Position numbers and translations under genes: made by a program. The notes under the pieces are model-generated. The model worked only from the letters and a program-made list of their open reading frames with translations. It searched no databases and was not told where the DNA came from. This document shows positions 1 through 64,000 of a DNA stretch of 64,000 bases, piece by piece. Source of the stretch: Roseomonas sp. OT10 (lineage in GTDB: Bacteria; Pseudomonadota; Alphaproteobacteria; Acetobacterales; Acetobacteraceae); contig NZ_CP087719.1 in the NCBI RefSeq assembly GCF_020991085.1, positions 1,446,001-1,510,000 on the forward strand. The letters run 5' to 3'. Numbering within the stretch: position 1 is the first letter of the stretch; each line of letters starts with the position of its first letter.

Positions 1-1
1 C

Positions 2-2983
2 TACGGCGGCGGCCGGCTCGCCGCCACCGTGCTCGCGCAATGCCTGGCGCGGGCCGGGGCCTCGGTCTGCTTCGTCACGAACCACCTGCCGGTGTTCCAC
101 GCCGCGCTGCGGCGCTTCGGCCGGCCGGGGCGGGTGGAGACCTACCTGACCCCCGACTTCCACCAGGGCCTGCCGCCCGGACGCTTCGACCTGGTGCTGC
201 TGATCCCGACCAGCTCTCGCGATCGCGCCGTCTATGTCGGGGCGCGTGGCTTCGCGCGGCGGCGCGGGGCGCGGCTGGCCCTGTTCAACTTCGAGACGCC
301 GAACTGGTTCAACGCGCTCTCGCCCGTGCGGCGGGACGAGGCGGGCTGGGCCGAGTGGCGCCTGCTGGCGGAGGAGGCGGCGGCGACCGGGCTGCTGGTC
401 CTCAGCAACTCCCGCGAGTCGGAGCGGCATGCGCGCGACTGGTTCGGCGACCCGCGCATCCTGCACGACCACTGGCACCAGCCGATCAACCTCGACGCCC
501 TGGCGCGTGTGGCGCCGCAGTACCGCGAGCGGCGCATCCTCGCCTTCGTGCGGCCGCGCGACCCGCACAAGGGCGCCGCCGACATCCCGGCCGTGCTGTG
601 CGAGGCGCTGCGCGGCTGGACGCTCTCGCTGATCGTCGGCAGCCCGGAGCTGGACCCGGCCTGGCGCGACACGCTGGTGCCGGTGGCGCGTCGTCACGGC
701 ATCGAGGTGGAGGTGCATCCGCTGGCGGGCGAGACGCGGAAGTTCGTCGAGCTGAAGCGGGCGCGGCTGCTGCTCTATCCCTCGCGCTTCGAGGGCTACG
801 GCCTTCCCCCGATCGAGGCGCTGGCCGCCGGCACGCCCTGCGTCTGCTACGACCTGCCGGTGCTGCGCGAGGTCTGCGGCGATGCGCTGGTGGCCGTGCC
901 GCCGGGTGACGTCGCGGCGCTGCGCGAGGCGGTGCTGCGCGTGGCGGCGAGCCCGCCGGAGGACTGGGCGCATCTGCCGGCGGCGGTCGAATCGGTCGGC
1001 TCGGTGGAACGTTGCGGCCGGGCGGCGCTGGCCAGCCTGGAGCGCTTCCTCGCCGCGCCGCCACCCGGGGCGTTGCCGCCGCTGCCCCGGCCGGAGCGGG
1101 CGGCGGACGCCCGGGCCGGTCTCCGGCTGCTGCCGCCACGGCTGCATCCCGGCGCGATGCTGGAGCTGCGCGGCCGCGCCGTGCTGCCGCCGGGCGGGCG
1201 GGTCCAGCTGTGGGCGGATGGCCGCCCCCTCGGCGAGGCACGGCCCGGGCCGGATGCGCCGTCCGGCTTCGCGCTGGTCCGCCACCATCTGCCCGAGGGC
1301 GACAGCCTGCTGGTCGAGGCGCTGGCGCTGGACGGCGCGGGACAGGCGCTCGGCCGCGCCGCGACCCGGTGTTCCGTGCAGGCCGCGCTGGTCGGGGGCG
1401 ACGAGCCGCCCGCCGGCTGGCAGTCCGGCGGCGTGCAGGGGCGGCGCGAACCCGAGGGGGCGGTGGTCACCGGCTGGGCGATGGCGAACCCGCCGCTGCT
1501 GGCGCTCGAAGCCCTGGCCGGCCCGCGGGTGCTCTGGTGCCAGCACGGCCTGTCGCGCCCCTCGACCCCTGCGGCGCCATGCGCGGGCTTCGCCATCCAT
1601 GCGGAACGCGACGCCGCCTGGCTGCTGGAGGCGGCGGGGGCCGTGACGCTGGTCGGCTATGGCCGCGATGGGGTGGCGGTGCGGCGCGTGCCGCTCGACC
1701 TGCCGCCCGCCCCGCCGGGCCTGCCGACCCCCGGGCCGGAGCCCGGCGGGGAGGATGCGGATGCCGGCGAGGACCCGGCGGCGCTTCCGCTGCGCGCCGG
1801 GATCGAGCGCGCCGAGCGCGACGCCTACGGCGTGGTCGAGCTGGAAGGCTGGGTGCTGTCCCGTCCGCGCGTGACCGCGGTGCGGGTGCTGCTGGGCGAC
1901 CGGCTGCTGGGCGAGACCCTGCCCGACCGCCTGCAGGGCGGGCTGCACGCGCGCCATCGCGAATACGGCGATGCCTATGGCGGCTTCGTGTTGCAGGCGC
2001 GCGACCCCGCTGCGACCGGCGAGGTGCTGCGCGTGGAGTTCCGGCGCGGCGATGCCCTGGCGCATGCGGTGGAGGTGCCGCTGCGGCCGCGCGGGCGGAA
2101 CGGCGATCGCTGGGGGACGAGCCTGGCCCTGCTGCCGGACGGGCTGCTGTCCGACGCGGCGCGGCCGGTGACGCTGGCGACGATCGGTGGCGTGGGTCCG
2201 CTGGAGCATCTTCGCGGGGCGGCGGACCGGGCCGTGCTGGCGGAGCTGCGCCGCCGGGCCCCGCTGCTCCTTCTGCTGCACGGCAACCCCCAGGGGTTCC
2301 TGGAACGCCTGGAGGACTGGCGGGCGCTGGCGGACGGGGTGCTGCTGCTGAACGACCTGCATCCGGGCGCCGACGCCCTGGCGGCGCTGCTGGATCGACT
2401 GCGCGCGGAGCCGGGGTTGGGGCCCGTGCTGCGGCGTCCGGCGGAAGGCGGCTGGCACGGCCCGGCGGGGGCCTTGCCGCTGGGCGCGGACGGGCCGGGC
2501 GTGCTGGCCGCGCTGACGCTGCCGGACCTGCCCGCGCCGCCGGGGGCGGGGCCGTGGCTGGCCTTCGATGCGACGGAAGCCGGGCCGGGCGACCTGGCGG
2601 GCATGCTGGAGGAGATGGCCGGCGGGGATGCGAGGCCGCTGGTGGTGGTCGATGCGCCGCCGCTGGAGCCGGAGGCGGCGCTGCGCGACCGGCTGCGCCT
2701 GCCGGCCGATGTGCCGCTGGCCTGGCCGGCGGCGCTGCTGGCGCTGCCGCCGGGGATGCTGCGCGGCGTGCTGGATCTCGGGCCGCCGGGCACCGGCTCG
2801 CCCGCCAGCCTCGCCGCCGCGGCGCGGGGCGTGGCCGTGGCGGTGCCGCACGATCAGGGGCCCTGGCCGCGCGGGACGGTGCGGGCGCTGCTGGCGGGCG
2901 CCGTGCCGGCCACCGCGCTGGCGCCGGCACCCTATGCCGCGCTGGATGCGATCCTGCCGCCGGCACCGGGACCCGCGGCGTGA
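2..2983 (+). CDS. Glycosyltransferase (GT4-like, GT-B fold), 5' end outside window
   Basis: The reading frame is open from base 2, before the first possible start (GTG at 29), and the preceding residues YGGGRLAAT look like a GT-B glycine-rich loop, so the gene begins upstream. The first roughly 330 residues form the transferase. The donor-site motif FEGYGLPPIEALAAG carries the E-x7-E pair of GT4 enzymes, followed by a typical VCGDALVAVPPGD segment. The remaining roughly 650 residues hold two beta-rich modules (around 370-450 and 590-690) and a final alpha/beta region that I cannot name. It overlaps the next gene by GTGA, so the two are probably translationally coupled. The likely role is transfer of sugars to surface polysaccharide or glycoprotein. 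The acceptor is unknown. Confidence 0.85.
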   Translation, partial: YGGGRLAATVLAQCLARAGASVCFVTNHLPVFHAALRRFGRPGRVETYLTPDFHQGLPPGRFDLVLLIPTSSRDRAVYVGARGFARRRGARLALFNFETPNWFNALSPVRRDEAGWAEWRLLAEEAAATGLLVLSNSRESERHARDWFGDPRILHDHWHQPINLDALARVAPQYRERRILAFVRPRDPHKGAADIPAVLCEALRGWTLSLIVGSPELDPAWRDTLVPVARRHGIEVEVHPLAGETRKFVELKRARLLLYPSRFEGYGLPPIEALAAGTPCVCYDLPVLREVCGDALVAVPPGDVAALREAVLRVAASPPEDWAHLPAAVESVGSVERCGRAALASLERFLAAPPPGALPPLPRPERAADARAGLRLLPPRLHPGAMLELRGRAVLPPGGRVQLWADGRPLGEARPGPDAPSGFALVRHHLPEGDSLLVEALALDGAGQALGRAATRCSVQAALVGGDEPPAGWQSGGVQGRREPEGAVVTGWAMANPPLLALEALAGPRVLWCQHGLSRPSTPAAPCAGFAIHAERDAAWLLEAAGAVTLVGYGRDGVAVRRVPLDLPPAPPGLPTPGPEPGGEDADAGEDPAALPLRAGIERAERDAYGVVELEGWVLSRPRVTAVRVLLGDRLLGETLPDRLQGGLHARHREYGDAYGGFVLQARDPAATGEVLRVEFRRGDALAHAVEVPLRPRGRNGDRWGTSLALLPDGLLSDAARPVTLATIGGVGPLEHLRGAADRAVLAELRRRAPLLLLLHGNPQGFLERLEDWRALADGVLLLNDLHPGADALAALLDRLRAEPGLGPVLRRPAEGGWHGPAGALPLGADGPGVLAALTLPDLPAPPGAGPWLAFDATEAGPGDLAGMLEEMAGGDARPLVVVDAPPLEPEAALRDRLRLPADVPLAWPAALLALPPGMLRGVLDLGPPGTGSPASLAAAARGVAVAVPHDQGPWPRGTVRALLAGAVPATALAPAPYAALDAILPPAPGPAA

Positions 2984-4152
2984 GGCTCGTTCACGTCAAC
3001 GCCGCCGATGCGGATCTCGCCGAGGCCTGGCTGCACGAGACCCCGGTGGGAGGCGTGCCACCGCTGCTGCTGGGCGATGCGGCGGATGCGCCGTTCCTGG
3101 CCGGGCTCGCCCGGCGGCACGGGCTGCGTCACGCGGTGCTGCCGCCGGCGCCCGACCATCCGGAGGCGCTGCGCCTGCGTCCGCTGCTGGGCCACGTGGC
3201 CGAGGCGGGGCTGGTGCTGGCCGAGCCGGCCGCCCTGCCGCTGCGCTTCCGGCCCGGGGAGACGCAGCCGGCCTGGAACGACCGCTTCCCGGCGGTGCGG
3301 GTGATGCACGCCCTCGGCGTCCGGCGCTTCACCTTCCAGGGGCACGAGGCCGTGCTGACGGCGGAGATCCCGCTCCTGCCCGACGGGCTGCGTGGCCGGC
3401 ATGCCGGGCGCCGCGCCTTCGTCGTCGGCAACGGGCCCAGCCTGCGCCGGCTGCCGATGGAACGGTTGCGCGGCGAGGTGCTGCTGGGCGCGAACCGCAG
3501 CTTCCTGGGCTATGGCGACTGGGGCTTCGCCTTCCCCTACTGGGGCATCTCCGATCGGTTGCAGATCGAGATGTACCGCGACGAGTACGAGGCGGGGCTG
3601 GCCGACGATCCGGCGGTGAAGCTCGTGCCCTTCGAGTATCTCGGCTTCCTGCGCCTGCCGAACCTGTGTCCCGTGCCGATGCCGGCGGAGCTGCCGGCGG
3701 GCGACGCGCTGCTGTCCTTCCCGCAGGCCTCCGACACGCCCACGCTGCTGTTCAACAGCTTCACCGTCACCATCCCGCTGATCCAGGCGGCCGTGCTGCT
3801 GGGCTGCAACCCGGTGGTGCTGATCGGGGTGGACCATTCCTATCCGATCGCACGAATCGGGCTGGGGACGGAGCCGCCCAACCCGACCGCGGTCATGCCG
3901 CCCGAGGCGCTGGCGCGGCATCCCCGCCTGGTCGCCGACCTCTGGGACGGCAGCGCGGCCCTGGGGCCGACGCACTTCACCGGGGCCTATACCGCCAACC
4001 GCGTCTTCGTCCCGCCGCGCACTGCCTGGTCGGAGGCCTGCTACGCCTATGTCCGGGCCTGGGCGGCGGCGCGCGGTGTCAGCGTCCTGAACGCCACGCC
4101 GGGGACCAGGCTCGATGCCTTTCCGCTGGTGGAGTTCGAAAGCCTGTTCTGA
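2980..4152 (+). CDS. DUF115 / MptE-like (Maf-type) protein
   Basis: The start is the GTG that overlaps the upstream TGA (GTGA). This gives 390 residues beginning VRLVHVNAADAD. The diagnostic segment is GRRAFVVGNGPSLRRLP, a Rossmann-like nucleotide loop of the DUF115/MptE-like family. It is followed by WGISDRLQIEMY, the VVLIGVDHSYP strand and THFTGAY. Maf-type members act in glycosylation of flagellin or surface glycans and resemble nonulosonate transferases. Here the tight coupling to a glycosyltransferase favours a glycan role over pterin metabolism. The first 130 residues are a separate domain I do not recognise. Confidence 0.8.
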   Translation: MRLVHVNAADADLAEAWLHETPVGGVPPLLLGDAADAPFLAGLARRHGLRHAVLPPAPDHPEALRLRPLLGHVAEAGLVLAEPAALPLRFRPGETQPAWNDRFPAVRVMHALGVRRFTFQGHEAVLTAEIPLLPDGLRGRHAGRRAFVVGNGPSLRRLPMERLRGEVLLGANRSFLGYGDWGFAFPYWGISDRLQIEMYRDEYEAGLADDPAVKLVPFEYLGFLRLPNLCPVPMPAELPAGDALLSFPQASDTPTLLFNSFTVTIPLIQAAVLLGCNPVVLIGVDHSYPIARIGLGTEPPNPTAVMPPEALARHPRLVADLWDGSAALGPTHFTGAYTANRVFVPPRTAWSEACYAYVRAWAAARGVSVLNATPGTRLDAFPLVEFESLF

Positions 4153-4203
4153 GGCCGGCCTACCCGGGTGCGAGCCTCCGGGCGGGCAGCCCCGCGTCGG
4201 GCC

Positions 4204-4575
4204 TCACTCCTCGGCGTCGGGCCCGTCCTCGACCTCGAAGGCGGCGACGACATGGGACAGGTTCACGGTGGCGCGGGTCCGGCCGGTCGGCGCGACCAGC
4301 ACCTTGCCCGCCGGGAACAGGCCGCTCAGCTCCGTGGCCATGTTCACGTCCAGCAGCACCTGCCCGCTGTGGGAGACATGGATGGAGTCGATCCGCCGGA
4401 TCAGCATGGCCTGGCCGGTCGAGAGGAGCAGGGCGAAGGGCCAGTCATCGGCCATCATCCGGCCCGCGAACCAGGCTGGCATGACCTCGCCGAGACGAAG
4501 GTCGTCCGCGGCATCGATGGTTGTCCAGGCCTGGTCCATGCGCAACTCTAGCGTGCTTTCCGACGGATCGTCCAT
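4204..4575 (-). CDS. Small hypothetical protein at the end of the glycan operon
   Basis: Encodes 123 residues with no family I recognise. It has no signal peptide and no membrane segment. The sequence alternates short hydrophobic strands (FALLLSTGQAMLIRRID, HVSHSGQVLLDVNM, GKVLVAPTGRT), suggesting a compact beta fold, and ends in an acidic tail. It lies 30 bases after the DUF115 gene on the same strand and is probably the last gene of that operon. An internal ATG at residue 13 (MDQAWTT) is an alternative start. It ends tail-to-tail with the plus-strand DUF115 gene. Confidence 0.6.
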   Translation of the reverse strand: MDDPSESTLELRMDQAWTTIDAADDLRLGEVMPAWFAGRMMADDWPFALLLSTGQAMLIRRIDSIHVSHSGQVLLDVNMATELSGLFPAGKVLVAPTGRTRATVNLSHVVAAFEVEDGPDAEE

Positions 4576-4605
4576 GGCGGGCTGCCTTTGCGGTCGTTTC
4601 CAAAA

Positions 4606-5874
4606 TCAAATGTGCCGGAAATCTCGCCCGGGTGCCGCATGGCTTTGCACGGCCACGGCGAAATCCTCCCGCGGCAGCCAGTCCAGCCGCCCGCCCCGGG
4701 TCGCGTTGCGCAGCCAGCCGCCCTCCGACTCCGCGAGCCGCCGGGCGAGGAGGAAGGCGGCGCAGATATCGCGCCAGGAGGGCGGCACCCAGGGGCGCCC
4801 ATCCCGGTAGCCGGGGATGAAGTGGTTGCCGTCGCCGCGGGCCAGCCCGTCCGCGCCCGGCGCGGCATCGGCGAAGGCGAAGTCCACGCCGTAGAGCAGG
4901 AAGCGCCGCACGCCCATCCACCAGCCGAGCTGCATGGCCACGAAGAGCGAGGAGCCGCCCGCCCCCACCACCCGGCGCGGATCGAGCGAGAAGAGCGGCG
5001 GCCAGACCGCCTCCTGCCGCAGCCAGATCCAGTCGCCGGGCAGGTCGGGCCGCTCCGGCGCGGCCAGGAAGACCGTGCCGCCCGCCTCGGCCGCGATGCG
5101 GGCGCCGAAGTCCCGGATCATCTGCGGGTCGCCGCTGACCGTGTGGGTGGGGCGGAAGCCGCTGCGGTCATAGGCGAGGTGAAGCCGGTTGAAGCCGAAG
5201 CAGAGCCGGCCGCGCAGGGCCTCCAGATCCTCCATCCGCACGGACGGGCCGTTGCCGACCAGCCAGGCCGTCTCCCCGGCATGGCGGCCACGCAGCGCGT
5301 CCAGCCGCGGATCGTGCGGCGTGGGGGAGAGCCAGCCCTCCAGCGGGTTGGTCACCAGCCCCGGATCGCCCGGCGTCGTCACTGCCAGCCGGTGCGGCGG
5401 CGCCGGCAGCAGCGTGTGCCAGAGTCCCGATGCCAGGCGGTGCAGGGCTTCCGTCCGATTGTCCACGCGCAGCCCCGGCCGTACCCCCGGCATGGCCCAG
5501 GCGGTGGCGCGCACGCCGCCCTGCGCCGGCTCCAGCGTCGCCGGCGCCGACTCCTCGCGAAGGGCGGGGGAGGGGGCGACGGAGAGGAACGGGGCGCCGT
5601 CCCGGGTCAGCAGCAGGCGCAGCGTGTCGATCGGCAGATGCGGCGGCAGCATCGCCGTCGCTTCCACCCGCAGCCAGCCGGGCGCATGCCGGACCAACTC
5701 CAGCGTGGCATTGGCCGGCGCGACGCCGGACGGGCTCGCGCCGAGGGCGCGGAACTCGCCCCCCAGGGTGCCCGGCGCGGCCGGTGTCTCCAGCCGGAAG
5801 CCGATCTGCAGCAGCCCGGTGAGCGGGCTGTGGCGGACCGTCAGCCCCACGGGCGCCGTCACGCATGCCGTCAC
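4606..5874 (-). CDS. DUF115 / MptE-like protein, second copy
   Basis: The chosen GTG start at 5874 overlaps the stop of the ligase-like gene as GTGA, the same junction used by the plus-strand pair. This gives 422 residues beginning VTACVTAPVGL. The N-terminal half (to about 200) is beta-rich and unassigned. The C-terminal half holds the DUF115 signature GETAWLVGNGPSVRMEDLE, then FLLYGVDFAFAD and GNHFIPGYRDGRP, which parallel the plus-strand paralogue. The likely function is glycan or glycoprotein assembly, based on family and neighbours. A longer form starting at 5931 would overlap the preceding gene by about 60 bases and is less likely. Confidence 0.75.
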   Translation of the reverse strand: MTACVTAPVGLTVRHSPLTGLLQIGFRLETPAAPGTLGGEFRALGASPSGVAPANATLELVRHAPGWLRVEATAMLPPHLPIDTLRLLLTRDGAPFLSVAPSPALREESAPATLEPAQGGVRATAWAMPGVRPGLRVDNRTEALHRLASGLWHTLLPAPPHRLAVTTPGDPGLVTNPLEGWLSPTPHDPRLDALRGRHAGETAWLVGNGPSVRMEDLEALRGRLCFGFNRLHLAYDRSGFRPTHTVSGDPQMIRDFGARIAAEAGGTVFLAAPERPDLPGDWIWLRQEAVWPPLFSLDPRRVVGAGGSSLFVAMQLGWWMGVRRFLLYGVDFAFADAAPGADGLARGDGNHFIPGYRDGRPWVPPSWRDICAAFLLARRLAESEGGWLRNATRGGRLDWLPREDFAVAVQSHAAPGRDFRHI

Positions 5875-7076
5875 GGGCGCCGAGCGAGTCCGGCCGTCAG
5901 CGCCGCGGCCAGGGCCTGGCTGGCGAGCCACCAGGGCTGCCAGGTGCCGAAGGAGAGGAGGAAGGTCAGGAGCCCGGCGGCGATCACCCCCAGCCCGGCC
6001 GACGGCACGGCCAGCGCCAGCAGCGCCGCGAAGCCCGCCGCCAGGACCAGCCCGATCCGGCCCAGCTCCAGCCGTATCTGGATCGGGCCGTTATGGGGGT
6101 GCAGGGGTAGGGATTCCGTGCCCGGCCGTGCCAGGCCATCCAGGAAGTCCGGCCGCGTCACCTCCAGCCGTGCCACCGCCGCCGGCGACGGGGGCTGGCG
6201 CCCGCCGGGCAGGGCGCGGCTGGATTCCATGCCCCAGCCGAGCCAGGGCCGCTCCGCCGCCCGGCCCAGGGCGAAGTCCCAGACCAGCAGGCGGTGCACG
6301 CCGGAATAGGGCAGCCGCGCCGCGACCTCCGGCCGGATCAGCAGCGCGCTGAGCACCGGGCCGAGCAGCAGCAGGGCCGCGAGGCCGGCCGCGGCGAGAT
6401 GCCTGGCGAGGCGCGGCAGCCGCATCGCACCCAGCGCCACCAGCACCCCCAGCAGGCCGGAGAGCTTGGCCGTGTCGCCCGGCAGGAGCAGCAGGGCGGC
6501 CGCGCCGGCCACCACCCCCGCGGCCCGTGAGGCGCGGGAGAGCGGCGCCAGCAGCAGCAGCGGCAGCAGCAGCGCGGCGACCGAGGCAGCCGGCTTCAGC
6601 CCGAACTCCAGCCCGGCGGGCGCCTCGCTGAGGCCGCGCACGCCCATCCGCAACGCCTGGCCGGTCAGCAGATCGGCCATCCCCGCCGCCAGCCCGGCCA
6701 GCACGCCCCAGAAGACGCAGCGGCCGAGCCAGGGCGGCGGCGGTGCCTCGGCCATCGCGCGCGCGGCGGCCGCGCCGAGCAGCAGCAGGGCCGCGACCTG
6801 CCCGGCGGTGGCGAGCGCCCGCGCGGGCTCCAGCGCCCAGGCGGCGGACAGCGCCGCCCAGCCGCAGAGGGCGAGGCCGGCCAGCGTGGCCGCCCCGGCG
6901 CCCCCCCCCCGGAGCCGTGGCCAGTGTCCCACGGCGCGCCGGTGCGCGAGGATGGACAGCGCCAGGACCAGTACCGCCAACGGCGCCATGGCCTTGGATT
7001 GCAGGACGGCGATCGTCGGCGCGACCGCCGCGCCGACCGCCAGCGGGAAGGCGGGCGCGCGCCAGGGCAGCGGCAT
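5871..7076 (-). CDS. O-antigen ligase-like polytopic membrane protein
   Basis: The 401-residue protein is almost entirely hydrophobic, with around ten membrane segments. A large loop near the C terminus carries LPLHPHNGPIQIRLELG, the HPHN...E-x-G motif seen in WaaL/O-antigen ligases and Wzy-type polymerases. The ATG start overlaps the aminotransferase stop by one base (TGATG) and its own stop overlaps the next start, so this is a tightly coupled operon. A run of ten identical bases at 6901-6910 lies inside the coding sequence around residues 55-59. Slippage there would truncate the protein. Ligase versus polymerase cannot be decided from sequence. Confidence 0.75.
   Translation of the reverse strand: MPLPWRAPAFPLAVGAAVAPTIAVLQSKAMAPLAVLVLALSILAHRRAVGHWPRLRGGGAGAATLAGLALCGWAALSAAWALEPARALATAGQVAALLLLGAAAARAMAEAPPPPWLGRCVFWGVLAGLAAGMADLLTGQALRMGVRGLSEAPAGLEFGLKPAASVAALLLPLLLLAPLSRASRAAGVVAGAAALLLLPGDTAKLSGLLGVLVALGAMRLPRLARHLAAAGLAALLLLGPVLSALLIRPEVAARLPYSGVHRLLVWDFALGRAAERPWLGWGMESSRALPGGRQPPSPAAVARLEVTRPDFLDGLARPGTESLPLHPHNGPIQIRLELGRIGLVLAAGFAALLALAVPSAGLGVIAAGLLTFLLSFGTWQPWWLASQALAAALTAGLARRP
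6901..6910. repeat. Ten-base C/G homopolymer inside the ligase-like gene
   Basis: Ten consecutive C on the plus strand are read as G10 in the gene and encode part of an Arg-Gly-Gly-Gly stretch. It is the longest homopolymer I noticed in the window. It could mediate phase variation by slipped-strand mispairing, or simply be a sequencing risk. Confidence 0.8.
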
Positions 7077-8470
7077 CAGACGACTGCGAGGCTCTCCCGG
7101 CGCAGCTGGACGGCCAGGGCGTCCAGCGCGCGGCCGAAGCGGTCCAGCATCTCGTCCACCTCCGCCTCGGTGATGATCAGCGGGGGGGCGAAGCCGATGC
7201 TGTCGTTGGTCATGGCGCGCAGGATCACGCCGTGCTCGTGGCCCAGCTGCACCAGCCGCGCGCCGACCTTCAGCTTCGGGTCGAAGTTGCGCCGGGCATG
7301 GCGGTCCGCGACCAGCTCCACCCCCGCGATCAGGCCGGTGCCGCGCACCTCGCCCACCAGCGGATGGTCGGCGAAGCGCCGGCGCAGCCCGGCCTGCATG
7401 CAGGCCCCGACCGTGCGGGCATGGCCGACGATGTCGAGTTCGTCGTAGATCTTCAGGGTCTCGACCGCGACGGCGGCGGCGACGGGGTGACCGGAATAGG
7501 TGAAGCCGTGGCCCCAGGTGCCGACCTCGGCGCTGCCCTGCGCCAGCCCGTCGAAGATCCGTTCCGTCACCAGCACGCCCGAGATCGGCAGGAAGGAGGC
7601 GGAGAGCGCCTTGGCGCAGGTCAGGATGTCCGGCTCCATCCCGAAGGTCTGGCTGCCCCAGTAGGCGCCGGTGCGGCCGAAGCCGCAGATCACCTCGTCG
7701 GCGACCAGCAGGATGTCGTACTTGCGCAGCACCGCCTGGATCTTCGGGAAGTAGCCGGCAGGGGGCAGGATCACGCCGCCCGCGCCCATCACCGGCTCGG
7801 CGAACATCGCCGCCACCGTGTCGGGGTCCTCGCGCAGGATCAGCGCCTCCAGCTCCTCGGCGAGGCGGGTGGCGAAGGCCTCCTCGCTCTCGCCCGGCCG
7901 CGCCTCGTGGTAGTGGTGCGGCGTGCCGGCATGCAGGATGCCCGCGATCGGCAGGTCGAAGATCCGGTGGTTGACGGGCAGGCCGGTCAGCGAGGCGGCG
8001 GCGACGGTGACCCCGTGATACGCCTTCATCCGCGAGATGATCTTCTTCTTCCGCGGCCGGCCGACCGCGTTGTTGTAGTACCAGATCATCTTGACCGCGC
8101 TGTCGTTCGCCTCCGACCCGGAATTGGCGAAGAAGGCGCGCGCCATCGGCACGGGCGCGCGGGCCACCAGCATCTCCGACAGCTCGATCAGCGGCTCGTG
8201 CGTCTTGGCGGTGAAGGCGTGGTAGAAGGGCAGCTTGCGCATCTGCGCCTCGGCCGCCCGCACAAGCCGCTCGTTGTCGAAGCCGAGGGAGGCGCACCAC
8301 AGGCCCGCGACGCTCTCGATGTACTCCTTACCGAACTCGTCCACGACGCACACGCCGCGGCCGCGCTCGATGACCAGGGAGCCGGTCTCGCGATGCGCCT
8401 GCAGCTCCGTATAGGGGTGCAGGACATGGGCCGCGTCACGGGCGGCGGCGGAGTTGGGGCGCGGAGGCAT
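7076..8470 (-). CDS. Class III PLP-dependent aminotransferase
   Basis: Encodes 464 residues from the ATG at 8470 (MPPRPNSAAAR). A longer in-frame reading extends upstream but lacks family character. Fold type I features are present: FFANSGSEANDSAVK for phosphate binding, AYHGVTVAAASLTG, DEVICGFGRTG before the cofactor Asp region, and the PLP lysine in LTCAKALSASFLPISGV. The length matches omega-amino acid:pyruvate transaminases. As the first gene of a four-gene operon with an O-antigen ligase-like protein it could supply an amino sugar or amino acid decoration. A stand-alone amine or beta-alanine transaminase role is equally possible. Confidence 0.88.
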   Translation of the reverse strand: MPPRPNSAAARDAAHVLHPYTELQAHRETGSLVIERGRGVCVVDEFGKEYIESVAGLWCASLGFDNERLVRAAEAQMRKLPFYHAFTAKTHEPLIELSEMLVARAPVPMARAFFANSGSEANDSAVKMIWYYNNAVGRPRKKKIISRMKAYHGVTVAAASLTGLPVNHRIFDLPIAGILHAGTPHHYHEARPGESEEAFATRLAEELEALILREDPDTVAAMFAEPVMGAGGVILPPAGYFPKIQAVLRKYDILLVADEVICGFGRTGAYWGSQTFGMEPDILTCAKALSASFLPISGVLVTERIFDGLAQGSAEVGTWGHGFTYSGHPVAAAVAVETLKIYDELDIVGHARTVGACMQAGLRRRFADHPLVGEVRGTGLIAGVELVADRHARRNFDPKLKVGARLVQLGHEHGVILRAMTNDSIGFAPPLIITEAEVDEMLDRFGRALDALAVQLRRESLAVV

Positions 8471-8618
8471 CGGGGCTGGTCCCTGGGGCGGCTTCGGCGG
8501 CAGTCTAGGACGGATCGGGCCGGGCTGGACACCGCGGCGGGCGCGGGGGGCAGGGTCCGCCGGCGCGCAGGGCCCGGGGTGGCTTGCGCTCCGGCGAGGC
8601 CTGGCCGAGCCTCGCGCC

Positions 8619-9215
8619 ATGCCGCCCGCCGTCGTGCCCCCTGCCTCGCGACCTCCCCGCTGGCCATGGGCCGTCGCCGCCATCCTCGCGATCCTGGCGC
8701 TGGTCGCCGCGGTGCAGCTGGCGATGGGGCGGGTGCCCTGGTGCAGCTGCGGGACGATCAAGCTCTGGCACGGGCAGGTGCAGAGCGCCGAGAACTCGCA
8801 GCACCTGTCGGACTGGTACACGCCCTCGCACATCGTGCACGGGCTGCTCTTCTACGCGGCGCTGCGCTGGCTCGTGCCGCGCTGGCCGCTCTCCTGGCGC
8901 GCCGTGGCGGCCACGGCGGTGGAGGCGGCCTGGGAGATCGTGGAGAACACCAACGCCGTCATCCGCCACTACCGCGAGGCCACCATCTCCCTCGACTATT
9001 TCGGGGACAGCGTCGTCAACTCGCTGTCCGACATCCTGGCGATGCTGGCGGGGTTCGCGCTGGCGGCGTGGCTGCCCGCCTGGGCCTCGGTCCTGGTCGG
9101 GCTGGGGCTGGAACTGCTCGCCCTGGCGGTGATCCGCGACAACCTGACCCTGAACGTGCTCATGCTGCTCTACTCGTCGGAGGCGATCCGGCGGTGGCAG
9201 TCCGGCGGGGGGTGA
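8619..9215 (+). CDS. DUF2585 (UPF0314) inner-membrane protein
   Basis: The 198-residue protein starts at the ATG giving MPPAVVPPASRP. It has an N-terminal membrane segment (around 15-37) and further hydrophobic segments. The conserved family blocks are CGTIKLWHG, DWYTPSHIVHGLLFY, VEAAWEIVENTN and DYFGDSVVNSLSDILAM. Their Trp, His and Glu residues are typical of DUF2585 proteins, which are widespread in Alphaproteobacteria and of unknown function. It is divergent from the aminotransferase and convergent with the first GH16-RTX gene. A CCCCC-GCC-GGGGG hairpin at about 9217-9229 may terminate both transcripts. Confidence 0.85.
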   Translation: MPPAVVPPASRPPRWPWAVAAILAILALVAAVQLAMGRVPWCSCGTIKLWHGQVQSAENSQHLSDWYTPSHIVHGLLFYAALRWLVPRWPLSWRAVAATAVEAAWEIVENTNAVIRHYREATISLDYFGDSVVNSLSDILAMLAGFALAAWLPAWASVLVGLGLELLALAVIRDNLTLNVLMLLYSSEAIRRWQSGGG

Positions 9216-9238
9216 ACCCCCGCCGGGGGGGGAGTCGT

Positions 9239-12200
9239 TCAGGCGTAGACGAAGCTGTGCTCCAGGCTGGACGGGGCCACGCCCTGCACCAGGATGGAGG
9301 CGCCGAGGAACTGCACCAGCGTGTCGTCGCCGGAGGCGGTGAGCGTGACGGCGGCCGCGGCCACGCCCTCCAGCCGCAGCATGTCCGTCCCGGCCGTGAA
9401 GTCCGTGATGACATCCTGCCCGGTCTCGGTGCCGCGGAAGACGAAGATGTCCGCGCCGCCGCCGCCCGTCAGCGTATCGGCGCCGTCCCCGCCCGCGATC
9501 CGGTCCGCCAGGGCGGAACCGATCACGCGGTCGTTGCCCGGGCCCGCCTCCGCCACCAGGTTGCTGATCGCCGAGCCGGAAGCGTCGATGCGGTCGTCGC
9601 CGGCACCGGTGGAGACGGTGAAGGTCTTCTGCGGCGTGCTCTTCCAGGCGGTGGTGCCGGAGACGGTGACCGTGTCGTTGCCATCCGCCGTCTCGATCAG
9701 CCCGTAGAGGCCGCGGGCGATGGTCACGCTGCTGTCCGCCGTGCCGCCCAGGTGCAGCTCCGCCATGGCGAAGCCGTTGAAGGCGTAGGTGCCGCCGTCG
9801 TCATCCGCGATCTGGACGTTCATTCCCACCCAGGGATTGTCCAGCACGGCGGAATAGCTGTCGGCGGCCCGGTCGTTCATGACCTTGACGCTGGCCCAGC
9901 CGGTCAGCGAGGCGAGCGCCATCCCCTCGCCGAAGAGCGTCACCCACCCCGTGGTGTCGGCCAGGTAGTGGAACGCGTCGGCCGCGGCCGGGGCGGCGCC
10001 CACCGCCAGCTTGCCGATGCTGTAGGTCACCTCCGGCGCGCCGTCCGCCACCGTCGCCGCCGGGCCCCGCACGGCGGGATCGTTGGCTTCGTAGGCACGG
10101 ACCCAGTCGATCTGGAGCGTGCCGACGGCCGAGCCGGCCGCGGCCTCCTCCGGCAGGGAGCCGGCATAGCCGCCGACGCCGTAGCTGAGGATGATGTACA
10201 TCGGCTCGTCGATGCCGTGGCCGTACACGGTGTAGGTCGGGATGCCGTCGATGTACCAGACCAGCTTCTCCGCGGTCCATTCCAGGCCGTAGGTGTGCCA
10301 ATCCGTGGATTCGATGCCCTGCACGACCTGCCCCATCTGCAGGACGCTGTCGTTGAGCCGGGTGTAGATCTCCATGATGTCGATCTCGGGCGGCCAGCCG
10401 CCGTCGACCGGCAGGAGCCAGAAGGCGGGCGCGAAGCCTGTTCCCTCCGACATCTTCACCCGGGCCTCGAAGTAGCCGTACTGCTGCGCGAACGTCCCCT
10501 GGGTGGTGATGACGCCCGAGGTGTATTCGCGCCCCTCCGTCAGGGAGGTCAGGTCCGGCCGGTAGGTGGCGGTGATCGACAGCACCCCGTCCTGCGCGGA
10601 GAAGGGATCGATCCCCAGCCCCTTCCACTGCGCATCCACGAAGTACTGCTCGTCATTGTAGGCGACCATGTTGCCCAGGCCGGAGCTGGTGCGCGTGCGC
10701 CAGGTTCCGCCATCGCCGCCCTTGCCGAGGAGCGGATCGAAGCTGTCGAACTCGTCGGAGAAGGAGAGGTGGTACTGCGAGAGGTCGACGGGGATCTCGA
10801 AGTCGCCCAGGGACAGCTGCGCGGCGGTGATCCCGGCCAGGGTCAGGGTATCGCCGCCGGCCAGCGTCAGCACCGCCCCGGCCGGCGTGTCGGCGATCGC
10901 GGCCAGCGGGTCGATCCGCTGCAGCAGCCGGATATGATCGACGCCCGGCGTGAAGTCGGTGACGGTGTCCTTGCCGTAGCCCGCCCCGAAGACGAAGGTA
11001 TCCTTCCCCTCGCCGCCCGTCAGGACATCGTTCCCGGCCTTGCCGTCGATGGTGTTGTCGCCCTCATCCCCGGTGATCATGTTGGCCAGGGCGTTGCCGT
11101 AGCCGGAGACGCCGCCCATGCCGCCGATATAGGCGATGTGGCTGCTGGAGGGACGGTTGCCGCCATAGGCCAGGATCAGGTTCTCGACGTTGTCGGCCAG
11201 CGTATAGCTGCTCCTGCCGGTGTAGATCACCGTGTCGGTGCCGCCGCCGAGGTCCTCGACCACCGTCTCGTAGCCGCGGCCCGACATGTTGGACGCGCCG
11301 GTGCCCGTGACGACATAGGTGTCGTCGCCCAGCCCGCCCACCATCGTGTCGCCGCCGCCGCCGCCCTGGAAGAGGTCGTGGCCGTCCGTGCCGACCAGCC
11401 GCTCCGGCTCCTCCGTCCCGGTGATGGTGTTCGTCGGCTCGGCGCCCGCCATGGCCGGCGGGGCGGGCGAGAGCAGGGCGATGAGGTGGCCGGCCGTCAT
11501 CTCCGCGCCGTCGGAGAACCGCAGGTGCTCCACCCCGTCCAGCAGCAGCCCGGCGCCGCTGTTGCCGGCGAGGCCCAGGAACAGGGCGCCGCCGCTGAGG
11601 GACAGCGTCAGCTCGCCCAGCGTGCGGGACAGCACCAGGACGTCGCTGCCGGCGCCACCATGGATCTGGTACAGCCCGTCCAGGGTGACATGGATCTCGT
11701 CGTCGCCGTCCCCCGCGTCGATCCAGCCGAGCCGAAGGCCGGAAACGGTCAGGATGTCGTTCCCGGCGCCGCCATACAGCCAGGCCTCGGTCATCCCGGC
11801 CTGGCCGTGGAAGGTCAGGATGTCGTCGCCGGCACCCGTGTCGACCAGGAAGCTGTTGCCGGCGCCACGGGCGTTCGAATAGGCCTCCACCACCACGCGG
11901 TCGCGGCCGTCGCCGGTTTCGATCACGCCCCGCTTGGCGCCGGCCAGGGTGATGTCGCTGTCGGCCGCCGTGGCCAGGATATGCGCTTCCACGAAGCCGC
12001 GGACGGTCAGCGGCGCCGTGTCGTCGTGGTGGACGGCGATGTTGCGCATGGTGGTCCAGCTGCCGGTGCCGGACAGGACGCGGCCCGTCGTCGCGGGAAG
12101 CGGTGTCGGCTTGGCGCCGATGGAGGCGATGGTGAAGGAGCCTGGATCGGTCACGACCAGGCTGCCGGGCGGAACGGCGTCACCGACCGGCGTTCCGAAG

Positions 12201-12271
12201 GAACCGTAGCCGAAGGTGCCGAGGGCAAAGCGCCAGGCCGTCGACACGGGCGGCGCGGACGGGAAGTCCAT
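9239..12271 (-). CDS. Exported GH16 glycanase with RTX repeats, copy 1
   Basis: Encodes 1010 residues with no Sec signal, as expected for type I secretion. Residues 1-270 form a beta-roll-like module. RTX nonapeptides of GGxGxDxx type follow (GGGGGDTMVGGLGDDTY; GKAGNDVLTGGEGKDTF), then a GH16 catalytic domain at roughly 500-740 with the motif EIDIME at about 628-633, whose two Glu are nucleophile and acid/base. A C-terminal module and a last RTX block (GGDGADTLTGGGGADIFVF) end in a hydrophobic tail, as in type I substrates. The architecture recalls rhizobial ExsH, which trims succinoglycan. The real substrate is unknown, and no type I exporter is in the window. It is the most divergent of the three paralogues. 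Confidence 0.85.
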   Translation of the reverse strand: MDFPSAPPVSTAWRFALGTFGYGSFGTPVGDAVPPGSLVVTDPGSFTIASIGAKPTPLPATTGRVLSGTGSWTTMRNIAVHHDDTAPLTVRGFVEAHILATAADSDITLAGAKRGVIETGDGRDRVVVEAYSNARGAGNSFLVDTGAGDDILTFHGQAGMTEAWLYGGAGNDILTVSGLRLGWIDAGDGDDEIHVTLDGLYQIHGGAGSDVLVLSRTLGELTLSLSGGALFLGLAGNSGAGLLLDGVEHLRFSDGAEMTAGHLIALLSPAPPAMAGAEPTNTITGTEEPERLVGTDGHDLFQGGGGGDTMVGGLGDDTYVVTGTGASNMSGRGYETVVEDLGGGTDTVIYTGRSSYTLADNVENLILAYGGNRPSSSHIAYIGGMGGVSGYGNALANMITGDEGDNTIDGKAGNDVLTGGEGKDTFVFGAGYGKDTVTDFTPGVDHIRLLQRIDPLAAIADTPAGAVLTLAGGDTLTLAGITAAQLSLGDFEIPVDLSQYHLSFSDEFDSFDPLLGKGGDGGTWRTRTSSGLGNMVAYNDEQYFVDAQWKGLGIDPFSAQDGVLSITATYRPDLTSLTEGREYTSGVITTQGTFAQQYGYFEARVKMSEGTGFAPAFWLLPVDGGWPPEIDIMEIYTRLNDSVLQMGQVVQGIESTDWHTYGLEWTAEKLVWYIDGIPTYTVYGHGIDEPMYIILSYGVGGYAGSLPEEAAAGSAVGTLQIDWVRAYEANDPAVRGPAATVADGAPEVTYSIGKLAVGAAPAAADAFHYLADTTGWVTLFGEGMALASLTGWASVKVMNDRAADSYSAVLDNPWVGMNVQIADDDGGTYAFNGFAMAELHLGGTADSSVTIARGLYGLIETADGNDTVTVSGTTAWKSTPQKTFTVSTGAGDDRIDASGSAISNLVAEAGPGNDRVIGSALADRIAGGDGADTLTGGGGADIFVFRGTETGQDVITDFTAGTDMLRLEGVAAAAVTLTASGDDTLVQFLGASILVQGVAPSSLEHSFVYA

Positions 12272-12491
12272 CTCGGTGGGTACCTTGCCTTGCAGAGGTT
12301 AGCCTTTGTCGCGGTGCAGCATTCTATGCAACGGAAATCTGGTGCGTAGGCGCTACCCTAGGTAGTGCAGAATGCCGTTTGCACCACCAATACAAGATTC
12401 CGTGTGCGTTCCTGCACCGAAGGCTACCCAGGGCGGCGTGGCCGTGGGACGGGAGCCTGTCCCCCGGCGGCCGCCCCGGTGCCGCAGGCCG

Positions 12492-15434
12492 TCAGGCGTA
12501 GAGGATGCTGTCGGGAGAGAGAAGGGACACGGCGACCCCCTGCAGGAGCACGCTTCCCGTCGGCGTGGTGAGGAGGGCCCCCGCGGCGGTGTCGGACAGC
12601 GTGACCTCCGTGGCCGAGATGTATTCGAGGCGCAGCACGTCCTCGCCCGGCGTGAAGTCGGTGATGACATCGGCACCCGTATCGCCGGGGCGCAGGATGA
12701 AGGTGTCCTGGCCCGCCAGTCCGGTCAGCTGGTCGGAGCCGTCGCCGCCGGTGAGGGTGTCCGCCTGGATGGAGCCCCGGATCACGTCGTCGCCGCTGGC
12801 GCCATCGGCGAACAGGCCGCCGCTCGACCCGCTGGTCCAGCCCTCGATGGTGTCGTTCCCCGCGCCCGTGCGGACCTCCAGCACGCGCCCCCGGCTCCAG
12901 TCCCAGATGCGGGCCTCGGTGATGCTCACCACGTCGTTGCCCGATCCGGTCGTGACCTGGCCGAATTGCGGGCGCATCAGCGTCACGCTGCTGTCCTGCG
13001 TCCCGCCCAGGGTCACGTCCAGCATCAGGAAGTCGTCGAGGGTGAAGCGGCCGCCGTCTTCGTCGGTGAGCTGCAGGTTCATGCCGGCCCAGCCATTCCC
13101 GAGGTCGAGCGTCAGCGTGTCGGCGGAGCGGTCGTTCCCGACATGCAGGTTGTTCCAGCCGGACAGCGACGCCATCCCCAGATCCGTCACCGAGAAATCC
13201 ATGTCGGCATCGGTGTCGGCGATGTAATGGAAGGCATCGGCTGCGGCCGGCGTGCCGCCGGGTTGCAGGTTTCCGAGGCTCACCGTCAGCGCCGGCGCAC
13301 CCGCCGCGACGGTCGAAGCGGGGGCCGCGCCCTCGCGGGATTCATAGGCGCGGACCCAGTCCACCTGCATGCTGCCGACGACGTCGCCCGGCCGCGCGTC
13401 GGCCGGCATGTCGCCGATCACGCCGCCCGCGGTGCCGACGCTCAGATTCAGCAGCGTGTACATCGGCGTATGGGCGCTGTGGCCGTAGATGACCTGGGTC
13501 ATCACGCCGTCGACGTACCAGGCCACCCGATCGGCGGTCCATTCCAGCCCGTAGGTGTGCCAGCCGGTGGGATCGTCGAGGGGGCGTGTCAGCTCCATCT
13601 GCTGCAGCTCGTCGGGCCTGGAGGAGGTGAACTCCATGATGTCCAGCTCGGGCGGCCAGGAGCCGTCCGCAGGCAGCAGCCAGAAGGCGGGGTACATGCC
13701 CGTGTCCTCGGGCAGTTTGATGCGGGCCTCGAAGTAGCCGTACTGCTGGGCGAAGGTGCCCTCGGTGGTAAGGACGCCGGAGAGGTAGGGCCGGTTGTTG
13801 GTCAGCGCGGCCAGGTCGGGGCGGTAGGTCGCCTCGATCGTCAGCACCCCGTCCTCCACATGGAACGGGTTCACGCCTTGCCCGGCCCAGTTGGGGTGGA
13901 CGTAGTACTGCACGTCGTTGGGATGGATGATGGTCCCATCGCCATACGCCGTCCTGGGGCGCCAAGTTCCGCCGTCGGGCGAGGAGCCGTCGAGGAGGCT
14001 CAGGCTGTCGAAGCTGTCCTGGAAGGTGAGGCGCAGGGAGGCGGGGTCGAGGGGCTGGGCGATGTCGCGGTCGGAGAGCTGGGCGAGGGAGACGCCGTCG
14101 AGGCGGACGGTGTCGCCGGAGGGGAGGGCGAGGAGCAGGCCGTCGGGGGTGTCGGTGGCGGCGGCGCGCCAGTCGAAGCGTTCGGTGAGCAGGAGGCGGT
14201 CGGTGCCGGGGGTGAAGTCGCGGACGGTGTCGTGGCCGTTGCCGCCGCCGAGGATGAAGGTGTCGGCGCCGCCGCCGCCGGTGAGGACGTCGTTGCCGCC
14301 GCGGCCGTCGAGGATGTTGTCCGCCTTGTCGCCGATGATCCAGTTGTTCAGCGCGTTGCCGTAGCCGGCCAGGCCCGTCGAGCCGCCAATGGTTTCGATC
14401 TGCTGCCCGGTGGAGCCGCGGGCCTTGTCGAGGGCGAGGGTCAGGTTCTCGACGTTGTCGGGCAGGGTGTAGCTGCGCCCGCCCCAGTAGGTGATGGTGT
14501 CGATACCCTCACCGGCTCGCTCCAGCACGGTCTGATTGTCGGCGACGTAGTACCAGTCGTCGCCCTTGCCACCGACCAGCGTGTCACCACCGCCGGCATA
14601 GATGGCGTCATTGCTGTCATCGGAGCCGTGGACCATCTCCGGGGCGGAGGAGACGCCGGTGAGCCAGGCCTGCGGCTTGCTGCCGGGCTGGGCGGCGAGG
14701 GTGGGGGAGGTGGGCAGGCGGCCGGCGAGGAGGTCGGCGACGGAGGCCTCGGTGCCGTCGAGGAAGCGGACGCGCTCGAAGTCGAGGAGCTGGGCCTCGA
14801 CGCCGGCGCGGCCGGGCAGGGTGATGGAGAGGGCGCCGTCGGGGCCGCGGGCGAAGGCGAGGGAGGCGGCGTTGAGGGAGAGCTGGAGGGTGTCGGTGCC
14901 GCCGCCGCCGCGCAGGCTGTAGAGGCCGTCGAGGGAGAGGGAGACGAGGTCGTCGCCGGAGCCCGCGTCGATGGCGCCGAGGCGCAGGCCGGAGAGGGAG
15001 AGGGTGTCGTTGCCGTCGCCGAGGCGGATGGTGGCCTCGGTCATGCCGGGATGGCCGGTGAAGGCGACGAGGTCGTTGCCGGAGCCGGCATCGACGAGGA
15101 AGGCGTTGCCGGCGCCGGGATTGTTGGAGAGGGCGGAGACGCGGATGGTGTCGTTGCCGGCGCCGGTCTGGAGGCTGCCGCGCTTGGCGCCGGAGACCAG
15201 CACCGTGTCGTCCCCTCCCTCCGTCACCACATCCGACTGCACGTAGTTGCGGAGATTGACCGATGTCTCCGTAGACAGGCGGACCGCTGCCAGCCGGCCG
15301 CTGCCCCAACTCCCATTGGCCACGAGGGTCAGCCCGTCCTGGGGGGCCGTCAGGACAGCGCCGCCAAGCGTGTAGCGGCCGTCCGACAGGTTGCTGGCCG
15401 AGGACTGCGGCAATTCCGGAGCGGGAACGGGCAT
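12492..15434 (-). CDS. Exported GH16 glycanase with RTX repeats, copy 2
   Basis: The start at 15434 (MPVPAPELPQ) is preceded by GGAGGAAGG at a good distance, better than the upstream alternative at 15500. The 980-residue order matches copy 1: beta-roll module, RTX repeats (GGNDVLTGGGGADTF), the GH16 domain with ELDIME at about residues 596-601 in WPPELDIMEF, a second beta-rich module, and a terminal RTX block (GGDGSDQLTGLAGQDTF) ending in SILYA. Two DNA blocks (13966-14360 and 14636-15227) are identical to copy 3 as far as I can read. It probably cleaves a beta-glucan or an exopolysaccharide outside the cell. Confidence 0.87.
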   Translation of the reverse strand: MPVPAPELPQSSASNLSDGRYTLGGAVLTAPQDGLTLVANGSWGSGRLAAVRLSTETSVNLRNYVQSDVVTEGGDDTVLVSGAKRGSLQTGAGNDTIRVSALSNNPGAGNAFLVDAGSGNDLVAFTGHPGMTEATIRLGDGNDTLSLSGLRLGAIDAGSGDDLVSLSLDGLYSLRGGGGTDTLQLSLNAASLAFARGPDGALSITLPGRAGVEAQLLDFERVRFLDGTEASVADLLAGRLPTSPTLAAQPGSKPQAWLTGVSSAPEMVHGSDDSNDAIYAGGGDTLVGGKGDDWYYVADNQTVLERAGEGIDTITYWGGRSYTLPDNVENLTLALDKARGSTGQQIETIGGSTGLAGYGNALNNWIIGDKADNILDGRGGNDVLTGGGGADTFILGGGNGHDTVRDFTPGTDRLLLTERFDWRAAATDTPDGLLLALPSGDTVRLDGVSLAQLSDRDIAQPLDPASLRLTFQDSFDSLSLLDGSSPDGGTWRPRTAYGDGTIIHPNDVQYYVHPNWAGQGVNPFHVEDGVLTIEATYRPDLAALTNNRPYLSGVLTTEGTFAQQYGYFEARIKLPEDTGMYPAFWLLPADGSWPPELDIMEFTSSRPDELQQMELTRPLDDPTGWHTYGLEWTADRVAWYVDGVMTQVIYGHSAHTPMYTLLNLSVGTAGGVIGDMPADARPGDVVGSMQVDWVRAYESREGAAPASTVAAGAPALTVSLGNLQPGGTPAAADAFHYIADTDADMDFSVTDLGMASLSGWNNLHVGNDRSADTLTLDLGNGWAGMNLQLTDEDGGRFTLDDFLMLDVTLGGTQDSSVTLMRPQFGQVTTGSGNDVVSITEARIWDWSRGRVLEVRTGAGNDTIEGWTSGSSGGLFADGASGDDVIRGSIQADTLTGGDGSDQLTGLAGQDTFILRPGDTGADVITDFTPGEDVLRLEYISATEVTLSDTAAGALLTTPTGSVLLQGVAVSLLSPDSILYA
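13966..14360. repeat. Gene-conversion block B, copy 2 side
   Basis: These 395 bases match 17232-17626 without a difference that I could find (offset 3266). The block covers the end of the RTX repeats and the entry to the GH16 domain. The flanks diverge at once. Confidence 0.85.
14636..15227. repeat. Gene-conversion block A, copy 2 side
   Basis: These 592 bases match 17905-18496 without a difference that I could find (offset 3269). The block encodes most of the N-terminal beta-roll module of copies 2 and 3. Confidence 0.88.
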
Positions 15435-15757
15435 GACTGGCCTTCCTCCGTTGCTGGTCAACACTCTTGCCCGGCTCGTCGCCGTGCCCTGGGACAGCAC
15501 TCATCGAGCAAGGTCGTACTAACCAACCTATAAAACAACCTCAGGTTGCTTTTATTTCTGTTAATCGCCCAATGGTGGAAAACATGAACCCGTAACAGTC
15601 AGGCCGTGCTACGCGGCGGACGGCCTCGGCGTCGCCCGCCACCCCCCTCCCGCAGCAGGGCCGGAACTGCTCCTCCTGGAAGCCGGCTCCCCGGCTCCGG
15701 CCCGGTCAGCGGAGGTGGCGCCGCGCCCGTGGCCCCGCCGGGACGTGCGGGCGGCGG
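15435..15757. other. Intergenic region upstream of GH16-RTX copy 2
   Basis: No credible gene is present. The part next to copy 2 (about 15500-15590) is unusually AT-rich for this genome and should contain its minus-strand promoter. It includes a small CAACC-TCA-GGTTG inverted repeat at 15536-15548 followed on the plus strand by CTTTTATTT. The rest is GC-rich spacer before the copy 3 stop. Confidence 0.5.
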
Positions 15758-18694
15758 TCAGCCGTACAGGATGGCATCGGCCGGGAGGGAGGCGAGGGAC
15801 ACGCCCTGCAGCAACAGGCTTCCCGTCGGGGTCGTCAGCAGTGTTCCCGATGCCACGGCCGACAGCGTCACCTGCCTGGCCACCAGCCCTTCCAGGCGCA
15901 GCACGTCCTCGCCCGGCGTGAAGTCGGTGATGACGTCCGCGCCGGTCTCCCGCGCATGGAGGACGAAGGTGTCCTGGCCCGCCAGTCCGGTCAGCTGGTC
16001 GGAGCCGTCGCCGCCGGTGAGGGTGTCCGCCTGGATGGAGCCCCGGATCACGTCGTCGCCGCTGCCGCCATCGGCCAGCAGGCCGCCGCCGGAGCCGCTG
16101 GTCCAGCCCTCGATCGTATCCCTTCCCGCGCCGGCGGCGACCTCCACCCCGCGCCCGCGCGCGGATTGCCAGATCTGGGCCGATGCGATGGTGACGTGGT
16201 CGTGGCCCGGGCCAGTCTCGATCAGCCCCGATTGCAGGCGGGACAGGGACACGGTGCTGCCCTTCGTGCCGTCGAGATGCAGCTCGACCATCAGGAAGTC
16301 GTCGAGGGTGAAGTGCCCGCCATCGGCATCGGTGAGCTGCAGGTTCATGCCGACCCAGCCATTGCTCAGGTCGAGCGCGAGGGCATCGGCGGAGCGGTCG
16401 TTCTCGAGATGCAGATTGGTCCAGCCGGACAGTGCGCGGAGATCCAGGTCCAGCGGCAGGAAATCCATCGAGGCGCTGGCATCCGCGGTGTAGCGGAAGG
16501 CATCGGCCGCAGCCGGCGTGCCGCCGGGCTGCAAGGCGCCGGCGCTGAGCACGATCTGCGGCGCCCCGGCCGCGACGGTCGCCGCCGGGGCCGCGTCCTC
16601 GCGGGATTCATAGGCGCGGACCCAGTCCACCTGCACGCTGCCGACGACAGCGCCCGTCGCCACCGGCGCCGGCAGCCCGCCATCGACGCGCGGGACGTTG
16701 AGGTTGAGCAGGGCATACATCGGCGTATGGACGCTGTGGCCGTAGATGACCTGGGTCATCACGCCGTCGACGTACCAGGCCACCCGATCGGCGGTCCATT
16801 CCAGCCCGTAGGTGTGCCAGCCGGTGGGGTCCGTCATCGGTCGGGTCAGTTCCATCTGCTGGATCTGGCCGGGGCGGGAGGAGGCGTATTCGACGATGTC
16901 CAGCTCGGGCGGCCACGAGCCGTCGACAGGCAGCAGCCAGAAGGCGGGGTAGAGCGGCGTCGTGCCGTTGTCGGCCGGCAGCTTGATGCGGGCCTCGAAG
17001 TAGCCGTACTGCTGGGCGAAGGTGCCCTCGGTGGTGAGGACGCCGGAGAGGTAGGGCCGGTTGTTGGTCAGCGCGGCCAGGTCGGGGCGGTAGGTCGCCT
17101 CGATCGTCAGCACCCCGTCCTCCACATGGAACGGGCTCACGCCTTGCCCGGCCCAGTTGGCGTGGACGAAGTACTGGATGTCCTCCGGCGTGATGAAGAC
17201 GCCCGGACCCCAATGCGTCCTGGGGCGCCAGGTTCCGCCGTCGGGCGAGGAGCCGTCGAGGAGGCTCAGGCTGTCGAAGCTGTCCTGGAAGGTGAGGCGC
17301 AGGGAGGCGGGGTCGAGGGGCTGGGCGATGTCGCGGTCGGAGAGCTGGGCGAGGGAGACGCCGTCGAGGCGGACGGTGTCGCCGGAGGGGAGGGCGAGGA
17401 GCAGGCCGTCGGGGGTGTCGGTGGCGGCGGCGCGCCAGTCGAAGCGTTCGGTGAGCAGGAGGCGGTCGGTGCCGGGGGTGAAGTCGCGGACGGTGTCGTG
17501 GCCGTTGCCGCCGCCGAGGATGAAGGTGTCGGCGCCGCCGCCGCCGGTGAGGACGTCGTTGCCGCCGCGGCCGTCGAGGATGTTGTCCGCCTTGTCGCCG
17601 ATGATCCAGTTGTTCAGCGCGTTGCCATAGCCGGCCAGGCCCGTCGAGCCGCCGATCCCCTCGATATGCCGTCCTGTCGAACCGCGGACCTTGTCCAGGG
17701 CGAGGGTCAGGTTCTCGACGTTGTCGGGCAGGGTGTAGCTGAGGCCGCCCCAGTAGGTGACGGTGTCGATGCCTTGTCCCGACTGCTCGATGACCTTCTG
17801 GCCGTCGGCGACGTAGTACCAGTCGTCGCCCTTGCCCCCGATCAGCGTGTCGTTCCTGTGTCCCGCATACAGGGCGTCGTTGACGGTGTCGGAACCGCGG
17901 ATCGTCTCCGGGGCGGAGGAGACGCCGGTGAGCCAGGCCTGCGGCTTGCTGCCGGGCTGGGCGGCGAGGGTGGGGGAGGTGGGCAGGCGGCCGGCGAGGA
18001 GGTCGGCGACGGAGGCCTCGGTGCCGTCGAGGAAGCGGACGCGCTCGAAGTCGAGGAGCTGGGCCTCGACGCCGGCGCGGCCGGGCAGGGTGATGGAGAG
18101 GGCGCCGTCGGGGCCGCGGGCGAAGGCGAGGGAGGCGGCGTTGAGGGAGAGCTGGAGGGTGTCGGTGCCGCCGCCGCCGCGCAGGCTGTAGAGGCCGTCG
18201 AGGGAGAGGGAGACGAGGTCGTCGCCGGAGCCCGCGTCGATGGCGCCGAGGCGCAGGCCGGAGAGGGAGAGGGTGTCGTTGCCGTCGCCGAGGCGGATGG
18301 TGGCCTCGGTCATGCCGGGATGGCCGGTGAAGGCGACGAGGTCGTTGCCGGAGCCGGCATCGACGAGGAAGGCGTTGCCGGCGCCGGGATTGTTGGAGAG
18401 GGCGGAGACGCGGATGGTGTCGTTGCCGGCGCCGGTCTGGAGGCTGCCGCGCTTGGCGCCGGAGACCAGCACCGTGTCGTCCCCTCCCTCCGTCACAACG
18501 TCCGACTGCACGTAGTTCGTCAGGGTCACCCGGGCCTGGCCGATCAGGTGCACGGCGGCATACCGGGCGTTGCCGAGCGCCTCTGCGGCGGCCAGGGCGA
18601 CCGGGCCGGTGGCCAGCTGCACGGCACCGCCGAGCGTATAGCTGTTGGCCTTCAGGGGCCCGGCGCCGGCCGCCGGGATCGTCGGGGAGAGCAT
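15758..18694 (-). CDS. Exported GH16 glycanase with RTX repeats, copy 3
   Basis: Encodes 978 residues from ATG at 18694 (MLSPTIPAAG) with the same module order as copies 1 and 2. The GH16 catalytic motif reads ELDIVE at about residues 597-602 (WPPELDIVEYASS). The terminal RTX block is GGDGSDQLTGLAGQDTF and the protein ends in DAILYG. The N-terminal 30 residues and the C-terminal module differ clearly from copy 2, whereas long internal blocks are identical, which indicates gene conversion rather than simple recent duplication. The gene lies divergently from the molybdoenzyme gene. The intervening region is AT-rich and carries a CATCAA / TTGATG inverted pair (18804-18809 and 18826-18831) that may be part of a promoter. 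Confidence 0.87.
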   Translation of the reverse strand: MLSPTIPAAGAGPLKANSYTLGGAVQLATGPVALAAAEALGNARYAAVHLIGQARVTLTNYVQSDVVTEGGDDTVLVSGAKRGSLQTGAGNDTIRVSALSNNPGAGNAFLVDAGSGNDLVAFTGHPGMTEATIRLGDGNDTLSLSGLRLGAIDAGSGDDLVSLSLDGLYSLRGGGGTDTLQLSLNAASLAFARGPDGALSITLPGRAGVEAQLLDFERVRFLDGTEASVADLLAGRLPTSPTLAAQPGSKPQAWLTGVSSAPETIRGSDTVNDALYAGHRNDTLIGGKGDDWYYVADGQKVIEQSGQGIDTVTYWGGLSYTLPDNVENLTLALDKVRGSTGRHIEGIGGSTGLAGYGNALNNWIIGDKADNILDGRGGNDVLTGGGGADTFILGGGNGHDTVRDFTPGTDRLLLTERFDWRAAATDTPDGLLLALPSGDTVRLDGVSLAQLSDRDIAQPLDPASLRLTFQDSFDSLSLLDGSSPDGGTWRPRTHWGPGVFITPEDIQYFVHANWAGQGVSPFHVEDGVLTIEATYRPDLAALTNNRPYLSGVLTTEGTFAQQYGYFEARIKLPADNGTTPLYPAFWLLPVDGSWPPELDIVEYASSRPGQIQQMELTRPMTDPTGWHTYGLEWTADRVAWYVDGVMTQVIYGHSVHTPMYALLNLNVPRVDGGLPAPVATGAVVGSVQVDWVRAYESREDAAPAATVAAGAPQIVLSAGALQPGGTPAAADAFRYTADASASMDFLPLDLDLRALSGWTNLHLENDRSADALALDLSNGWVGMNLQLTDADGGHFTLDDFLMVELHLDGTKGSTVSLSRLQSGLIETGPGHDHVTIASAQIWQSARGRGVEVAAGAGRDTIEGWTSGSGGGLLADGGSGDDVIRGSIQADTLTGGDGSDQLTGLAGQDTFVLHARETGADVITDFTPGEDVLRLEGLVARQVTLSAVASGTLLTTPTGSLLLQGVSLASLPADAILYG
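17232..17626. repeat. Gene-conversion block B, copy 3 side
   Basis: Partner of 13966-14360. The first difference beyond it is G to A at 14361 versus 17627. Confidence 0.85.
17905..18496. repeat. Gene-conversion block A, copy 3 side
   Basis: Partner of 14636-15227. Divergence resumes at CCGTCACCAC versus CCGTCACAAC. Confidence 0.88.
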
Positions 18695-18933
18695 GGCGGT
18701 TCTGACCTGTCCGATGGCTGGGCGAGGGCAGAAGGATTCTGCATCCCCGGGTTGTAGAAGTCCGGAGGTTATCCCGGAGGCCGCGTGGGAGGCGTTAATA
18801 CACCATCAATAGAGATACCCAATATTTGATGATCACATTAAGGCTAGGGGACGAGGCCGGGCTTGGCTAGCGCCGGCCGGCCCGAGGCGCAGGCCGTGGC
18901 GGCGATCCCTGTCGGCCAGGGCCTGCTTGCGCC

Positions 18934-21249
18934 ATGATGGGCCCCATGCCTGTGACCGAGATCCGCCCGCACGCCTCGCACTGGGGCTATTTCGACGCCG
19001 TGGTGGAGGATGGCCGTGTGGTCGGGGTGCGCCCCTTCGCGCGCGACCCGGCGCCGGGCCCGCTGATCGAGGGCGTGCCGGATCTCGTCCACGCACCCTG
19101 CCGGATCGACCGGCCCTATGCGCGGGAGGGGTGGCTGCGGGGCGGGCGGGCGGGATCGGTGCGTGGCGCCGACCGCTTCGTGCCGCTGTCCTGGGACCGG
19201 GCGATCCGGCTGGTGGCGGAGGAGGAGGCGCGCATTCGGGCCGCGCAAGGCCATGGCGGCATCTTCGCCGGCTCCTATGGCTGGTCGTCCGCCGGGCGCT
19301 TCCACCATGCGCGCAGCCAGTTGCACCGCTTCCTCGGCATGGGCGGCGGCTACACCAGCCAGACGACGAACTATTCCTATGGCGCCGGCATGACGCTGAT
19401 GCCGCATGTCCTGGGCACCAACGACGTCATCACCGGGCCGGTGACCGACTGGACCACCATCATCTCCCATACCCGGCTGATGCTCTGCTTCGGCGGGCTG
19501 CCGCTGAAGAACGGGCTGGTGACGGCGGGCGGGGGCGGGGCGCATGACTACGTGCCGCTGATGCGCCGGGCCGCGGCGGCCGGGGTGCGCTTCGTCAACC
19601 TCTCGCCGCTGCGGGGCGATGCGGCGGACTTCCTGGGCGCCGAATGGGTCCCGGTCCGGCCGGGCGGCGACGGTGCGCTGGTGCTGGCGATGATCCACGC
19701 CCTGGTCGCCGCGGGGCGGGAGGATCGCGGCTTCCTCGACCGCTGCACGACCGGCTGGGACCGGCTGCGCGCCTATGTGATGGGCGAGACGGACGGCACG
19801 CCGAAGTCGCCGGACTGGGCCGCGCCCCTCTGCGACGTGCCGGCGGAGACCATCACCCGCCTGGCGCTCGAGGCGGCGTCCACCCCCACCATGGTCACCG
19901 CCACCTGGTCGCTGCAGCGGGCGGAGCATGGCGAGCAGCCCTGGTGGGCGCTGGTGGCCCTGGCCAGCGCGCTGGGGCGGATCGGCCAGCCGGGCCAGGG
20001 CATCGTCTTCGGCTATGGCTCGATCAACGGCATGGGCACGCCGCGGCAGGAGCTGCCGAGCGTCAGCCTGCCCGCCACCCGCAATCCTGGCCTCGCCATC
20101 CCCGTCTCCCGCGTCACGGAGCTGCTGGAGCGGCCCGGCGGCGTGATGCCCTATAACGGCCGCCTGCTGCGCCTGCCGGATACGCGGATGATCTGGTGGG
20201 CGGGGGGCAACCCCTTCCACCACCACCAGGACCTGAACCGGCTGCTGCGCGCCTGGAACCGGGCGGAGACGGTGATCGCGCAGGAGCCGTGGTGGACCGC
20301 GCTGGCCCGCCATGCCGACATCGTCCTGCCGGCGACGACGACGCTGGAGCGCAACGACATCGCCAGCTCGTCGCGCGACCGCTTCGTGCGGGCGATGCAC
20401 CAGGCCGTGCCGCCGCAGGGGCAGGCGCGCCATGACCATGACATCCTGGCGGATGTCGCGGATGCGCTGGGCTGGCGCGACCGCTTCACCGAACAGCGGA
20501 ACGAGGATGCGTGGCTGCGCCACCTCTATGAGCGCTGGCGCCGTGCCTGCGGGCGGATGGGGGTGGAGGTCCCGGACTTCGACCGATTCTGGACCGAGGG
20601 ACACGTCGAGTTCGACCTGCCCGAGGTGCCGCGGGTGGATTTCGCCGACTTCGCCCGCGACCCGCAGAGCCACCCGCTCGCCACGCCCTCGGGCAAGGTG
20701 GAGCTGTATTCCGAAACCATCGCGGGCTTCGGCCATGCCGGGCTGCCCGGCCACGCCGTGTGGAAGGCCCCGCGCGAGTGGCTGGGCGGCGAGCTGGCGG
20801 AGCGCTACCCGCTGCACCTCCTGTCATTCCAGCCGTCGACACGGCTGCACGGGCAGCTCGATCCCGCCCGGGTCTCGCTGGCCTCGAAGGTGCAGGGCCG
20901 CGAGCCGGTCTGGATGCATCCGGACGACGCGGCGGCACGCGGGCTGGCGGACGGGCAGGTGGTCCGGCTGTTCAACGACCGCGGCGCCTGCCTGGGTGGG
21001 GTGCGGCTGACGGAGGCGATCCGTCGGGGCGTGGTGGCGATGGCGACCGGCGCCTGGTGGGATCCGCAGGGCTCGCTGTGCGTCCATGGCAATCCCAACG
21101 TGCTGACGCAGGATGTGGGGACGTCGCCCCTGGGGCAGGGGTGCGCGGCGCAATCCTGCCTGATCGAGGTGGAAGCCTGGCGCGCGGCGCTTCCCCCGAT
21201 CCGCGTGCACGCGCCACCGGAGCTGGCGCCGCAGGCGGAGCTGGCCTGA
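18934..21249 (+). CDS. Molybdopterin-dependent oxidoreductase, BisC/TorA type
   Basis: Encodes 771 residues of the DMSO-reductase family lacking the N-terminal 4Fe-4S cysteines. YGWSSAGRFHHARSQLHRF corresponds to the YGWKSPGR segment of DMSO/TMAO reductases, so Ser119 is the likely Mo ligand. WWAGGNPFHHHQDLNRL and ADIVLPATTTLERND are cofactor-binding blocks, and the C-terminal domain begins near HLLSFQPSTRLHGQ. There is no Tat or Sec signal, so it should be cytoplasmic like BisC, which reduces biotin or methionine sulfoxide. Substrate assignment is uncertain. MPVTE five residues in is an alternative start. The cofactor form would be bis-MGD, different from the cytidine form expected for the Cox cluster further right. 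Confidence 0.85.
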   Translation: MMGPMPVTEIRPHASHWGYFDAVVEDGRVVGVRPFARDPAPGPLIEGVPDLVHAPCRIDRPYAREGWLRGGRAGSVRGADRFVPLSWDRAIRLVAEEEARIRAAQGHGGIFAGSYGWSSAGRFHHARSQLHRFLGMGGGYTSQTTNYSYGAGMTLMPHVLGTNDVITGPVTDWTTIISHTRLMLCFGGLPLKNGLVTAGGGGAHDYVPLMRRAAAAGVRFVNLSPLRGDAADFLGAEWVPVRPGGDGALVLAMIHALVAAGREDRGFLDRCTTGWDRLRAYVMGETDGTPKSPDWAAPLCDVPAETITRLALEAASTPTMVTATWSLQRAEHGEQPWWALVALASALGRIGQPGQGIVFGYGSINGMGTPRQELPSVSLPATRNPGLAIPVSRVTELLERPGGVMPYNGRLLRLPDTRMIWWAGGNPFHHHQDLNRLLRAWNRAETVIAQEPWWTALARHADIVLPATTTLERNDIASSSRDRFVRAMHQAVPPQGQARHDHDILADVADALGWRDRFTEQRNEDAWLRHLYERWRRACGRMGVEVPDFDRFWTEGHVEFDLPEVPRVDFADFARDPQSHPLATPSGKVELYSETIAGFGHAGLPGHAVWKAPREWLGGELAERYPLHLLSFQPSTRLHGQLDPARVSLASKVQGREPVWMHPDDAAARGLADGQVVRLFNDRGACLGGVRLTEAIRRGVVAMATGAWWDPQGSLCVHGNPNVLTQDVGTSPLGQGCAAQSCLIEVEAWRAALPPIRVHAPPELAPQAELA

Positions 21250-21586
21250 TGCGATTCGCAGCGCGCGACGCCGTCTGAGCGTCACGCCGAGGTGCCGTAG
21301 CGGCGACAAGCAGAACGGCACGCACGGGCCGCGTACGTGACGATATCGTCACGTTATGATTTCGCAACGCATCTCTGTTGCCGCGATCGCTTTGCACATC
21401 TCGCATCTCGCCGTCCGACGCCCGGATTCACCGCCTGCGGCACGAGTGCGCGGAACCTGTCCATGTGTTAATTTTGTAGAGCGGTTGCAGGATCGACGTT
21501 AGTTGATTGTCTAGATTGTTGAGATTTTCGATATATTGCTGACGGATACGCGCTCACGCCTCCGCAAGAAAGTTTGGAGTCACCGG
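21250..21586. other. Regulatory region upstream of the trimeric autotransporter
   Basis: 337 bases without a gene. The left half carries the 20-base palindrome listed separately. The right half (about 21465-21540) is strongly AT-rich for this genome and contains TTGATTGTCTAGATTGTTGA and CGATATATTG, from which a sigma70-type promoter could be built. I could not settle on one -35/-10 pair. Confidence 0.45.
21335..21354. promoter_or_regulatory. Perfect 20-base palindrome, candidate operator
   Basis: ACGTGACGATATCGTCACGT is its own reverse complement with no central gap. It lies 232 bases before the autotransporter start and 85 bases after the molybdoenzyme stop. It does not fit CRP/FNR spacing (TGTGA-N6-TCACA or TTGAT-N4-ATCAA). 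I infer a dimeric regulator site, regulator unknown. Confidence 0.5.
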
Positions 21587-22990
21587 ATGGTTCACTTCGC
21601 TGACCGCCACCTGCGTCGGCGCTCGCAGACTGGCCTCGTTCTGGCTTCTGCCCTCGCCGCCCTGCCGTCCCTTGCCCATTCCCAGAGCGTGGGCGGTGGC
21701 AGCGCCACCGGAGCGGGCTCCACCGCCGTCAGTGCCGCCGCCGCTGCTCCCGCCGCGGCCTCCGGCACCTACGCCATCGCCATCGGCGTCGGGGCGACCG
21801 CGAGCGAGCTGCGCGCCCTGTCCAGCGGCGCCTACAGCTCGGCGACCGGGGCCGGCGCCGTCGCGGTGGGCGAGCGCGCCACGGCGAGCGAGGGCAGCGC
21901 CCTCGCCGTCGGCCGTGCCAGCCAGGCCACGGCAGGGGAGGCGGTGGCCGTCGGCCCCGCCGCCAAGGCCTCCGCGGCGCAGGCCCTTGCCGTTGGCGAC
22001 CGCGCCAGCGCCAGCGCCGCCGGCGCCTCCGCCTTCGGCTACTCCGCCAATGCCAGCGCCGGCGGCAGCAACGCGATCGGCTCGAACAGCCAGGCCCTGG
22101 GCGTGCGGAGCGACGCCTTCGGCACCAATGCCGTCGCGCGGGGCGCGGATTCCACCGCGCTCGGCAGCGCGGCCTCGGCCACCGGCACCAGCTCGCTGGC
22201 CATGGGCACGGCGGCGCGGGTGACCGGCGAGAACGCCCTGGCCATGGGCTCCAGTGCCGTGGCCGTCGGGAACCAGTCGCTGGCCCAGGGCTACCTGGCG
22301 ACGGCCACCGGGCTGAACGCCTCGGCCATCGGCTCCGGCGCCGTGGCCAGCGCCTCGGGGAGCACCGCGGTCGGCGTCCGCTCGGCCGCCACCCAGGTCG
22401 ATGCGATCGCCTTCGGCAGCCGCTCCGCGGCGACCGAGCTGGGCGCCGTGGCGCTCGGCGGCGACTCGCGGGCCATCGGCGCGCAGTCCGTGGCGCTGGG
22501 GCAGGGTGCCTCTGCCCAGGCCGCCAATTCCGTGGCCCTCGGCGCAGGCTCGGTCGCGGACGTGCCCGGCACCGTGTCGCTCGGCTCCGCCGGGGCGGAA
22601 CGACGCCTGACCAACCTGGCCCCGGGCATCAATGCCACCGATGGCGTGAACGTGAGCCAGCTGCAGCAGGGCATCACCGGGCTGCGCAACGAGTTCGCCG
22701 TCAACATGGGCAATGTCGCGAACGAACTGCGGGCGGAGAACCGCCGCAACCGCTACGAGGCGCGGCGCGGCATCGCCGCCGTGGCGTCGTTGACCAATCC
22801 GCCCATGCCGTCGGCGCCGGGGCGGACCACCATGTCCTTCAACGTCAGCACCTACATGTACCAGGCGGGCGCGGGCCTCTCTGTCGCGCACCGGCTGAAC
22901 ACGCCGCGCCCGGCGATGCTTCAGGGCGGCGTCGCGACCGGCGGGGCGGGGGATTTCGTGGGACGGGTCGGCGTCGCCTTCGAGTTCTGA
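21587..22990 (+). CDS. YadA-like trimeric autotransporter adhesin
   Basis: The ATG at 21587 follows TTGGAG and gives 467 residues. A TTG 51 bases upstream is less likely. Residues 1-33 form a Sec signal (FADRHLRRRSQTGLVLASALAALPSLAHSQS). About 300 residues of YadA/Hep-head repeats follow, with units such as AIAIGVGATA, AVAVGERATA, ALAVGRASQA and SVALGQGASA. The neck is RRLTNLAPGINATDGVNVSQL. A very short stalk (LRAENRRNRYEARRGIAAVASL) leads into the C-terminal beta-barrel anchor ending VGRVGVAFEF. Proteins of this class trimerise in the outer membrane and mediate adhesion or autoaggregation. Compared with YadA the stalk is almost absent, so the head would sit close to the cell surface. Confidence 0.88.
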   Translation: MVHFADRHLRRRSQTGLVLASALAALPSLAHSQSVGGGSATGAGSTAVSAAAAAPAAASGTYAIAIGVGATASELRALSSGAYSSATGAGAVAVGERATASEGSALAVGRASQATAGEAVAVGPAAKASAAQALAVGDRASASAAGASAFGYSANASAGGSNAIGSNSQALGVRSDAFGTNAVARGADSTALGSAASATGTSSLAMGTAARVTGENALAMGSSAVAVGNQSLAQGYLATATGLNASAIGSGAVASASGSTAVGVRSAATQVDAIAFGSRSAATELGAVALGGDSRAIGAQSVALGQGASAQAANSVALGAGSVADVPGTVSLGSAGAERRLTNLAPGINATDGVNVSQLQQGITGLRNEFAVNMGNVANELRAENRRNRYEARRGIAAVASLTNPPMPSAPGRTTMSFNVSTYMYQAGAGLSVAHRLNTPRPAMLQGGVATGGAGDFVGRVGVAFEF

Positions 22991-22992
22991 CG

Positions 22993-23394
22993 GTGCGGCA
23001 ACACGGCCGTCGGGCCAGGGCCGGCCTCGTGCCGGTCCTGGCCGGCCTCCTGTCGCTCGGGGCCGGGCCGCCCGGTCCGGCCCTGGCGCAGCAGGATGGG
23101 CGGCCGGCCACGCAGAGCCAGGGATCGCCCGCCCAGCCCGACCCGGCGCGGCCGCGCTGGGAGGACTTCCCGACCCTGCAGCTGGAGCGGCTGTACCGGG
23201 GCCCGCTGCGCGACACGATCGTGCAGCGCTGGCGCGATCCGGAAACAGGAAGCGTCTGCTACTTCTACATCCCGATCTCCGCACCGATCGTGCCGGATAA
23301 TCCTTCGGGCTATGCGCAGTATGGCGCGAACACCATCGGGACGATGAGCTGCGTCACGCCCTCCCTGCTGCGGAACCTGCCCGACCCGCGCTGA
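22993..23394 (+). CDS. Small exported protein next to the adhesin gene
   Basis: A GTG start two bases after the adhesin stop gives 133 residues. A Sec signal covers about 1-32 (LVPVLAGLLSLGAGPPGPALAQ). The mature part is Gln/Pro-rich and then contains WEDFPTLQLERLYRGPLRDT, WRDPETGSVCYFYIP and YGANTIGTMSCVTPS, with two cysteines that could pair. I do not recognise the family. The two-base gap implies co-translation with the adhesin, so an accessory or assembly role in the periplasm or at the surface is plausible but unproven. Confidence 0.65.
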   Translation: MRQHGRRARAGLVPVLAGLLSLGAGPPGPALAQQDGRPATQSQGSPAQPDPARPRWEDFPTLQLERLYRGPLRDTIVQRWRDPETGSVCYFYIPISAPIVPDNPSGYAQYGANTIGTMSCVTPSLLRNLPDPR

Positions 23395-23566
23395 ACCCGC
23401 TCCCCGGCAGGGGGCGGGCCCCGGGCGCAAACGCATTCTTGTCTCGCCCTGCGGGGGAATGTGACCCTTCCATGATGGACCAGCGGCCTCGCGCCTCGAC
23501 GATGGACGCTGCCGGGAAGCCGGACCGGGCCCGCCCCGGCGGGCCGGCCACAGGAAGGGATGCGTC

Positions 23567-24496
23567 ATGGCCTGGAATCGTCGAACCCTGCTTGCCACCG
23601 GACTCTCCGCCGGCGTTGCGGGCCTGCTCCCCCATCCCGCCAGGGCCCAGGCCGGCGCTGCCCGGCCCCCGCTGATCCGTCGCCCCATCCCCTCCAGCGG
23701 CGAGACTCTGCCGGCCATGGGGCTTGGCACCGCCCGGCGCTACGAGGCGGTGCGGACGGAGGAGGAGTTCGCCCCGCTGAAGCAGACCGTGGCCCGGTTC
23801 GTGGAGCTGGGCGGCACGGTCATCGACACCTCGCCCACCTATGGCACGGCCGAGGCCGTGACCGGCCGGATCGTCGAGGAGCTGGGCGTGCGGGACAAGG
23901 TCTTCCTCGCCACCAAGGTCAGCATCCAGGGCCGCGAGCAGGGCGTGGCGCAGATCGAGAAGTCCTTCCAGGACCTGCGCGCGCAGAAGATCGACCTGAT
24001 TGCCGTGCACAACCTGCGCGATACGGAAACGCACCTGCGGACCCTGCGCGACCTCAAGGCTGCCGGGCGCATCCGCTATGTCGGCCTCACCACCTCCTTC
24101 GAGCGGCAGTACGAGGAGTTCGAGGCGGTGATGCGCCGGGAGCAGGTGGACTTCATCCAGGTGGACTACGCGCTGGACAACCGGAAGACGGCGGAGCGCA
24201 TCATCCCGCTGGCGAAGGACCGCGGCATGGCCGTGATGCTGAACCTGCCCTTCGGCCGCTCCCGCCTGTTCGAGGCGGTGCGCGGCAAGGAACTGCCGCC
24301 CTGGGCCGCGGAGTTCGACGCGGCGACCTGGGCGCAGTTCTTCCTGAAGTACCTGCTGGGCAACGAGGCGGTGACCTGCCCCGCCCCCGGCATGGCCCAG
24401 GCGCGCTACGTGGACGACAACCTCGACGCCGCGCGCGGCCGGCTGCCGGATGCGGCGATGCGGCGGCGGATGGAGCAGTTCATCGATGGCCTCTGA
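23567..24496 (+). CDS. Tat-exported aldo/keto reductase
   Basis: Encodes 309 residues from ATG at 23567, preceded by AGGAAGGGA. The twin-arginine signal is NRRTLLATGLSAG, with cleavage near HPARAQA. The reductase fold starts with TLPAMGLGTARRYE. The AKR tetrad is visible as Asp87 and Tyr92 (DTSPTYGTAE), Lys117 (ATKVS) and His near 152 (IAVHNLRD). Export of an NADPH-type enzyme as a folded holoenzyme is the usual reason for a Tat signal. Its last 11 bases overlap the transporter gene, indicating one transcription unit. The substrate is unknown. Confidence 0.85.
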   Translation: MAWNRRTLLATGLSAGVAGLLPHPARAQAGAARPPLIRRPIPSSGETLPAMGLGTARRYEAVRTEEEFAPLKQTVARFVELGGTVIDTSPTYGTAEAVTGRIVEELGVRDKVFLATKVSIQGREQGVAQIEKSFQDLRAQKIDLIAVHNLRDTETHLRTLRDLKAAGRIRYVGLTTSFERQYEEFEAVMRREQVDFIQVDYALDNRKTAERIIPLAKDRGMAVMLNLPFGRSRLFEAVRGKELPPWAAEFDAATWAQFFLKYLLGNEAVTCPAPGMAQARYVDDNLDAARGRLPDAAMRRRMEQFIDGL

Positions 24497-25823
24497 CGCC
24501 GGCGCGCCGGAAGGGGCGGCGCGGCGCCTGCTGCGCCGCGCCATCGATGTGCGGCCGGAGGAGGTGGCGGCGCTGGGCTGGTCCTGGCTCTACGTCTTCT
24601 CCATCCTCTCCGCCTACTACGTGCTGCGGCCGATCCGGGACGAGGCGGGGGTGCAGGGCGGGGTGGACAACCTCGCCTGGCTTTTCACCGCGACGCTACT
24701 GGCGATGCTGGCGGTCAATCCCGCCTTCGCCGCCCTCGTGCGCCGCCTGCCGCGGGTGCGCTTCATCACCATCGCCTACCGCTTCTTCATGCTGAACCTC
24801 GTGGCCTTCATCGCCCTGTTCGGCCTGGCGCCGCCCGAGTGGAACACCTGGATCGGGCGGGTCTTCTTCGTCTGGACCTCCGTCTTCAACCTCTTCGTCG
24901 TCTCGGTCTTCTGGGCCTTCATCGTCGACGTCTTCGACCGCGAGCAGGGCAAGCGGCTCTTCGGCTTCCTCGCGGCCGGGGCGACGCTGGGGGCGATCCT
25001 CGGCTCCTCCATCACCTCCGGGCTCGTGGCCTGGACGGGGACGACGCCGCTGCTGCTCGCCTCGATCCTGCTGCTGGAGCTGTCGGTCCTGGCGGTGCGG
25101 CGCCTTTCCGTGATCGCGGAGGGGTTCCGCCGCACGCCCGGCGAGGCCGCGCGTGACGAGGCGCCGATCGGCGGCGGCATCTGGGCGGGGCTGACCCATA
25201 CCTTCCGCTCGCCCTACCTGCTGGGCCTCGCGGGATTCATCCTGCTGTATTCGGTGACCTCCACCTTCCTCTACTTCGAGCAGGCATCGATCGTCGCCAG
25301 CGCCTTCGCCAGCCGCGCCGCGCGCACGGCCTATTTCGCCAATGTCGACCTGCTGGTGAACACGCTGACGCTGCTGATCCAGCTCTTCCTGACCAGCCGC
25401 CTCCTCGGCGCCCTGGGAGTGGGCGCGACGCTCGCCGCTTTGCCGCTGTTCAGCATGTTCGGCTTCGGGGCGCTCGCCCTCTGGCCCGGACTCGCCGTGC
25501 TGGTGGCGGCGCAGGTGGCACGGCGCGTGAGCAACTTCGCCCTGGCCCGGCCATCCCGCGAGGTGCTCTTCACCGTCCTGCCGCGCGAGGACAAGTACAA
25601 GGCGAAGAGCTTCATCGACACGGTGGTCTACCGCGCCGGAGACCAGATCGGCTCCTGGTCCTATGCCGGGCTGGCGGCGCTGGGGCTGGGGCTCGGCGGG
25701 GTGGCGGTGGTGGGCGTGCCGCTCTCCCTGGCTTGGCTCCTCCTCGCCCTGTGGCTGGGGCGGCGGCAGGAGGAGCGCGCGGCGTCGGCCCCGCTGGTGC
25801 CGGCGCGCTCGGCGGCCGAGTAG
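24486..25823 (+). CDS. NTP/NDP-exchange-type or MFS-like transporter
   Basis: The start at 24486 (MASDAGAPEG) overlaps the reductase gene by 11 bases and gives 445 residues with about 11-12 membrane segments. The N-terminal segment YYVLRPIRDEAGVQGGV and the late segment VLPREDKYKAKSFIDTVVYRAGDQ are typical of bacterial proteins annotated as NTP/NDP exchange transporters, which are distant relatives of rickettsial and plastid ATP/ADP translocases. In free-living bacteria their substrate is generally not known, so nucleotide exchange is a family label and not a demonstrated function. A GC-rich hairpin follows at 25844-25867. Confidence 0.75.
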   Translation: MASDAGAPEGAARRLLRRAIDVRPEEVAALGWSWLYVFSILSAYYVLRPIRDEAGVQGGVDNLAWLFTATLLAMLAVNPAFAALVRRLPRVRFITIAYRFFMLNLVAFIALFGLAPPEWNTWIGRVFFVWTSVFNLFVVSVFWAFIVDVFDREQGKRLFGFLAAGATLGAILGSSITSGLVAWTGTTPLLLASILLLELSVLAVRRLSVIAEGFRRTPGEAARDEAPIGGGIWAGLTHTFRSPYLLGLAGFILLYSVTSTFLYFEQASIVASAFASRAARTAYFANVDLLVNTLTLLIQLFLTSRLLGALGVGATLAALPLFSMFGFGALALWPGLAVLVAAQVARRVSNFALARPSREVLFTVLPREDKYKAKSFIDTVVYRAGDQIGSWSYAGLAALGLGLGGVAVVGVPLSLAWLLLALWLGRRQEERAASAPLVPARSAAE

Positions 25824-25843
25824 GCCCCGGCCAAGGCCAGGGC

Positions 25844-25867
25844 GGGCCGCGGGGCGCCGCGCGGCCC
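25844..25867 (+). terminator. Terminator-like hairpin after the transporter gene
   Basis: The arms GGGCCGCG and CGCGGCCC pair perfectly around an 8-base loop, 20 bases after the stop codon. Only two T follow, so it would be a weak intrinsic terminator. Confidence 0.4.
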
Positions 25868-25894
25868 GTTCCGTGACACGGCAGGTTCACGGGC

Positions 25895-25912
25895 CCGTCA
25901 TGACCATGTCGT
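25895..25912 (+). promoter_or_regulatory. Candidate Pho box upstream of phoX
   Basis: CCGTCAT-GACC-ATGTCGT resembles two CTGTCAT units with the standard 4-base spacer (6 of 7 and 5 of 7 matches). It sits 60 bases before the phoX start. PhoB control of phoX is known in other bacteria. The match here was made by eye. Confidence 0.45.
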
Positions 25913-25972
25913 GCGAGCGCGGTTCAAGGCGCCCCGGCGGGGGCGCAGGCCTCCGGAGAGGGGGACAGGACC

Positions 25973-27979
25973 ATGCCCGACACGCGCATCCCGGCTTCGC
26001 GGCCGCCCGAGATCGAGGACATCGGCAGCAACCCGGCGCCGAGCGACACCATCGGCGAGATCATCGGCCGCCGCCTGAACCGGCGCGCGGCGCTGGGCGG
26101 GCTGTTCGGCACCGCCGCCGCCATGCTGCTGGCGGAAGGGCTGACCGATCCGGCCCAGGCACAGCGGCCGGCCGCGTCCGGCCCATCGGCCGGCGGCAGC
26201 ACGCTGGGCTTCACCGGCCTGCCGCATGCGGGCGGCGAGCGCGACGCGGTGCCGGAGGGCTACGAGATCCAGACGGTGCTGCGCTGGGGTGACCCGATCC
26301 TGGGCGATGCGCCGGCCTTCGACCCGCACCGCCAGAACGCGGAATCCCAGGCGCAGCAATTCGGCTACAACAACGACTACCTGGACTTCTTCCCGCTGCC
26401 GAAGGGCGAGCGCAGCGGCACGCACGGGCTGCTGGTGGTGAACCACGAGTACACCAACACCAACCTGATGTTCCCCGGCATCGGCGAGGGCGCGGGGGCG
26501 CGGCTGCGCACCACGCGGGAGCAGGCGCTGACGGAGATCGCGGCGCACGGCCTGTCGGTGGTGGAGGTGTCGCTGCGGGACGGGCAATGGACCTATCACC
26601 GCGACAGCCGCTGGAACCGCCGCATCACCGGCACGACGCCGATGCGCGTCTCCGGCCCGGCGGCGGGGCATCCACGGCTTCGCACCTCAGCCGACCCGAC
26701 CGGGCGGTACGTGCTCGGCACGCTCAACAACTGTGCCGGCGGCAACACGCCCTGGGGCACGGTGCTGACGGCCGAGGAGAACTTCAACCAGTATTTCGGC
26801 GGCGAGGCGGCGGAGACCGGCACGCAGCGGGAGACGTACAGGCGCTACGGCATCGCCAGGGACGCCGTCTATGCCTGGGGCCGCCATGTCGAGCGCTTCG
26901 ACCTGGACAAGGAGCCGAACGAGCCGAACCGCTTCGGCTGGATCGTCGAGTTCGACCCTTACGACCCCGACGCCGTGCCGGTGAAGCGCACCGCGCTGGG
27001 TCGCTTCAAGCATGAGGGCTGCACCCACGCGATCTCCGCCGACGGGCGGGTGGTGATCTATTCCGGCGACGACGAGCGCTTCGACTACGTCTACAAGTTC
27101 GTCACCGCCCGGCCCTGGGACCCGCAGGACCTCGCCGCCAACCGCGACCTGCTGGACGAGGGCACGCTTTACGTCGCCCGCTTCCACGATGACGGGCGGA
27201 TGGAGTGGCTGCCCCTGGTCCATGGCCAGGGCCCGCTGACGGAGGCCAACGGCTTCGCCGGCCAGGCGGAGGTGCTGATCGAGACGCGCCGCGCCGCCGA
27301 CCTGCTCGGCGCCACGCCGATGGACCGGCCGGAGGATGTGGAGGCCAACCCGGTCAACGGCCGCGTCTACGTGATGCTGACCAACAACACGAGCCGCAGG
27401 GCGGACCGGCTGGACGCGGTGAATCCGCGCGCGGCCAATGCGCACGGCCATGTGGTGGAGATGATCCCGCCGGTGGTCGGCGCCGGCGGGCACGGCGCGG
27501 CCAGCCGTCCGAAGGTGGACCATGCCGCGACCGAGGGCAGGTGGGAGATTTTCCTGATGGCCGGCCAGCCCGGCACGCATCCGGGGACGCAGTACCACCG
27601 CGCGGTGACCGCCGAATCCGGCTGGCTGTCCTGTCCCGACAACTGCGCCTTCGACAGCAAGGGGCGCATCTGGATCGCGACAGACGGCGCGCCGGCCGCG
27701 GCCAGGGTGCCGGACGGGCTCTACGCCGCGGACACCCAGGGCGAGGGGAGGGCGCTGACTCGGCGCTTCTACCAGGCGCCGCAGGGGGCGGAGGTGTGTG
27801 GCCCGCTGATCCCGCCGGGCGACCACACCGTCTTCCTGGCGATCCAGCACCCGGGAGAGGACAAGGGTAGCAGCTTCGAGAACCCCTCGACCCGATGGCC
27901 CGATTTCGCGGATGGCATGCCGCCGCGCCCCAGCGTCATCGCGATCCGCCGCCGCGACGGGGGCGAGATCGGGAGCTGA
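25973..27979 (+). CDS. phoX: PhoX family alkaline phosphatase (DUF839), Tat-exported
   Basis: Encodes 668 residues. An extended twin-arginine signal occupies roughly 30-65 (LNRRAALGGLFGTAAAML). The body has the PhoX landmarks GYNNDYLDFFPLP, LLVVNHEYTNTNLMFPG, NNCAGGNTPWGTVLTAEENF, KHEGCTHAISADGRVVIYSG, DVEANPVNGRVYVMLTNN and CPDNCAFDSKGRIWIATDG. Together these form a beta-propeller that binds iron and calcium and hydrolyses phosphomonoesters in the periplasm or outside. The start follows GGGGGACAGGACC. A Pho box candidate is upstream and a strong hairpin (28033-28062) lies downstream. Confidence 0.92.
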   Translation: MPDTRIPASRPPEIEDIGSNPAPSDTIGEIIGRRLNRRAALGGLFGTAAAMLLAEGLTDPAQAQRPAASGPSAGGSTLGFTGLPHAGGERDAVPEGYEIQTVLRWGDPILGDAPAFDPHRQNAESQAQQFGYNNDYLDFFPLPKGERSGTHGLLVVNHEYTNTNLMFPGIGEGAGARLRTTREQALTEIAAHGLSVVEVSLRDGQWTYHRDSRWNRRITGTTPMRVSGPAAGHPRLRTSADPTGRYVLGTLNNCAGGNTPWGTVLTAEENFNQYFGGEAAETGTQRETYRRYGIARDAVYAWGRHVERFDLDKEPNEPNRFGWIVEFDPYDPDAVPVKRTALGRFKHEGCTHAISADGRVVIYSGDDERFDYVYKFVTARPWDPQDLAANRDLLDEGTLYVARFHDDGRMEWLPLVHGQGPLTEANGFAGQAEVLIETRRAADLLGATPMDRPEDVEANPVNGRVYVMLTNNTSRRADRLDAVNPRAANAHGHVVEMIPPVVGAGGHGAASRPKVDHAATEGRWEIFLMAGQPGTHPGTQYHRAVTAESGWLSCPDNCAFDSKGRIWIATDGAPAAARVPDGLYAADTQGEGRALTRRFYQAPQGAEVCGPLIPPGDHTVFLAIQHPGEDKGSSFENPSTRWPDFADGMPPRPSVIAIRRRDGGEIGS

Positions 27980-28032
27980 GGCGCATCGGCGGCGCGCAAC
28001 CGCGTCCTGGCGACGCCGCACGCTGCCGCGTC

Positions 28033-28062
28033 GGCGGGCCGGCGGACATCCGCCGGCCCGCC
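28033..28062. terminator. 14-bp-stem hairpin downstream of phoX
   Basis: GGCGGGCCGGCGGA and TCCGCCGGCCCGCC pair perfectly around a 2-base CA centre, 54 bases after the phoX stop. No T-run follows. It may stop transcription or be a palindromic repeat element. Confidence 0.5.
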
Positions 28063-28152
28063 ATCCGGAAGGGCAACACCCCGTCCCAGCGTTTCGCCGC
28101 ATGGGTTGCGGGATGTGCCCCTGCCCTTCCGGGGAGAAGGGAGGCGGGGCCC

Positions 28153-28184
28153 GGGTTCGCCCTGCAAGTCGTCAGGGCGAACCC
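28153..28184. repeat. Inverted repeat, 12-bp arms
   Basis: GGGTTCGCCCTG and CAGGGCGAACCC flank the 8-base loop CAAGTCGT. The surrounding CTGCCCTTCCGGGGAGAAGG style is reminiscent of dispersed palindromic elements of alphaproteobacteria. Confidence 0.45.
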
Positions 28185-28345
28185 GTTCCAGTCCCGGCCG
28201 CGGGTGGGGAGGAGGACGGCCGGGGCCGGGGCGCAAGGCCCCGGTCCGTGTTGCGGAGGTAGGCGGAGATCCGGTCGAAGGCCCTGGGATCCAGCACGCC
28301 CGGCTGCGGCGCGTCATGCGCCAAGGCGGCGCGGTGCGACGCCAT
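28172..28345 (-). CDS. Doubtful short reading frame or gene remnant
   Basis: ATG at 28345 opens 57 codons starting MASHRAALAHDAPQPGVL and containing AFDRISAYLRNTDRGLA. The same frame is open about 30 codons further upstream (SIGLTDLVALM) without a start codon, and its composition is protein-like. The upstream part may be the 3' portion of a decayed gene. A Fur-like palindrome lies 96 bases upstream. I do not recognise the protein. Confidence 0.25.
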   Translation of the reverse strand: MASHRAALAHDAPQPGVLDPRAFDRISAYLRNTDRGLAPRPRPSSSPPAAGTGTGSP

Positions 28346-28440
28346 CAGGGCGACGAGGTCCGTCAGGCCGATCGAGCGGTGGTGCTGTATGAGCCTTGCT
28401 CCATCCTGCCCCCGCGAGGGGTGAAGGCTCTATGCCGCGA

Positions 28441-28457
28441 TTGCGAACCAATCGCAA
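28441..28457. promoter_or_regulatory. Fur-like palindrome TTGCGA-N5-TCGCAA
   Basis: Perfect 6-base arms are separated by ACCAA. It resembles alphaproteobacterial Fur/Mur sites of the TTGC..GCAA type. The target would be the doubtful minus-strand frame ending at 28172, so it may be a relic. Confidence 0.3.
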
Positions 28458-28521
28458 GTAAGATTTGCAGCCTTCTCGCGATCGTCATGTCCACCGGCCG
28501 GGCGCCCCGTTACTCCCGGCG

Positions 28522-29310
28522 TCAGGCGGCCTTCGCCATCTCCTGCGCCAGCGGGGTGAGCACCAGGGCCGCGCCCGGCCGTGCCGTCAGGCCGTGGCCG
28601 CGCGGCACCTCGTGCCAGACGGCACGGTCCTCATCGATCGGCTCGGACACCAGGACCAGCCCTGTCTCCGTCGCACGGTAGTAGAGGCTGGGCGGGCGGG
28701 CGTCGCAGGCCCAGCGGAAGGCCCAGAGGGACTCGCCATCCGACAGGGTGGCGGTGAAGCGCAACGGCTCCGCCACGCCGTTCTGCCGCATCAGCCCATG
28801 CACCAGCGCCAGCATGCGGGTGATGCCGCCGACCGGGTCCTCCTCCAGCCCCTGGCCAAGGGCGACCAGGAACAGCGCCTCGCTGTCCGAGGTGCCGCCG
28901 CGGGCATCGTAGTAGCGGTCGGGGATCAGGGCCTCGATGGGACGGCGGAGCTGCCGCCAGCCGCCCACCTGCCCGTTGTGCATGAACAGCCAGCGGCCAT
29001 GGGCATAGGGGTGGCAGTTGGCGCGCGTGGTGGCGGTGCCCGTCGCCGCGCGGACATGGGCGAAGAAGAGCCGGGAGCGGACCTGGGCGGCGATGGAGCG
29101 CAGGTTCTCGTCCGACCAGGCGGGCCGGACCTCCCGGTACAGGCCCGGCTCCGCCCGTTCGCCGTACCAGCCGAGGCCGAAGCCGTCGCCGTTGGTTTCC
29201 GTCTTCGCCTCGCAGGCGTGCAGGGACTGGTGGATCAGGGAGTGGCAGGGGGCGGCGACCAGCGTCTCCATCAGGATCGGGTCGCCGCGATAGGCAAGGA
29301 ACCGGCACAC
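28522..29310 (-). CDS. Class II glutamine amidotransferase (YafJ-like)
   Basis: The GTG start at 29310 is fixed by biology: it places Cys at position 2 (V-C-R-F-L-A-Y), where the N-terminal cysteine nucleophile must be exposed after removal of residue 1. GAAGG lies just upstream. The 262-residue protein has CHSLIHQS, NGDGFGLGWYG, FFAHVRAATG and HPYAHGRWLFMHNGQVGGW, the signature of Ntn-type glutaminase domains of the YafJ/EgtC group. These proteins hydrolyse gamma-glutamyl amides. No partner synthetase is adjacent, so the substrate is unknown. Confidence 0.87.
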   Translation of the reverse strand: MCRFLAYRGDPILMETLVAAPCHSLIHQSLHACEAKTETNGDGFGLGWYGERAEPGLYREVRPAWSDENLRSIAAQVRSRLFFAHVRAATGTATTRANCHPYAHGRWLFMHNGQVGGWRQLRRPIEALIPDRYYDARGGTSDSEALFLVALGQGLEEDPVGGITRMLALVHGLMRQNGVAEPLRFTATLSDGESLWAFRWACDARPPSLYYRATETGLVLVSEPIDEDRAVWHEVPRGHGLTARPGAALVLTPLAQEMAKAA

Positions 29311-29430
29311 AGGGCAGGACCTTCGTTCACCGTCGCAGGCGCATACTCTAGGTCCTTGAAACCGGCGAAAGGAAGGCAAACCCACCCCGCCGACACGGCC
29401 CGTCGCGCCGAGTCCGCGGAGGCGGCCGGG

Positions 29431-30354
29431 CTATTGCGGCCCGAGCTTGGCGATCAGCGCGCCGAGCTGCTCCCGCTCCTCGCCCGTCAGGTCGCTCAGC
29501 GGCGGGCGCACGGGGCCGGCGCCATGGCCGACGAGCTCCGCCCCCGCCTTGACGATGCTGACCGCATAGCCGGGCTGGCGGTTGCGGATCGCCAGGTAGG
29601 GGAAGAAGAAGTCCCGCAGGAGGCGGGTGGTCGTCGCCGCATCCCCCGCCATCACCGCCGCGTAGAACTCCAGCGCCGTGCGCGGGATGAAGTTGAAGAC
29701 GGCGGAGGAGTAGGTCGGCACGCCCATCGCCTTGTAGGCAGCGGCATAGACCTCCGCCGTGGGCAGGCCGCCGAGATAGGTCAGGCGGTCGCCGAGCTTC
29801 GTGCGGACCCCCATCATCGCCTCGATCTCGCCGACCCCGTCCTTGAAGCCGATCAGGTTCGGGCAGGCGTCCGCGACGGCGGCCAGGGTCTCCGGCGCCA
29901 GGCGGCAGTTGGCGCGGTTGTAGACGATCACCCCCAGCCGGGTGGCCTTGCAGACCGCGGCGATATGCGCCCGCAGCCCGGCCTGGGAGGCCTCGGTCAG
30001 GTAGGGTGGCATCAGCAGGATGCCGGCCGCCCCCTGTTCCTCCGCCACCTGGGCGTACTCGATGGCGAGGCGGGTGCCGCCGCCGGCCCCGGCCACGATC
30101 GGCACCTGTCCGCCGCTGCCGTCGACCGCGGTGCGGATCACCGCCGGGAACTCGCGCGGGGTGAGGGAGAAGAACTCGCCCGTGCCGCCCGCGGCGAAGA
30201 GGGTCGCGGTGCCGTAGGGCGCCAGCCACTCCAGGCGGCGGCGGTAGCCGGGCTGGTCGAAATCGCCGTCCGGGGTGAAGTCCGTCACCGGGAAGGAGAG
30301 CAGTCCCGTCGGCAGCGCGGCCTTCAGGGCCTCCGGGGTGAAGGTCTCGGTCAT
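29431..30354 (-). CDS. kdgD: 5-dehydro-4-deoxyglucarate dehydratase
   Basis: The 307-residue DHDPS-superfamily protein converts 5-dehydro-4-deoxy-D-glucarate to 2-oxoglutarate semialdehyde, with loss of water and CO2. The start reads [26 protein letters not shown], typical of KdgD. The Schiff-base lysine is Lys171 in [11 protein letters not shown] and the catalytic tyrosine is Tyr145 in [23 protein letters not shown] provides the substrate loop. It lies downstream of a GntR regulator with a TTGT...ACAA site in its own leader, and of a UxaA/GarD dehydratase across an accessory insertion, which fits galactarate/glucarate oxidation to 2-oxoglutarate. Confidence 0.9.
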
Positions 30355-30381
30355 GACGGCGTTCCTCTCGGACCGGTGGAT

Positions 30382-30399
30382 TTGTCAGACGTCATACAA
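30382..30399. promoter_or_regulatory. Candidate GntR operator upstream of kdgD
   Basis: TTGTCAGACGTCATACAA has outer TTGT/ACAA arms (extended to ATTTGT/ACAAAT) and sits 27 bases before the kdgD start. It shares GTCATACAA with the site before the regulator gene. Confidence 0.5.
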
Positions 30400-30422
30400 A
30401 TCGCCGGATGCGGAAGCAAGCG

Positions 30423-31199
30423 TCACGGCGCCTCCGCGATTGCCTCCCGCGCGCGGCGCAGGCGCTCCCGGCTGTTCGACAGGTGCAGCCGCATGGCCGC
30501 CCGCGCGCCCTCCGCATCGCCGCGCGCGATGGCCTCCAGGATATGGGCGTGTTCCAGCTGCAGGCGGCGCTGGTATTCGGCGCGGGCCATGGGATCGTCG
30601 CGGAACAGGTCCAGCCGCGCCCGGGGCAGCAGCCCGGCCGCGAAGCTGTCCAGCACCTGCCCGAAATACGGGTTGCCCGTCATCGCCGCGATCTGGCGGT
30701 GGAAGTCGAGGTCGAGCCGGCGCGACGCCTCGGAATCCTCCATCCCCGCTGCGAAGCGCTCGGCGAGGCGGGCCAGGGCCGCCACCGCCGGCGCATCCCG
30801 GCGCTGCGCGGCCAGCGCCGCCGCCTCGGACTCCAGCGCGATGCGCAGCTCCATCAGCCGCAGCAGATCCTCGGCCGTGCCGATCTCCGCCGGGTCCAGC
30901 CGATACGGGGTGGGGGAGGGCGTGCCGATGAAGGCGCCGCGCCCCTGCTCCACCACCAGGCGGCCGGAGGCGCGCAGGCTCGACATCGCCTCGCGGATCA
31001 CGGTGCGGCTGACGCCGTAGCGGGCGGTCAGCTCGCGCTCGGTCGGGAAGGGATCGCCGGGGCGGAGCCCGCCGCGCTCGATCTCCGCCAGCAGGTCGCG
31101 GGTGACCTGCTGCGTCAGGCTCGGGCGCCGGCGGGGCGGGGTGGGGGAGGTCGCCATGGGGTCATGGCCTTGCGTGCCGGTGGGAGGCGTCGCGGGCAT
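30423..31199 (-). CDS. GntR family regulator, FadR subfamily
   Basis: Encodes up to 258 residues, with ATG at 31199 or at 31157 (MATSPTPPRRRPS), the latter giving the family's usual N terminus. The winged helix is at about 25-90 (LRPGDPFPTERELTARYGVSRTVIREAMS). The C-terminal FCD domain carries the metal/ligand histidines in DLDFHRQIAAMTGNP, LEHAHILEAIARGD and MRLHLSNS. It precedes kdgD on the same strand with a 68-base gap. FadR-type regulators commonly repress sugar-acid genes until the substrate binds the FCD domain. Matching TTGT-N-ACAA sites stand in front of both genes. Confidence 0.87.
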   Translation of the reverse strand: MPATPPTGTQGHDPMATSPTPPRRRPSLTQQVTRDLLAEIERGGLRPGDPFPTERELTARYGVSRTVIREAMSSLRASGRLVVEQGRGAFIGTPSPTPYRLDPAEIGTAEDLLRLMELRIALESEAAALAAQRRDAPAVAALARLAERFAAGMEDSEASRRLDLDFHRQIAAMTGNPYFGQVLDSFAAGLLPRARLDLFRDDPMARAEYQRRLQLEHAHILEAIARGDAEGARAAMRLHLSNSRERLRRAREAIAEAP

Positions 31200-31222
31200 G
31201 GCCCTTCATGCCGCAAGCACAC

Positions 31223-31233
31223 TTGTCATACAA
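31223..31233. promoter_or_regulatory. Candidate autoregulatory GntR operator
   Basis: TTGTCATACAA is a TTGT-CAT-ACAA palindrome 23 bases before the regulator start at 31199. It is related to the kdgD site at 30382-30399, which suggests autoregulation plus control of kdgD. Confidence 0.5.
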
Positions 31234-31257
31234 CAGGGAACGCGGTCCTCGCCCCGG

Positions 31258-32736
31258 TCAGGCCGCCTCCGCCGCGTCGGCATCGCCCGGCGCCGTCTCC
31301 CAGCCCAGCAGCACCAGCGCCACGCGGCGGCCGGCGCGGTCGTGCTGGACCACGATCATCCCCTGCTCCTCCAGCCAGCCCAGCAGCCGCCGGGCGCGGC
31401 CCAGCGAGCGCGTGCCATAGGCGGCCGCGATGGCCGCATCCGACGGGCAGGGGCGCTTGTCCAGCGCGGCGCGGGCGAGGAGGAGGTAGATGCCCTGCAC
31501 GTCCTCCGGCAGGGTCTTCGCGCGCTCCGCCGCCTCGGCCCATTCTGGGCGCTCCGTCGCCTCCGCCCCTACCCCCGCGCGGGCGGCGGAGAGGCGGCGG
31601 CGGAAGTCCGGCAGGTCCGGCGCGCGGCCGGGTAGGGCGCGGATGCGGCAGCGGACGAGGAAGTCCTGGTACAGCACGCCGACCGGGCGGAAGGCGGCCT
31701 CCGGGTCCTCCAGCAGGCCGGCCATCACCGCCTCCAGCATCGCCTCGCGCTCGGCCGGGTCCATCGCCGGTTCCGCCGGGGCGCGGTCGTGCAGCGGCGC
31801 GGGGCGGGCGGCGGCGAGCTGGGCGAGGATGTCCGGCGGCGGCGGGGCGGGGGCGCGGCGGACGGGGCGGGCGGGTTCCGGCGCGGGGGTGAGGATGGCG
31901 TCGCGCACCTCCTCCGACGGGGCCTGGGGGAGGGGGGTCAGCTTCGGGCCGGCGGAGCGGGTCGCCGTCTCCACCGTGCCGATGCGGATCGGCAGCGGGC
32001 GGCGGGAGAGGGCGGGGCCCAGGGCGACGAAGTTCCCGCGCGGCAGGTCGCGGAACATCTCCGCCTGGCGCCGCTCCATCCCCAGCAGGTCGGCGGCGCG
32101 GGCCATGTCGATGTCGAGGAAGGTGCGGCCCATCAGGAAGTTCGACGCCTCCGCCGCCACGTTCTTGGCGAGCTTGGCCAGGCGCTGGGTCGCGATGATG
32201 CCGGCGAGCCCGCGCTTGCGGCCGCGGCACATCAGGTTGGTCATGGCGGCGAGCGAGAGCTTCCGCGCCTCGTCCGAGACTTCGCCGGCGGCGGCGGGGG
32301 CGAAGAGCTGCGCCTCGTCCACCACCACCAGCAGCGGGGTCCAGAGGTCGCGCTCCGCGTCGAAGAGGCCGTTCAGGAAGGCGGCCGCGTGGCGCATCTG
32401 CCCCTCCGCGTCCAGCCCCTCCAGGTTCAGGATGACGGAGACGCGGTGCGCCCGCACGCGCTCCGCCGCCTGGGTCAGTTGGCGCTCCGTCTGGGCGGCG
32501 GCGTCGATGACGAGGTGGCCGTGGCGGTCGGCGAGGGTGACGAAGTCGCCCTCCGGGTCGATCACCGCCTGCTGCACCCAGGGGGCGGATTGTTCGAGCA
32601 GGCGGCGGAGGAGGTGGGACTTGCCCGAGCCGGAGTTGCCCTGGACCAGGAGGCGGGTGGAGAGGAGCTCTTCCAGGTCCAGGGTCGCGGGGGAGTGGGC
32701 GGGCGTGGTGTGGCCCATCTCGATCGCGATGGTCAT
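31258..32736 (-). CDS. HerA-like (DUF87) ATPase with C-terminal winged-helix region
   Basis: The start at 32736 (MTIAIEMGHTTPAHSP) gives 492 residues. Walker A is GNSGSGKS at 33-40 and Walker B LLVVVDEAQLF at about 135-145. LMCRGRKRGLAGIIATQRLAKL is the sensor/arginine region typical of HerA/FtsK-like DNA pumps. A Pro/Ala-rich linker (around 265-310) leads to a C-terminal helical region (RSLGRARRLLGWLEEQGMIVV) that looks like a winged helix. Such ATPases act in DNA end processing or defence with a nuclease partner. No nuclease gene is adjacent, and related stand-alone genes occur in alphaproteobacteria. Its 5' part is duplicated at 33571-33767. Confidence 0.8.
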   Translation of the reverse strand: MTIAIEMGHTTPAHSPATLDLEELLSTRLLVQGNSGSGKSHLLRRLLEQSAPWVQQAVIDPEGDFVTLADRHGHLVIDAAAQTERQLTQAAERVRAHRVSVILNLEGLDAEGQMRHAAAFLNGLFDAERDLWTPLLVVVDEAQLFAPAAAGEVSDEARKLSLAAMTNLMCRGRKRGLAGIIATQRLAKLAKNVAAEASNFLMGRTFLDIDMARAADLLGMERRQAEMFRDLPRGNFVALGPALSRRPLPIRIGTVETATRSAGPKLTPLPQAPSEEVRDAILTPAPEPARPVRRAPAPPPPDILAQLAAARPAPLHDRAPAEPAMDPAEREAMLEAVMAGLLEDPEAAFRPVGVLYQDFLVRCRIRALPGRAPDLPDFRRRLSAARAGVGAEATERPEWAEAAERAKTLPEDVQGIYLLLARAALDKRPCPSDAAIAAAYGTRSLGRARRLLGWLEEQGMIVVQHDRAGRRVALVLLGWETAPGDADAAEAA

Positions 32737-32812
32737 GCGGGGCGGGGACTCCGGGGGGCGGGTAGGGTTGGGCGCGGGAGTATAGCGCGGTCCGCCGTCG
32801 GAGGGGCGCGGG

Positions 32813-32983
32813 TCAGCCCTGTTCGGGGCGGCGCTGCTCCGCGATGCGGGCGAGGAGGGCGCGCTTGCTCTCCGTACGGCGGCGGCCGGAGTTGGCGAGC
32901 TTGTCGGGTGGGGGGAGACGGACGCCCTCGGCCAGCTTGCGCCGGATCTGGGCCTCACGCTCCGCCAGGGTGATGCGTTTCAT
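32813..32983 (-). CDS. Small basic protein (56 aa) paired with the nucleotidyltransferase
   Basis: The ATG at 32983 overlaps the end of the upstream gene by 29 bases. The product begins MKRITLAEREAQIRRKL, continues GVRLPPPDKLANSGRRR and ends IAEQRRPEQG. It is rich in Arg, Lys and Glu, helical and lacks a signal or membrane segment. The overlap implies translational coupling to the nucleotidyltransferase. The arrangement recalls two-gene toxin-antitoxin modules, but no named antitoxin fold is recognisable. Confidence 0.6.
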   Translation of the reverse strand: MKRITLAEREAQIRRKLAEGVRLPPPDKLANSGRRRTESKRALLARIAEQRRPEQG

Positions 32984-33551
32984 CGTCGCTGCTCTTCAGA
33001 TCGGAGAGATCGAGTTCACCTGCCGTCTCCTCGCGGATGCGCCTGTTCAGGTAGGCGTCGTCCGGGGCCTCCGCCAGAGCATAGAGCAGGTGGGCCTGTG
33101 CCCGAAGCTCCGGATCGCGACGGTCGCCCGCCACCCATTGGCCCAGGCGATCCGCGATCATGTCCTCCGTTGCGGCCATCGGCACGTCGCCGGCCCCGAC
33201 ATCCACAAGGCGGATGCGTTGACGGTCGGCCCGGCCGTCGAAATAGAGGCCGGAAACGAATTCCACGCCGATGGGGAGTGTCGGGTGATAGTAACCGCCC
33301 TGCCGCCATCCCGGACGATCCTCTCGCCGGAAGCCGACCTGCAGCAGCGCGGCGCCGACTTCTTCATGGAAAGCGGTGACCAGATCGAAGTCGCCGGAAT
33401 GCATCTGGCTCATCGTATCGAACTCCACGACTGCCCCACCAACGAGTACGGGCAGAGGCTTGCCATCCCGGGAAAGTAAGGCGAAGGCGCTGGCCAGCAG
33501 ATGGAGCCCTGCGCGGAACTCCGGCCTCGAACCAGGGGGTGATGCGATCAA
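32955..33551 (-). CDS. Nucleotidyltransferase-like protein (AbiEii/DUF6036-type)
   Basis: Encodes 198 residues, probably from TTG at 33551, because any later ATG would remove the catalytic loop. The polymerase-beta-like core is visible: VLVGGAVVEF (Gly38-Gly39), then HSGDFDLVTAF with the metal-binding pair Asp54/Asp56. A helical C-terminal half follows (MAATEDMIADRLGQWVAGDRRDPELRAQAHLLYA), as in AbiEii and related proteins that modify tRNA or protein in abortive-infection and toxin-antitoxin systems. It overlaps a small basic gene. The 5' end abuts a decayed HerA duplicate, so the true start may have been altered by the rearrangement. Confidence 0.65.
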   Translation of the reverse strand: MIASPPGSRPEFRAGLHLLASAFALLSRDGKPLPVLVGGAVVEFDTMSQMHSGDFDLVTAFHEEVGAALLQVGFRREDRPGWRQGGYYHPTLPIGVEFVSGLYFDGRADRQRIRLVDVGAGDVPMAATEDMIADRLGQWVAGDRRDPELRAQAHLLYALAEAPDDAYLNRRIREETAGELDLSDLKSSDDETHHPGGA

Positions 33552-33570
33552 GGGGAGACCTGCTTCATCT

Positions 33571-33767
33571 GCGCTCCGTCTGGGCGGCGGCGTCGATGAC
33601 GAAGTCGCCCTCTGGGTCGATCACCGCCCTCTGCACTCCGGGGAACTCTTCCAAGCCCGGGGTCGCGGGGGGAGTGGGCGGGCGTGATGTGGCCCATCTC
33701 GATCGCGATGGTCATACGGGACGGGGACTTCGGGCAGCGGAGGTGGGCGGCCGGGGAGTATAGAGTG
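33571..33767 (-). pseudogene. Decayed duplicate of the HerA-like gene 5' region
   Basis: This stretch aligns with 32482-32783 but has internal deletions. The start codon region is kept (ATG at 33715, MTIAIEMGHITPAHSP), as is the upstream GGGAGTATAG segment. About 30 bases between CGATGACG and AAGTCGCC and roughly 80 bases around the Walker A region are missing, so the frame is destroyed. It forms a direct repeat with the intact gene, bracketing the nucleotidyltransferase cassette. Confidence 0.8.
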
Positions 33768-33847
33768 GTAGGGGTGGGGAGGGCGATTGACCGGGTGGGA
33801 TGGCGATACCGCGATATCATGTCGTGGTCGCGTGGAAGGTGGAGCCC

Positions 33848-34192
33848 ATGGTGCAGTTGGTGGTCCGCAATCTGGACGAGGAGACCAAGCGGAGGCTGAG
33901 GCGGCGCGCGGAGCGCCATGGCCGCAGCATGGAGGCGGAGACGCGTGACATCCTGCGGGTGACGCTGGCTGGGGAGAGCGATGACCGCCCGGGCGAAGGC
34001 ATGGGAACGCGGATCGCGGCGCTCTTCGCCAGGATGAGTTTGAGCGACGTGGAATACGACGCCGTCCGCGAAGGGACCGAGGCGTTCCGGGGTAGGCGCC
34101 GCGACCGGTCGAGTTCGGAAAGTGATTCTGCTAGATGCCAACGTCATCTCGGCGCTGATACAGACGTAACATTTCAGAGAATTAAATCGTGA
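33848..34192 (+). pseudogene. FitA-like antitoxin with frameshifted C terminus
   Basis: From ATG at 33848 the first roughly 80 residues are a clear FitA/VapB-type ribbon-helix-helix antitoxin: MVQLVVRNLDEETKRRLRRR, GRSMEAETRDILRVTL, then GMGTRIAALFARMSL. In the +2 frame the expected tail PRPVEFGK and stop occur (34099-34125), and that stop overlaps the toxin start, as is usual. A single-base indel near 34093 therefore appears to have thrown the gene out of frame, and the current reading runs 30 codons beyond. DNA binding by the N terminus could survive. Confidence 0.75.
34122..34169 (+). pseudogene. Truncated FitB/VapC-type PIN toxin remnant
   Basis: GTG at 34122 begins VILLDANVISALIQT and stops at 34167-34169. 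VILLDANVIS is the start of PIN-domain RNases, with the first catalytic Asp. A normal toxin has about 130-140 residues. Everything after residue 14 or so is replaced by AT-rich DNA. The GTG overlaps the expected antitoxin stop as GTGA. Confidence 0.8.
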
Positions 34193-34203
34193 CGAGGTGT
34201 TAA

Positions 34204-34965
34204 ATGGATATAAATACATTAATAGGCATCATAGCAAATCCGTTAGGAGTGCTGTCATTCTTGATGGGATTTTATTTTTATTACAAGGCCAGGATGATAA
34301 CGCGAGTCTCCTACAGCGTTCATTGTCAGGAATTGCTGGGAGAGAAAAAGAATAGTCTTCCCGGGGAAATATCTATTCTTTTTAATGGATCTGAAATAAG
34401 ATCTCTCTATAGAATAACGATAAGAGTATGGAACTCAGGTACTACGACGATCACAAAACATGCGGTTATTCAGAGCGACAAACCTGTAATATTAATTCCG
34501 ACAGTTCGTTCTGTTCTTAAGGCAACAATAGCGAAGACTTCCGTCGAGCACAACAAATTCTCAATGACACCAGATGAAAACATGGCCGCAACAATATTTC
34601 TGGATTTTGATTATTTTGAGCGACATCAAGGCGTAAAAATTGAATTATTAACTGAGGACGACCCTGGCGATGCTTCCAATGTTCGGGTTAGCGGAACAGT
34701 TCAAGGCATGCCTGGGGGATTTGTTAGAACAAATCCAGCCGCTAAAGAGGACGGAATTGGATGTTTAGTTCTTGTGATTGTTGGGTGCATTTTTGCTATT
34801 TTTGTATTTTTAGCAAGATATCTTAATGATGCCATTAGCAAAGAAAATTGGGCGTGGATTAGTTTGCTGTTATCCGTAGCGGCTCCAATAATAGTTATAA
34901 TTTCTGTGCGGGTTCCTCGTTTATCCATTATGCGGCGACATTTTCCACCCTTGCACCTCAAATAA
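34204..34965 (+). CDS. AT-rich orphan membrane protein
   Basis: Encodes 253 residues with base composition near 38-40% GC and A/T-ending codons (ATA, TTA, AAT), unlike every neighbour, which indicates recent acquisition. GAGGTG lies just upstream of the ATG. Membrane segments are at about 8-27 (one), 185-205 and 217-236. Between them is a soluble beta-rich domain of about 155 residues with SIRVWNSGT-like character (ITIRVWNSGTTTITKHAV), a pattern I associate with uncharacterised accessory membrane proteins. I recognise no named family. It starts 34 bases after the broken toxin gene. Confidence 0.75.
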   Translation: MDINTLIGIIANPLGVLSFLMGFYFYYKARMITRVSYSVHCQELLGEKKNSLPGEISILFNGSEIRSLYRITIRVWNSGTTTITKHAVIQSDKPVILIPTVRSVLKATIAKTSVEHNKFSMTPDENMAATIFLDFDYFERHQGVKIELLTEDDPGDASNVRVSGTVQGMPGGFVRTNPAAKEDGIGCLVLVIVGCIFAIFVFLARYLNDAISKENWAWISLLLSVAAPIIVIISVRVPRLSIMRRHFPPLHLK

Positions 34966-34991
34966 GTAAATTGTAACTGCGCCGCAAAATT

Positions 34992-36524
34992 CTACATCGT
35001 CGCCCCGATCACCCAGGGCGCAAACTCCGCCGCTCCAAAATCGAACGCCTCGCTCTTCGTCAGCTCCCCACTCGCCACCCGCAGCATGGTCCGGAAAATC
35101 CGCTCCCCCACCTGCTCTACCGTCTCTTCCCCGGTCAGGATGGTCCCGCAGTTCACGTCCATATCCTCCTCCATCCGGGCATACATCGCGGAATTCGTCG
35201 CCAGCTTCAGGCTCGGCGCCGGCTTCGCCCCGAACACGCTACCCCGCCCGGTGGTGAAGCACACCAGATTCGCCCCTCCCGCCACCTGCCCGGTGGCGGC
35301 CACGGGGTCGTAGCCGGGCGTGTCCATGAAGACGAAGCCTTTGGCCGTCACCGGCTCGGCATAGCGCACCACCTCCACCAGGTTGGTGCTCCCCGCCTTG
35401 GCCATGGCGCCCAGCGACTTCTCCAGGATGGTGGTCAGCCCGCCCGCCTTGTTCCCGGGCGAGGGGTTGGCGTTCATCTCCGCCCCCTCCCGCTCGCAAT
35501 AGGCTTCCCACCAGCGCATCAGCCCGACCAGCTTCTCCCCCACCTCGCGCGACACGGCGCGTCGGGTCAGCAGGTGCTCGGCGCCATAGGTCTCCGGCGT
35601 CTCGGAGAGGATCACCGTCCCCCCGTGCCGCACGAGGATATCGCTCGCGACGCCCAGCGCCGGGTTGGCGGTGATGCCGGAATACCCGTCCGACCCGCCG
35701 CATTGCAGGGCGACGCACAGCGCGCTCGCCGGCACCGTCTCCCGCATCACGGCGTTGGATTCCGCCAGCACCTCGCGCACGAAATCGATCCCCGCCGCGA
35801 CGGTCTTGCGCGCCCCGCCCATCTCCTGGATGTCCATCGAGCGCAGCCGGCCGGACAGCTTCTGCTCCCGCAGCATGTCGCCGATCTGGTTGACCTCGCA
35901 GCCCAGCCCGATGCCGATGACGTGCGAGAAATTGGCATGCCGCGCATAGCCGCCCAGCGTCCGCCGCAGCAGCTCCAGCGGCTCGCCCGCCGTCATCCCG
36001 CACCCCGTCTTGTGCGTCAGCGCGACGACGCCATCCACGTTGGGCCAGGCGGCCAGCGGGTCGTCGCCGGTCAGCGGGTTGCGGCGGAAGGCCATGGCGA
36101 TCAGCTCCGCCACATGGGCGGAGCAGTTCACGCTGGTGACGATGCCCAGGTAGTTGCGCGTGGCCACCCGCCCGTCCGGCCGGCGGATGCCCTGGAAGGT
36201 CGCGGGCTCCGGCACATAGGCGGTGGGGGAGGCATCCACCCCCCAGGCATAGTCCTTGGAGAAGTCGCCCATCACGCACTCCTCCACATGCACCCATTCC
36301 CCGGGGGGCAGGTCGCGCGTGGCGAAGCCGATGATCTGCCCGTACCGCCGGATCGCCTCGCCCTTCGCGATCGGCCGCACGGCGATCTTGTGCCCGGGCG
36401 GCACGCGGCGCAGCGTCGTCACCCCCGGCGCCACGCTCGTCCCCGGCGGGATGGCGATGCGGGCGATCACCACGCCGTCCTCGGGATGCAGGCGGATGAC
36501 GGGGGGCTGGGTGACGGCGTCCAT
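34992..36524 (-). CDS. UxaA/GarD family sugar-acid dehydratase
   Basis: Encodes 510 residues. The N-terminal SAF domain (about 10-90) contains VPPGHKIAVRPIAKGEAIRRYGQIIGFA. The catalytic part has GIVTSVNCSAHVAE, VALTHKTGCGM, VIGIGLGCEVNQIG, ALQCGGSDGYSGITANPALG, ANPSPGNKAGGLTTILEKSLG and FTTGRGSVFG, matching altronate/galactarate dehydratases. Galactarate dehydratase makes 5-dehydro-4-deoxyglucarate, the KdgD substrate, and kdgD with its regulator lies on the same strand further left. Altronate is the alternative substrate. Sequence alone does not decide. The intervening accessory DNA probably split an older operon. Confidence 0.82.
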   Translation of the reverse strand: MDAVTQPPVIRLHPEDGVVIARIAIPPGTSVAPGVTTLRRVPPGHKIAVRPIAKGEAIRRYGQIIGFATRDLPPGEWVHVEECVMGDFSKDYAWGVDASPTAYVPEPATFQGIRRPDGRVATRNYLGIVTSVNCSAHVAELIAMAFRRNPLTGDDPLAAWPNVDGVVALTHKTGCGMTAGEPLELLRRTLGGYARHANFSHVIGIGLGCEVNQIGDMLREQKLSGRLRSMDIQEMGGARKTVAAGIDFVREVLAESNAVMRETVPASALCVALQCGGSDGYSGITANPALGVASDILVRHGGTVILSETPETYGAEHLLTRRAVSREVGEKLVGLMRWWEAYCEREGAEMNANPSPGNKAGGLTTILEKSLGAMAKAGSTNLVEVVRYAEPVTAKGFVFMDTPGYDPVAATGQVAGGANLVCFTTGRGSVFGAKPAPSLKLATNSAMYARMEEDMDVNCGTILTGEETVEQVGERIFRTMLRVASGELTKSEAFDFGAAEFAPWVIGATM

Positions 36525-36733
36525 GGCGGCGGGGTTCCTCCGTTTGCCGCCACGCTAATCCGGTTCCGCCGCGCTGTCGCCGCCCCGCGGTCGCCCGCTA
36601 CCGCCCCGGTGTCTGGGTCGCGCCGGGGCGCCAAGGCTGCCAGGGCGCCGCCCGGCATCGGTCGCCCCGTCCCCTGCGCGGCGCGCGGCTCCGCGCCTCT
36701 TGCGCCGTCGCGGCGGCGGCCGCATACCGGCGG
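36525..36733. other. Divergent intergenic region before the TPP riboswitch
   Basis: It should hold the promoter for the minus-strand dehydratase and the plus-strand riboswitch transcript. The sequence is uniformly GC-rich and I could not pick out convincing promoter hexamers or an operator of the TTGT..ACAA type. Confidence 0.4.
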
Positions 36734-36828
36734 CATCATCGGGGGGAGCCCGTTCGCGGGCTGAGAGGCGGGATCGGCCCGCGACCCCTGGAACCTGATC
36801 CGGTTAGGACCGGCGAAGGGATCGGTGA
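36734..36828 (+). promoter_or_regulatory. TPP riboswitch (THI box)
   Basis: All conserved blocks are present in order: GGGGGGAGCCCG-TTCG-CGGGCTGAGA (P2/P3 with the CUGAGA pyrimidine-binding loop), a GGCGGGATCGGCCCGC stem, GACCCCTGGAACCTGATC, and CCGGTTAGGACCGGCGAAGG ending in GATCGG. This is a complete aptamer that binds thiamine pyrophosphate. It points rightward to the solute-binding protein gene and has a Shine-Dalgarno-masking hairpin downstream, consistent with translational control. Confidence 0.95.
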
Positions 36829-36940
36829 GTCCGCATGGCCAGCCCGCGCTGCCCCCACCCCCGCTCCGAGCGGTGCGACGCCTCCCGGCGCCGTGGCCGG
36901 CCGGCGCGGGCGTGCCGCGCGCCCGCTGGCCGGCGCCCAC

Positions 36941-36972
36941 CCTCCGCGCCGGTTGCCCCGGACGCGCGGAGG
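36941..36972 (+). promoter_or_regulatory. Shine-Dalgarno-sequestering hairpin (riboswitch expression platform)
   Basis: CCTCCGCGC (36941-36949) is perfectly complementary to GCGCGGAGG (36964-36972), which contains the ribosome binding site eight bases before the ATG at 36981. The loop is 14 bases. This is the usual off-state of TPP switches in Gram-negative bacteria and supports the assigned start. Confidence 0.65.
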
Positions 36973-36980
36973 CTTCCGGA

Positions 36981-38564
36981 ATGCTCCATCGCCGCACCCT
37001 GCTGACGGCCGCTGCCGCGGCGCCGCTGCTGGCGCGTCCCGCGCTGGCCCAGCCCGCCGTGGCGCCGGCCGCCCGCGCCCGGACGCTGCGCTTCGTGCCG
37101 CAGGCGGCGCTGACCGTGCTGGACCCGATCTTCCTCCAGGCAACGATCACCACGACGCACGGCTTCTGCGTCTTCGACACGCTCTACGCCACCGACACGA
37201 CGCTCGCCCTGCACCCGCAGATGGCCGAGGGGCACAGCGTCTCGGATGACGGCCTCACCTGGACCGTCCGCCTGCGCGAGGGGCTGAAGTTCCACGACGG
37301 CGAGCCGGTGCGCGCCACGGACTGCATCGCCTCGCTGGAGCGCTGGGCCTCGCGCGACCTGTTCGGCCAGATCCTGCGCAAGGTGGTGGGGGAGTGGCGC
37401 GCGACCGACGACCGGACCTTCACGGTGCGGCTGACGCGGCCCTTCCCGGCCTTCCTCTACGCGCTGGGCAAGCCCGCCTCGGTGCCCTGCTTCATCATGC
37501 CGGAGCGCCTCGCCCGCACCCCGGGCAACCAGCCGATCACCGAGATCACCGGCTCCGGCCCCTGGCGCTTCCTGGCCGACGAGTTCGTCTCCGGCAGCCG
37601 CGTCGCCTATGCGCGCAACGACGCCTACGTGCCGCGCGAGGAGCCGGCGAACGGCGCCTCCGGCGGCAAGCGGGTGCATTTCGACCGGCTGGAGTGGCAC
37701 ATCATCCCCGATGGCGCGACGGCGGCGGCGGCGCTGCGCACGGGCGAGGTGGACTGGGTGGAGTACCCGCTGCCCGACCTGGTTCCCCAGATGCAGCGCG
37801 ACCCACACCTGCGGACCCAGGTCTACGACCCGACCGGCTTCCTCGGCGTGCTGCGGCCCAACCACCTGCACCCGCCCTTCGACCGGGTGGAGGTGCGGCG
37901 CGCGCTGCGCGACATGGTCAGCCAGCCGGACCACATGGCCAGCGTGGCCCAGCCGAACGACTGGCAGGAATGCCACGCCATGTTCCCCTGTACCCTGGCC
38001 GGGGTGGAGAACCGCCCGGCCGCGCCGCGCGACCTCGACCGCGCCCGGGCGATCGTGAAGGAGGCCGGGCAGGCGGGGGCGAAGGTGGTGATCCTCAACC
38101 CCTCCGACTTCGCCGCCATCGCACCGCAGGGGCGGCTCGCCGCCGACCTGCTCACGCGCATGGGGCTCAACGTTGATCTGGTGGAGACGGACTGGGCGAC
38201 GGTGCTCCAGCGCCGCACCAACCGCGACACGGTGGAGAAGGGGGGCTGGAGCCTGCTGCCCACCAACTTCCCCGCCGGCTCGGTCGCGAATCCGGCGGTG
38301 AACTACGGCGTGCGCGGCGACGGCGCCTCCGCCTGGTTCGGCTGGCCCACCGACCCGGTGGCGGAGGCGGCGATCCAGGACTGGCTCTACGCGCCCGATG
38401 CCGCCGCCCAGGCCGTTGCCTTCCGCGCGGTGCAGCAGGCGGCCTGGGACAGCGTGCCCTTCATCCCCACGGGGCTGTTCGTGTTGCAGACGGGCTTCCG
38501 CGCCGACCTCTCCGGCGTGCTCCAGGGGCCGAACCCCTATCTGTGGAATGTGAAGCGGGCCTGA
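36981..38564 (+). CDS. ABC transporter solute-binding protein, family 5 (DppA-like), under a TPP riboswitch
   Basis: ATG at 36981 behind GGAGG gives 527 residues. The export signal is HRRTLLTAAAAAPLLARP, cut near PALAQP. It may be Tat-dependent because of the Arg pair. The body matches SBP_bac_5: TLDPIF-like entry (VLDPIFLQATITTTHGFCVF), MAEGHSVSDDGLTWTVRLRE, GLKFHDGEPVRATDCIASLERW, GSGPWRF and the C-terminal VPFIPTGLF. Members bind oligopeptides, nickel or small organics. Regulation by TPP suggests thiamine, a thiamine precursor or a salvage product as ligand. No permease or ATPase genes adjoin it, so it would have to share another transporter or act with the kinase gene that follows without a gap. 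Confidence 0.85.
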   Translation: MLHRRTLLTAAAAAPLLARPALAQPAVAPAARARTLRFVPQAALTVLDPIFLQATITTTHGFCVFDTLYATDTTLALHPQMAEGHSVSDDGLTWTVRLREGLKFHDGEPVRATDCIASLERWASRDLFGQILRKVVGEWRATDDRTFTVRLTRPFPAFLYALGKPASVPCFIMPERLARTPGNQPITEITGSGPWRFLADEFVSGSRVAYARNDAYVPREEPANGASGGKRVHFDRLEWHIIPDGATAAAALRTGEVDWVEYPLPDLVPQMQRDPHLRTQVYDPTGFLGVLRPNHLHPPFDRVEVRRALRDMVSQPDHMASVAQPNDWQECHAMFPCTLAGVENRPAAPRDLDRARAIVKEAGQAGAKVVILNPSDFAAIAPQGRLAADLLTRMGLNVDLVETDWATVLQRRTNRDTVEKGGWSLLPTNFPAGSVANPAVNYGVRGDGASAWFGWPTDPVAEAAIQDWLYAPDAAAQAVAFRAVQQAAWDSVPFIPTGLFVLQTGFRADLSGVLQGPNPYLWNVKRA

Positions 38565-41162
38565 GTGGCCGAGGCGCCCGGCGCCCTTGTCTCCCCCGCG
38601 GGGACGGGGCAAAGCCGCGGGGTGGCCTCGTCCCGTCGTCCCGCCGCGCCTGACCCGGATGCGCCGCCCGGCACCCCGGGCGGGGCGGCACCCGCCTGCG
38701 AGCCGACCTGGGACGAGCCGACCCGCCTCGCCACCCTGCGCAGCTACGGCATCCTCGACACGCCGCCAGAGCCCGGCTTCGACGAGCTGACGGCCCTGGC
38801 CGGGCGCCTTTGCCACGCCCCGATCGCCGTCGTCACGCTGGTGGACGAGGTGCGGCAGTGGTTCAAGTCGGAAATCGGCCTGGGCGTGCGCGAGACGGAA
38901 CGGGGCGTCTCCATCTGCGCCCATGCGATGCTGCAGCGGGAGCTCTTCGTGGTGCCGGACACCACGCGCGATCCGCGCTTCGCCGGCAACCCGCTGGTCA
39001 CCGACGCGCCGCACCTGCGCTTCTACGCCGGCGCGCCCCTCCATTCCGCGGACGGCCTGCCGCTCGGCAGCCTGTGCGTGCTGGACTACGTGCCGCGGCC
39101 GGATGGCCTGGCGCCGGATCAGGCCTCCGCCCTGCTCGCCCTGGCGCGCCAGGTGATGAACCAGCTCGAGCTGCGGCGGGCCCTGGCCCAGCGTGACGCG
39201 GCGCTGGCCGCGCGGCATGAGGTGGAGGAGCGGATGGAGCTCGCCCTCGATGCCGCCGACACCGTCGGAACCTATGAGATCGACCTGCCGGCCGGCCGCC
39301 TGCGCGCCGATGCGCGCTTCGCCCGCCTCTACGGCCTCACCGTCGCCGAGGCCGCCTCCGGCGTGCCGCTGGAGCGGGCGGCGGCAGCCATGCTGCCGGA
39401 GGACCGCGAGCGCGTGCTGGCCAGCCTGCGGACCGCCGTCGCCGGCTACGACACCACCATCTCCCACGAGTACCGGCTGCACTCGCGCGAGGGCGGGCCG
39501 CGCTGGGTCGCCACCCGCGGCCGCTTCCAGCGCGACGGCTCCGGCCAGGCCATCCGGCTGACCGGCGTCATCCTGGACGTCACCGAGCGCAAGCGGGTGG
39601 AGCAGGTGCTGCACGGGCTGCGCACCGGGCTGGAACGCACCGTGGCCGAGCGCACGGCCGAGCTGGCGCGGGAGCGGGCGCAGCTCGACGCGGTGCTGAC
39701 GCACCTGCCGCTGGGCGTCCTCATCCTGGATGCCCCGGACGGGACGCTGCGCTCGGCCAACGCCATGGCGCGCACCATCCTGGGCTCGTCGGGGCCGTAT
39801 CTCTTCCAGGGCGCGATCCACCCCGATGGCCGACCCTATGCGCGGGAGGAGTATCCGGGCGCGAAGGTGCTGCGCAGCGGCCAGGCGACGGGGCCGGAGG
39901 ACATGCAGTACCGCCACCGCAACGGCGAGATTGCCTGGCTATCCATCCGCGCCGCGCCGGTCCGCGACGAGCTGGGCCAGCCGGTCGCGGTGGTGGTGCT
40001 GATCGACGACATCACGCGCCAGCGCCAGACGGAGGAGGCGCTGCGCCAGTCGCAGAAGATGGAGGCGGTGGGCCAGCTCACCGGCGGCATCGCGCACGAC
40101 TTCAACAACCTGCTGACCGGCATCGTCGGCAGCCTGGAGCTGCTGCGCAACCGCATCGCCGGCGGCCGCCCGGAGGGGCTGGAGCGCTACATCGGGGCGG
40201 CCATCGCCTCCTCCCACCGCGCGGCGGCGCTGACCCATCGCCTGCTGGCCTTCGCCCGCCGGCAGCCGCTCGACCCCCGGCCGGTGGACGTGAACCGGCT
40301 GGTCGCCTCGATGGAGGATCTGCTCCGCCGCAGCCTGGGCGAGGCCATCCAGCTCGAGATCCGCGCCTGGCCGGGACTGTGGTCCACGCTTTGCGACGCG
40401 AACCAGCTGGAGAACACCCTGCTCAACTTGGTCATCAACGCCCGCGACGCGATGCCGGGCGGCGGGCGCGTGGTGATCGAGACCCGCAACGATCCCGCGG
40501 GGCCGGCGGCGGAGGCGGACGGCGTGCTGCTGCGCGTGGTCGACAACGGGACGGGCATGACCCCCGAGGTGATGCGCCGCGCCTTCGATCCCTTCTTCAC
40601 CACCAAGCCCATCGGCCAGGGCACCGGGCTGGGGCTGTCGATGATCTACGGCTTCGTGCGCCAGTCCGGCGGGCAGGTCGGCATCGAGAGCCGGGTGGGG
40701 CAGGGCACCGCCCTTTCCATCCGCCTGCCACGGCACAGCGGCGCCGCGGAGGCGGAGCGGCTCTCCGCCGCCTCCCTCGTCGCACCGGACCCGGGCGCCG
40801 GGGAGACGGTGCTGGTGGTGGAGGACGAGGACACCGTCCGGCAGGTCGTCATCGAGGTGCTGCGGGAGCTCGGCTACCGCGCGCTGGAGGCGCCGGACGG
40901 CCCGCATGGCCTCGCCCTGATGCAGTCGGTCGGGCGGATCGACCTGCTCGTCACCGATGTCGGCCTGCCGGGCGGGATGAACGGCCGGCAGCTGGCGGAG
41001 GCGGCGCGGGCCCTTCGGCCGGAGCTGAAGGTGCTGTTCATCACCGGCTATGCCGATGATGCCTTCGGCCCGGAAGGGCTGGCCCCGGGCATGCAGATGC
41101 TCACCAAGCCCTTCACCCTGGACGCGCTGGCGGCCCGGTTGCGGGAGATGGTGTGCGGCTGA
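38565..41162 (+). CDS. Hybrid sensor histidine kinase/response regulator (GAF-PAS-PAS-HisKA-HATPase-REC)
   Basis: GTG immediately after the preceding stop gives 865 residues. A disordered N terminus (1-45) is followed by a GAF domain (about 50-205), two PAS segments (about 220-340 and 370-480) linked by a coiled region, and HisKA with the phosphoacceptor His near 510 (LTGGIAHDFNNLLTG). A HATPase follows with NLVINARDAMPGGG and GTGLGLSMIYGF, then a C-terminal receiver with Asp near 798 (VTDVGLPGG). No membrane segment is visible, so it senses a cytoplasmic cue. The zero spacing suggests co-expression with the TPP-regulated binding protein. No separate regulator gene is next to it. Confidence 0.9.
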   Translation: MAEAPGALVSPAGTGQSRGVASSRRPAAPDPDAPPGTPGGAAPACEPTWDEPTRLATLRSYGILDTPPEPGFDELTALAGRLCHAPIAVVTLVDEVRQWFKSEIGLGVRETERGVSICAHAMLQRELFVVPDTTRDPRFAGNPLVTDAPHLRFYAGAPLHSADGLPLGSLCVLDYVPRPDGLAPDQASALLALARQVMNQLELRRALAQRDAALAARHEVEERMELALDAADTVGTYEIDLPAGRLRADARFARLYGLTVAEAASGVPLERAAAAMLPEDRERVLASLRTAVAGYDTTISHEYRLHSREGGPRWVATRGRFQRDGSGQAIRLTGVILDVTERKRVEQVLHGLRTGLERTVAERTAELARERAQLDAVLTHLPLGVLILDAPDGTLRSANAMARTILGSSGPYLFQGAIHPDGRPYAREEYPGAKVLRSGQATGPEDMQYRHRNGEIAWLSIRAAPVRDELGQPVAVVVLIDDITRQRQTEEALRQSQKMEAVGQLTGGIAHDFNNLLTGIVGSLELLRNRIAGGRPEGLERYIGAAIASSHRAAALTHRLLAFARRQPLDPRPVDVNRLVASMEDLLRRSLGEAIQLEIRAWPGLWSTLCDANQLENTLLNLVINARDAMPGGGRVVIETRNDPAGPAAEADGVLLRVVDNGTGMTPEVMRRAFDPFFTTKPIGQGTGLGLSMIYGFVRQSGGQVGIESRVGQGTALSIRLPRHSGAAEAERLSAASLVAPDPGAGETVLVVEDEDTVRQVVIEVLRELGYRALEAPDGPHGLALMQSVGRIDLLVTDVGLPGGMNGRQLAEAARALRPELKVLFITGYADDAFGPEGLAPGMQMLTKPFTLDALAARLREMVCG

Positions 41163-41217
41163 GCACGCGCCGCGCCGGCAGGGTCCGCCCCGCCCGGGGG
41201 CCGGCCGGGGCGCCGGT

Positions 41218-41907
41218 TCAGGCGCGGCCGGCCGTGCCGACCAGCAGCAGCGGGTCCACCCTCAGCTTGGCCAGGGCCCGGCGCCACTTCGCGTCGTTCT
41301 CCTCCTCCTCGAACAGGAGGGCTTCGTCGGGCGAGACGTTGAGCCAGGCATTGCCATGGATCTCGTGCTCCAGCTGCCCGGGGCCCCAGCCGGCATAGCC
41401 CAGGGCCAGCAGCCCGCGCCGGGGTCCGCCGCCGGTCGCGATCGCCTTCAGGATGTCCACGCTGGCGGTCAGCGCCAGGGAGGGATCGACCGTCAGGCTG
41501 CCCTCGCTGGACCAGTCGGAGGTATGCAGCACGAAGCCGCGCCCGCCCTCCACCGGGCCGCCCGCATGCAGCGCGATCCGCCGCGCCGGCGGCACCGGCG
41601 CCACGTCGAGCTGCTTGAGCAGGTCGTCGAAGGAGAGGTTCTCGATCGGCTTGTTCAGCACGATTCCCATCGCCCCGTCGGGCGAATGCGCGCAGACGCA
41701 GATCACGCTGCGGGCGAAGCGAGGGTCCTGCATCGACGGCATGGCGATCAGGATCTGCCCGGCGAGGTAGCCGCCCTGGTCCGTCGCGCCGATCGTGGAG
41801 GTCGGCCGCCGCCCGCGCGTGCCGCCACGGCGGGAGGGTCGCCGGTGATCGGAATCCTTCTCCTCCGGCAGGGAGGGATCGGGGTCGTCTTGCGGTCGCC
41901 GAGCCAT
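41218..41907 (-). CDS. YqgE/AlgH family protein (UPF0301)
   Basis: Encodes 229 residues from ATG at 41907 (MARRPQDDPDPS). After a basic, disordered 50-residue N terminus come the family blocks GGYLAGQILIAMPSMQDPRFARSVI, GAMGIVLNKPI, HAGGPVEGGRGFVLH and LALGYAGWGPGQLEHEI. The molecular role of UPF0301 is unsettled. The name AlgH comes from an effect on alginate in Pseudomonas. It is convergent with the histidine kinase gene and divergent from the peroxiredoxin gene. Confidence 0.9.
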   Translation of the reverse strand: MARRPQDDPDPSLPEEKDSDHRRPSRRGGTRGRRPTSTIGATDQGGYLAGQILIAMPSMQDPRFARSVICVCAHSPDGAMGIVLNKPIENLSFDDLLKQLDVAPVPPARRIALHAGGPVEGGRGFVLHTSDWSSEGSLTVDPSLALTASVDILKAIATGGGPRRGLLALGYAGWGPGQLEHEIHGNAWLNVSPDEALLFEEEENDAKWRRALAKLRVDPLLLVGTAGRA

Positions 41908-42104
41908 GGTCCCCCGAATGTGGCGGCCTCGCACGCGCCTCGCAAGCACCGCCCGCATGCCTTTGCTGCGGACGCGAAAAGTGAGGCGCCGTCACGTCCC
42001 GCAACATTGACACGGCCCGGCCGCGGGCTGAGATGCGCGGAGAGGCCCGGCCGGCACCGTTCCGCCGGAGCCCGCCGTGCCGCCCATGCCCGAGGAGCTT
42101 CGCC

Positions 42105-42587
42105 TTGACGATCCAGCCCGGAGACCGCTTCCCCGCGGTCAAGATCATGCAGGCCACCGCCGAGGGCCCGCGCGAGGTGGACACGGGGACCCTCTTCGCC
42201 AGCGGCACCTCCGTCCTCTTCGGCGTTCCCGGGGCCTTCACCCCCACCTGCTCCGCCCGGCACCTGCCCGGCTATGTGGAGAAGGCGGCGGAGCTGAGGG
42301 CGAAAGGCGTGGACCGGGTCGCCTGCGTCGCCGTGAACGACGCCTTCGTGATGGCGGCCTGGGGCAAGGACCAGGGCATCACCGACCAGGTGGCGATGCT
42401 GGCCGACGGGTCCGGCGCGCTCACCAAGGCCCTGGGGCTGGAGCTGGACCTGACCGCGCGCGGCCTCGGCGTGCGCTCGCAGCGCTTCGCCATGGTCATC
42501 AAGGACGGCGTCGTCGCCCGTATCGCCGTGGAGGCGCCGGGCGCCTTCGAGGTCAGCGGCGTCGACGCCGTCCTGGCCTCGCTGTAA
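42105..42587 (+). CDS. Peroxiredoxin, Prx5 type
   Basis: I chose TTG at 42105, after GAGGAG, because it gives the standard N terminus (LTIQPGDRFPAVKI). A start at 42033 adds a Pro/Arg-rich stretch foreign to the family. The 160-residue protein has the peroxidatic Cys49 in VPGAFTPTCSARHLPGY and a second Cys74 in VACVAVNDAFVM, as in atypical 2-Cys/1-Cys Prx5 enzymes. It reduces hydrogen peroxide and organic hydroperoxides using glutaredoxin or thioredoxin. A small plus-strand gene follows 10 bases later. Confidence 0.9.
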   Translation: MTIQPGDRFPAVKIMQATAEGPREVDTGTLFASGTSVLFGVPGAFTPTCSARHLPGYVEKAAELRAKGVDRVACVAVNDAFVMAAWGKDQGITDQVAMLADGSGALTKALGLELDLTARGLGVRSQRFAMVIKDGVVARIAVEAPGAFEVSGVDAVLASL

Positions 42588-42597
42588 GGGCCCGCGC

Positions 42598-42930
42598 GTG
42601 AAGCGCCGCGCCGGCCTGCCCCGGCCGAACATCCCGCTGATGTCCATGCCCAACCCGCTGACGGAGGCGACGCGCTGGGGCCTCTTCGCCTGGCAGACCG
42701 GGCTGGTCTTCACCATGCGCAGCGCACAGCTGATGACCCGGCCGGGCACCGCCGCGGCGACGCTGGCCGACATGGCGATGGAGAAGCAGCTCGCCTTCAC
42801 CCAGGGCTTCGTCGATGCCGGGCAGGCGGCGCTGCGCGGCGAGCACATCCAGGCCGTGACCGAGGCCGCAGTGGCCCCGGCGCGCAAGCGCGTGGCCGCC
42901 AATGCGCGGGCGCTGCGGCGGGGCAAGTAG
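42598..42930 (+). CDS. Small hypothetical, phasin-like protein
   Basis: GTG at 42598 gives 110 residues. The middle and C-terminal parts are amphipathic helix (LADMAMEKQLAFTQGFVDAGQAAL, AVTEAAVAPARKRVAANARAL), reminiscent of short phasin-like proteins that coat polyester granules, but the match is by character and not by motif. There is no signal peptide. It is probably co-transcribed with the peroxiredoxin. Confidence 0.55.
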   Translation: MKRRAGLPRPNIPLMSMPNPLTEATRWGLFAWQTGLVFTMRSAQLMTRPGTAAATLADMAMEKQLAFTQGFVDAGQAALRGEHIQAVTEAAVAPARKRVAANARALRRGK

Positions 42931-42948
42931 CCCCGCCGCGCGTCGCCC

Positions 42949-44652
42949 TCACATGCCGCCGATGTAGTTGGGTCCGCCGCCGCCCTCGGGGGTGTGCCAG
43001 TCGATGTTCTGGCTGGGGTCCTTGATGTCGCAGGTCTTGCAGTGGACGCAGTTCTGCGCGTTGATCACCAGGCGCGCGGCGGCGTCGCCGGCCTCGACCT
43101 CGGCACTCTGCCCGCCCGGCGCCTCCAGCGCCTGGGCGTCAGGCTCGCCCTTCAGCACGCGCTCCGCCTCCGGCCCCACCGCCTCGTAGACGGCGGCCGG
43201 GCAGTAGCGGCTCTCGGGGCTGCGGAAGCGGTCCCAGTTCACCGGCTTCCAGCGCGCCGGGTCCTTCAGCACCAGATGGACCGGCTGGTCCTCCTCGTGG
43301 TTGGTGTTGGACAGGAACACGCTGGACAGCCGGTCGAAGCTCAGCACCCCGTCGGGCTTCGGATAGGCGATGCGCGGGCTCTGCGCCGCGTCGCGCAGCG
43401 TCTCGTGGTCCGCGTGGTGCTTCATCGTCCAGGGCGCGCGGCCCTTCAGGACGTAGGTGTCCAGCGCCGCATGGGCCATGCCGCCCCAGAAGCCCAGCCT
43501 GGCGAAGCCCGGGCGGATGTTGCGCACGCCCTTCAGCTCCTCGGCCACCCAGGAGGACTGGATCGACCGCGGATAGGCGTCCAGCACCGCGCGCCGGTCG
43601 CCGGCCAGGGCCTCGGCCGCGGCTTCGGCCGCCAGCATGCCCGTCTTCATGGCCAGGTGCGTGCCCTTGATCTTGGGCACGTTCAGGAACCCCGCCCCGT
43701 CGCCGATCAGCACGCCGCCGGGGAAGGCGAGGCGGGGGATGGACTGCCAGCCGCCCTCGTTCAGGGCGCGGGCGCCGTAGGCGATGCGCTTGCCCCCCTC
43801 CAGCATCCTCCGCACCTCGGGGTGGGTCTTGAAGCGCTGGAACTCGTCGAAGGGGGAGAGCCAGGGGTTGGGATAGTCCAGCCCCACCACGAAGCCGGTG
43901 GAGACCAGGTTCTCGCCCAGCATGTACAGCCACGACCCGCCATAGGTGTCGCGCGGCAGCGGCCAGCCGACGGAGTGCCACACCAGCCCGGGCGTGTGCC
44001 GCTCCTTCGGGATCTCCCACAGCTCCTTCATGCCCAGCGCATAGGTCTGCGGCCACGCGTCGCGGCGCAGGTCGAACCCGGCTTCCAGCCGCTTGGTCAG
44101 CGAGCCGCGGCAGCCCTCCGCGAAGAGGGTGTAGGTGGCGCGCAGCTCCATCCCCGGCTGGAAGTTCGGCCCCTCCTCGCCGTCGCGGGTGATGCCCATC
44201 ACCCCGGCGACCACGCCCCGGACCTGCCCGTCCTCGAGGATGGTCTCGGAAGCCGCGAAGCCCGGATAGACCTCCACCCCCAGCGCCTCGGCCTTCGCGC
44301 CCAGCCAGCGGCAGACATTGCCCAGGCTGACGATCCAGTTGCCGTGGTTGTGCATCTGCGGCGGCGTGGGCAGCCTGAACGCCCGCCTCTCGGTCAGCAG
44401 CATGAAGCGGTCCTCGCCGGCCGGGGTGGCGAGCGCCGGCGGGTCGTCGCGCCAGTCGGGGAACAGCTCGTCCAGCGCCCGCGGCTCCAGCACCGCGCCG
44501 GAGAGGATATGGGCGCCGATCTCGCTGCCCTTCTCCACCAGGCAGACGCTCAGCCCCGGCGAGACCTGCTTCAGCCGGATCGCAGCGGCCAGCCCCGCAG
44601 GGCCACCCCCCACCACCAGCACGTCGAATTCCATCGCCTCCCGGTCGGACAA
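42949..44652 (-). CDS. Electron transfer flavoprotein-ubiquinone oxidoreductase
   Basis: The TTG at 44652 yields LSDREAMEFDVLVVGGGPAG, matching the MSxRExMExD opening of bacterial ETF-QO better than the ATG 18 bases later. The total is 567 residues. FAD-binding GGGPAGLAAAIRLKQ is at about 14-30. SVGWPLPRDTYGGSWLYM and WQSIPRLAFPGGVLIGDGAGFLN are family blocks. The C terminus carries the 4Fe-4S ligands (CPAAVYE, then NCVHCKTCDIKDPSQNIDW). The enzyme passes electrons from ETF, reduced by acyl-CoA and related dehydrogenases, to the quinone pool at the inner membrane. No ETF genes are nearby. Confidence 0.93.
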   Translation of the reverse strand: MSDREAMEFDVLVVGGGPAGLAAAIRLKQVSPGLSVCLVEKGSEIGAHILSGAVLEPRALDELFPDWRDDPPALATPAGEDRFMLLTERRAFRLPTPPQMHNHGNWIVSLGNVCRWLGAKAEALGVEVYPGFAASETILEDGQVRGVVAGVMGITRDGEEGPNFQPGMELRATYTLFAEGCRGSLTKRLEAGFDLRRDAWPQTYALGMKELWEIPKERHTPGLVWHSVGWPLPRDTYGGSWLYMLGENLVSTGFVVGLDYPNPWLSPFDEFQRFKTHPEVRRMLEGGKRIAYGARALNEGGWQSIPRLAFPGGVLIGDGAGFLNVPKIKGTHLAMKTGMLAAEAAAEALAGDRRAVLDAYPRSIQSSWVAEELKGVRNIRPGFARLGFWGGMAHAALDTYVLKGRAPWTMKHHADHETLRDAAQSPRIAYPKPDGVLSFDRLSSVFLSNTNHEEDQPVHLVLKDPARWKPVNWDRFRSPESRYCPAAVYEAVGPEAERVLKGEPDAQALEAPGGQSAEVEAGDAAARLVINAQNCVHCKTCDIKDPSQNIDWHTPEGGGGPNYIGGM

Positions 44653-44737
44653 AGCGCTTCCCCCATTCCCCGGCCACCCGCCGGATGTAGCACCCGCCCG
44701 GTTGCACGGAACCCCGGCCGGGCCTGATATCCGCCGC

Positions 44738-45604
44738 ATGGATATGACGGAGGCCGACGCCCTGCGCGCGGCGCTCGCCCTGCAGATCGCCTGGGGCGCC
44801 GACGAGGCGCTGGAGGACGCGCCGCTCGACCGCGCCCGCCCGCGCCCGGCCGCGGCGCCGCTGGCCGCCGCTACGCCGTCGGTCGCCGTCCCGCCGGAGG
44901 CCGCGGCGCCGCCCGCCCGCCGCCCGCCGGCTGCCCCCCCGGCGCGGCCGCTCCGTGCCGCGCTGGACCCGGGGGCCGTGCTGGCCCCGGCGGCGCTGCG
45001 TGCGGCCGACCTCGCCGCCGCGGCCGACAGCCTGGAGGCGCTGAAGGCGGCGATGCAACGGTTCGAGGCCGCGCTGCGCGACACCGCCACGAACATCGTC
45101 TTCTCGGACGGCGTGGCGGAATCCGGGCTGATGATGATCGGCGAGGCCCCCGGCGCCGACGAGGACCGGCTGGGCAAGCCCTTCGTCGGCGTCTCGGGCA
45201 GGCTGCTGGACCGGATGGTGGCGAGCATCGGGCTGAGCCGGGAGCGGGATTTCTACCTGACCAACATCCTGTGCTGGCGCCCGCCCGGGAACCGGACCCC
45301 GACCGACGCGGAAGTGTCGCTCTTCCTCCCCTTCGCCCGTCGCCACATCGCCCTGGCCCGGCCCCGGCTCGTCGTGCTGCTCGGGGGGACGGCGGCGAAG
45401 GCGCTGCTGGGGGCCAAGGAGGGGATCACGCGGCTGCGGGGCCGCTGGCACATGCTGGAGGTCGAGGGGCTGGGCCGCGTCCCCGCCCTGCCGGCGCTGC
45501 ACCCCGCCTACCTCCTGCGCCAGCCGGCCGCGAAGCGCGAGGCGTGGCAGGACCTGATCCTGCTGCGGCGCCGCCTGGATGCCGGGCGCGACGGGGGCGG
45601 CTGA
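44738..45604 (+). CDS. Family 4 type uracil-DNA glycosylase lacking most Fe-S cysteines
   Basis: Encodes 288 residues from ATG at 44738. A low-complexity Ala/Pro N terminus (25-95) precedes the glycosylase. The active-site motifs of family 4 enzymes are present: GEAPG at 135-139 followed by ADEDRLGKPFVG, TNILCWRPPGNRTP at 175-188, and HPAYLL at 255-260. Canonical members bind a 4Fe-4S cluster through four Cys. This protein contains only one Cys (179). The usual first Cys region reads RFEAALRDTATNIVF and the fourth reads EVSLFLPF. It should remove uracil from DNA, but cluster binding in the standard way seems impossible. Confidence 0.85.
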   Translation: MDMTEADALRAALALQIAWGADEALEDAPLDRARPRPAAAPLAAATPSVAVPPEAAAPPARRPPAAPPARPLRAALDPGAVLAPAALRAADLAAAADSLEALKAAMQRFEAALRDTATNIVFSDGVAESGLMMIGEAPGADEDRLGKPFVGVSGRLLDRMVASIGLSRERDFYLTNILCWRPPGNRTPTDAEVSLFLPFARRHIALARPRLVVLLGGTAAKALLGAKEGITRLRGRWHMLEVEGLGRVPALPALHPAYLLRQPAAKREAWQDLILLRRRLDAGRDGGG

Positions 45605-45707
45605 GCGGGGCAGGGGCCCGCCAGACCGGGAAAATCCCGTGGCGTGAGATTCGTCTCGTCCTTGGGGGTTGCGTCACCGGGGCCGCCCCCGCTACGCCCA
45701 CGGCGCC

Positions 45708-47831
45708 ATGGGAGCCCAGAACACGAACGCCGTCGCGAGACGACCTTTCACCCTGTCCCTTCATCACCGCCGTACCGCCCGCGTCGCCACCGTCATGCTG
45801 GCCTCGCTGCTCGGCAGCACCCTGCCGAGGACCGGTACCGCCCAGACCCTTCCGCACACCCCGCTGGACCTGTCCGTCACCCAGCAGCCTGCCGTCCCGT
45901 CCCGGGGAAACACGCTGACGCGCAGCGCCAGCATCCGCATCCTGCCCGCCACGGACCGGCGCGGCAGCTGGGCCGCCACGCCACGCCGGCAGGTCGCGAG
46001 CCTCGCCGAAGCCGCCCGTTCCGCGCGCCCCCAGCCCGCGCCGCAGGTGGTCCTCGCCTCCTCCAGCCGGGCGGCGCGGGCGAACCCGCTGGGACGCTCC
46101 GTGCGGCTCAGCGAGATCGCCGTCGCCCCCGCCCTCCGCCCCGGCCAGGTGGCCGGGCTGCCGCAGCCGCTCGCCCCCTCCGACGCCACCCGTCTGCGGC
46201 GGGCCTTCGAGTTGCAGAAGGGCGGCGACATCGCCGGTGCCGACCGCGAGATCTCCCTGCTGGAGGATCGCCGACTGGTCGGCCACCTGCTGGCCGAGCG
46301 CTGGCTGGCGAAGCGGACGGAGCCGAGCCCGGCCCAGCTCCAGTCCTGGCTGGCCGCCAACGCCGACCATCCGGACGCCCCGGCGATCTACGCCCTGCTG
46401 GCCGAGCGCAGCCCGCGCGGGGCCAGCCTGCCGCCGGCCCCGTCGGATGCCACCCTGGCCGCCACCACGGACATCGTGCCGGAGGAAAGCACCCCCGCCT
46501 CGCGGGCGGTCGTGCGGAACCAGACCCTGGACCGCTCCGTCCGCGACCGGGCCCAGTCGGGCGATGCCACCGCGGCGCTGCGCCTGATCAACGGCACGCG
46601 CGGCATGACTCCGGCCTATGCCGCCCTGCTCAAGGGCGAGGTGGCGCAGGCCCTGTTCCAGCGCGGCGACGACACGGAAGCGTTCCGCGTCGCCGCCGAG
46701 GCGGTGCGCAACGCCCCCGGCCGGGCCCTGCCGGCCTTCGTCGCGGGCCTCGCCGCCTGGGGCCGCGGGCAGTTCGACATCGCCCGGCCCTATTTCGAAG
46801 CCGCCGCCCGGGCCGACGACGCCCCGGCCGTGCTGCGCGCCGCCGCCGCCTTCTGGACCGCCCGCGCGGCCGTCCGGGCCCGGCAGCCGCAGCTCTACGT
46901 CTCCTGGATGCTCCAGGCGGCGCAGGAGCCGCGGACCTTCTACGGGCTGGTGGCCCGCCGCGCGCTCGGCCTGCCGCCTGGCTTCGCCTGGGAGCGCGAC
47001 TCGGCCGCGGAGATCGAGGCCGCCGCCCTGGCCGAGAATGCCGGCGGCTGGCGGGCGCTCGCCCTGCTCCAGGTCGGCCAGAAGGACCGGGCGGAGGCGG
47101 AGCTGCGCCGGCTCTGGCCCGCCGTGCAGGGCAACCCGATGCTCTCCCGCGCGACGCTGGCCGCCGCGACCCAGGCGGGGATGACGGAGTTCGCCGCCCA
47201 GCTCGCCGGGCTGGCCCAGACGGAGGATGGCCGCCCGCGCGACTTCACGCGCTTCCCCGTGCCCAAGCTGGAGCCCCTCAACGGCTACCGCGTCGATCCC
47301 GCGCTGATCTACGCCCTGGCCCGGCAGGAATCGAACTTCGACCCCCGGGCGGTGTCCGGGGCCGGGGCGCGCGGCCTGATGCAGGTGATGCCGGCCACCG
47401 CGGCCTTCGTCGCCAACGACTCCTCGCTGGGCGGGCCGCTGGGGGCGCAGCGCCTGCACGACCCCGCCTTCAGCCTGGAGATCGGACAGCGCTACCTCCA
47501 CCACCTGGCGCAGCAGGAGCAGGTGAAGGGCGACCTCATCCGGGTGCTGGCCGGGTACAATGCCGGGCCCGGCAACCTGCAGCGCTGGCAGCCCTCCAAC
47601 CAGCATCGCGACGACCCGTTCCTGTTCATCGAATCCATCCCGATCGATGAAACGCGGAACTTCGTGCAGCGCGTGCTGACCTATTCCTGGATCTACGCCA
47701 GCCGCCTCGGCCTGCCGTCGCCCAGCCTGGATGCGCTGGCGGCCGGGGCCTTTCCCCGCTTCACCAGCGCGGAGGAGGTGGCGCGCATGGTCCGCCAGCA
47801 GGGCGCGGTACGGAACGCCGCGGCCCACTGA
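45708..47831 (+). CDS. Soluble lytic murein transglycosylase (SLT, GH23)
   Basis: ATG at 45708 gives 707 residues. A TTG 39 bases upstream is possible. A Sec signal lies around 25-50 (ARVATVMLASLLGSTLPRTGTA). Residues 150-480 are helical repeats forming the U-shaped superhelix of Slt70-type enzymes. The catalytic domain starts near 525 with the acid Glu541 in YALARQESNFDPRAVSGAGARGLMQ, then LAGYNAGPGNLQRW and ETRNFVQRVLTYSWIY. It cleaves peptidoglycan glycan strands to 1,6-anhydro products in the periplasm for wall turnover or insertion of envelope machines. Confidence 0.92.
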   Translation: MGAQNTNAVARRPFTLSLHHRRTARVATVMLASLLGSTLPRTGTAQTLPHTPLDLSVTQQPAVPSRGNTLTRSASIRILPATDRRGSWAATPRRQVASLAEAARSARPQPAPQVVLASSSRAARANPLGRSVRLSEIAVAPALRPGQVAGLPQPLAPSDATRLRRAFELQKGGDIAGADREISLLEDRRLVGHLLAERWLAKRTEPSPAQLQSWLAANADHPDAPAIYALLAERSPRGASLPPAPSDATLAATTDIVPEESTPASRAVVRNQTLDRSVRDRAQSGDATAALRLINGTRGMTPAYAALLKGEVAQALFQRGDDTEAFRVAAEAVRNAPGRALPAFVAGLAAWGRGQFDIARPYFEAAARADDAPAVLRAAAAFWTARAAVRARQPQLYVSWMLQAAQEPRTFYGLVARRALGLPPGFAWERDSAAEIEAAALAENAGGWRALALLQVGQKDRAEAELRRLWPAVQGNPMLSRATLAAATQAGMTEFAAQLAGLAQTEDGRPRDFTRFPVPKLEPLNGYRVDPALIYALARQESNFDPRAVSGAGARGLMQVMPATAAFVANDSSLGGPLGAQRLHDPAFSLEIGQRYLHHLAQQEQVKGDLIRVLAGYNAGPGNLQRWQPSNQHRDDPFLFIESIPIDETRNFVQRVLTYSWIYASRLGLPSPSLDALAAGAFPRFTSAEEVARMVRQQGAVRNAAAH

Positions 47832-48183
47832 CGCCCCGGTCCACCGGACCGAGTGCGGGAAGCGTCGCGGCGCCCGTACAGCCGCACTGCGAAACCCGCC
47901 GGCCCGGACGGTCCTCCGCCGCGAGGAAGCGGGCGCGGAACTCGCGGAAGGCCGCGTCCAGGCCTGGGACGGCGACGGGAGCCGACTGGATCACGGGGCC
48001 AGCGCCCGCATCGCCATGGGCTGGCAGGGGCTGACGTCGGACTGGTGCCCGATGGCATGGACGCGGCCGCTGCGCCGCGTCTGCCCCTCGCGTTGGGCCG
48101 GGCGCTGCCTGAGGCCGCCCAGCCTGCGCCCGCGCGCCCGACCATCACCATCGGACATGGGCTGGCGCGGTTTGCGCACCGGC
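47832..48183. other. Intergenic region between the transglycosylase and YidB-like genes
   Basis: 352 bases between two convergent genes. All frames through it have Pro/Arg/Gly-rich, shadow-like translations, and I see no credible gene, clear terminator or promoter. Confidence 0.4.
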
Positions 48184-48702
48184 TCAGCGCTGCGTCCCAC
48201 GCCCGCCCAGGAGGGAGCCGAGGATGTCCTGCAAGCTGCCCGTGCCGGAGGTCGGCGCCTGTCCGCCGCCGCCCCCCAGCTGGCCCAGGATACCCCCGAG
48301 GATGCCGCCGAGTCCGCCGGAGGAGCCCTGGCTCGGCAGCTCCTCGTCCCGTGTCGGGAGCTGCCCGCGCGGGGTGAGGGCGTTGATCAGCATCGGCAGC
48401 AGCGCCGCGAGGATGCCGGACATGCCCTGCTGCGGCACGCCGGTCGCCTGCGACATACGTCCGATCTCCTCGGCGCCCAGCGCACGCTCCAGATCCTGCG
48501 GGGCGACGTCCGCGTTCTCGCCCTCGCCGACCCAGGAATCCACCTGCGGTCCCAGCCCGCCCTGACGCAGCCGGTCGACCAGCGCCTGGAGCCCGGACGC
48601 CCCCTGCTGGCCGTTCATGAGCTGGTTCAGGATGCTGTCCAGCGGCGTCCCGCGCATGTCGTTCAGCGCGGCGCCGCCCAGTCGCGAAAGCATCTCGTTC
48701 AT
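48184..48702 (-). CDS. YidB family protein (DUF937)
   Basis: ATG at 48702, behind GGAGGA, gives 172 residues (MNEMLSRLGGAALND). Family features are GLQALVDRLRQGGLGPQVDSWVGEGEN, the segment APQDLERALGAEEIGRMSQATG and GILAALLPMLINALTP. The C-terminal third is a Gly-rich low-complexity tail (GSSGGLGGILGGILGQLGGG). The family's molecular function is unknown. It is divergent from the alcohol dehydrogenase gene. Confidence 0.85.
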   Translation of the reverse strand: MNEMLSRLGGAALNDMRGTPLDSILNQLMNGQQGASGLQALVDRLRQGGLGPQVDSWVGEGENADVAPQDLERALGAEEIGRMSQATGVPQQGMSGILAALLPMLINALTPRGQLPTRDEELPSQGSSGGLGGILGGILGQLGGGGGQAPTSGTGSLQDILGSLLGGRGTQR

Positions 48703-48842
48703 CGCCTGTCCTCCTGCTCGGCCTGCGGAGAACGCCGTCGGGCGGACGGGGTTGTCGTCCCGGCGCGACGCTGCCCGCTTGCCATGCCGGCCCGGGGCTG
48801 CTGCCATCCTGCGCCAATCGTCATCAGGGATGGAGCGCGAGG

Positions 48843-49898
48843 ATGCGGGCCTGGGCCGTCGTGGAGAACGGGAAGCCGTTGCAGGAGATCGAGCTGCCCA
48901 CCCCGGAGCCGGTGGGGAAGCAGGTGCTGCTGGAGGTGACGCATTGCGGCGTCTGCCATTCCGACCTGCACATCTGGGAGGGCGAGTACGACCTCGGCAG
49001 CCGCGGCAAGATGACCATGAAGGACCGCGGCCTGGTCCTGCCGCTGGCCATGGGGCATGAGATCGTCGGCAAGGTGCTGCGCTGGGGCCCCGAGGCGAAG
49101 GGGCTGACGGCGGGCCAGGCGAAGGTCGTCTACCCCTGGGTCGGCTGCGGCCATTGCGACCGCTGCCTCGCCGAGGAGGACCACATGTGCCTCCAGGGCA
49201 AGGCGCTGGGCATCTTCCAGAACGGCGGCTACGCGACGCACGTGCTGGTGCCGGAGCCGCGCCACCTCGTGGACCTGGACGGGATCGAGCCGGCCGTGGC
49301 CGCGACCTATGCCTGCTCCGGCATCACCGTCTATTCGGCGATCCGCAAGGTGATGCCGCTGCCCCCGGATACGCCCATCGTGCTGGTCGGGGCGGGCGGG
49401 CTGGGGCTGAACGCCATCGCCATGCTCCGGGCGCTGGGGCACCGGCGCATCGTCTCGGTCGACGTCTCCGCGGAGAAGCTCGCCACCGCCCGCGAGGCGG
49501 GCGCCACCGACACGGTGCAGGCGGGCGGCGAGGACACCACCGCGCGGATCGTCGAGACCTGCGGCGGCCCGGTGCGCGCCGTGATCGACCTGGTCAACGG
49601 CACCGCCACGGCGCGCTTCGCCTTCGATGCGCTGGTGAAGGGCGGGACGCTGGTGCAGGTCGGCCTGTTCGGCGGCGAGCTGGCGGTGCCGTTGCCGCTG
49701 ATGGCGATGCGCGCCCTGTCGCTGCGCGGTTCCTATGTCGGCTCTCCGGGCGACCTGCGCGCGGTGGTCGGGCTGGCGAAGGAGGGGCGGCTGTCGCCGC
49801 TGCCCGTCTCCACCATGCCGATGGAGCAGGCGGACGCCGCCCTGAACCGGCTGCGCGAGGGCCGCGTCACCGGCCGCGTCGTGCTGTCCGCCGCGTGA
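48843..49898 (+). CDS. Zinc-dependent alcohol dehydrogenase (MDR)
   Basis: Encodes 351 residues. Catalytic zinc ligands include Cys35 in THCGVCHSDLH and His/Glu in MGHEIVGKV. The structural zinc site is GCGHCDRCLAEEDHMC with the C-x2-C-x2-C-x7-C spacing. NAD(P) binding follows from VGAGGLGLNAIAMLRALG, with SVDVSAEK suggesting NAD preference through the Asp after the second strand. The physiological alcohol is unknown. A cytochrome P450 gene starts about 40 bases downstream on the same strand, so a hydroxylation-oxidation pair is possible. Confidence 0.88.
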   Translation: MRAWAVVENGKPLQEIELPTPEPVGKQVLLEVTHCGVCHSDLHIWEGEYDLGSRGKMTMKDRGLVLPLAMGHEIVGKVLRWGPEAKGLTAGQAKVVYPWVGCGHCDRCLAEEDHMCLQGKALGIFQNGGYATHVLVPEPRHLVDLDGIEPAVAATYACSGITVYSAIRKVMPLPPDTPIVLVGAGGLGLNAIAMLRALGHRRIVSVDVSAEKLATAREAGATDTVQAGGEDTTARIVETCGGPVRAVIDLVNGTATARFAFDALVKGGTLVQVGLFGGELAVPLPLMAMRALSLRGSYVGSPGDLRAVVGLAKEGRLSPLPVSTMPMEQADAALNRLREGRVTGRVVLSAA

Positions 49899-49920
49899 CC
49901 CGCGGCGCCGCCCAGGCTAC

Positions 49921-49956
49921 CCCCTGGGCCACCCTATGGGCCACCCTCTGGGCCGG
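49921..49956 (+). repeat. Three imperfect 12-base tandem units
   Basis: Units CCCCTGGGCCAC, CCTATGGGCCAC and CCTCTGGGCCGG lie between the dehydrogenase and P450 genes. The middle one supplies the candidate ATG of the P450, making that start suspect. Confidence 0.6.
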
Positions 49957-51378
49957 CCGTTGCGCCACGCGGTGAGCGCGCCCGTCCCGGCGGGCGCCGC
50001 GCCGTCCCCCCAGGGGGCGGCGGGGGCTTTCACCCCGCCGCGGCCCGAGCCGCCAGAAAGCGCGCCCGGGCTGCTGCGCGGCCTGCTGGCCTATCGCGGC
50101 GACATCCTGCGCGCCCTGCCGCGGCTGGCCTACCGGCGGCAGGTCATGTCCGTGCGGCTGCTCCGCCGCCGCGTCGTCATCGTCAACGATCCGGAGGTCG
50201 TGCGGGAGGTCTTCGTCGCCCGCGCCGAAGCCTACAACCGCAAGAGCCACTTCAAGGAGCAGGCGCTGCGGCCGGTGATCGGCGAGAGCCTCTTCGCCAA
50301 CCACGGGACCCTCTGGGCGCGCCGCCGGCCGGCGGTGGCGCGGCTGCTGCACCCCGGCGGCGTGGCGCGCTTCCAGCCGCATTTCGTCGAGGCGGGGCAC
50401 TGGCTGGACGGGCGCTGGGCGGGGGCGCCGGACAGGGTAGTGGACGTGGCGCCGGACCTCGCGGCGGCGACGCTGCGGGTGATGCTGCGGGCCACCTTCG
50501 GGCCTGCCGTCCCGGAGGAGGAGGCCGAGGGCATCGCCGCAGCCTTCGCCACCTACCAGGCGCGGGTGAACGTGATTGACCTGCCGCACCTGCTGGGGCT
50601 GCCGGGGCCGCTCGCCGGCCGGCAGGGCGTGGCCGCGCGCGCGGCGGCGGCCACCATCCGCCGGCGCATCGGCGCGCTGCTGGGCATGGCCGTGCCGCCG
50701 GATGGCCTGCTCGCCGGGATGCGGGAGGCCAGGGGCGAGGACGGCACGCCGCTGCTCGATGCGGCGGGGCTGCTGGACGAGGTGGCGATGCTGCTCCTGG
50801 CGGGCAGCGAGACGGCGGCCAATGCCCTCGCCTGGACGCTCTACCTGCTGGCCGCCGACCCCGCCGCGGCGGCGAGGGTCCGGGAGGAGGCGATGGCCGT
50901 CCTGGGCGCCGCCGAGCCGCAGGCGGCGCGGCTGCCCCAGCTCACCGAGGCCAGGGCGGTGCTGCAGGAGGCGATGCGCCTCTACCCGCCGGTCGCCGTG
51001 CTGGCGCGGCAGGCGGCGCGGGCCGACGTGATCCGGCGCTGGCCGCTGCGGGCGGGCGACACGCTGCTCTGCATCCCCTGGCTGCTGCACCGGCACGAGG
51101 AGATCTGGGAGCAGCCGCACGCCTTCCGGCCGGAGCGGTTTCGCCCCGAGAACGCGAAGCGCATCCCGCGCTTCGCCTACCTGCCCTTCGGGGTGGGGCC
51201 GCGGGTCTGCGCCGGGGCGGCCTTCGGCCTGGCGGAGATGACGACGCTGCTGGCCATGCTGATCCGCCGCTTCGACCTCGCGCCCGGCCCCGGCGCGCCG
51301 CCGCTGCCGCGCTTCCGCCTGACGCTGCGGCCGGAGGGGGGGATGCGGCTGCGGCTTCAGCCGCGGCCGGTGGGGTAG
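49936..51378 (+). CDS. Cytochrome P450
   Basis: 480 residues if ATG at 49936 is used. The GTG at 49972 (VSAPVPAGAAPS) is an equally good start. The I-helix oxygen-binding motif is LLLAGSETAANALAW, where Ser replaces the more common His before Glu-Thr. K-helix ExxR is EAMRLYPP. The PERF segment is FRPERFRPEN. The heme-binding loop is LPFGVGPRVCAGAAFG with Cys425 as thiolate ligand. There is no membrane anchor, so it is a soluble bacterial monooxygenase. No ferredoxin or reductase gene is nearby. It follows an alcohol dehydrogenase gene. Confidence 0.9.
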   Translation: MGHPLGRPLRHAVSAPVPAGAAPSPQGAAGAFTPPRPEPPESAPGLLRGLLAYRGDILRALPRLAYRRQVMSVRLLRRRVVIVNDPEVVREVFVARAEAYNRKSHFKEQALRPVIGESLFANHGTLWARRRPAVARLLHPGGVARFQPHFVEAGHWLDGRWAGAPDRVVDVAPDLAAATLRVMLRATFGPAVPEEEAEGIAAAFATYQARVNVIDLPHLLGLPGPLAGRQGVAARAAAATIRRRIGALLGMAVPPDGLLAGMREARGEDGTPLLDAAGLLDEVAMLLLAGSETAANALAWTLYLLAADPAAAARVREEAMAVLGAAEPQAARLPQLTEARAVLQEAMRLYPPVAVLARQAARADVIRRWPLRAGDTLLCIPWLLHRHEEIWEQPHAFRPERFRPENAKRIPRFAYLPFGVGPRVCAGAAFGLAEMTTLLAMLIRRFDLAPGPGAPPLPRFRLTLRPEGGMRLRLQPRPVG

Positions 51379-51848
51379 GGGCCGCCCGTCACGGGGCAGC
51401 AGGGCGGGTCGGGCACCTCCGCCACCCGCCGCGCGGCCGGCTCCAGTGCCTCGCCGTCGCGGCCGAGATCGACCTCGCCCGTGCCGTCCGGATAGGCGCC
51501 GACGATCAGCAGGTCGGCGCTGGCGCCGCGGTTGCGATGGCCCGTGCCGGCCGGCAGCACCACGGCATCGCCGGCCGCCAGCGTGACCACCGGCCCGTCA
51601 TCGCCGCCCAGCTGCACCCTGACATGGCCGCGCACCACCCAGAGCGCCTCGTGCGCCTGGGAATGCCAGTGCAGGAAGGGATAGACCCCGTTGCGCTAGG
51701 CGGGCGGCCACCGATGGGCGGCGAAGCGGGCCTCGGCGGTCTCGGGGGTCGGGTCGGGCAGGGCGCCACGATACAGCAGCGCCGGCAGGCGGGGGTTGTT
51801 CGGCGCCCCCGCGCCGCGACCGAAGCGGAGAAGCTCCGGCGTGCTCAC
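51357..51848 (-). pseudogene. Cupin gene interrupted by one amber codon
   Basis: From GTG at 51848 the frame reads MSTPELLRFGRGAG, continues to HRWPPA, meets TAG at 51698-51696 (codon 51) and resumes without frame change as RNGVYPFLHWHSQAHEALWVV. In related proteins a Trp precedes RNGVYPFLH, so TGG to TAG is the simplest explanation. The rest is a complete small cupin: HWHSQAHE metal-binding His residues, GGDDGPVVTLAAGDAVVLPAGTGH, and a tail overlapping the P450 gene end by 22 bases. A product restarting at GTG 51638 would lack the metal-binding strand. Total intact length would be 163. Confidence 0.8.
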
Positions 51849-51860
51849 CGGAGCCCCGGC

Positions 51861-52592
51861 TCAGCGGTCCAGGTTGCGGACGGTCAGGTCCAGCGAGCGC
51901 GGGATGGCCGGGGCTTCCGCCACCTCCTGGTAGCGCGGGGCGCTCGGCTGGGTGGAGGTGTAGCGCAGGGTGGCGCCGCCGGTCGGGCGATTGTGGATGA
52001 AGCCATAGGTCGGGTAGGCGCGGCCATAGGTGTCGTCGCTGCGGCCCACCTGGACGCGCACCGCCGTCCAGTCGTTGTTGGCCGAGACGTCGACGACGGA
52101 GACGCCGCGCATCGGCGTGCCCTTGCGGATGCCCGGACCCTCCCAGTTGGAGTGCTGGACCGTGATCTCGCGGGAATTGACGATCCGCTCGACCACCGCG
52201 ACATGGCCCGAACGCATGCCGCCGGAGGCGCGGAAGGCGAGCACCGAGCCGGGCTCCGGGCGCTGGCCGCGCTCGTAGCGGCCGGCGGCGTTCCCCCACC
52301 AGGCCCAGCCGTTGCCGGAGATGTCCATGCCCGTGACCATCCGGGCATAGGGCACGCAGGAGATGCTGCCCGAGTAGAGGGCGCTGCGCATCGCGGCCTG
52401 GCCGTTCTGGCGGGAGCGCGAGGCCTGGCGGTTGATCGCGACCCGCGGGCCGCGCTGGGTGGAGACATGGGCGGCGGCGGGGCGGCTCTGCTTGGATGCC
52501 TGACGCTGCTGCGCGGCCTCCGCGCCACCGGCCGGAAGCAGCAGGCCGCCCAATAGGACGGCCATGGTGATGGCAGACGCCTGGATCCGCAT
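51861..52592 (-). CDS. Exported CHAP-domain protein
   Basis: ATG at 52592, behind GGAGG, gives 243 residues. The Sec signal is about 1-26 (ITMAVLLGGLLLPAGGAEA). The CHAP domain has catalytic Cys79 in SGSISCVPYARMVTG and His130 in MRSGHVAVVERIV, with NGWAWWGNAAGRYERG between. Such cysteine amidases or endopeptidases cut peptidoglycan stem peptides. The single-domain form is common in Acetobacteraceae. It probably acts in cell-wall remodelling in the periplasm. The cupin pseudogene lies 12 bases downstream on the same strand. Confidence 0.87.
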   Translation of the reverse strand: MRIQASAITMAVLLGGLLLPAGGAEAAQQRQASKQSRPAAAHVSTQRGPRVAINRQASRSRQNGQAAMRSALYSGSISCVPYARMVTGMDISGNGWAWWGNAAGRYERGQRPEPGSVLAFRASGGMRSGHVAVVERIVNSREITVQHSNWEGPGIRKGTPMRGVSVVDVSANNDWTAVRVQVGRSDDTYGRAYPTYGFIHNRPTGGATLRYTSTQPSAPRYQEVAEAPAIPRSLDLTVRNLDR

Positions 52593-52814
52593 GAACCCCA
52601 ACCCCCCTCCGGGACCAACTGCCGGGGTGCCCCCCGGCGCCCCGTCCCGCGGCCGCGCCGTGGTATGAAGCGGGTACCGGCGGGTTTCATGCTCGCCAAG
52701 CCGTGAACGCGAAACATGGCGTAAAGCGACGTGATTCATTCGTTCGGGGGTATTCACGCCGCCGCGATCAAGACCGTTTTCCTAGGCTTTCGGGTCGCGG
52801 ACCGGATAGGCACA

Positions 52815-52837
52815 CTGTGGCGGCGCCGCCGCCACAG
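52815..52837 (-). terminator. Hairpin just after ridA
   Basis: CTGTGGCGGC and GCCGCCACAG pair perfectly around GCC, 16 bases downstream of the ridA stop in its direction of transcription. No U-run is present. Confidence 0.4.
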
Positions 52838-52853
52838 CGTTGAGGGGCCGGAA

Positions 52854-53204
52854 TCAGCGGCAGGCGCTGACCATGATCTCCACCAGCAGGCGGGGATCGG
52901 CCATGTTGGCCTCGACGCAGGCGCGGCAGGGGGCGCCACCCTGGGGCAGCCACTCGGTCCACACCTTGTTCATCGCGTCGCGGTCGCGGATGTCCTTCAG
53001 CCAGATCTGGGCCGTCAGCAGGCGGGTCTTGTCCGTGCCCAGCTCCTCCAGGGCCGCGTCGATCTTGGCCAGGACCTGCTTCGTCTGGCCGGTCACGTCC
53101 TGCGAGGTATCGTCGGCGGTGAGGCCGGCGGTGAAGACGAAGCCATGGTACTCCACCGCGGTGGAAAGGATGGGGTTCGTGCCGTGGCGGGTGATCTTGC
53201 TCAT
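52854..53204 (-). CDS. ridA: RidA family enamine/imine deaminase
   Basis: ATG at 53204 (MSKITRHGTNPILS) gives 116 residues. The conserved substrate-binding arginine is in GGAPCRACVEANMADP. AVEYHGFVFTAGLTADD and QTKQVLAKIDAALEELG are typical of the YjgF/YER057c/UK114 fold. RidA proteins hydrolyse reactive 2-aminoacrylate and related imines formed by PLP enzymes. The variant spelling (CRACV instead of the archetypal SRxCV) places it in an Rid subfamily, so substrate range may differ. The gene is monocistronic as far as can be seen. Confidence 0.88.
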   Translation of the reverse strand: MSKITRHGTNPILSTAVEYHGFVFTAGLTADDTSQDVTGQTKQVLAKIDAALEELGTDKTRLLTAQIWLKDIRDRDAMNKVWTEWLPQGGAPCRACVEANMADPRLLVEIMVSACR

Positions 53205-53445
53205 CGCGGGGTCCTTCTTCCTGCGCCGAACGGGGCGCGCGGCTTCTAGGACGGATCGCCCCGCGGGGGAATCTGCCCGCCTCGTCATTTCCGCCTCTCA
53301 CCGTAGGAAAGCCCGGTTACGTTTTGTTATAGGAACGAAATCCGCCTTCCGCTGCTACGCGCAGAAGGTGGGGCGCCGGCCGTTCCGGGCCTCATACAGA
53401 CGGCGGGATGTCCCTTGATCCGTGCCGGCGTGGTGCCCATGGCCC

Positions 53446-53505
53446 GGGGGCAAGGCTCCGCCTCGCCCCCGTACCCCCACTCCGCCAGGACCCTGCGGGC
53501 CCTGG
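53446..53505. repeat. Double-hairpin palindromic element
   Basis: The first hairpin pairs GGGGGC(A)AGGC with GCCT(C)GCCCCC around TCC. The second pairs CCAGG(A)CCC with GGG(C)CCTGG around TGC. The wording (GGGGC..GCCCC, ACTCCGCCAGG..CCTGGACCCG) resembles a dispersed element I associate with Acetobacteraceae genomes. Confidence 0.5.
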
Positions 53506-53690
53506 ACCCGATCAGCGCTGCCGCGAGGCTACCTGCGACGGGGCCGAGGCGCCGAGGAGCCATGCTCCTCGGCGGGCACGGCCGCAGCACTCACTGACGC
53601 CTTCAAAGCTATTCCAGAGTCCCGCGTGTCCGCGTTCCATCAGGGTTCAGCCCGGAGGCTGACACCCACCACGGAGCACCAGACTCCCAG

Positions 53691-53763
53691 CGGGGACCGG
53701 GGCCCGCTTGTGGCCCCGGCAGGGGAGGGTCCGTGGAGGGGACGGCGTCCCCTCCCGGTCCGC
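53691..53763. repeat. Nested inverted repeats downstream of phhA
   Basis: The outer arms GGACCGGG (53694-53701) and CCCGGTCC (53754-53761) enclose GGGGCC-N7-GGCCCC and a perfect 9-bp hairpin GGAGGGGAC-GGC-GTCCCCTCC (53735-53755). The last may terminate phhA transcription, whose stop lies about 50 bases away. Confidence 0.5.
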
Positions 53764-53810
53764 CGCAGGACCACCACAGCACGACGGGTCAGGTTATCCC
53801 GCCGTCGCTA

Positions 53811-54689
53811 TCAGCCGGCCGGTCGCCTGGCGGCATGATACGCCCCTGTGCCACGGGCAACGAAGATGTCCTCCGGCAGGATCTCGCCTGGCTCGATCGT
53901 GGGCAGGGCCAGGACCCGCTCATAGAGCGGGGCGAAGTCGATGCGCGCCAGCTCCAGCAGCGCGTCGAAGCCGGGGATGACGAAGTAGGTCTCCTGGAAG
54001 TCGTCGATGCGGTAGCGGGTCCGCAGCACCCGCTCCAGCGCGAAGCGAAGCCGATGCGGCGAGTCGTCGGTCAGCGCGAAGATCGTCTCCGCGCGGGAGG
54101 AGGCGATGCCGGCGCCGTAGAGGCGCAGCCCCTCCGGTCCCTCCACCAATCCGAACTCCACCGTGTACCAGTAGACGCGGGCGAGGTTCTCCAGGGCGCC
54201 TAGCCGCCGCGCCCGCAGCCCCCCGGCTCCGTAGGCCTGCATGTAGTCGGCGAAGGCGGGGTGCATCAGCATCGGCACGTGGCCGTAGACGTCGTGGAAG
54301 ACGTCCGGCTCCTCCAGGTAGTCCAGCTCCTCCGGCCGGCGGATGAAGCGCCCGGCGGGGAAGCGGCGGTGGGCCAGGTGGTCGAAGAACACCTCGTCCG
54401 GCACCAGCCCCGGCACCGCGACCACCTGCCAGCCGGTCCGCCGCGTCAGAACCTCGCTCAGCCGGCGGAAGTCGGGGATGCCGCCGGACCCCAGGTCCAG
54501 GAGGCGCAGCCCCTGGAGGAACTCGTCGCAGGCGCGTCCGGGCAGCAACCCGCCCTGCCGCTCGGCCAGGGTGCGCCAGACGCCGTGCTCCTCCGGCGTG
54601 TAGCTCTCCCAGCCCTGGTCCACGGTCCAGTCCGCGCGTCCGGGCCGGGCCGCATCGCCGGCCGCCGCGCCATGCTTCGCAGCGTCCAT
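53811..54689 (-). CDS. phhA: Phenylalanine 4-monooxygenase
   Basis: The 292-residue non-heme iron hydroxylase converts phenylalanine to tyrosine with tetrahydrobiopterin and O2. The iron facial triad is His132 and His137 in EPDVFHDVYGHVPMLMHP and Glu178 in RVYWYTVEFGL. Further family blocks are FIRRPEELDYLEEPD, LYGAGIASSRAETIFAL and DDFQETYFVIPGFDAL. The length fits the bacterial monomeric form without a regulatory ACT domain. No pterin dehydratase (phhB) is adjacent. Confidence 0.94.
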   Translation of the reverse strand: MDAAKHGAAAGDAARPGRADWTVDQGWESYTPEEHGVWRTLAERQGGLLPGRACDEFLQGLRLLDLGSGGIPDFRRLSEVLTRRTGWQVVAVPGLVPDEVFFDHLAHRRFPAGRFIRRPEELDYLEEPDVFHDVYGHVPMLMHPAFADYMQAYGAGGLRARRLGALENLARVYWYTVEFGLVEGPEGLRLYGAGIASSRAETIFALTDDSPHRLRFALERVLRTRYRIDDFQETYFVIPGFDALLELARIDFAPLYERVLALPTIEPGEILPEDIFVARGTGAYHAARRPAG

Positions 54690-54777
54690 GGGGTTCCTCC
54701 GCCATCGGGCCCGGGGCTGCGGCCCCGCTCCACGCGGTTGACGCGCGGCGGGGCCAAAGGCTGCACGGCGGGCGCGG

Positions 54778-56064
54778 TCAGGCGCGCCGTGGGTCGGTGC
54801 GCGGGGCGTCGGCCGGCGGCGCCTCCAGGCTCGCCTCCATGACGCGCAGCCGGGACCAGCCCCAGGCGGCGGTGGCGAAGCCCAGCAGCGTCGCCGCCAG
54901 GGTCGGCAGTCGCAGCCCGAAGGTCTCGGCGCTGATGCCCAGGATGAGCGCCCCCGCGGCCGGGAAGGCCCGGGTGGTCAGGCCCCAGAGCGCGATGGAG
55001 CGGCCGCGCATCGCCGGGTCGGCGGCATGGTGGATCAGGGTCTGGGCGGCGATGCCGTGCATCGAGGCCCCCGCCCCCATCAGCAGGGTGCAGAGCACGG
55101 CGAAGGGGAACCAGGAGGTCGCCACGAACAGCCCGGTCACCAGCGCCTGCCCCGCCACGGCCAGCACGGCCAGCCGCACCGTCCCGGCGAGCCGGTCGCG
55201 CCCGGCGATGACGAGGCCCGAGAGCAGGGCACCGATGCCGATCGCGGCGGTCAGCAGGGCCAGGGATTCGGCACCGCGCCCGAACAGCCGCTCCACATAC
55301 GGCGGCAGCACCTCCTGCACGCCGCGCAGGGTCAGGCAGGTCGCGGCGCTGAAGGCGAAGATGGGGCCCAGCCCGGGATGGCGCATGATATAGGCGAGGC
55401 CCGCGACCGTCTCCGTCCAGACGCTGCCGGTGGTGGAATGGCCGCGGCGCTCGGATTCCGCCACGCGCAGCAGCGGCATGGTCGCCGTGGCGAGGATGAA
55501 GGCGAGGGCGTTGAGCCCCACCGTCACCACCACCCCGGCGGTGGCCACCAGCACGCCGGCGAACCCCGGCCCCAGGAAGCGGGCGACGTTGAAGACCAGG
55601 CTGTTGACCGCGACCGCCGCCGGCAGGTCCTCGCGCCGGACCAGGCCGGGGATGATCGCCTGCCGCGCCGGCTGGGCGAAGGAGGAGATGGCGCCGCCGA
55701 GGAGGCTCAGGCCGATGAGCAGGACGATGTCCATCATGCCGAAGGCGGTGAGCCCGGCCACCGCCAGGGCCTGCAACGCGGTCAGCCCCTGGGTCACCGT
55801 GGTCAGCCGGATCCGGTCGAAGCGGTCCGCCAGGGCGCCCGCCACCGGGCTGCACAGGACGGCGGGGGCGAGGTCGCTGAAGGCGACCATGCCGACCCAG
55901 AAGGGGCTGCGCGTCATCTCCCAGGCCAGCCAGGCCACGGCGATGCGCTGCATCCACATCCCCGTCCAGGAGAGCAGGCTCAGGCTGAAATAGAGCCGGG
56001 CATTGCCGGTGGCGAAGGCGCGCCCCAGCGCGCTGCCGCCGAGTCGCCGTAGGAGTCCGGGCAA
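54778..56064 (-). CDS. MFS transporter (EntS/DUF894-like exporter)
   Basis: The start is probably TTG at 56064, eight bases after the lipoprotein stop. The first ATG would delete part of membrane helix 1. The 428-residue protein has 11-12 membrane segments. Signature pieces are NARLYFSLSLLSWTGMWMQRIAVAWLA, the motif-A-like loop GALADRFDRIRL, FAQPARQAIIPGLVRREDLPAA and FNVARFLGPGFAGVLVA, all typical of the enterobactin-exporter-like DUF894 group. The substrate is unknown. It ends the minus-strand run that begins at coxG. Confidence 0.85.
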   Translation of the reverse strand: MPGLLRRLGGSALGRAFATGNARLYFSLSLLSWTGMWMQRIAVAWLAWEMTRSPFWVGMVAFSDLAPAVLCSPVAGALADRFDRIRLTTVTQGLTALQALAVAGLTAFGMMDIVLLIGLSLLGGAISSFAQPARQAIIPGLVRREDLPAAVAVNSLVFNVARFLGPGFAGVLVATAGVVVTVGLNALAFILATATMPLLRVAESERRGHSTTGSVWTETVAGLAYIMRHPGLGPIFAFSAATCLTLRGVQEVLPPYVERLFGRGAESLALLTAAIGIGALLSGLVIAGRDRLAGTVRLAVLAVAGQALVTGLFVATSWFPFAVLCTLLMGAGASMHGIAAQTLIHHAADPAMRGRSIALWGLTTRAFPAAGALILGISAETFGLRLPTLAATLLGFATAAWGWSRLRVMEASLEAPPADAPRTDPRRA

Positions 56065-56072
56065 GGGCGGGG

Positions 56073-56486
56073 TCAGCCCCCGCCCCGGGCCCCCCTGCTG
56101 CGGCGGCCGGTCGCGGGGGCGGCGGGGGCCGCGGGCGCGGCGACGGGCGCGGCGGTGGGGAGGCTGTCCGCCGCGGGGGCCGCCTCGCCGGAATTGGACC
56201 GCACGCACTCCGCCGCGATCCGGTCGCGCTCGAAGGTCGCGCCGAGCCGGTCGCTCTCCGCCCGCGAGGAGAGGTTGCCGGAGACGCCCATGCGCGCATC
56301 CATGTCGTCGTTGCGCATGGTCTGGCCGCGGTCGCGGAACAGGACCACTCGCTCCGCCTCCCGGCGGCAGGCGGCGGTCAGGGCGTTCTGCCGCGCCTGT
56401 TCGGCGGTGAGCGGCGCCGTAGGCTGGGCGGCGCAGCCGCCGAGCAGCGGGAGGAGGACGAGGGCGGCGGTTCGTTTCATGCGCAT
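56073..56486 (-). CDS. Small lipoprotein
   Basis: 137 residues. The signal and lipobox read KRTAALVLLPLLGGCAAQP with the acylated Cys at position 18. The mature part is charged and helical (EQARQNALTAACRREAERVV, DDMDARMGVSGNLSSRAE, FERDRIAAECVRS) with an Ala/Pro-rich C terminus. The start overlaps the preceding gene by 10 bases (or 4 if the second Met is used). I do not recognise the family. It is anchored in the outer or inner membrane. Confidence 0.75.
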   Translation of the reverse strand: MRMKRTAALVLLPLLGGCAAQPTAPLTAEQARQNALTAACRREAERVVLFRDRGQTMRNDDMDARMGVSGNLSSRAESDRLGATFERDRIAAECVRSNSGEAAPAADSLPTAAPVAAPAAPAAPATGRRSRGARGGG

Positions 56487-56980
56487 GCTCCGGCGGGCAG
56501 CCGCGAGAGGCGGCGTCGGAGGCTGGTTTCGTCCAGTCGGGCGGCCCGGTCCAGGGGGAGATCGGCCGCGGCGGCGAGAAGGGAAGGGTGCAGCAGCGTC
56601 CCGCCCGCACCGATGTCGAACAGGCCGCGCAGCCAGGGCATCCGGCCCATGGCATCGAGCAGCGCGAGCAGCCGCAGCAGCACGGCGAGGCCAGGCAGGG
56701 TGGAGAGGTCCACCACCCCGTCGATCGCCTCCGCCCAGCAGCGGGCATCCGGATCGGCGAGGCGCAGCTCCACCGCCGCCCCGCCCGGCCCGGCGCCCGG
56801 CAGGGCGAAGCGGAGCGCCCGCTCCGGGCCGCGCAACCGGGCATGGGCCGCCGCGCGCGCCGTGTCCCAGGCGGCGAGCAGCGCGCGGGGCGGGACGGGG
56901 GGCATGGCCTCGGGAGGAATGGGCACGGCGTAGGCCAGCTCGCCGCCCGGCCCGCAGGCCACGCCGATGGAGGGTGTCAC
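56477..56980 (-). CDS. Hypothetical protein between molybdenum genes and lipoprotein
   Basis: GTG at 56980 (VTPSIGVACGPGGELAYAVP) gives 167 residues after a 46-base gap from the molybdopterin fusion gene. It is Ala/Leu-rich and contains WDTARAAAHARLRGPERALRFALPG, VELRLADPDARCWAEAIDGVVDL and MGRMPWLRGLFDIGAGGTLLHPS. There is no signal peptide or obvious domain. Conserved Trp/Arg positions suggest a real protein. The operon position hints at an accessory role for molybdoenzymes, or simply chance. Confidence 0.6.
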   Translation of the reverse strand: MTPSIGVACGPGGELAYAVPIPPEAMPPVPPRALLAAWDTARAAAHARLRGPERALRFALPGAGPGGAAVELRLADPDARCWAEAIDGVVDLSTLPGLAVLLRLLALLDAMGRMPWLRGLFDIGAGGTLLHPSLLAAAADLPLDRAARLDETSLRRRLSRLPAGACA

Positions 56981-57026
56981 CCCGGCAAGATGGGGACCGG
57001 CCGCCGGAGGCGGAAGGGGCGCGGCG

Positions 57027-58661
57027 TCAGGCCCCGGCCGCCTCCGCCAGGGCCTGCAGCGATTCGGCGGTGTCGAAGTCGCGCAGCACGGAGTCGTCCG
57101 CGACCTCCACCCGGGCCACCCGCGCCGCATGCCGCTCCAGCAGCCGCTTCGCGCCGGCATCCCCGCTCAGCGCCCGCATCTCCGGCAGGAACTCCCGCGA
57201 CCAGAGCACGGGGTTGCCCGGCCGGCCGGCATGCACCGGCTGCACGATGGCGCGCCCCGCCACCGGGTCGAAGCCCTCGATCAGCCGGTCCAGCACCGCC
57301 CCGCTCACCAGCGGCATGTCACCCAGCAGGACCAGCACCCCCTCCGCCTCCTCCGGGACGGCGGCGAGCCCGGCGCGCAGCGAGGCGGACAGCCCCTCGG
57401 CATGGCCGGGCGCATGCGCCAGGCGCAGCGGCCGGCCAGCCAGGGCCTGCTCCACCGCCTCGTGCTGGTGGCCGGTGACGACGATCACCGGCTCCGCCGC
57501 ACTGGCCAGGGCATGGTCCGCCACCCGCGCCACCATCGGCACGCCCGCCGCATCCGGCACCAGCAGCTTGTTGCGCGGGCCCATCCGGCGCGACAGGCCG
57601 GCGGCCAGGATCACCGCCGCCACGCGCCGTGTCCCGCGGGACCGGGCGGCGGTCTCGCGGGGAAGGGGGCGGCTCTCGATCTCCATCAGCAGCCCGCCCG
57701 CGCCCATGCCCATGATGTCGCGGCGGGTCACGGGGATGCGGGCGGCGAGGCGCTGCAGCACCCAGTCGAAGCCGTTCAGCTTGGGGCTGCGGGCGCAGCC
57801 GGGCAGGACGAGGGCGGGCACCTCGCCGATCCGGCCGAGGCAGAGCAGGTTCCCGGGATCGACCGGCATGCCGAAATGCTCGATCTCCCCGCCCGCCGCG
57901 ACGATCCCGGCCGGCCCCACGTCGCGCCGGTCCACCACGGCCGAGGCGCCGGCCACCAGCAGCAGCTCCGCCCCCGCCGCGCGCAGCCGTCCCAGCGCGG
58001 CGGCGATGGCGGCCGTCTCGTGCGGGACGTGCTCGGGCGGCAGCAGGGTTCCGCCCAGCGCGGCGATGCGGGCGCCGGTCACCTGGGCGGCGTTGTCGAA
58101 GATGGCCTGCTTCATCCCCGGGAGTTCGCTGATCACCAGCCCGGCCAGCAGCGGGCGGTAGGGGTGCAGGGCCAGGGCCTCGCCCCCGCGCGCCAGGGCC
58201 TCCGCCCGGTCCAGCACGGCGCCAGGGACGGCGAAGGGGATGACCTTGATGGTCGCCACCATCTCCTTCGGCGCCACCGAGGCGAAGGGCGGCAGGGTGG
58301 CGAGGGTCACGCTCTCATCCAGCGCGTTGATCGCGTCGACCAGCGCGGCATCCACCCCCAGCACCCCGGGGAGGGCGGCGAAGAGGTTCACCCGCCCCGT
58401 GGCGGCGCGGGAGCGGGTCAGGCCCCTGCCGGCCGAACCGCGCATCAGCGCGTCGGCCAGCCGGTCGGCGGCGGCGTCCTCCGCCACGTCGCCCGGCTCC
58501 AGGCGGGCGGCGATCACCGTCCCGTGCCCGGCGGCCCGCAGGGAGGCCACGGCGGCGGCATCCAGCACCGTGCCCTTCTTCAGCACCCGGTCGGGCAGGC
58601 GCAGCGTGTGCGCCAGCACGGCGCGTTCCGCCTCCGCCAGCGGGGTGGGGCCGAAGATCAT
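57027..58661 (-). CDS. Molybdopterin-binding (MoeA-like) / MobA-like nucleotidyltransferase fusion
   Basis: 544 residues in two parts. The N-terminal part (about 1-325) is a MoeA/MogA-like molybdopterin-binding region, with GLVISELPGMKQAIFDNAA, LLLVAGASAVVDRRD and HFGMPVDPGNLLCLGRIG. The C-terminal part (335-544) is a MobA/MocA nucleotidyltransferase, with VILAAGLSRRMGPRNKLL, VVTGHQHEAVE and LVLLGDMPLVSG. The combination activates molybdopterin and transfers CMP or GMP. Next to coxDEG and xdhC, the cytidine form used by xanthine-dehydrogenase-family enzymes is the likely product. The gap to the upstream xdhC domain gene is 10 bases. Confidence 0.88.
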   Translation of the reverse strand: MIFGPTPLAEAERAVLAHTLRLPDRVLKKGTVLDAAAVASLRAAGHGTVIAARLEPGDVAEDAAADRLADALMRGSAGRGLTRSRAATGRVNLFAALPGVLGVDAALVDAINALDESVTLATLPPFASVAPKEMVATIKVIPFAVPGAVLDRAEALARGGEALALHPYRPLLAGLVISELPGMKQAIFDNAAQVTGARIAALGGTLLPPEHVPHETAAIAAALGRLRAAGAELLLVAGASAVVDRRDVGPAGIVAAGGEIEHFGMPVDPGNLLCLGRIGEVPALVLPGCARSPKLNGFDWVLQRLAARIPVTRRDIMGMGAGGLLMEIESRPLPRETAARSRGTRRVAAVILAAGLSRRMGPRNKLLVPDAAGVPMVARVADHALASAAEPVIVVTGHQHEAVEQALAGRPLRLAHAPGHAEGLSASLRAGLAAVPEEAEGVLVLLGDMPLVSGAVLDRLIEGFDPVAGRAIVQPVHAGRPGNPVLWSREFLPEMRALSGDAGAKRLLERHAARVARVEVADDSVLRDFDTAESLQALAEAAGA

Positions 58662-58671
58662 GCCCGCCCCG

Positions 58672-59367
58672 TCATCCGCGCTGCGCCAGCCGGCCGCCGC
58701 GGCGGGTGGCGACGATCTCGGCCAGGATGGAGAGCGCGATCTCCGGCGCCGTCACCGCGCCGATATCCAGCCCGACCGGCGCGTGGATGCGGGCGAAGGC
58801 GGCGTCCGCGTGGCCCAGCTCCGCCAGCCGGCCGAGACGCTTCGCATGGGTCCGCTTGCTGCCCAGCGCGCCGATATAGAAGGCGGCCGAGCGCAGCGCC
58901 GCATCCAGCGCGGGGTCGTCCAGCTTGGGGTCGTGCGTCAGGGTGACGATGGCGGTGCGCGTGTCCGGCGCCAGGGCGGCCATGGCGTCGTCCGGCCATT
59001 CCGTCATCAGCGTGGCCCCGGCGGCGAAACGCTCCTCCGTCGCGAAGGCGCGGCGTGGATCGACCACCGTCACGGCATAGCCGGCGGCGACCGCCATCGG
59101 CACCAGCGCCTGGGCGACATGCACCGCCCCCACCACGATCAGCCGCAGCGGCGGGTTGTGCGGGTGGACGAACCAGCTCTCGTCGCCCACCGCGACCGTG
59201 GCCGCCCGGTCGGAATCGAGCGCGTTGCGCGCGACCTCCTCCAGCGCCTCGGACAGCGTCTCGTCGGGGTAGAGATGCTGCGCGCCGTCCGGCAGGCGGG
59301 TCAGCAACGCCACCGGCCGTCGCGCCTCATGGGCCGCGCGCAGCCGCCCGAGCGTGTCCGGCGTCAC
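58672..59367 (-). CDS. xdhC: XdhC family protein, C-terminal Rossmann domain
   Basis: GTG at 59367 overlaps the stop of the N-domain gene (GTGA) and yields 231 residues. NPPLRLIVVGAVHVAQALVPMA is the Rossmann loop. AIVTLTHDPKLDDPAL, FYIGALGSKRTHAKRLGRL and IHAPVGLDIGAVTAPEIALSILAEIV are XdhC_C signatures. XdhC binds molybdenum cofactor, promotes its sulfuration and inserts it into xanthine-dehydrogenase-type enzymes. The two halves that are often one protein are here separate, coupled genes. Confidence 0.9.
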   Translation of the reverse strand: MTPDTLGRLRAAHEARRPVALLTRLPDGAQHLYPDETLSEALEEVARNALDSDRAATVAVGDESWFVHPHNPPLRLIVVGAVHVAQALVPMAVAAGYAVTVVDPRRAFATEERFAAGATLMTEWPDDAMAALAPDTRTAIVTLTHDPKLDDPALDAALRSAAFYIGALGSKRTHAKRLGRLAELGHADAAFARIHAPVGLDIGAVTAPEIALSILAEIVATRRGGRLAQRG

Positions 59368-59696
59368 GCCAGCTTCTCCACGAAGACCTTCAGCTTGCCG
59401 CCGCAGGCGAGCCCGACCTCCCAGGCGCGCTCGTCGGCGATGCCGAAGTCGAGGAGCTGCGGTTCGCCGGTCGCCATGGTCTTCCGGGCGACCTCCGCCA
59501 CCGCCCCCTCGATGCAGCCACCGGAGACGGAGCCGGCCAGCCGCCCGCTCTCCGTCACCGCCAGGCGCGAGCCGGCGGGGCGGGGGGAGGAGCCCCAGGT
59601 CTCCACCACCGTCGCCAGCGCCACCGTCTCGCCCGCGCGACGCCACCCCTCCGCGACCGCGAGGATGTCCTCGGCGTCCGTCGTCGCCTCGCTCAT
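59364..59696 (-). CDS. XdhC/CoxI family N-terminal domain protein
   Basis: 110 residues. EDILAVAEGWRRAGETVALATVVETWGSSPRPAGS and SGRLAGSVSGGCIEGAVAEVA form the XdhC_CoxI domain, with the conserved Cys in GGCIEG and another in GLACGGKLKVFVE. It overlaps the coxE stop by four bases (ATGA) and is followed by the Rossmann half with a GTGA overlap. Together they should deliver sulfurated molybdenum cofactor to a CO-dehydrogenase-like or xanthine-dehydrogenase-like enzyme. Confidence 0.9.
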   Translation of the reverse strand: MSEATTDAEDILAVAEGWRRAGETVALATVVETWGSSPRPAGSRLAVTESGRLAGSVSGGCIEGAVAEVARKTMATGEPQLLDFGIADERAWEVGLACGGKLKVFVEKLA

Positions 59697-60931
59697 GCCG
59701 AATGTCTCCCGCCCGGCGCCCCGGGCTGGCCGGACAGCGTGGCCACCAGGGCGCGCAGGCTGTTCAGGTTGTGGACGGGGCGGTGCTCATGCACATGCGG
59801 CAGCAGCGCCCGCGCGCCCTGGGACTTGGGTTGGAAGCCGGCATAGCGCAACAGCGGGTTCAGCCAGATCAGCCGGCGGCAGGAATGCGCCAGCCGCTCG
59901 GTGGCCTCCGCCAGCCCGTCGGCGCCCTGGCGGTCCAGCCCGTCGGTGATCAGCAGCACCACCGCTCCCTGGCCCAGCACGCGCCGCGCCCAGAGCCGGT
60001 TGAACAGCGCCAGCGCGTCGCCGATCCGCGTGCCGCCGGACCAGTCGGGCACGGCGCGGCCGACCATCTCGAAGGCGACCTCCGCATCGCGGTGGCGGAG
60101 CTGGCGCGTCACGTTGGTCAGCCGCGTGCCGAAGAGGAAGGTGTGCACCCGCTCCCGGTCGTTCGCCACCGCATGGAGGAAATGCACCATCACCTGGGCG
60201 TAGCGCGCCATGGAGCCGGAGATGTCGCACAGCACCACCAGCGGCGGCGGGCGGCGCACCCGGCGGCGGCGGCGGATGCCGGTGATCTCGCCGCCCTGGC
60301 GCAGGCTCTCGCGGATGGTGGCGCGCAGGTCGGTGCGCGGCCCGGTCGGGTCGGGGCGGAAGCGGCGGGTGGCGATGGGGCGGAGGGGGAGGGTGAGCCT
60401 GCGGATCTCGCGCTTGGCCTGCGCGATCTCCTCCGCGCCCATCGCCTCGAAATCCATCGCGCCGAGGCGCTCGCGCTCGCTGACCGTGAAGGTCACGTCG
60501 AGCTGCGGCGGCTCCTCCTCAGGCGGCCGGTCCTTCGGCGGGGGAGGGCGCTCGCCGGCCAGCGCCTCCTGCACCCGGCGCGCGGCGGGGGGCGGCTTTC
60601 GCTTGTCCCGCACGCCGGAGAGCGCGGCCATGGCGGCGGCGTGGCGGGCGGCCTCCGGGTCGCGCCAGTACAGCTCGAAGGCGTGGTCGAAGATCTCGGC
60701 GTGCTCGTGCCGGTGCAGCAGCGTGGCGCGCAGCGCCGCCTTCACCACGCGCCGGTCCTCGATCCCGGCGACGGCCAGGGCCTCGGCCGCGGCCAGGCTC
60801 TCGGCCGGCCCGACCGGCAGGCCGGCGCGGCGCAGCAGCCGGGCGAAGCCGATCAGGTTGGCCGGGATCGCCCCGCCGGAGTCCGGCAGCGCCGGAACCC
60901 GGGGGCGGGGGGTCGCTTCAGGCGGCCGCAT
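59693..60931 (-). CDS. coxE: CoxE-like VWA domain protein
   Basis: 412 residues. The N-terminal helical part (IPANLIGFARLLRRAGLPVGPAE) and the Pro-rich linker with DRPPEEEPPQ precede a von Willebrand A domain. Its MIDAS reads VVLCDISGSMARY, followed by TFLFGTRLTNVTRQL and LLITDGLDRQG. CoxE works with the AAA+ ATPase CoxD to introduce sulfur and copper into the active site of molybdenum CO dehydrogenase in Oligotropha. Homologues serve other molybdenum hydroxylases. It overlaps coxD by 14 bases. Confidence 0.88.
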   Translation of the reverse strand: MRPPEATPRPRVPALPDSGGAIPANLIGFARLLRRAGLPVGPAESLAAAEALAVAGIEDRRVVKAALRATLLHRHEHAEIFDHAFELYWRDPEAARHAAAMAALSGVRDKRKPPPAARRVQEALAGERPPPPKDRPPEEEPPQLDVTFTVSERERLGAMDFEAMGAEEIAQAKREIRRLTLPLRPIATRRFRPDPTGPRTDLRATIRESLRQGGEITGIRRRRRVRRPPPLVVLCDISGSMARYAQVMVHFLHAVANDRERVHTFLFGTRLTNVTRQLRHRDAEVAFEMVGRAVPDWSGGTRIGDALALFNRLWARRVLGQGAVVLLITDGLDRQGADGLAEATERLAHSCRRLIWLNPLLRYAGFQPKSQGARALLPHVHEHRPVHNLNSLRALVATLSGQPGAPGGRHSA

Positions 60932-61826
60932 CCTGCTTCGCCTCGGCGACCAGCCGGGCGGCCTCGGCGCCGCGCAGCCGGGCGATGTCGTCCTGGTACT
61001 TCAGCAGCGCGCCCAGCGTCTCGTCCACCAGCGCCGGCTCCAGCTCCGTCGCGTCCAGGGCGGCGAGCGCCCGGGCCCAGTCGATGGTCTCCGCCACGCC
61101 GGGCAGCTTGAACCACTCGCCGCCGGCCCGCAGCCGCTGCACGAAGGCGACGATCTGGGCCGAGAGCGCCTCGCCCACGCCCGGGGCGCGGAGCTTCAGG
61201 ATGGCCCGTTCCCGCGCCGCGTCCGGGTAGTCCACCCATTGGTAGAGGCAGCGCCGGCGGATCGCGTCGTGCACCTCGCGCGTGCGGTTGGAGGTGATGA
61301 CGACGACCGGCGGCACGTCCGCCCGGATGGTCCCCAGCTCCGGCACGGTGATCTGGTTGTCCGCCAGGATCTCCAGCAGGAAGGCCTCGAAGGGCTCGTC
61401 GGCGCGGTCCAGCTCGTCGATCAGCAGGACGGCGGGCGCGCCCTCCAGCGCGTCGAGCAGCGGGCGGCGCAGCAGGTAGCGGCGGTCGTAGAGCCCCGCC
61501 TCCAGGCGCTCCCGGTCCTCCGCCTGGCCCGCCGCCTCGGCCAGCCGGATCGCCATGAGCTGGCGGGCATGGTCCCACTCGTAGGCGGCGGCGTTCAGGT
61601 CCAGCCCGTCATAGCACTGCAGCCGCACCAGCCGGCGCGGCAGCATGGCGGAGAGGACCTTGGCGATCTCCGTCTTCCCCGTGCCCGGCTCGCCCTCGAG
61701 GAACAGGGGACGGCCCATGTGCAGGGCGAGGTGGACGGCGGTCGCGAGCGCCCGGTCGGCGACGTAGCCGCCCCCGGCCAGCAGCCGCTGCGTCGCCGCC
61801 ACGTCGGCCGGGAAGGGTCCTGTCAT
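60918..61826 (-). CDS. coxD: CoxD-like MoxR AAA+ ATPase
   Basis: 302 residues. Walker A is GEPGTGKT at 45-52. Walker B and flanks are PAVLLIDELDRADEPFEAFLLEIL, sensor 1 is PPVVVITSNRTREVHDAIRRRCLYQW, and the N-terminal part begins TQRLLAGGGYVADRALATAVHLA. This is the MoxR/CoxD group, chaperone-like ATPases that act with VWA proteins to mature metalloenzymes. It lies between coxG (start of the run) and coxE, with one base separating it from the coxG stop. Confidence 0.92.
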   Translation of the reverse strand: MTGPFPADVAATQRLLAGGGYVADRALATAVHLALHMGRPLFLEGEPGTGKTEIAKVLSAMLPRRLVRLQCYDGLDLNAAAYEWDHARQLMAIRLAEAAGQAEDRERLEAGLYDRRYLLRRPLLDALEGAPAVLLIDELDRADEPFEAFLLEILADNQITVPELGTIRADVPPVVVITSNRTREVHDAIRRRCLYQWVDYPDAARERAILKLRAPGVGEALSAQIVAFVQRLRAGGEWFKLPGVAETIDWARALAALDATELEPALVDETLGALLKYQDDIARLRGAEAARLVAEAKQDAAA

Positions 61827-61827
61827 G

Positions 61828-62505
61828 TCAGATCAGGAACAGCAGGGCCAGGATGATCACCATGAAGACGCAGCCGATCCAGAAGGCCAGGGGGAAGCCG
61901 TAGATGTGGCTCGGCACCCGCGCCCACCATTCCTCCAGCTTGTGGACCTCGTCCACGGTCTTCTCGGCCACCACCAGCTCCGGCGCGCCCTCGTAGCGGC
62001 CGATGGTGCTGTCCGCGAAGGGGGCCGGCTCGGCCGCCGGGGCGGCGGCGACAGGGGCCGGCGGCGCGGAGAGCTGGGCGGCGAAGCGGTCGAAGAACTG
62101 GTCCGCCATCTGCTTGGCCGTGCTGTCGATCAGCCGCGCGCCGAGCTGGGCCATCTTGCCGCCCACCTGGGCCTTCACCGCGTATTTCAGCAGGGTGGCG
62201 CCCGGGTCGATCTCCTCCAGCGCCACGTCGGCGCCGCCCTTGGCGAAGCCCATGGCGCCGCCATTCCCCTCGCCGGTGATGGTGTAGGAGACGGGCGGGT
62301 TGATGTTGGTCAGCGTGACCTTGCCGCCGAACTTCGCCGCCATCGGGCCGATCCGCATGGCCACCCGGGCCTGGAACTGGTCGTCCGCGGTACGCTCCAC
62401 CGACTCGCAGCCGGGAATGGCGGCCTTCAGCGCCTCCGGGTCGTTCAGCGCATCCCACACGCGCTGCCGCGGCGCCTCGATCCTCCGCTCGCCGGTCATT
62501 TCCAT
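61828..62505 (-). CDS. coxG: CoxG-like SRPBCC protein with C-terminal membrane anchor
   Basis: 225 residues from ATG at 62505 (MEMTGERRIEAPRQRVWDAL). The SRPBCC/START-like domain covers about 1-145, with ALNDPEALKAAIPGCESVER, MRIGPMAAKFGGKVTLTNI and GGKMAQLGARLIDSTAKQMADQFF. An Ala/Pro linker leads to a single C-terminal membrane helix (FPLAFWIGCVFMVIILALLFLI). In Oligotropha CoxG recruits CO dehydrogenase to the cytoplasmic membrane. Structural genes coxMSL are not in the window, so the client is unknown. Confidence 0.9.
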   Translation of the reverse strand: MEMTGERRIEAPRQRVWDALNDPEALKAAIPGCESVERTADDQFQARVAMRIGPMAAKFGGKVTLTNINPPVSYTITGEGNGGAMGFAKGGADVALEEIDPGATLLKYAVKAQVGGKMAQLGARLIDSTAKQMADQFFDRFAAQLSAPPAPVAAAPAAEPAPFADSTIGRYEGAPELVVAEKTVDEVHKLEEWWARVPSHIYGFPLAFWIGCVFMVIILALLFLI

Positions 62506-62687
62506 CGACGCAATTCCCTCACCCACTCGCTGGTCGGGCGCCACCCTAAGCGAGACGCCGCGGCCCGGAAACGGCCGGAGGGCGGATTTGCTGCGCCGCC
62601 CCGCTCCGGGAAGGGCCCGGATTGGCGCCTGGGGGCGGGCGGGTGTAGGGCCTCCGGGCAGGATGGCCGCGGGGGTGGGCAGGGCGG

Positions 62688-64000
62688 ATGGCAGGCAGGT
62701 GGAGCTCCGGCACATGCCTCCCGGCCAGGATCGGCGGCCTCCGGGGGGCGGTGCCGGCGGCCCTGGCGGGGCTGGCCGTGGTGGCCGCGCCGGCCTTCGC
62801 CGCGGCGGAGCCACCGGCCGGGGGCGCGGGGCTGTCGCTGCTCTGGGGCCTGCCCTTCGCCGGCCTGCTGCTCTCCATCGCCCTCCTGCCGCTGCTGGCG
62901 GCGCGGCTCTGGCACCATCACTACGGCAAGGTGGCGGCCGGCTGGGCGCTGGCGCTGCTGCTGCCCTTCGCCGCCCTGGCCGGGGCCGGGGCCGCCTTCC
63001 ACCTGCTGGCGCATGTGCTGCTGGGCGAGTACCTGCCCTTCCTCGCGCTGCTCCTCGCCCTCTACGCGACGGGGGGCGGGGTGCTGCTGCGCGGCACGCT
63101 GGTCGGCACGCCCGTGACCAACACCGCCCTGCTGGCCGCCGGCATGGCCGCGGCCTCCGTCATGGGAACCACCGGCGCCTCGATGCTGATGATCCGGCCG
63201 CTGCTGCGGGCCAATGCCTTCCGCCGGCACCGGACCCACACCGTGGTCTTCTTCATCTTCCTAGTCGCCAACCTGGGCGGCAGCCTGACGCCGCTGGGCG
63301 ACCCGCCGCTCTACCTCGGCTTCCTGCGCGGGGTGTCGTTCTTCTGGCCGGTGCGGCATCTGCTGCCGCCCTTCCTGTTCTGCGCCGGGCTGCTCCTGCT
63401 GCTCTATTTCCTGCTCGACCGCCGCGCCTTCGCCCGCGAGGCGCCGATGGCCCCGGCGCTGGCGCCCCACCGGCCGCTGCGGGTGGAGGGGCTGGTGAAC
63501 CTGGCCCTGCTGGGAGTCGTGGTGGGCACCGTGCTGCTCCAGGGGGTCTGGCAGCCCGGCCGGGTCATCGTGCTGGGCCAGCCGATGGGGGTGGAGCGGC
63601 TGCTGGCGGTGGCGGTGTTCCTGGCCGTTGCCTGGGCCTCCGTGCGCCTGACCCCCGCCTCCGTCCGGGAGGCGAACGGCTTCGGCTGGGGCGCGATGAT
63701 CGAGGTGGCGAAGCTCTTCGCCGCCATCTTCGTCACCATGGCCCCGGTGCTGCTGATCCTCCAGGCCGGCGCTTCCGGCGCCGCGGCGCCGCTGGTGGCG
63801 CTGACGGAGGATGCGCTCGGCCGGCCGGTCCCCTGGGTCTACTTCTGGCTGACCGGGGCGCTCTCCTCCTTCCTCGACAACGCGCCGACCTACCTGGTCT
63901 TCTTCGAGCTGGCCGGCGGCGACCCCGCCTGGCTGATGGGGCCGGGGGCGCGCATCCTGGCCGCCATCTCCTGCGGCGCGGTGTTCATGGGCGCCAACTC
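62688..64000 (+). CDS. Na+/H+ antiporter-like membrane protein, 3' end outside window
   Basis: The frame is open from ATG at 62688 to the window end (437 codons seen). GTG at 62751, which gives VPAALAGLAVVAAPAFAAAE, a signal-like start, is an alternative. At least nine membrane segments are seen. VVFFIFLVANLGGSLTPLGDPPLYLGFLRGVSFFW and SSFLDNAPTYLVFFELAGGD are characteristic of NhaD-like/ion-transporter (IT) superfamily proteins annotated as sodium:proton antiporters. A paired repeat of the GT(T/S)G...P loop architecture is visible. It is transcribed away from coxG across a 182-base intergenic region. Confidence 0.82.
   Translation, partial: MAGRWSSGTCLPARIGGLRGAVPAALAGLAVVAAPAFAAAEPPAGGAGLSLLWGLPFAGLLLSIALLPLLAARLWHHHYGKVAAGWALALLLPFAALAGAGAAFHLLAHVLLGEYLPFLALLLALYATGGGVLLRGTLVGTPVTNTALLAAGMAAASVMGTTGASMLMIRPLLRANAFRRHRTHTVVFFIFLVANLGGSLTPLGDPPLYLGFLRGVSFFWPVRHLLPPFLFCAGLLLLLYFLLDRRAFAREAPMAPALAPHRPLRVEGLVNLALLGVVVGTVLLQGVWQPGRVIVLGQPMGVERLLAVAVFLAVAWASVRLTPASVREANGFGWGAMIEVAKLFAAIFVTMAPVLLILQAGASGAAAPLVALTEDALGRPVPWVYFWLTGALSSFLDNAPTYLVFFELAGGDPAWLMGPGARILAAISCGAVFMGAN

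Follow-up and report, generated by a model that had tools for sequence, protein, structure and literature searches.

The window analysed here, a 64 kb stretch of the Roseomonas sp. OT10 genome (5.69 Mb in 3 contigs, 100% complete; handle G000), carries a TPP riboswitch followed on the same strand by the gene for a family-5 solute-binding protein and then by that for a hybrid histidine kinase (Table 1). The aptamer is the sole Rfam match over the gathering score in the 64 kb (71.6 bits against 54.3 for RF00059, E = 4e-12), and model positions 1–105 of 105 are aligned, confirming the complete aptamer of the original prediction; genome-wide, it is the only TPP riboswitch match. Control by TPP is well established for aptamers of this family, and the binding-protein gene is almost certainly subject to it.

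Table 1. Features of the riboswitch locus, numbered from the first base of the window.
Feature	Position	Strand	Basis
TPP riboswitch aptamer, complete	36732..36839	+	RF00059
Leader/expression platform, aptamer to start codon	36840..36980	+	Sequence, folding
Hairpin with Shine-Dalgarno sequence in 3' arm	36941..36972	+	RNA folding; function inferred
Family-5 solute-binding protein, 527 aa, proposed uptake receptor	36981..38564	+	PF00496
GAF-PAS-PAS hybrid histidine kinase, possibly co-transcribed here, outside the conserved unit	38565..41162	+	Domains

Downstream of the aptamer, the predicted hairpin (arms 36941–36949 and 36964–36972, 9 bp) covers the GGAGG at 36968–36972, 8 nt before the ATG. 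Folding of the leader 3' of the aptamer gave a predicted Shine-Dalgarno pairing of 0.98, a value reached by 5% of 60 shuffles. The 9-bp anti-Shine-Dalgarno hairpin originally described is thus borne out in the window, while its strong form is not uniform among orthologues: in 45 leaders (window included, start codons picked by a rule devised for this analysis) the pairing exceeded 0.9 in 13, and in 8 no more than 5% of shuffles reached its value. A single anti-Shine-Dalgarno platform common to all species is therefore not supported, and other species may switch differently. For OT10, the folding model suggests that switching may proceed through this hairpin.

The protein encoded by the controlled gene has the family-5 fold. 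PF00496 (SBP_bac_5; 192.6 bits, over the Pfam gathering threshold) is the sole Pfam family found in it, NMT1 (PF09084) is absent by Pfam, and the AlphaFold pLDDT is 89.9. Its N-terminus (MLHRRTLL...) reads by eye as a twin-arginine-like signal peptide. For the protein earlier described as DppA-like, the NCBIfam equivalog scores all lie below their cut-offs (GsiB, the best, 92.2 against 594 bits; NikA, 78 against 393; DppA, 61.1 against 1005). The nearest solved structure, at 41% identity, is PDB 8vdx, a family-5 binding protein of Bordetella bronchiseptica RB50 whose title names neither function nor ligand, and the only paper containing the string 8VDX is unrelated by title. Structures ranked after it are of peptide-, opine- or nickel-complex-binding kinds, and such compounds are frequent ligands of family-5 proteins. 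An alignment of 56 of the 81 available sequences yielded 44 positions with at least 94% constancy in 35 orthologues (that of the window among them) and at most 25% in 21 paralogues; C63, W195, Y262, Y282, D327, H332, W489 and F494 are examples of such clade-specific residues.

The pairing of aptamer and gene is conserved. Full-length orthologues of at least 59% identity occur in 18 of 150 genomes of the family, and among the matches listed 15 of them show RF00059 shortly before the gene, in the same orientation. The orthologues without an aptamer (G112, G024 and G121) are in genomes with one TPP match each, before thiC. A nineteenth copy, in G088 (L101, about 7320–8890), is split in two reading frames and also has no TPP aptamer; this genome likewise has thiC, so that all four aptamer-less copies in the 19 family genomes (three intact, one broken) are found in thiC-bearing genomes.

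A search of named genomes, whose loci overlap the family genomes so that the counts of the two sets are kept apart, gave among its best 80 loci 52 orthologues (57–74% identity, the nearest being that of Roseomonas mucosa at 74%) and 28 paralogues (at most 54%); some of the labels given to metagenome-assembled genomes (Microbispora, Asaia bogorensis, Phreatobacter) appear to be wrongly assigned. A covariance model trained on 21 TPP aptamers of the family, of which that of the window is the only one linked to the binding protein, found an aptamer at 67–88 bits in 44 of 51 testable orthologues and in none of the 28 paralogues, the scores falling from 67.3 bits to a next-best 14.4; L183, whose fetched sequence starts 39 bases ahead of the match, was dropped from the 52. 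This distribution and the gap in scores rule out chance or generic TPP matches. With the Rfam model, 28 of 31 orthologue loci exceeded the gathering score, and the remainder (L172, L175, L177) were also negative with the 21-aptamer model. The survey of orthologues for which the original prediction had called thus finds riboswitch and binding protein kept together in most of them.

Nor do the aptamer-less orthologues appear to hide a decayed copy. Rescanning nine of these loci with filters off (seven named loci, L089 and L101; for L086 and L095 the default filters were kept) revealed no remnant on the gene strand within 2 kb upstream, and the best match, of 16.3 bits, lay on the opposite strand within the gene of L172. 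In a quick tree the orthologues form one clade (SH-aLRT 100) with 45 rows carrying the aptamer, 7 without it and 1 cut. The aptamer label changes 4 times in all, against 26.3 in shuffles, and the starred branches force at least two changes. One gain followed by about three losses fits this pattern, the direction not being given by the change count.

The conserved unit is one gene. Ten transporter queries (six dpp/gsi, two thiP/thiQ and two ThiX/ThiZ) gave no permease or transporter match by tblastn at 1e-6 in the 64 kb window, in agreement with the original prediction that no permease or ATPase follows, and tblastn with dpp, gsi, thiP and ThiX permeases found none in any orthologue locus fetched; ATPase-type matches lay about 3 kb off in L088 and at least 5 kb off in L089. 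Neighbours vary across the loci of 18 relatives (about 8 kb per side, less on short contigs), in which genes were called by a GC-by-codon-position rule devised for this analysis. A same-strand gene directly 3', for a 195-residue protein, is present in one genus only (G035, G120), and a convergent gene follows in L088, L089, L093 and L099, its product being EipB-like by Pfam in L088. Nine Escherichia coli thi queries and ThiY found no thi gene beside the riboswitch in any binding-protein locus. The arrangement that would speak against control of the binding protein, a riboswitch standing before some other thi gene in orthologous loci, was thus looked for, and the sole match, in L084, was to a ThiF-family protein some 4 kb distant. 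Elsewhere in the window, a 253-aa ORF (34204–34965, + strand) has no Pfam match and shows hydrophobic stretches by eye.

The kinase gene, with its called start GTG at 38565, does begin at the first base after the stop codon of the binding-protein gene, as originally noted, and its product contains GAF_2, PAS_3, PAS_9, HisKA, HATPase_c and receiver domains. The coupling of the two genes drawn from this adjacency did not survive comparison. Neither the loci of 18 relatives (flanks of about 8 kb, shorter where contigs are short) nor those of the 52 named orthologues (about 4 kb, with the same limit) have a kinase homologue next to the binding protein; the one match to the kinase query, in L096, is a GAF-PAS piece at 41% that lies 3 kb off. 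The kinase is rejected as a partner for this lack of conserved adjacency; it is a neighbour in the OT10 genome alone, outside the unit of riboswitch and binding protein.

The gene content of the thiamine pathway bears on what the protein may bind. The OT10 genome lacks thiC and has thiE, thiG, thiD and tenA, with a short ORF before thiG that reads by eye like ThiS. Of the 150 family genomes, 43 lack thiC: 5 of these have the TPP-controlled binding protein, 20 a ThiY-like protein and 18 neither, these last thus having neither a ThiY-like nor a family-5 receptor as a pyrimidine route. The five that have the binding protein (G000, G044, G124, G141 and the 80% complete G120) show one TPP match each, ahead of its gene. 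The four near-complete ones keep thiG, thiE and thiD; in G120, at 80% completeness, thiG is present, ThiE is just under the cut-off and no ThiD exceeds it. TenA, found in 22 of 22 genomes with or without thiC, is not discriminating, and no ThiP exceeded the cut-off in 22 genomes that include OT10. As 14 of the 19 genomes that encode the binding protein also have thiC, this is not a salvage-only gene. The carriers searched for across genomes were ThiY and ThiP; PnuT, CytX, ThiV and YkoEDC are among the other carriers of thiamine or hydroxymethylpyrimidine (HMP).

THI5-like pyrimidine synthases have a CCC cysteine motif. Three of the eight NMT1-type matches of OT10 were read for such a synthase, which could take the place of ThiC, and these three lack the motif and have a signal-peptide-like start. 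Separately, in G087 a TPP riboswitch precedes the gene (L253:4959–5834) for a short NMT1-type protein of 291 aa (PF09084) with no obvious signal peptide by eye and no NCBIfam match at 1e-10, for which the roles of binding protein and of THI5-like enzyme are both possible.

Relatives with neither thiC nor the family-5 protein often have a ThiXYZ-like transporter downstream of a TPP riboswitch. All 12 genomes with the nearest ThiY-like proteins (at least 62% to that of G016) show, among the matches listed, a same-strand TPP match 1.47–1.74 kb upstream. Six such loci were opened, in G016, G107, G127, G038 and G087, which lack thiC, and in G011, which has it. In all six, the gene calls show the ThiY-like gene preceded by one of permease size, and in five an ATPase-sized gene comes before that, its absence in G011 perhaps being an effect of the gene caller. 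In the two loci run against Pfam, ATPase, permease and NMT1 were recovered in G016 and NMT1 in G127. No NCBIfam cut-off names these loci, which are taken to be ThiXYZ from riboswitch, Pfam and gene order. ThiY-like proteins occur in 33 of the 150 genomes and the family-5 protein in 19 (one broken), and the two never co-occur (one-sided Fisher 0.006, ignoring phylogeny and kinship; absences were called from per-genome match totals). Similar divergent genes stand beside the TPP-controlled ThiXYZ-like operon in L246, L247 and L251, and in L247 and L251 a PEP-mutase-like gene (by eye) is also beside it; the OT10 genome has a PEP-mutase gene (by Pfam, L102) about 27 kb from the riboswitch, without ThiXYZ beside it.

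As there is no permease of its own nearby, we propose that the binding protein docks on a shared Dpp-type permease. A set of the order binding protein-B-C-D-F was found in just two of the 28 paralogue loci, L221 (titled Octadecabacter) and L242 (titled Microvirga), both genera that we take to lie outside Acetobacteraceae; the stretches fetched for the other 26 hold no dpp-type permease. With the L242 permease, a partner of this receptor subfamily, as the query, each of nine genomes gave one DppB homologue at 64–66%, the next DppB matches among those listed being one at 55% (G141) and otherwise at most 48% full-length, with short fragments at 50%. In all six receptor-permease loci opened (L307, L308, L309, L310, L311 and L312), a tandem array of two to five receptors from this subfamily (three in OT10, two each in G102 and G044, three in G016, four in G003 and five in G127) precedes a single B-C-D-F set. 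That of OT10 occupies 2387.7–2391.5 kb of contig C1, or 2387.7–2396.6 kb with its receptors. These cores and the paralogues make up an expanded many-receptor system. The core is not specific to the riboswitch-controlled protein, since G016 and G127 have the core without that protein. On this evidence, which is anatomical throughout, the shared BCDF permease of OT10 is a tentative, quite possible partner.

We suggest that the protein takes part in the uptake of thiamine or a precursor, which is probable given TPP control, and that its ligand is then somewhat more likely a pyrimidine than intact thiamine; each of these judgements, from TPP control to the permease partner, is conditional on the one before. 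Among the pathway genes searched, a missing ThiC with ThiG, ThiE, ThiD and TenA retained makes the pyrimidine the likeliest ligand. When TPP is ample, it would bind the aptamer, the hairpin covering the Shine-Dalgarno sequence would form and translation of the binding protein would stop; when TPP is scarce, the protein would be made and exported to the periplasm. There it would capture a building block of thiamine, most likely HMP or an aminopyrimidine or formylaminopyrimidine breakdown product, thereby replacing ThiY of ThiXYZ, the TPP-controlled carrier of related genomes without the protein, and would dock on the Dpp-type BCDF permease that the tandem paralogues also serve. Leaving the permease step aside, a TPP-repressed receptor for the pyrimidine precursor, or for thiamine, is the reading we favour, as more likely than not. 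The full scheme is put forward with more doubt: a second, unrelated kind of pyrimidine receptor, encoded alone, would enter a common multi-receptor Dpp permease, and the level of a vitamin would alter what this importer takes up, in place of ThiXYZ.

Intact thiamine, or a phosphate ester of it, is an unlikely ligand by comparison, but it carries the most weight among the alternatives. Thiamine is the cargo of many TPP-controlled carriers, and both the TPP control seen here and the absence of ThiP would fit such a role equally well. Two observations argue for the pyrimidine instead: the near-complete thiC-less genomes G000, G044, G124 and G141 retain thiG, thiE and thiD, which an importer of thiamine would make needless, and none of the 150 genomes combines the protein with the NMT1-type ThiY system. 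We regard an unrelated nutrient such as a peptide, with TPP control incidental or meeting a general need, as improbable. The usual ligands of the family and the structures ranked after 8vdx, all of peptide, opine or nickel kinds, lean that way, against the retention of the aptamer across many species with none in 28 paralogue loci and the position of the gene as the sole TPP target in five thiC-less genomes.

The remaining two readings have very little probability. A thiamine-sensing module formed by binding protein and kinase, which the original prediction had offered as the alternative to a capture route, has in its favour the zero-base gap between the called genes in OT10; it is set back by the lack of such adjacency in the 18 relatives' and 52 named loci, and by the GAF-PAS kinase itself, in which no clear membrane segment is seen (the top 19-residue hydropathy window, 1.63, overlaps the GAF match). 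The capture route, by contrast, fits what was found. Even less probable is a riboswitch left over from a deleted thi gene and not regulating the binding protein, an idea that agrees with the absence of thiC from OT10. The same-genus genomes G102 and G003 keep thiC under a TPP riboswitch of its own and the binding protein under another, and orthologous sites show no thi gene beside the riboswitch. A deleted thi gene as the true target is accordingly rejected.

Compared with known systems, the TPP-repressed precursor receptor that we favour most resembles ThiXYZ, an ABC carrier of HMP or formylaminopyrimidine with the NMT1-type receptor ThiY, in being a TPP-controlled binding protein of thiC-less genomes; it differs in that its receptor belongs to PF00496 and not PF09084 and in having no permease or ATPase nearby, whereas ThiXYZ has its own. 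With ThiBPQ, an ABC carrier of thiamine, it shares the idea of riboswitch-controlled uptake; ThiB is of a different protein family, and ThiP did not exceed the cut-off in the 22 genomes, OT10 included. DppA1–A5 of Pseudomonas aeruginosa are di/tripeptide receptors, and we know of no vitamin control among them. Several family-5 receptors, DppA1–A5, share one DppBCDF permease in that species according to PMC4206461, which gives the likeness of many receptors to one permease; the OT10 protein differs as a distant, unlinked member under a TPP riboswitch, for which docking is proposed.

The main claim of the original prediction, namely that TPP regulates a family-5 binding protein distinct from the known thiamine carriers, is thus backed by conservation and gene content. 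No earlier report of such control was found in the literature searched, which included passages of PMC3766115, where 19 transporter orthologue groups are counted, and of PMC2211319; a prior mention is possible in the supplement of the former or in the 2002 thiamine regulon paper. What is new is the use of an unrelated, lone receptor, TPP-controlled precursor uptake itself being known. If the proposal is true, a further protein family joins the acquisition of vitamin B1, and several Roseomonas-type lineages that live without ThiC and without ThiXYZ would be explained. It would also give a ligand hypothesis for one of the many ligand-orphan binding proteins in these bacteria, and would offer a clean case of riboswitch control confined to the receptor of a shared importer.
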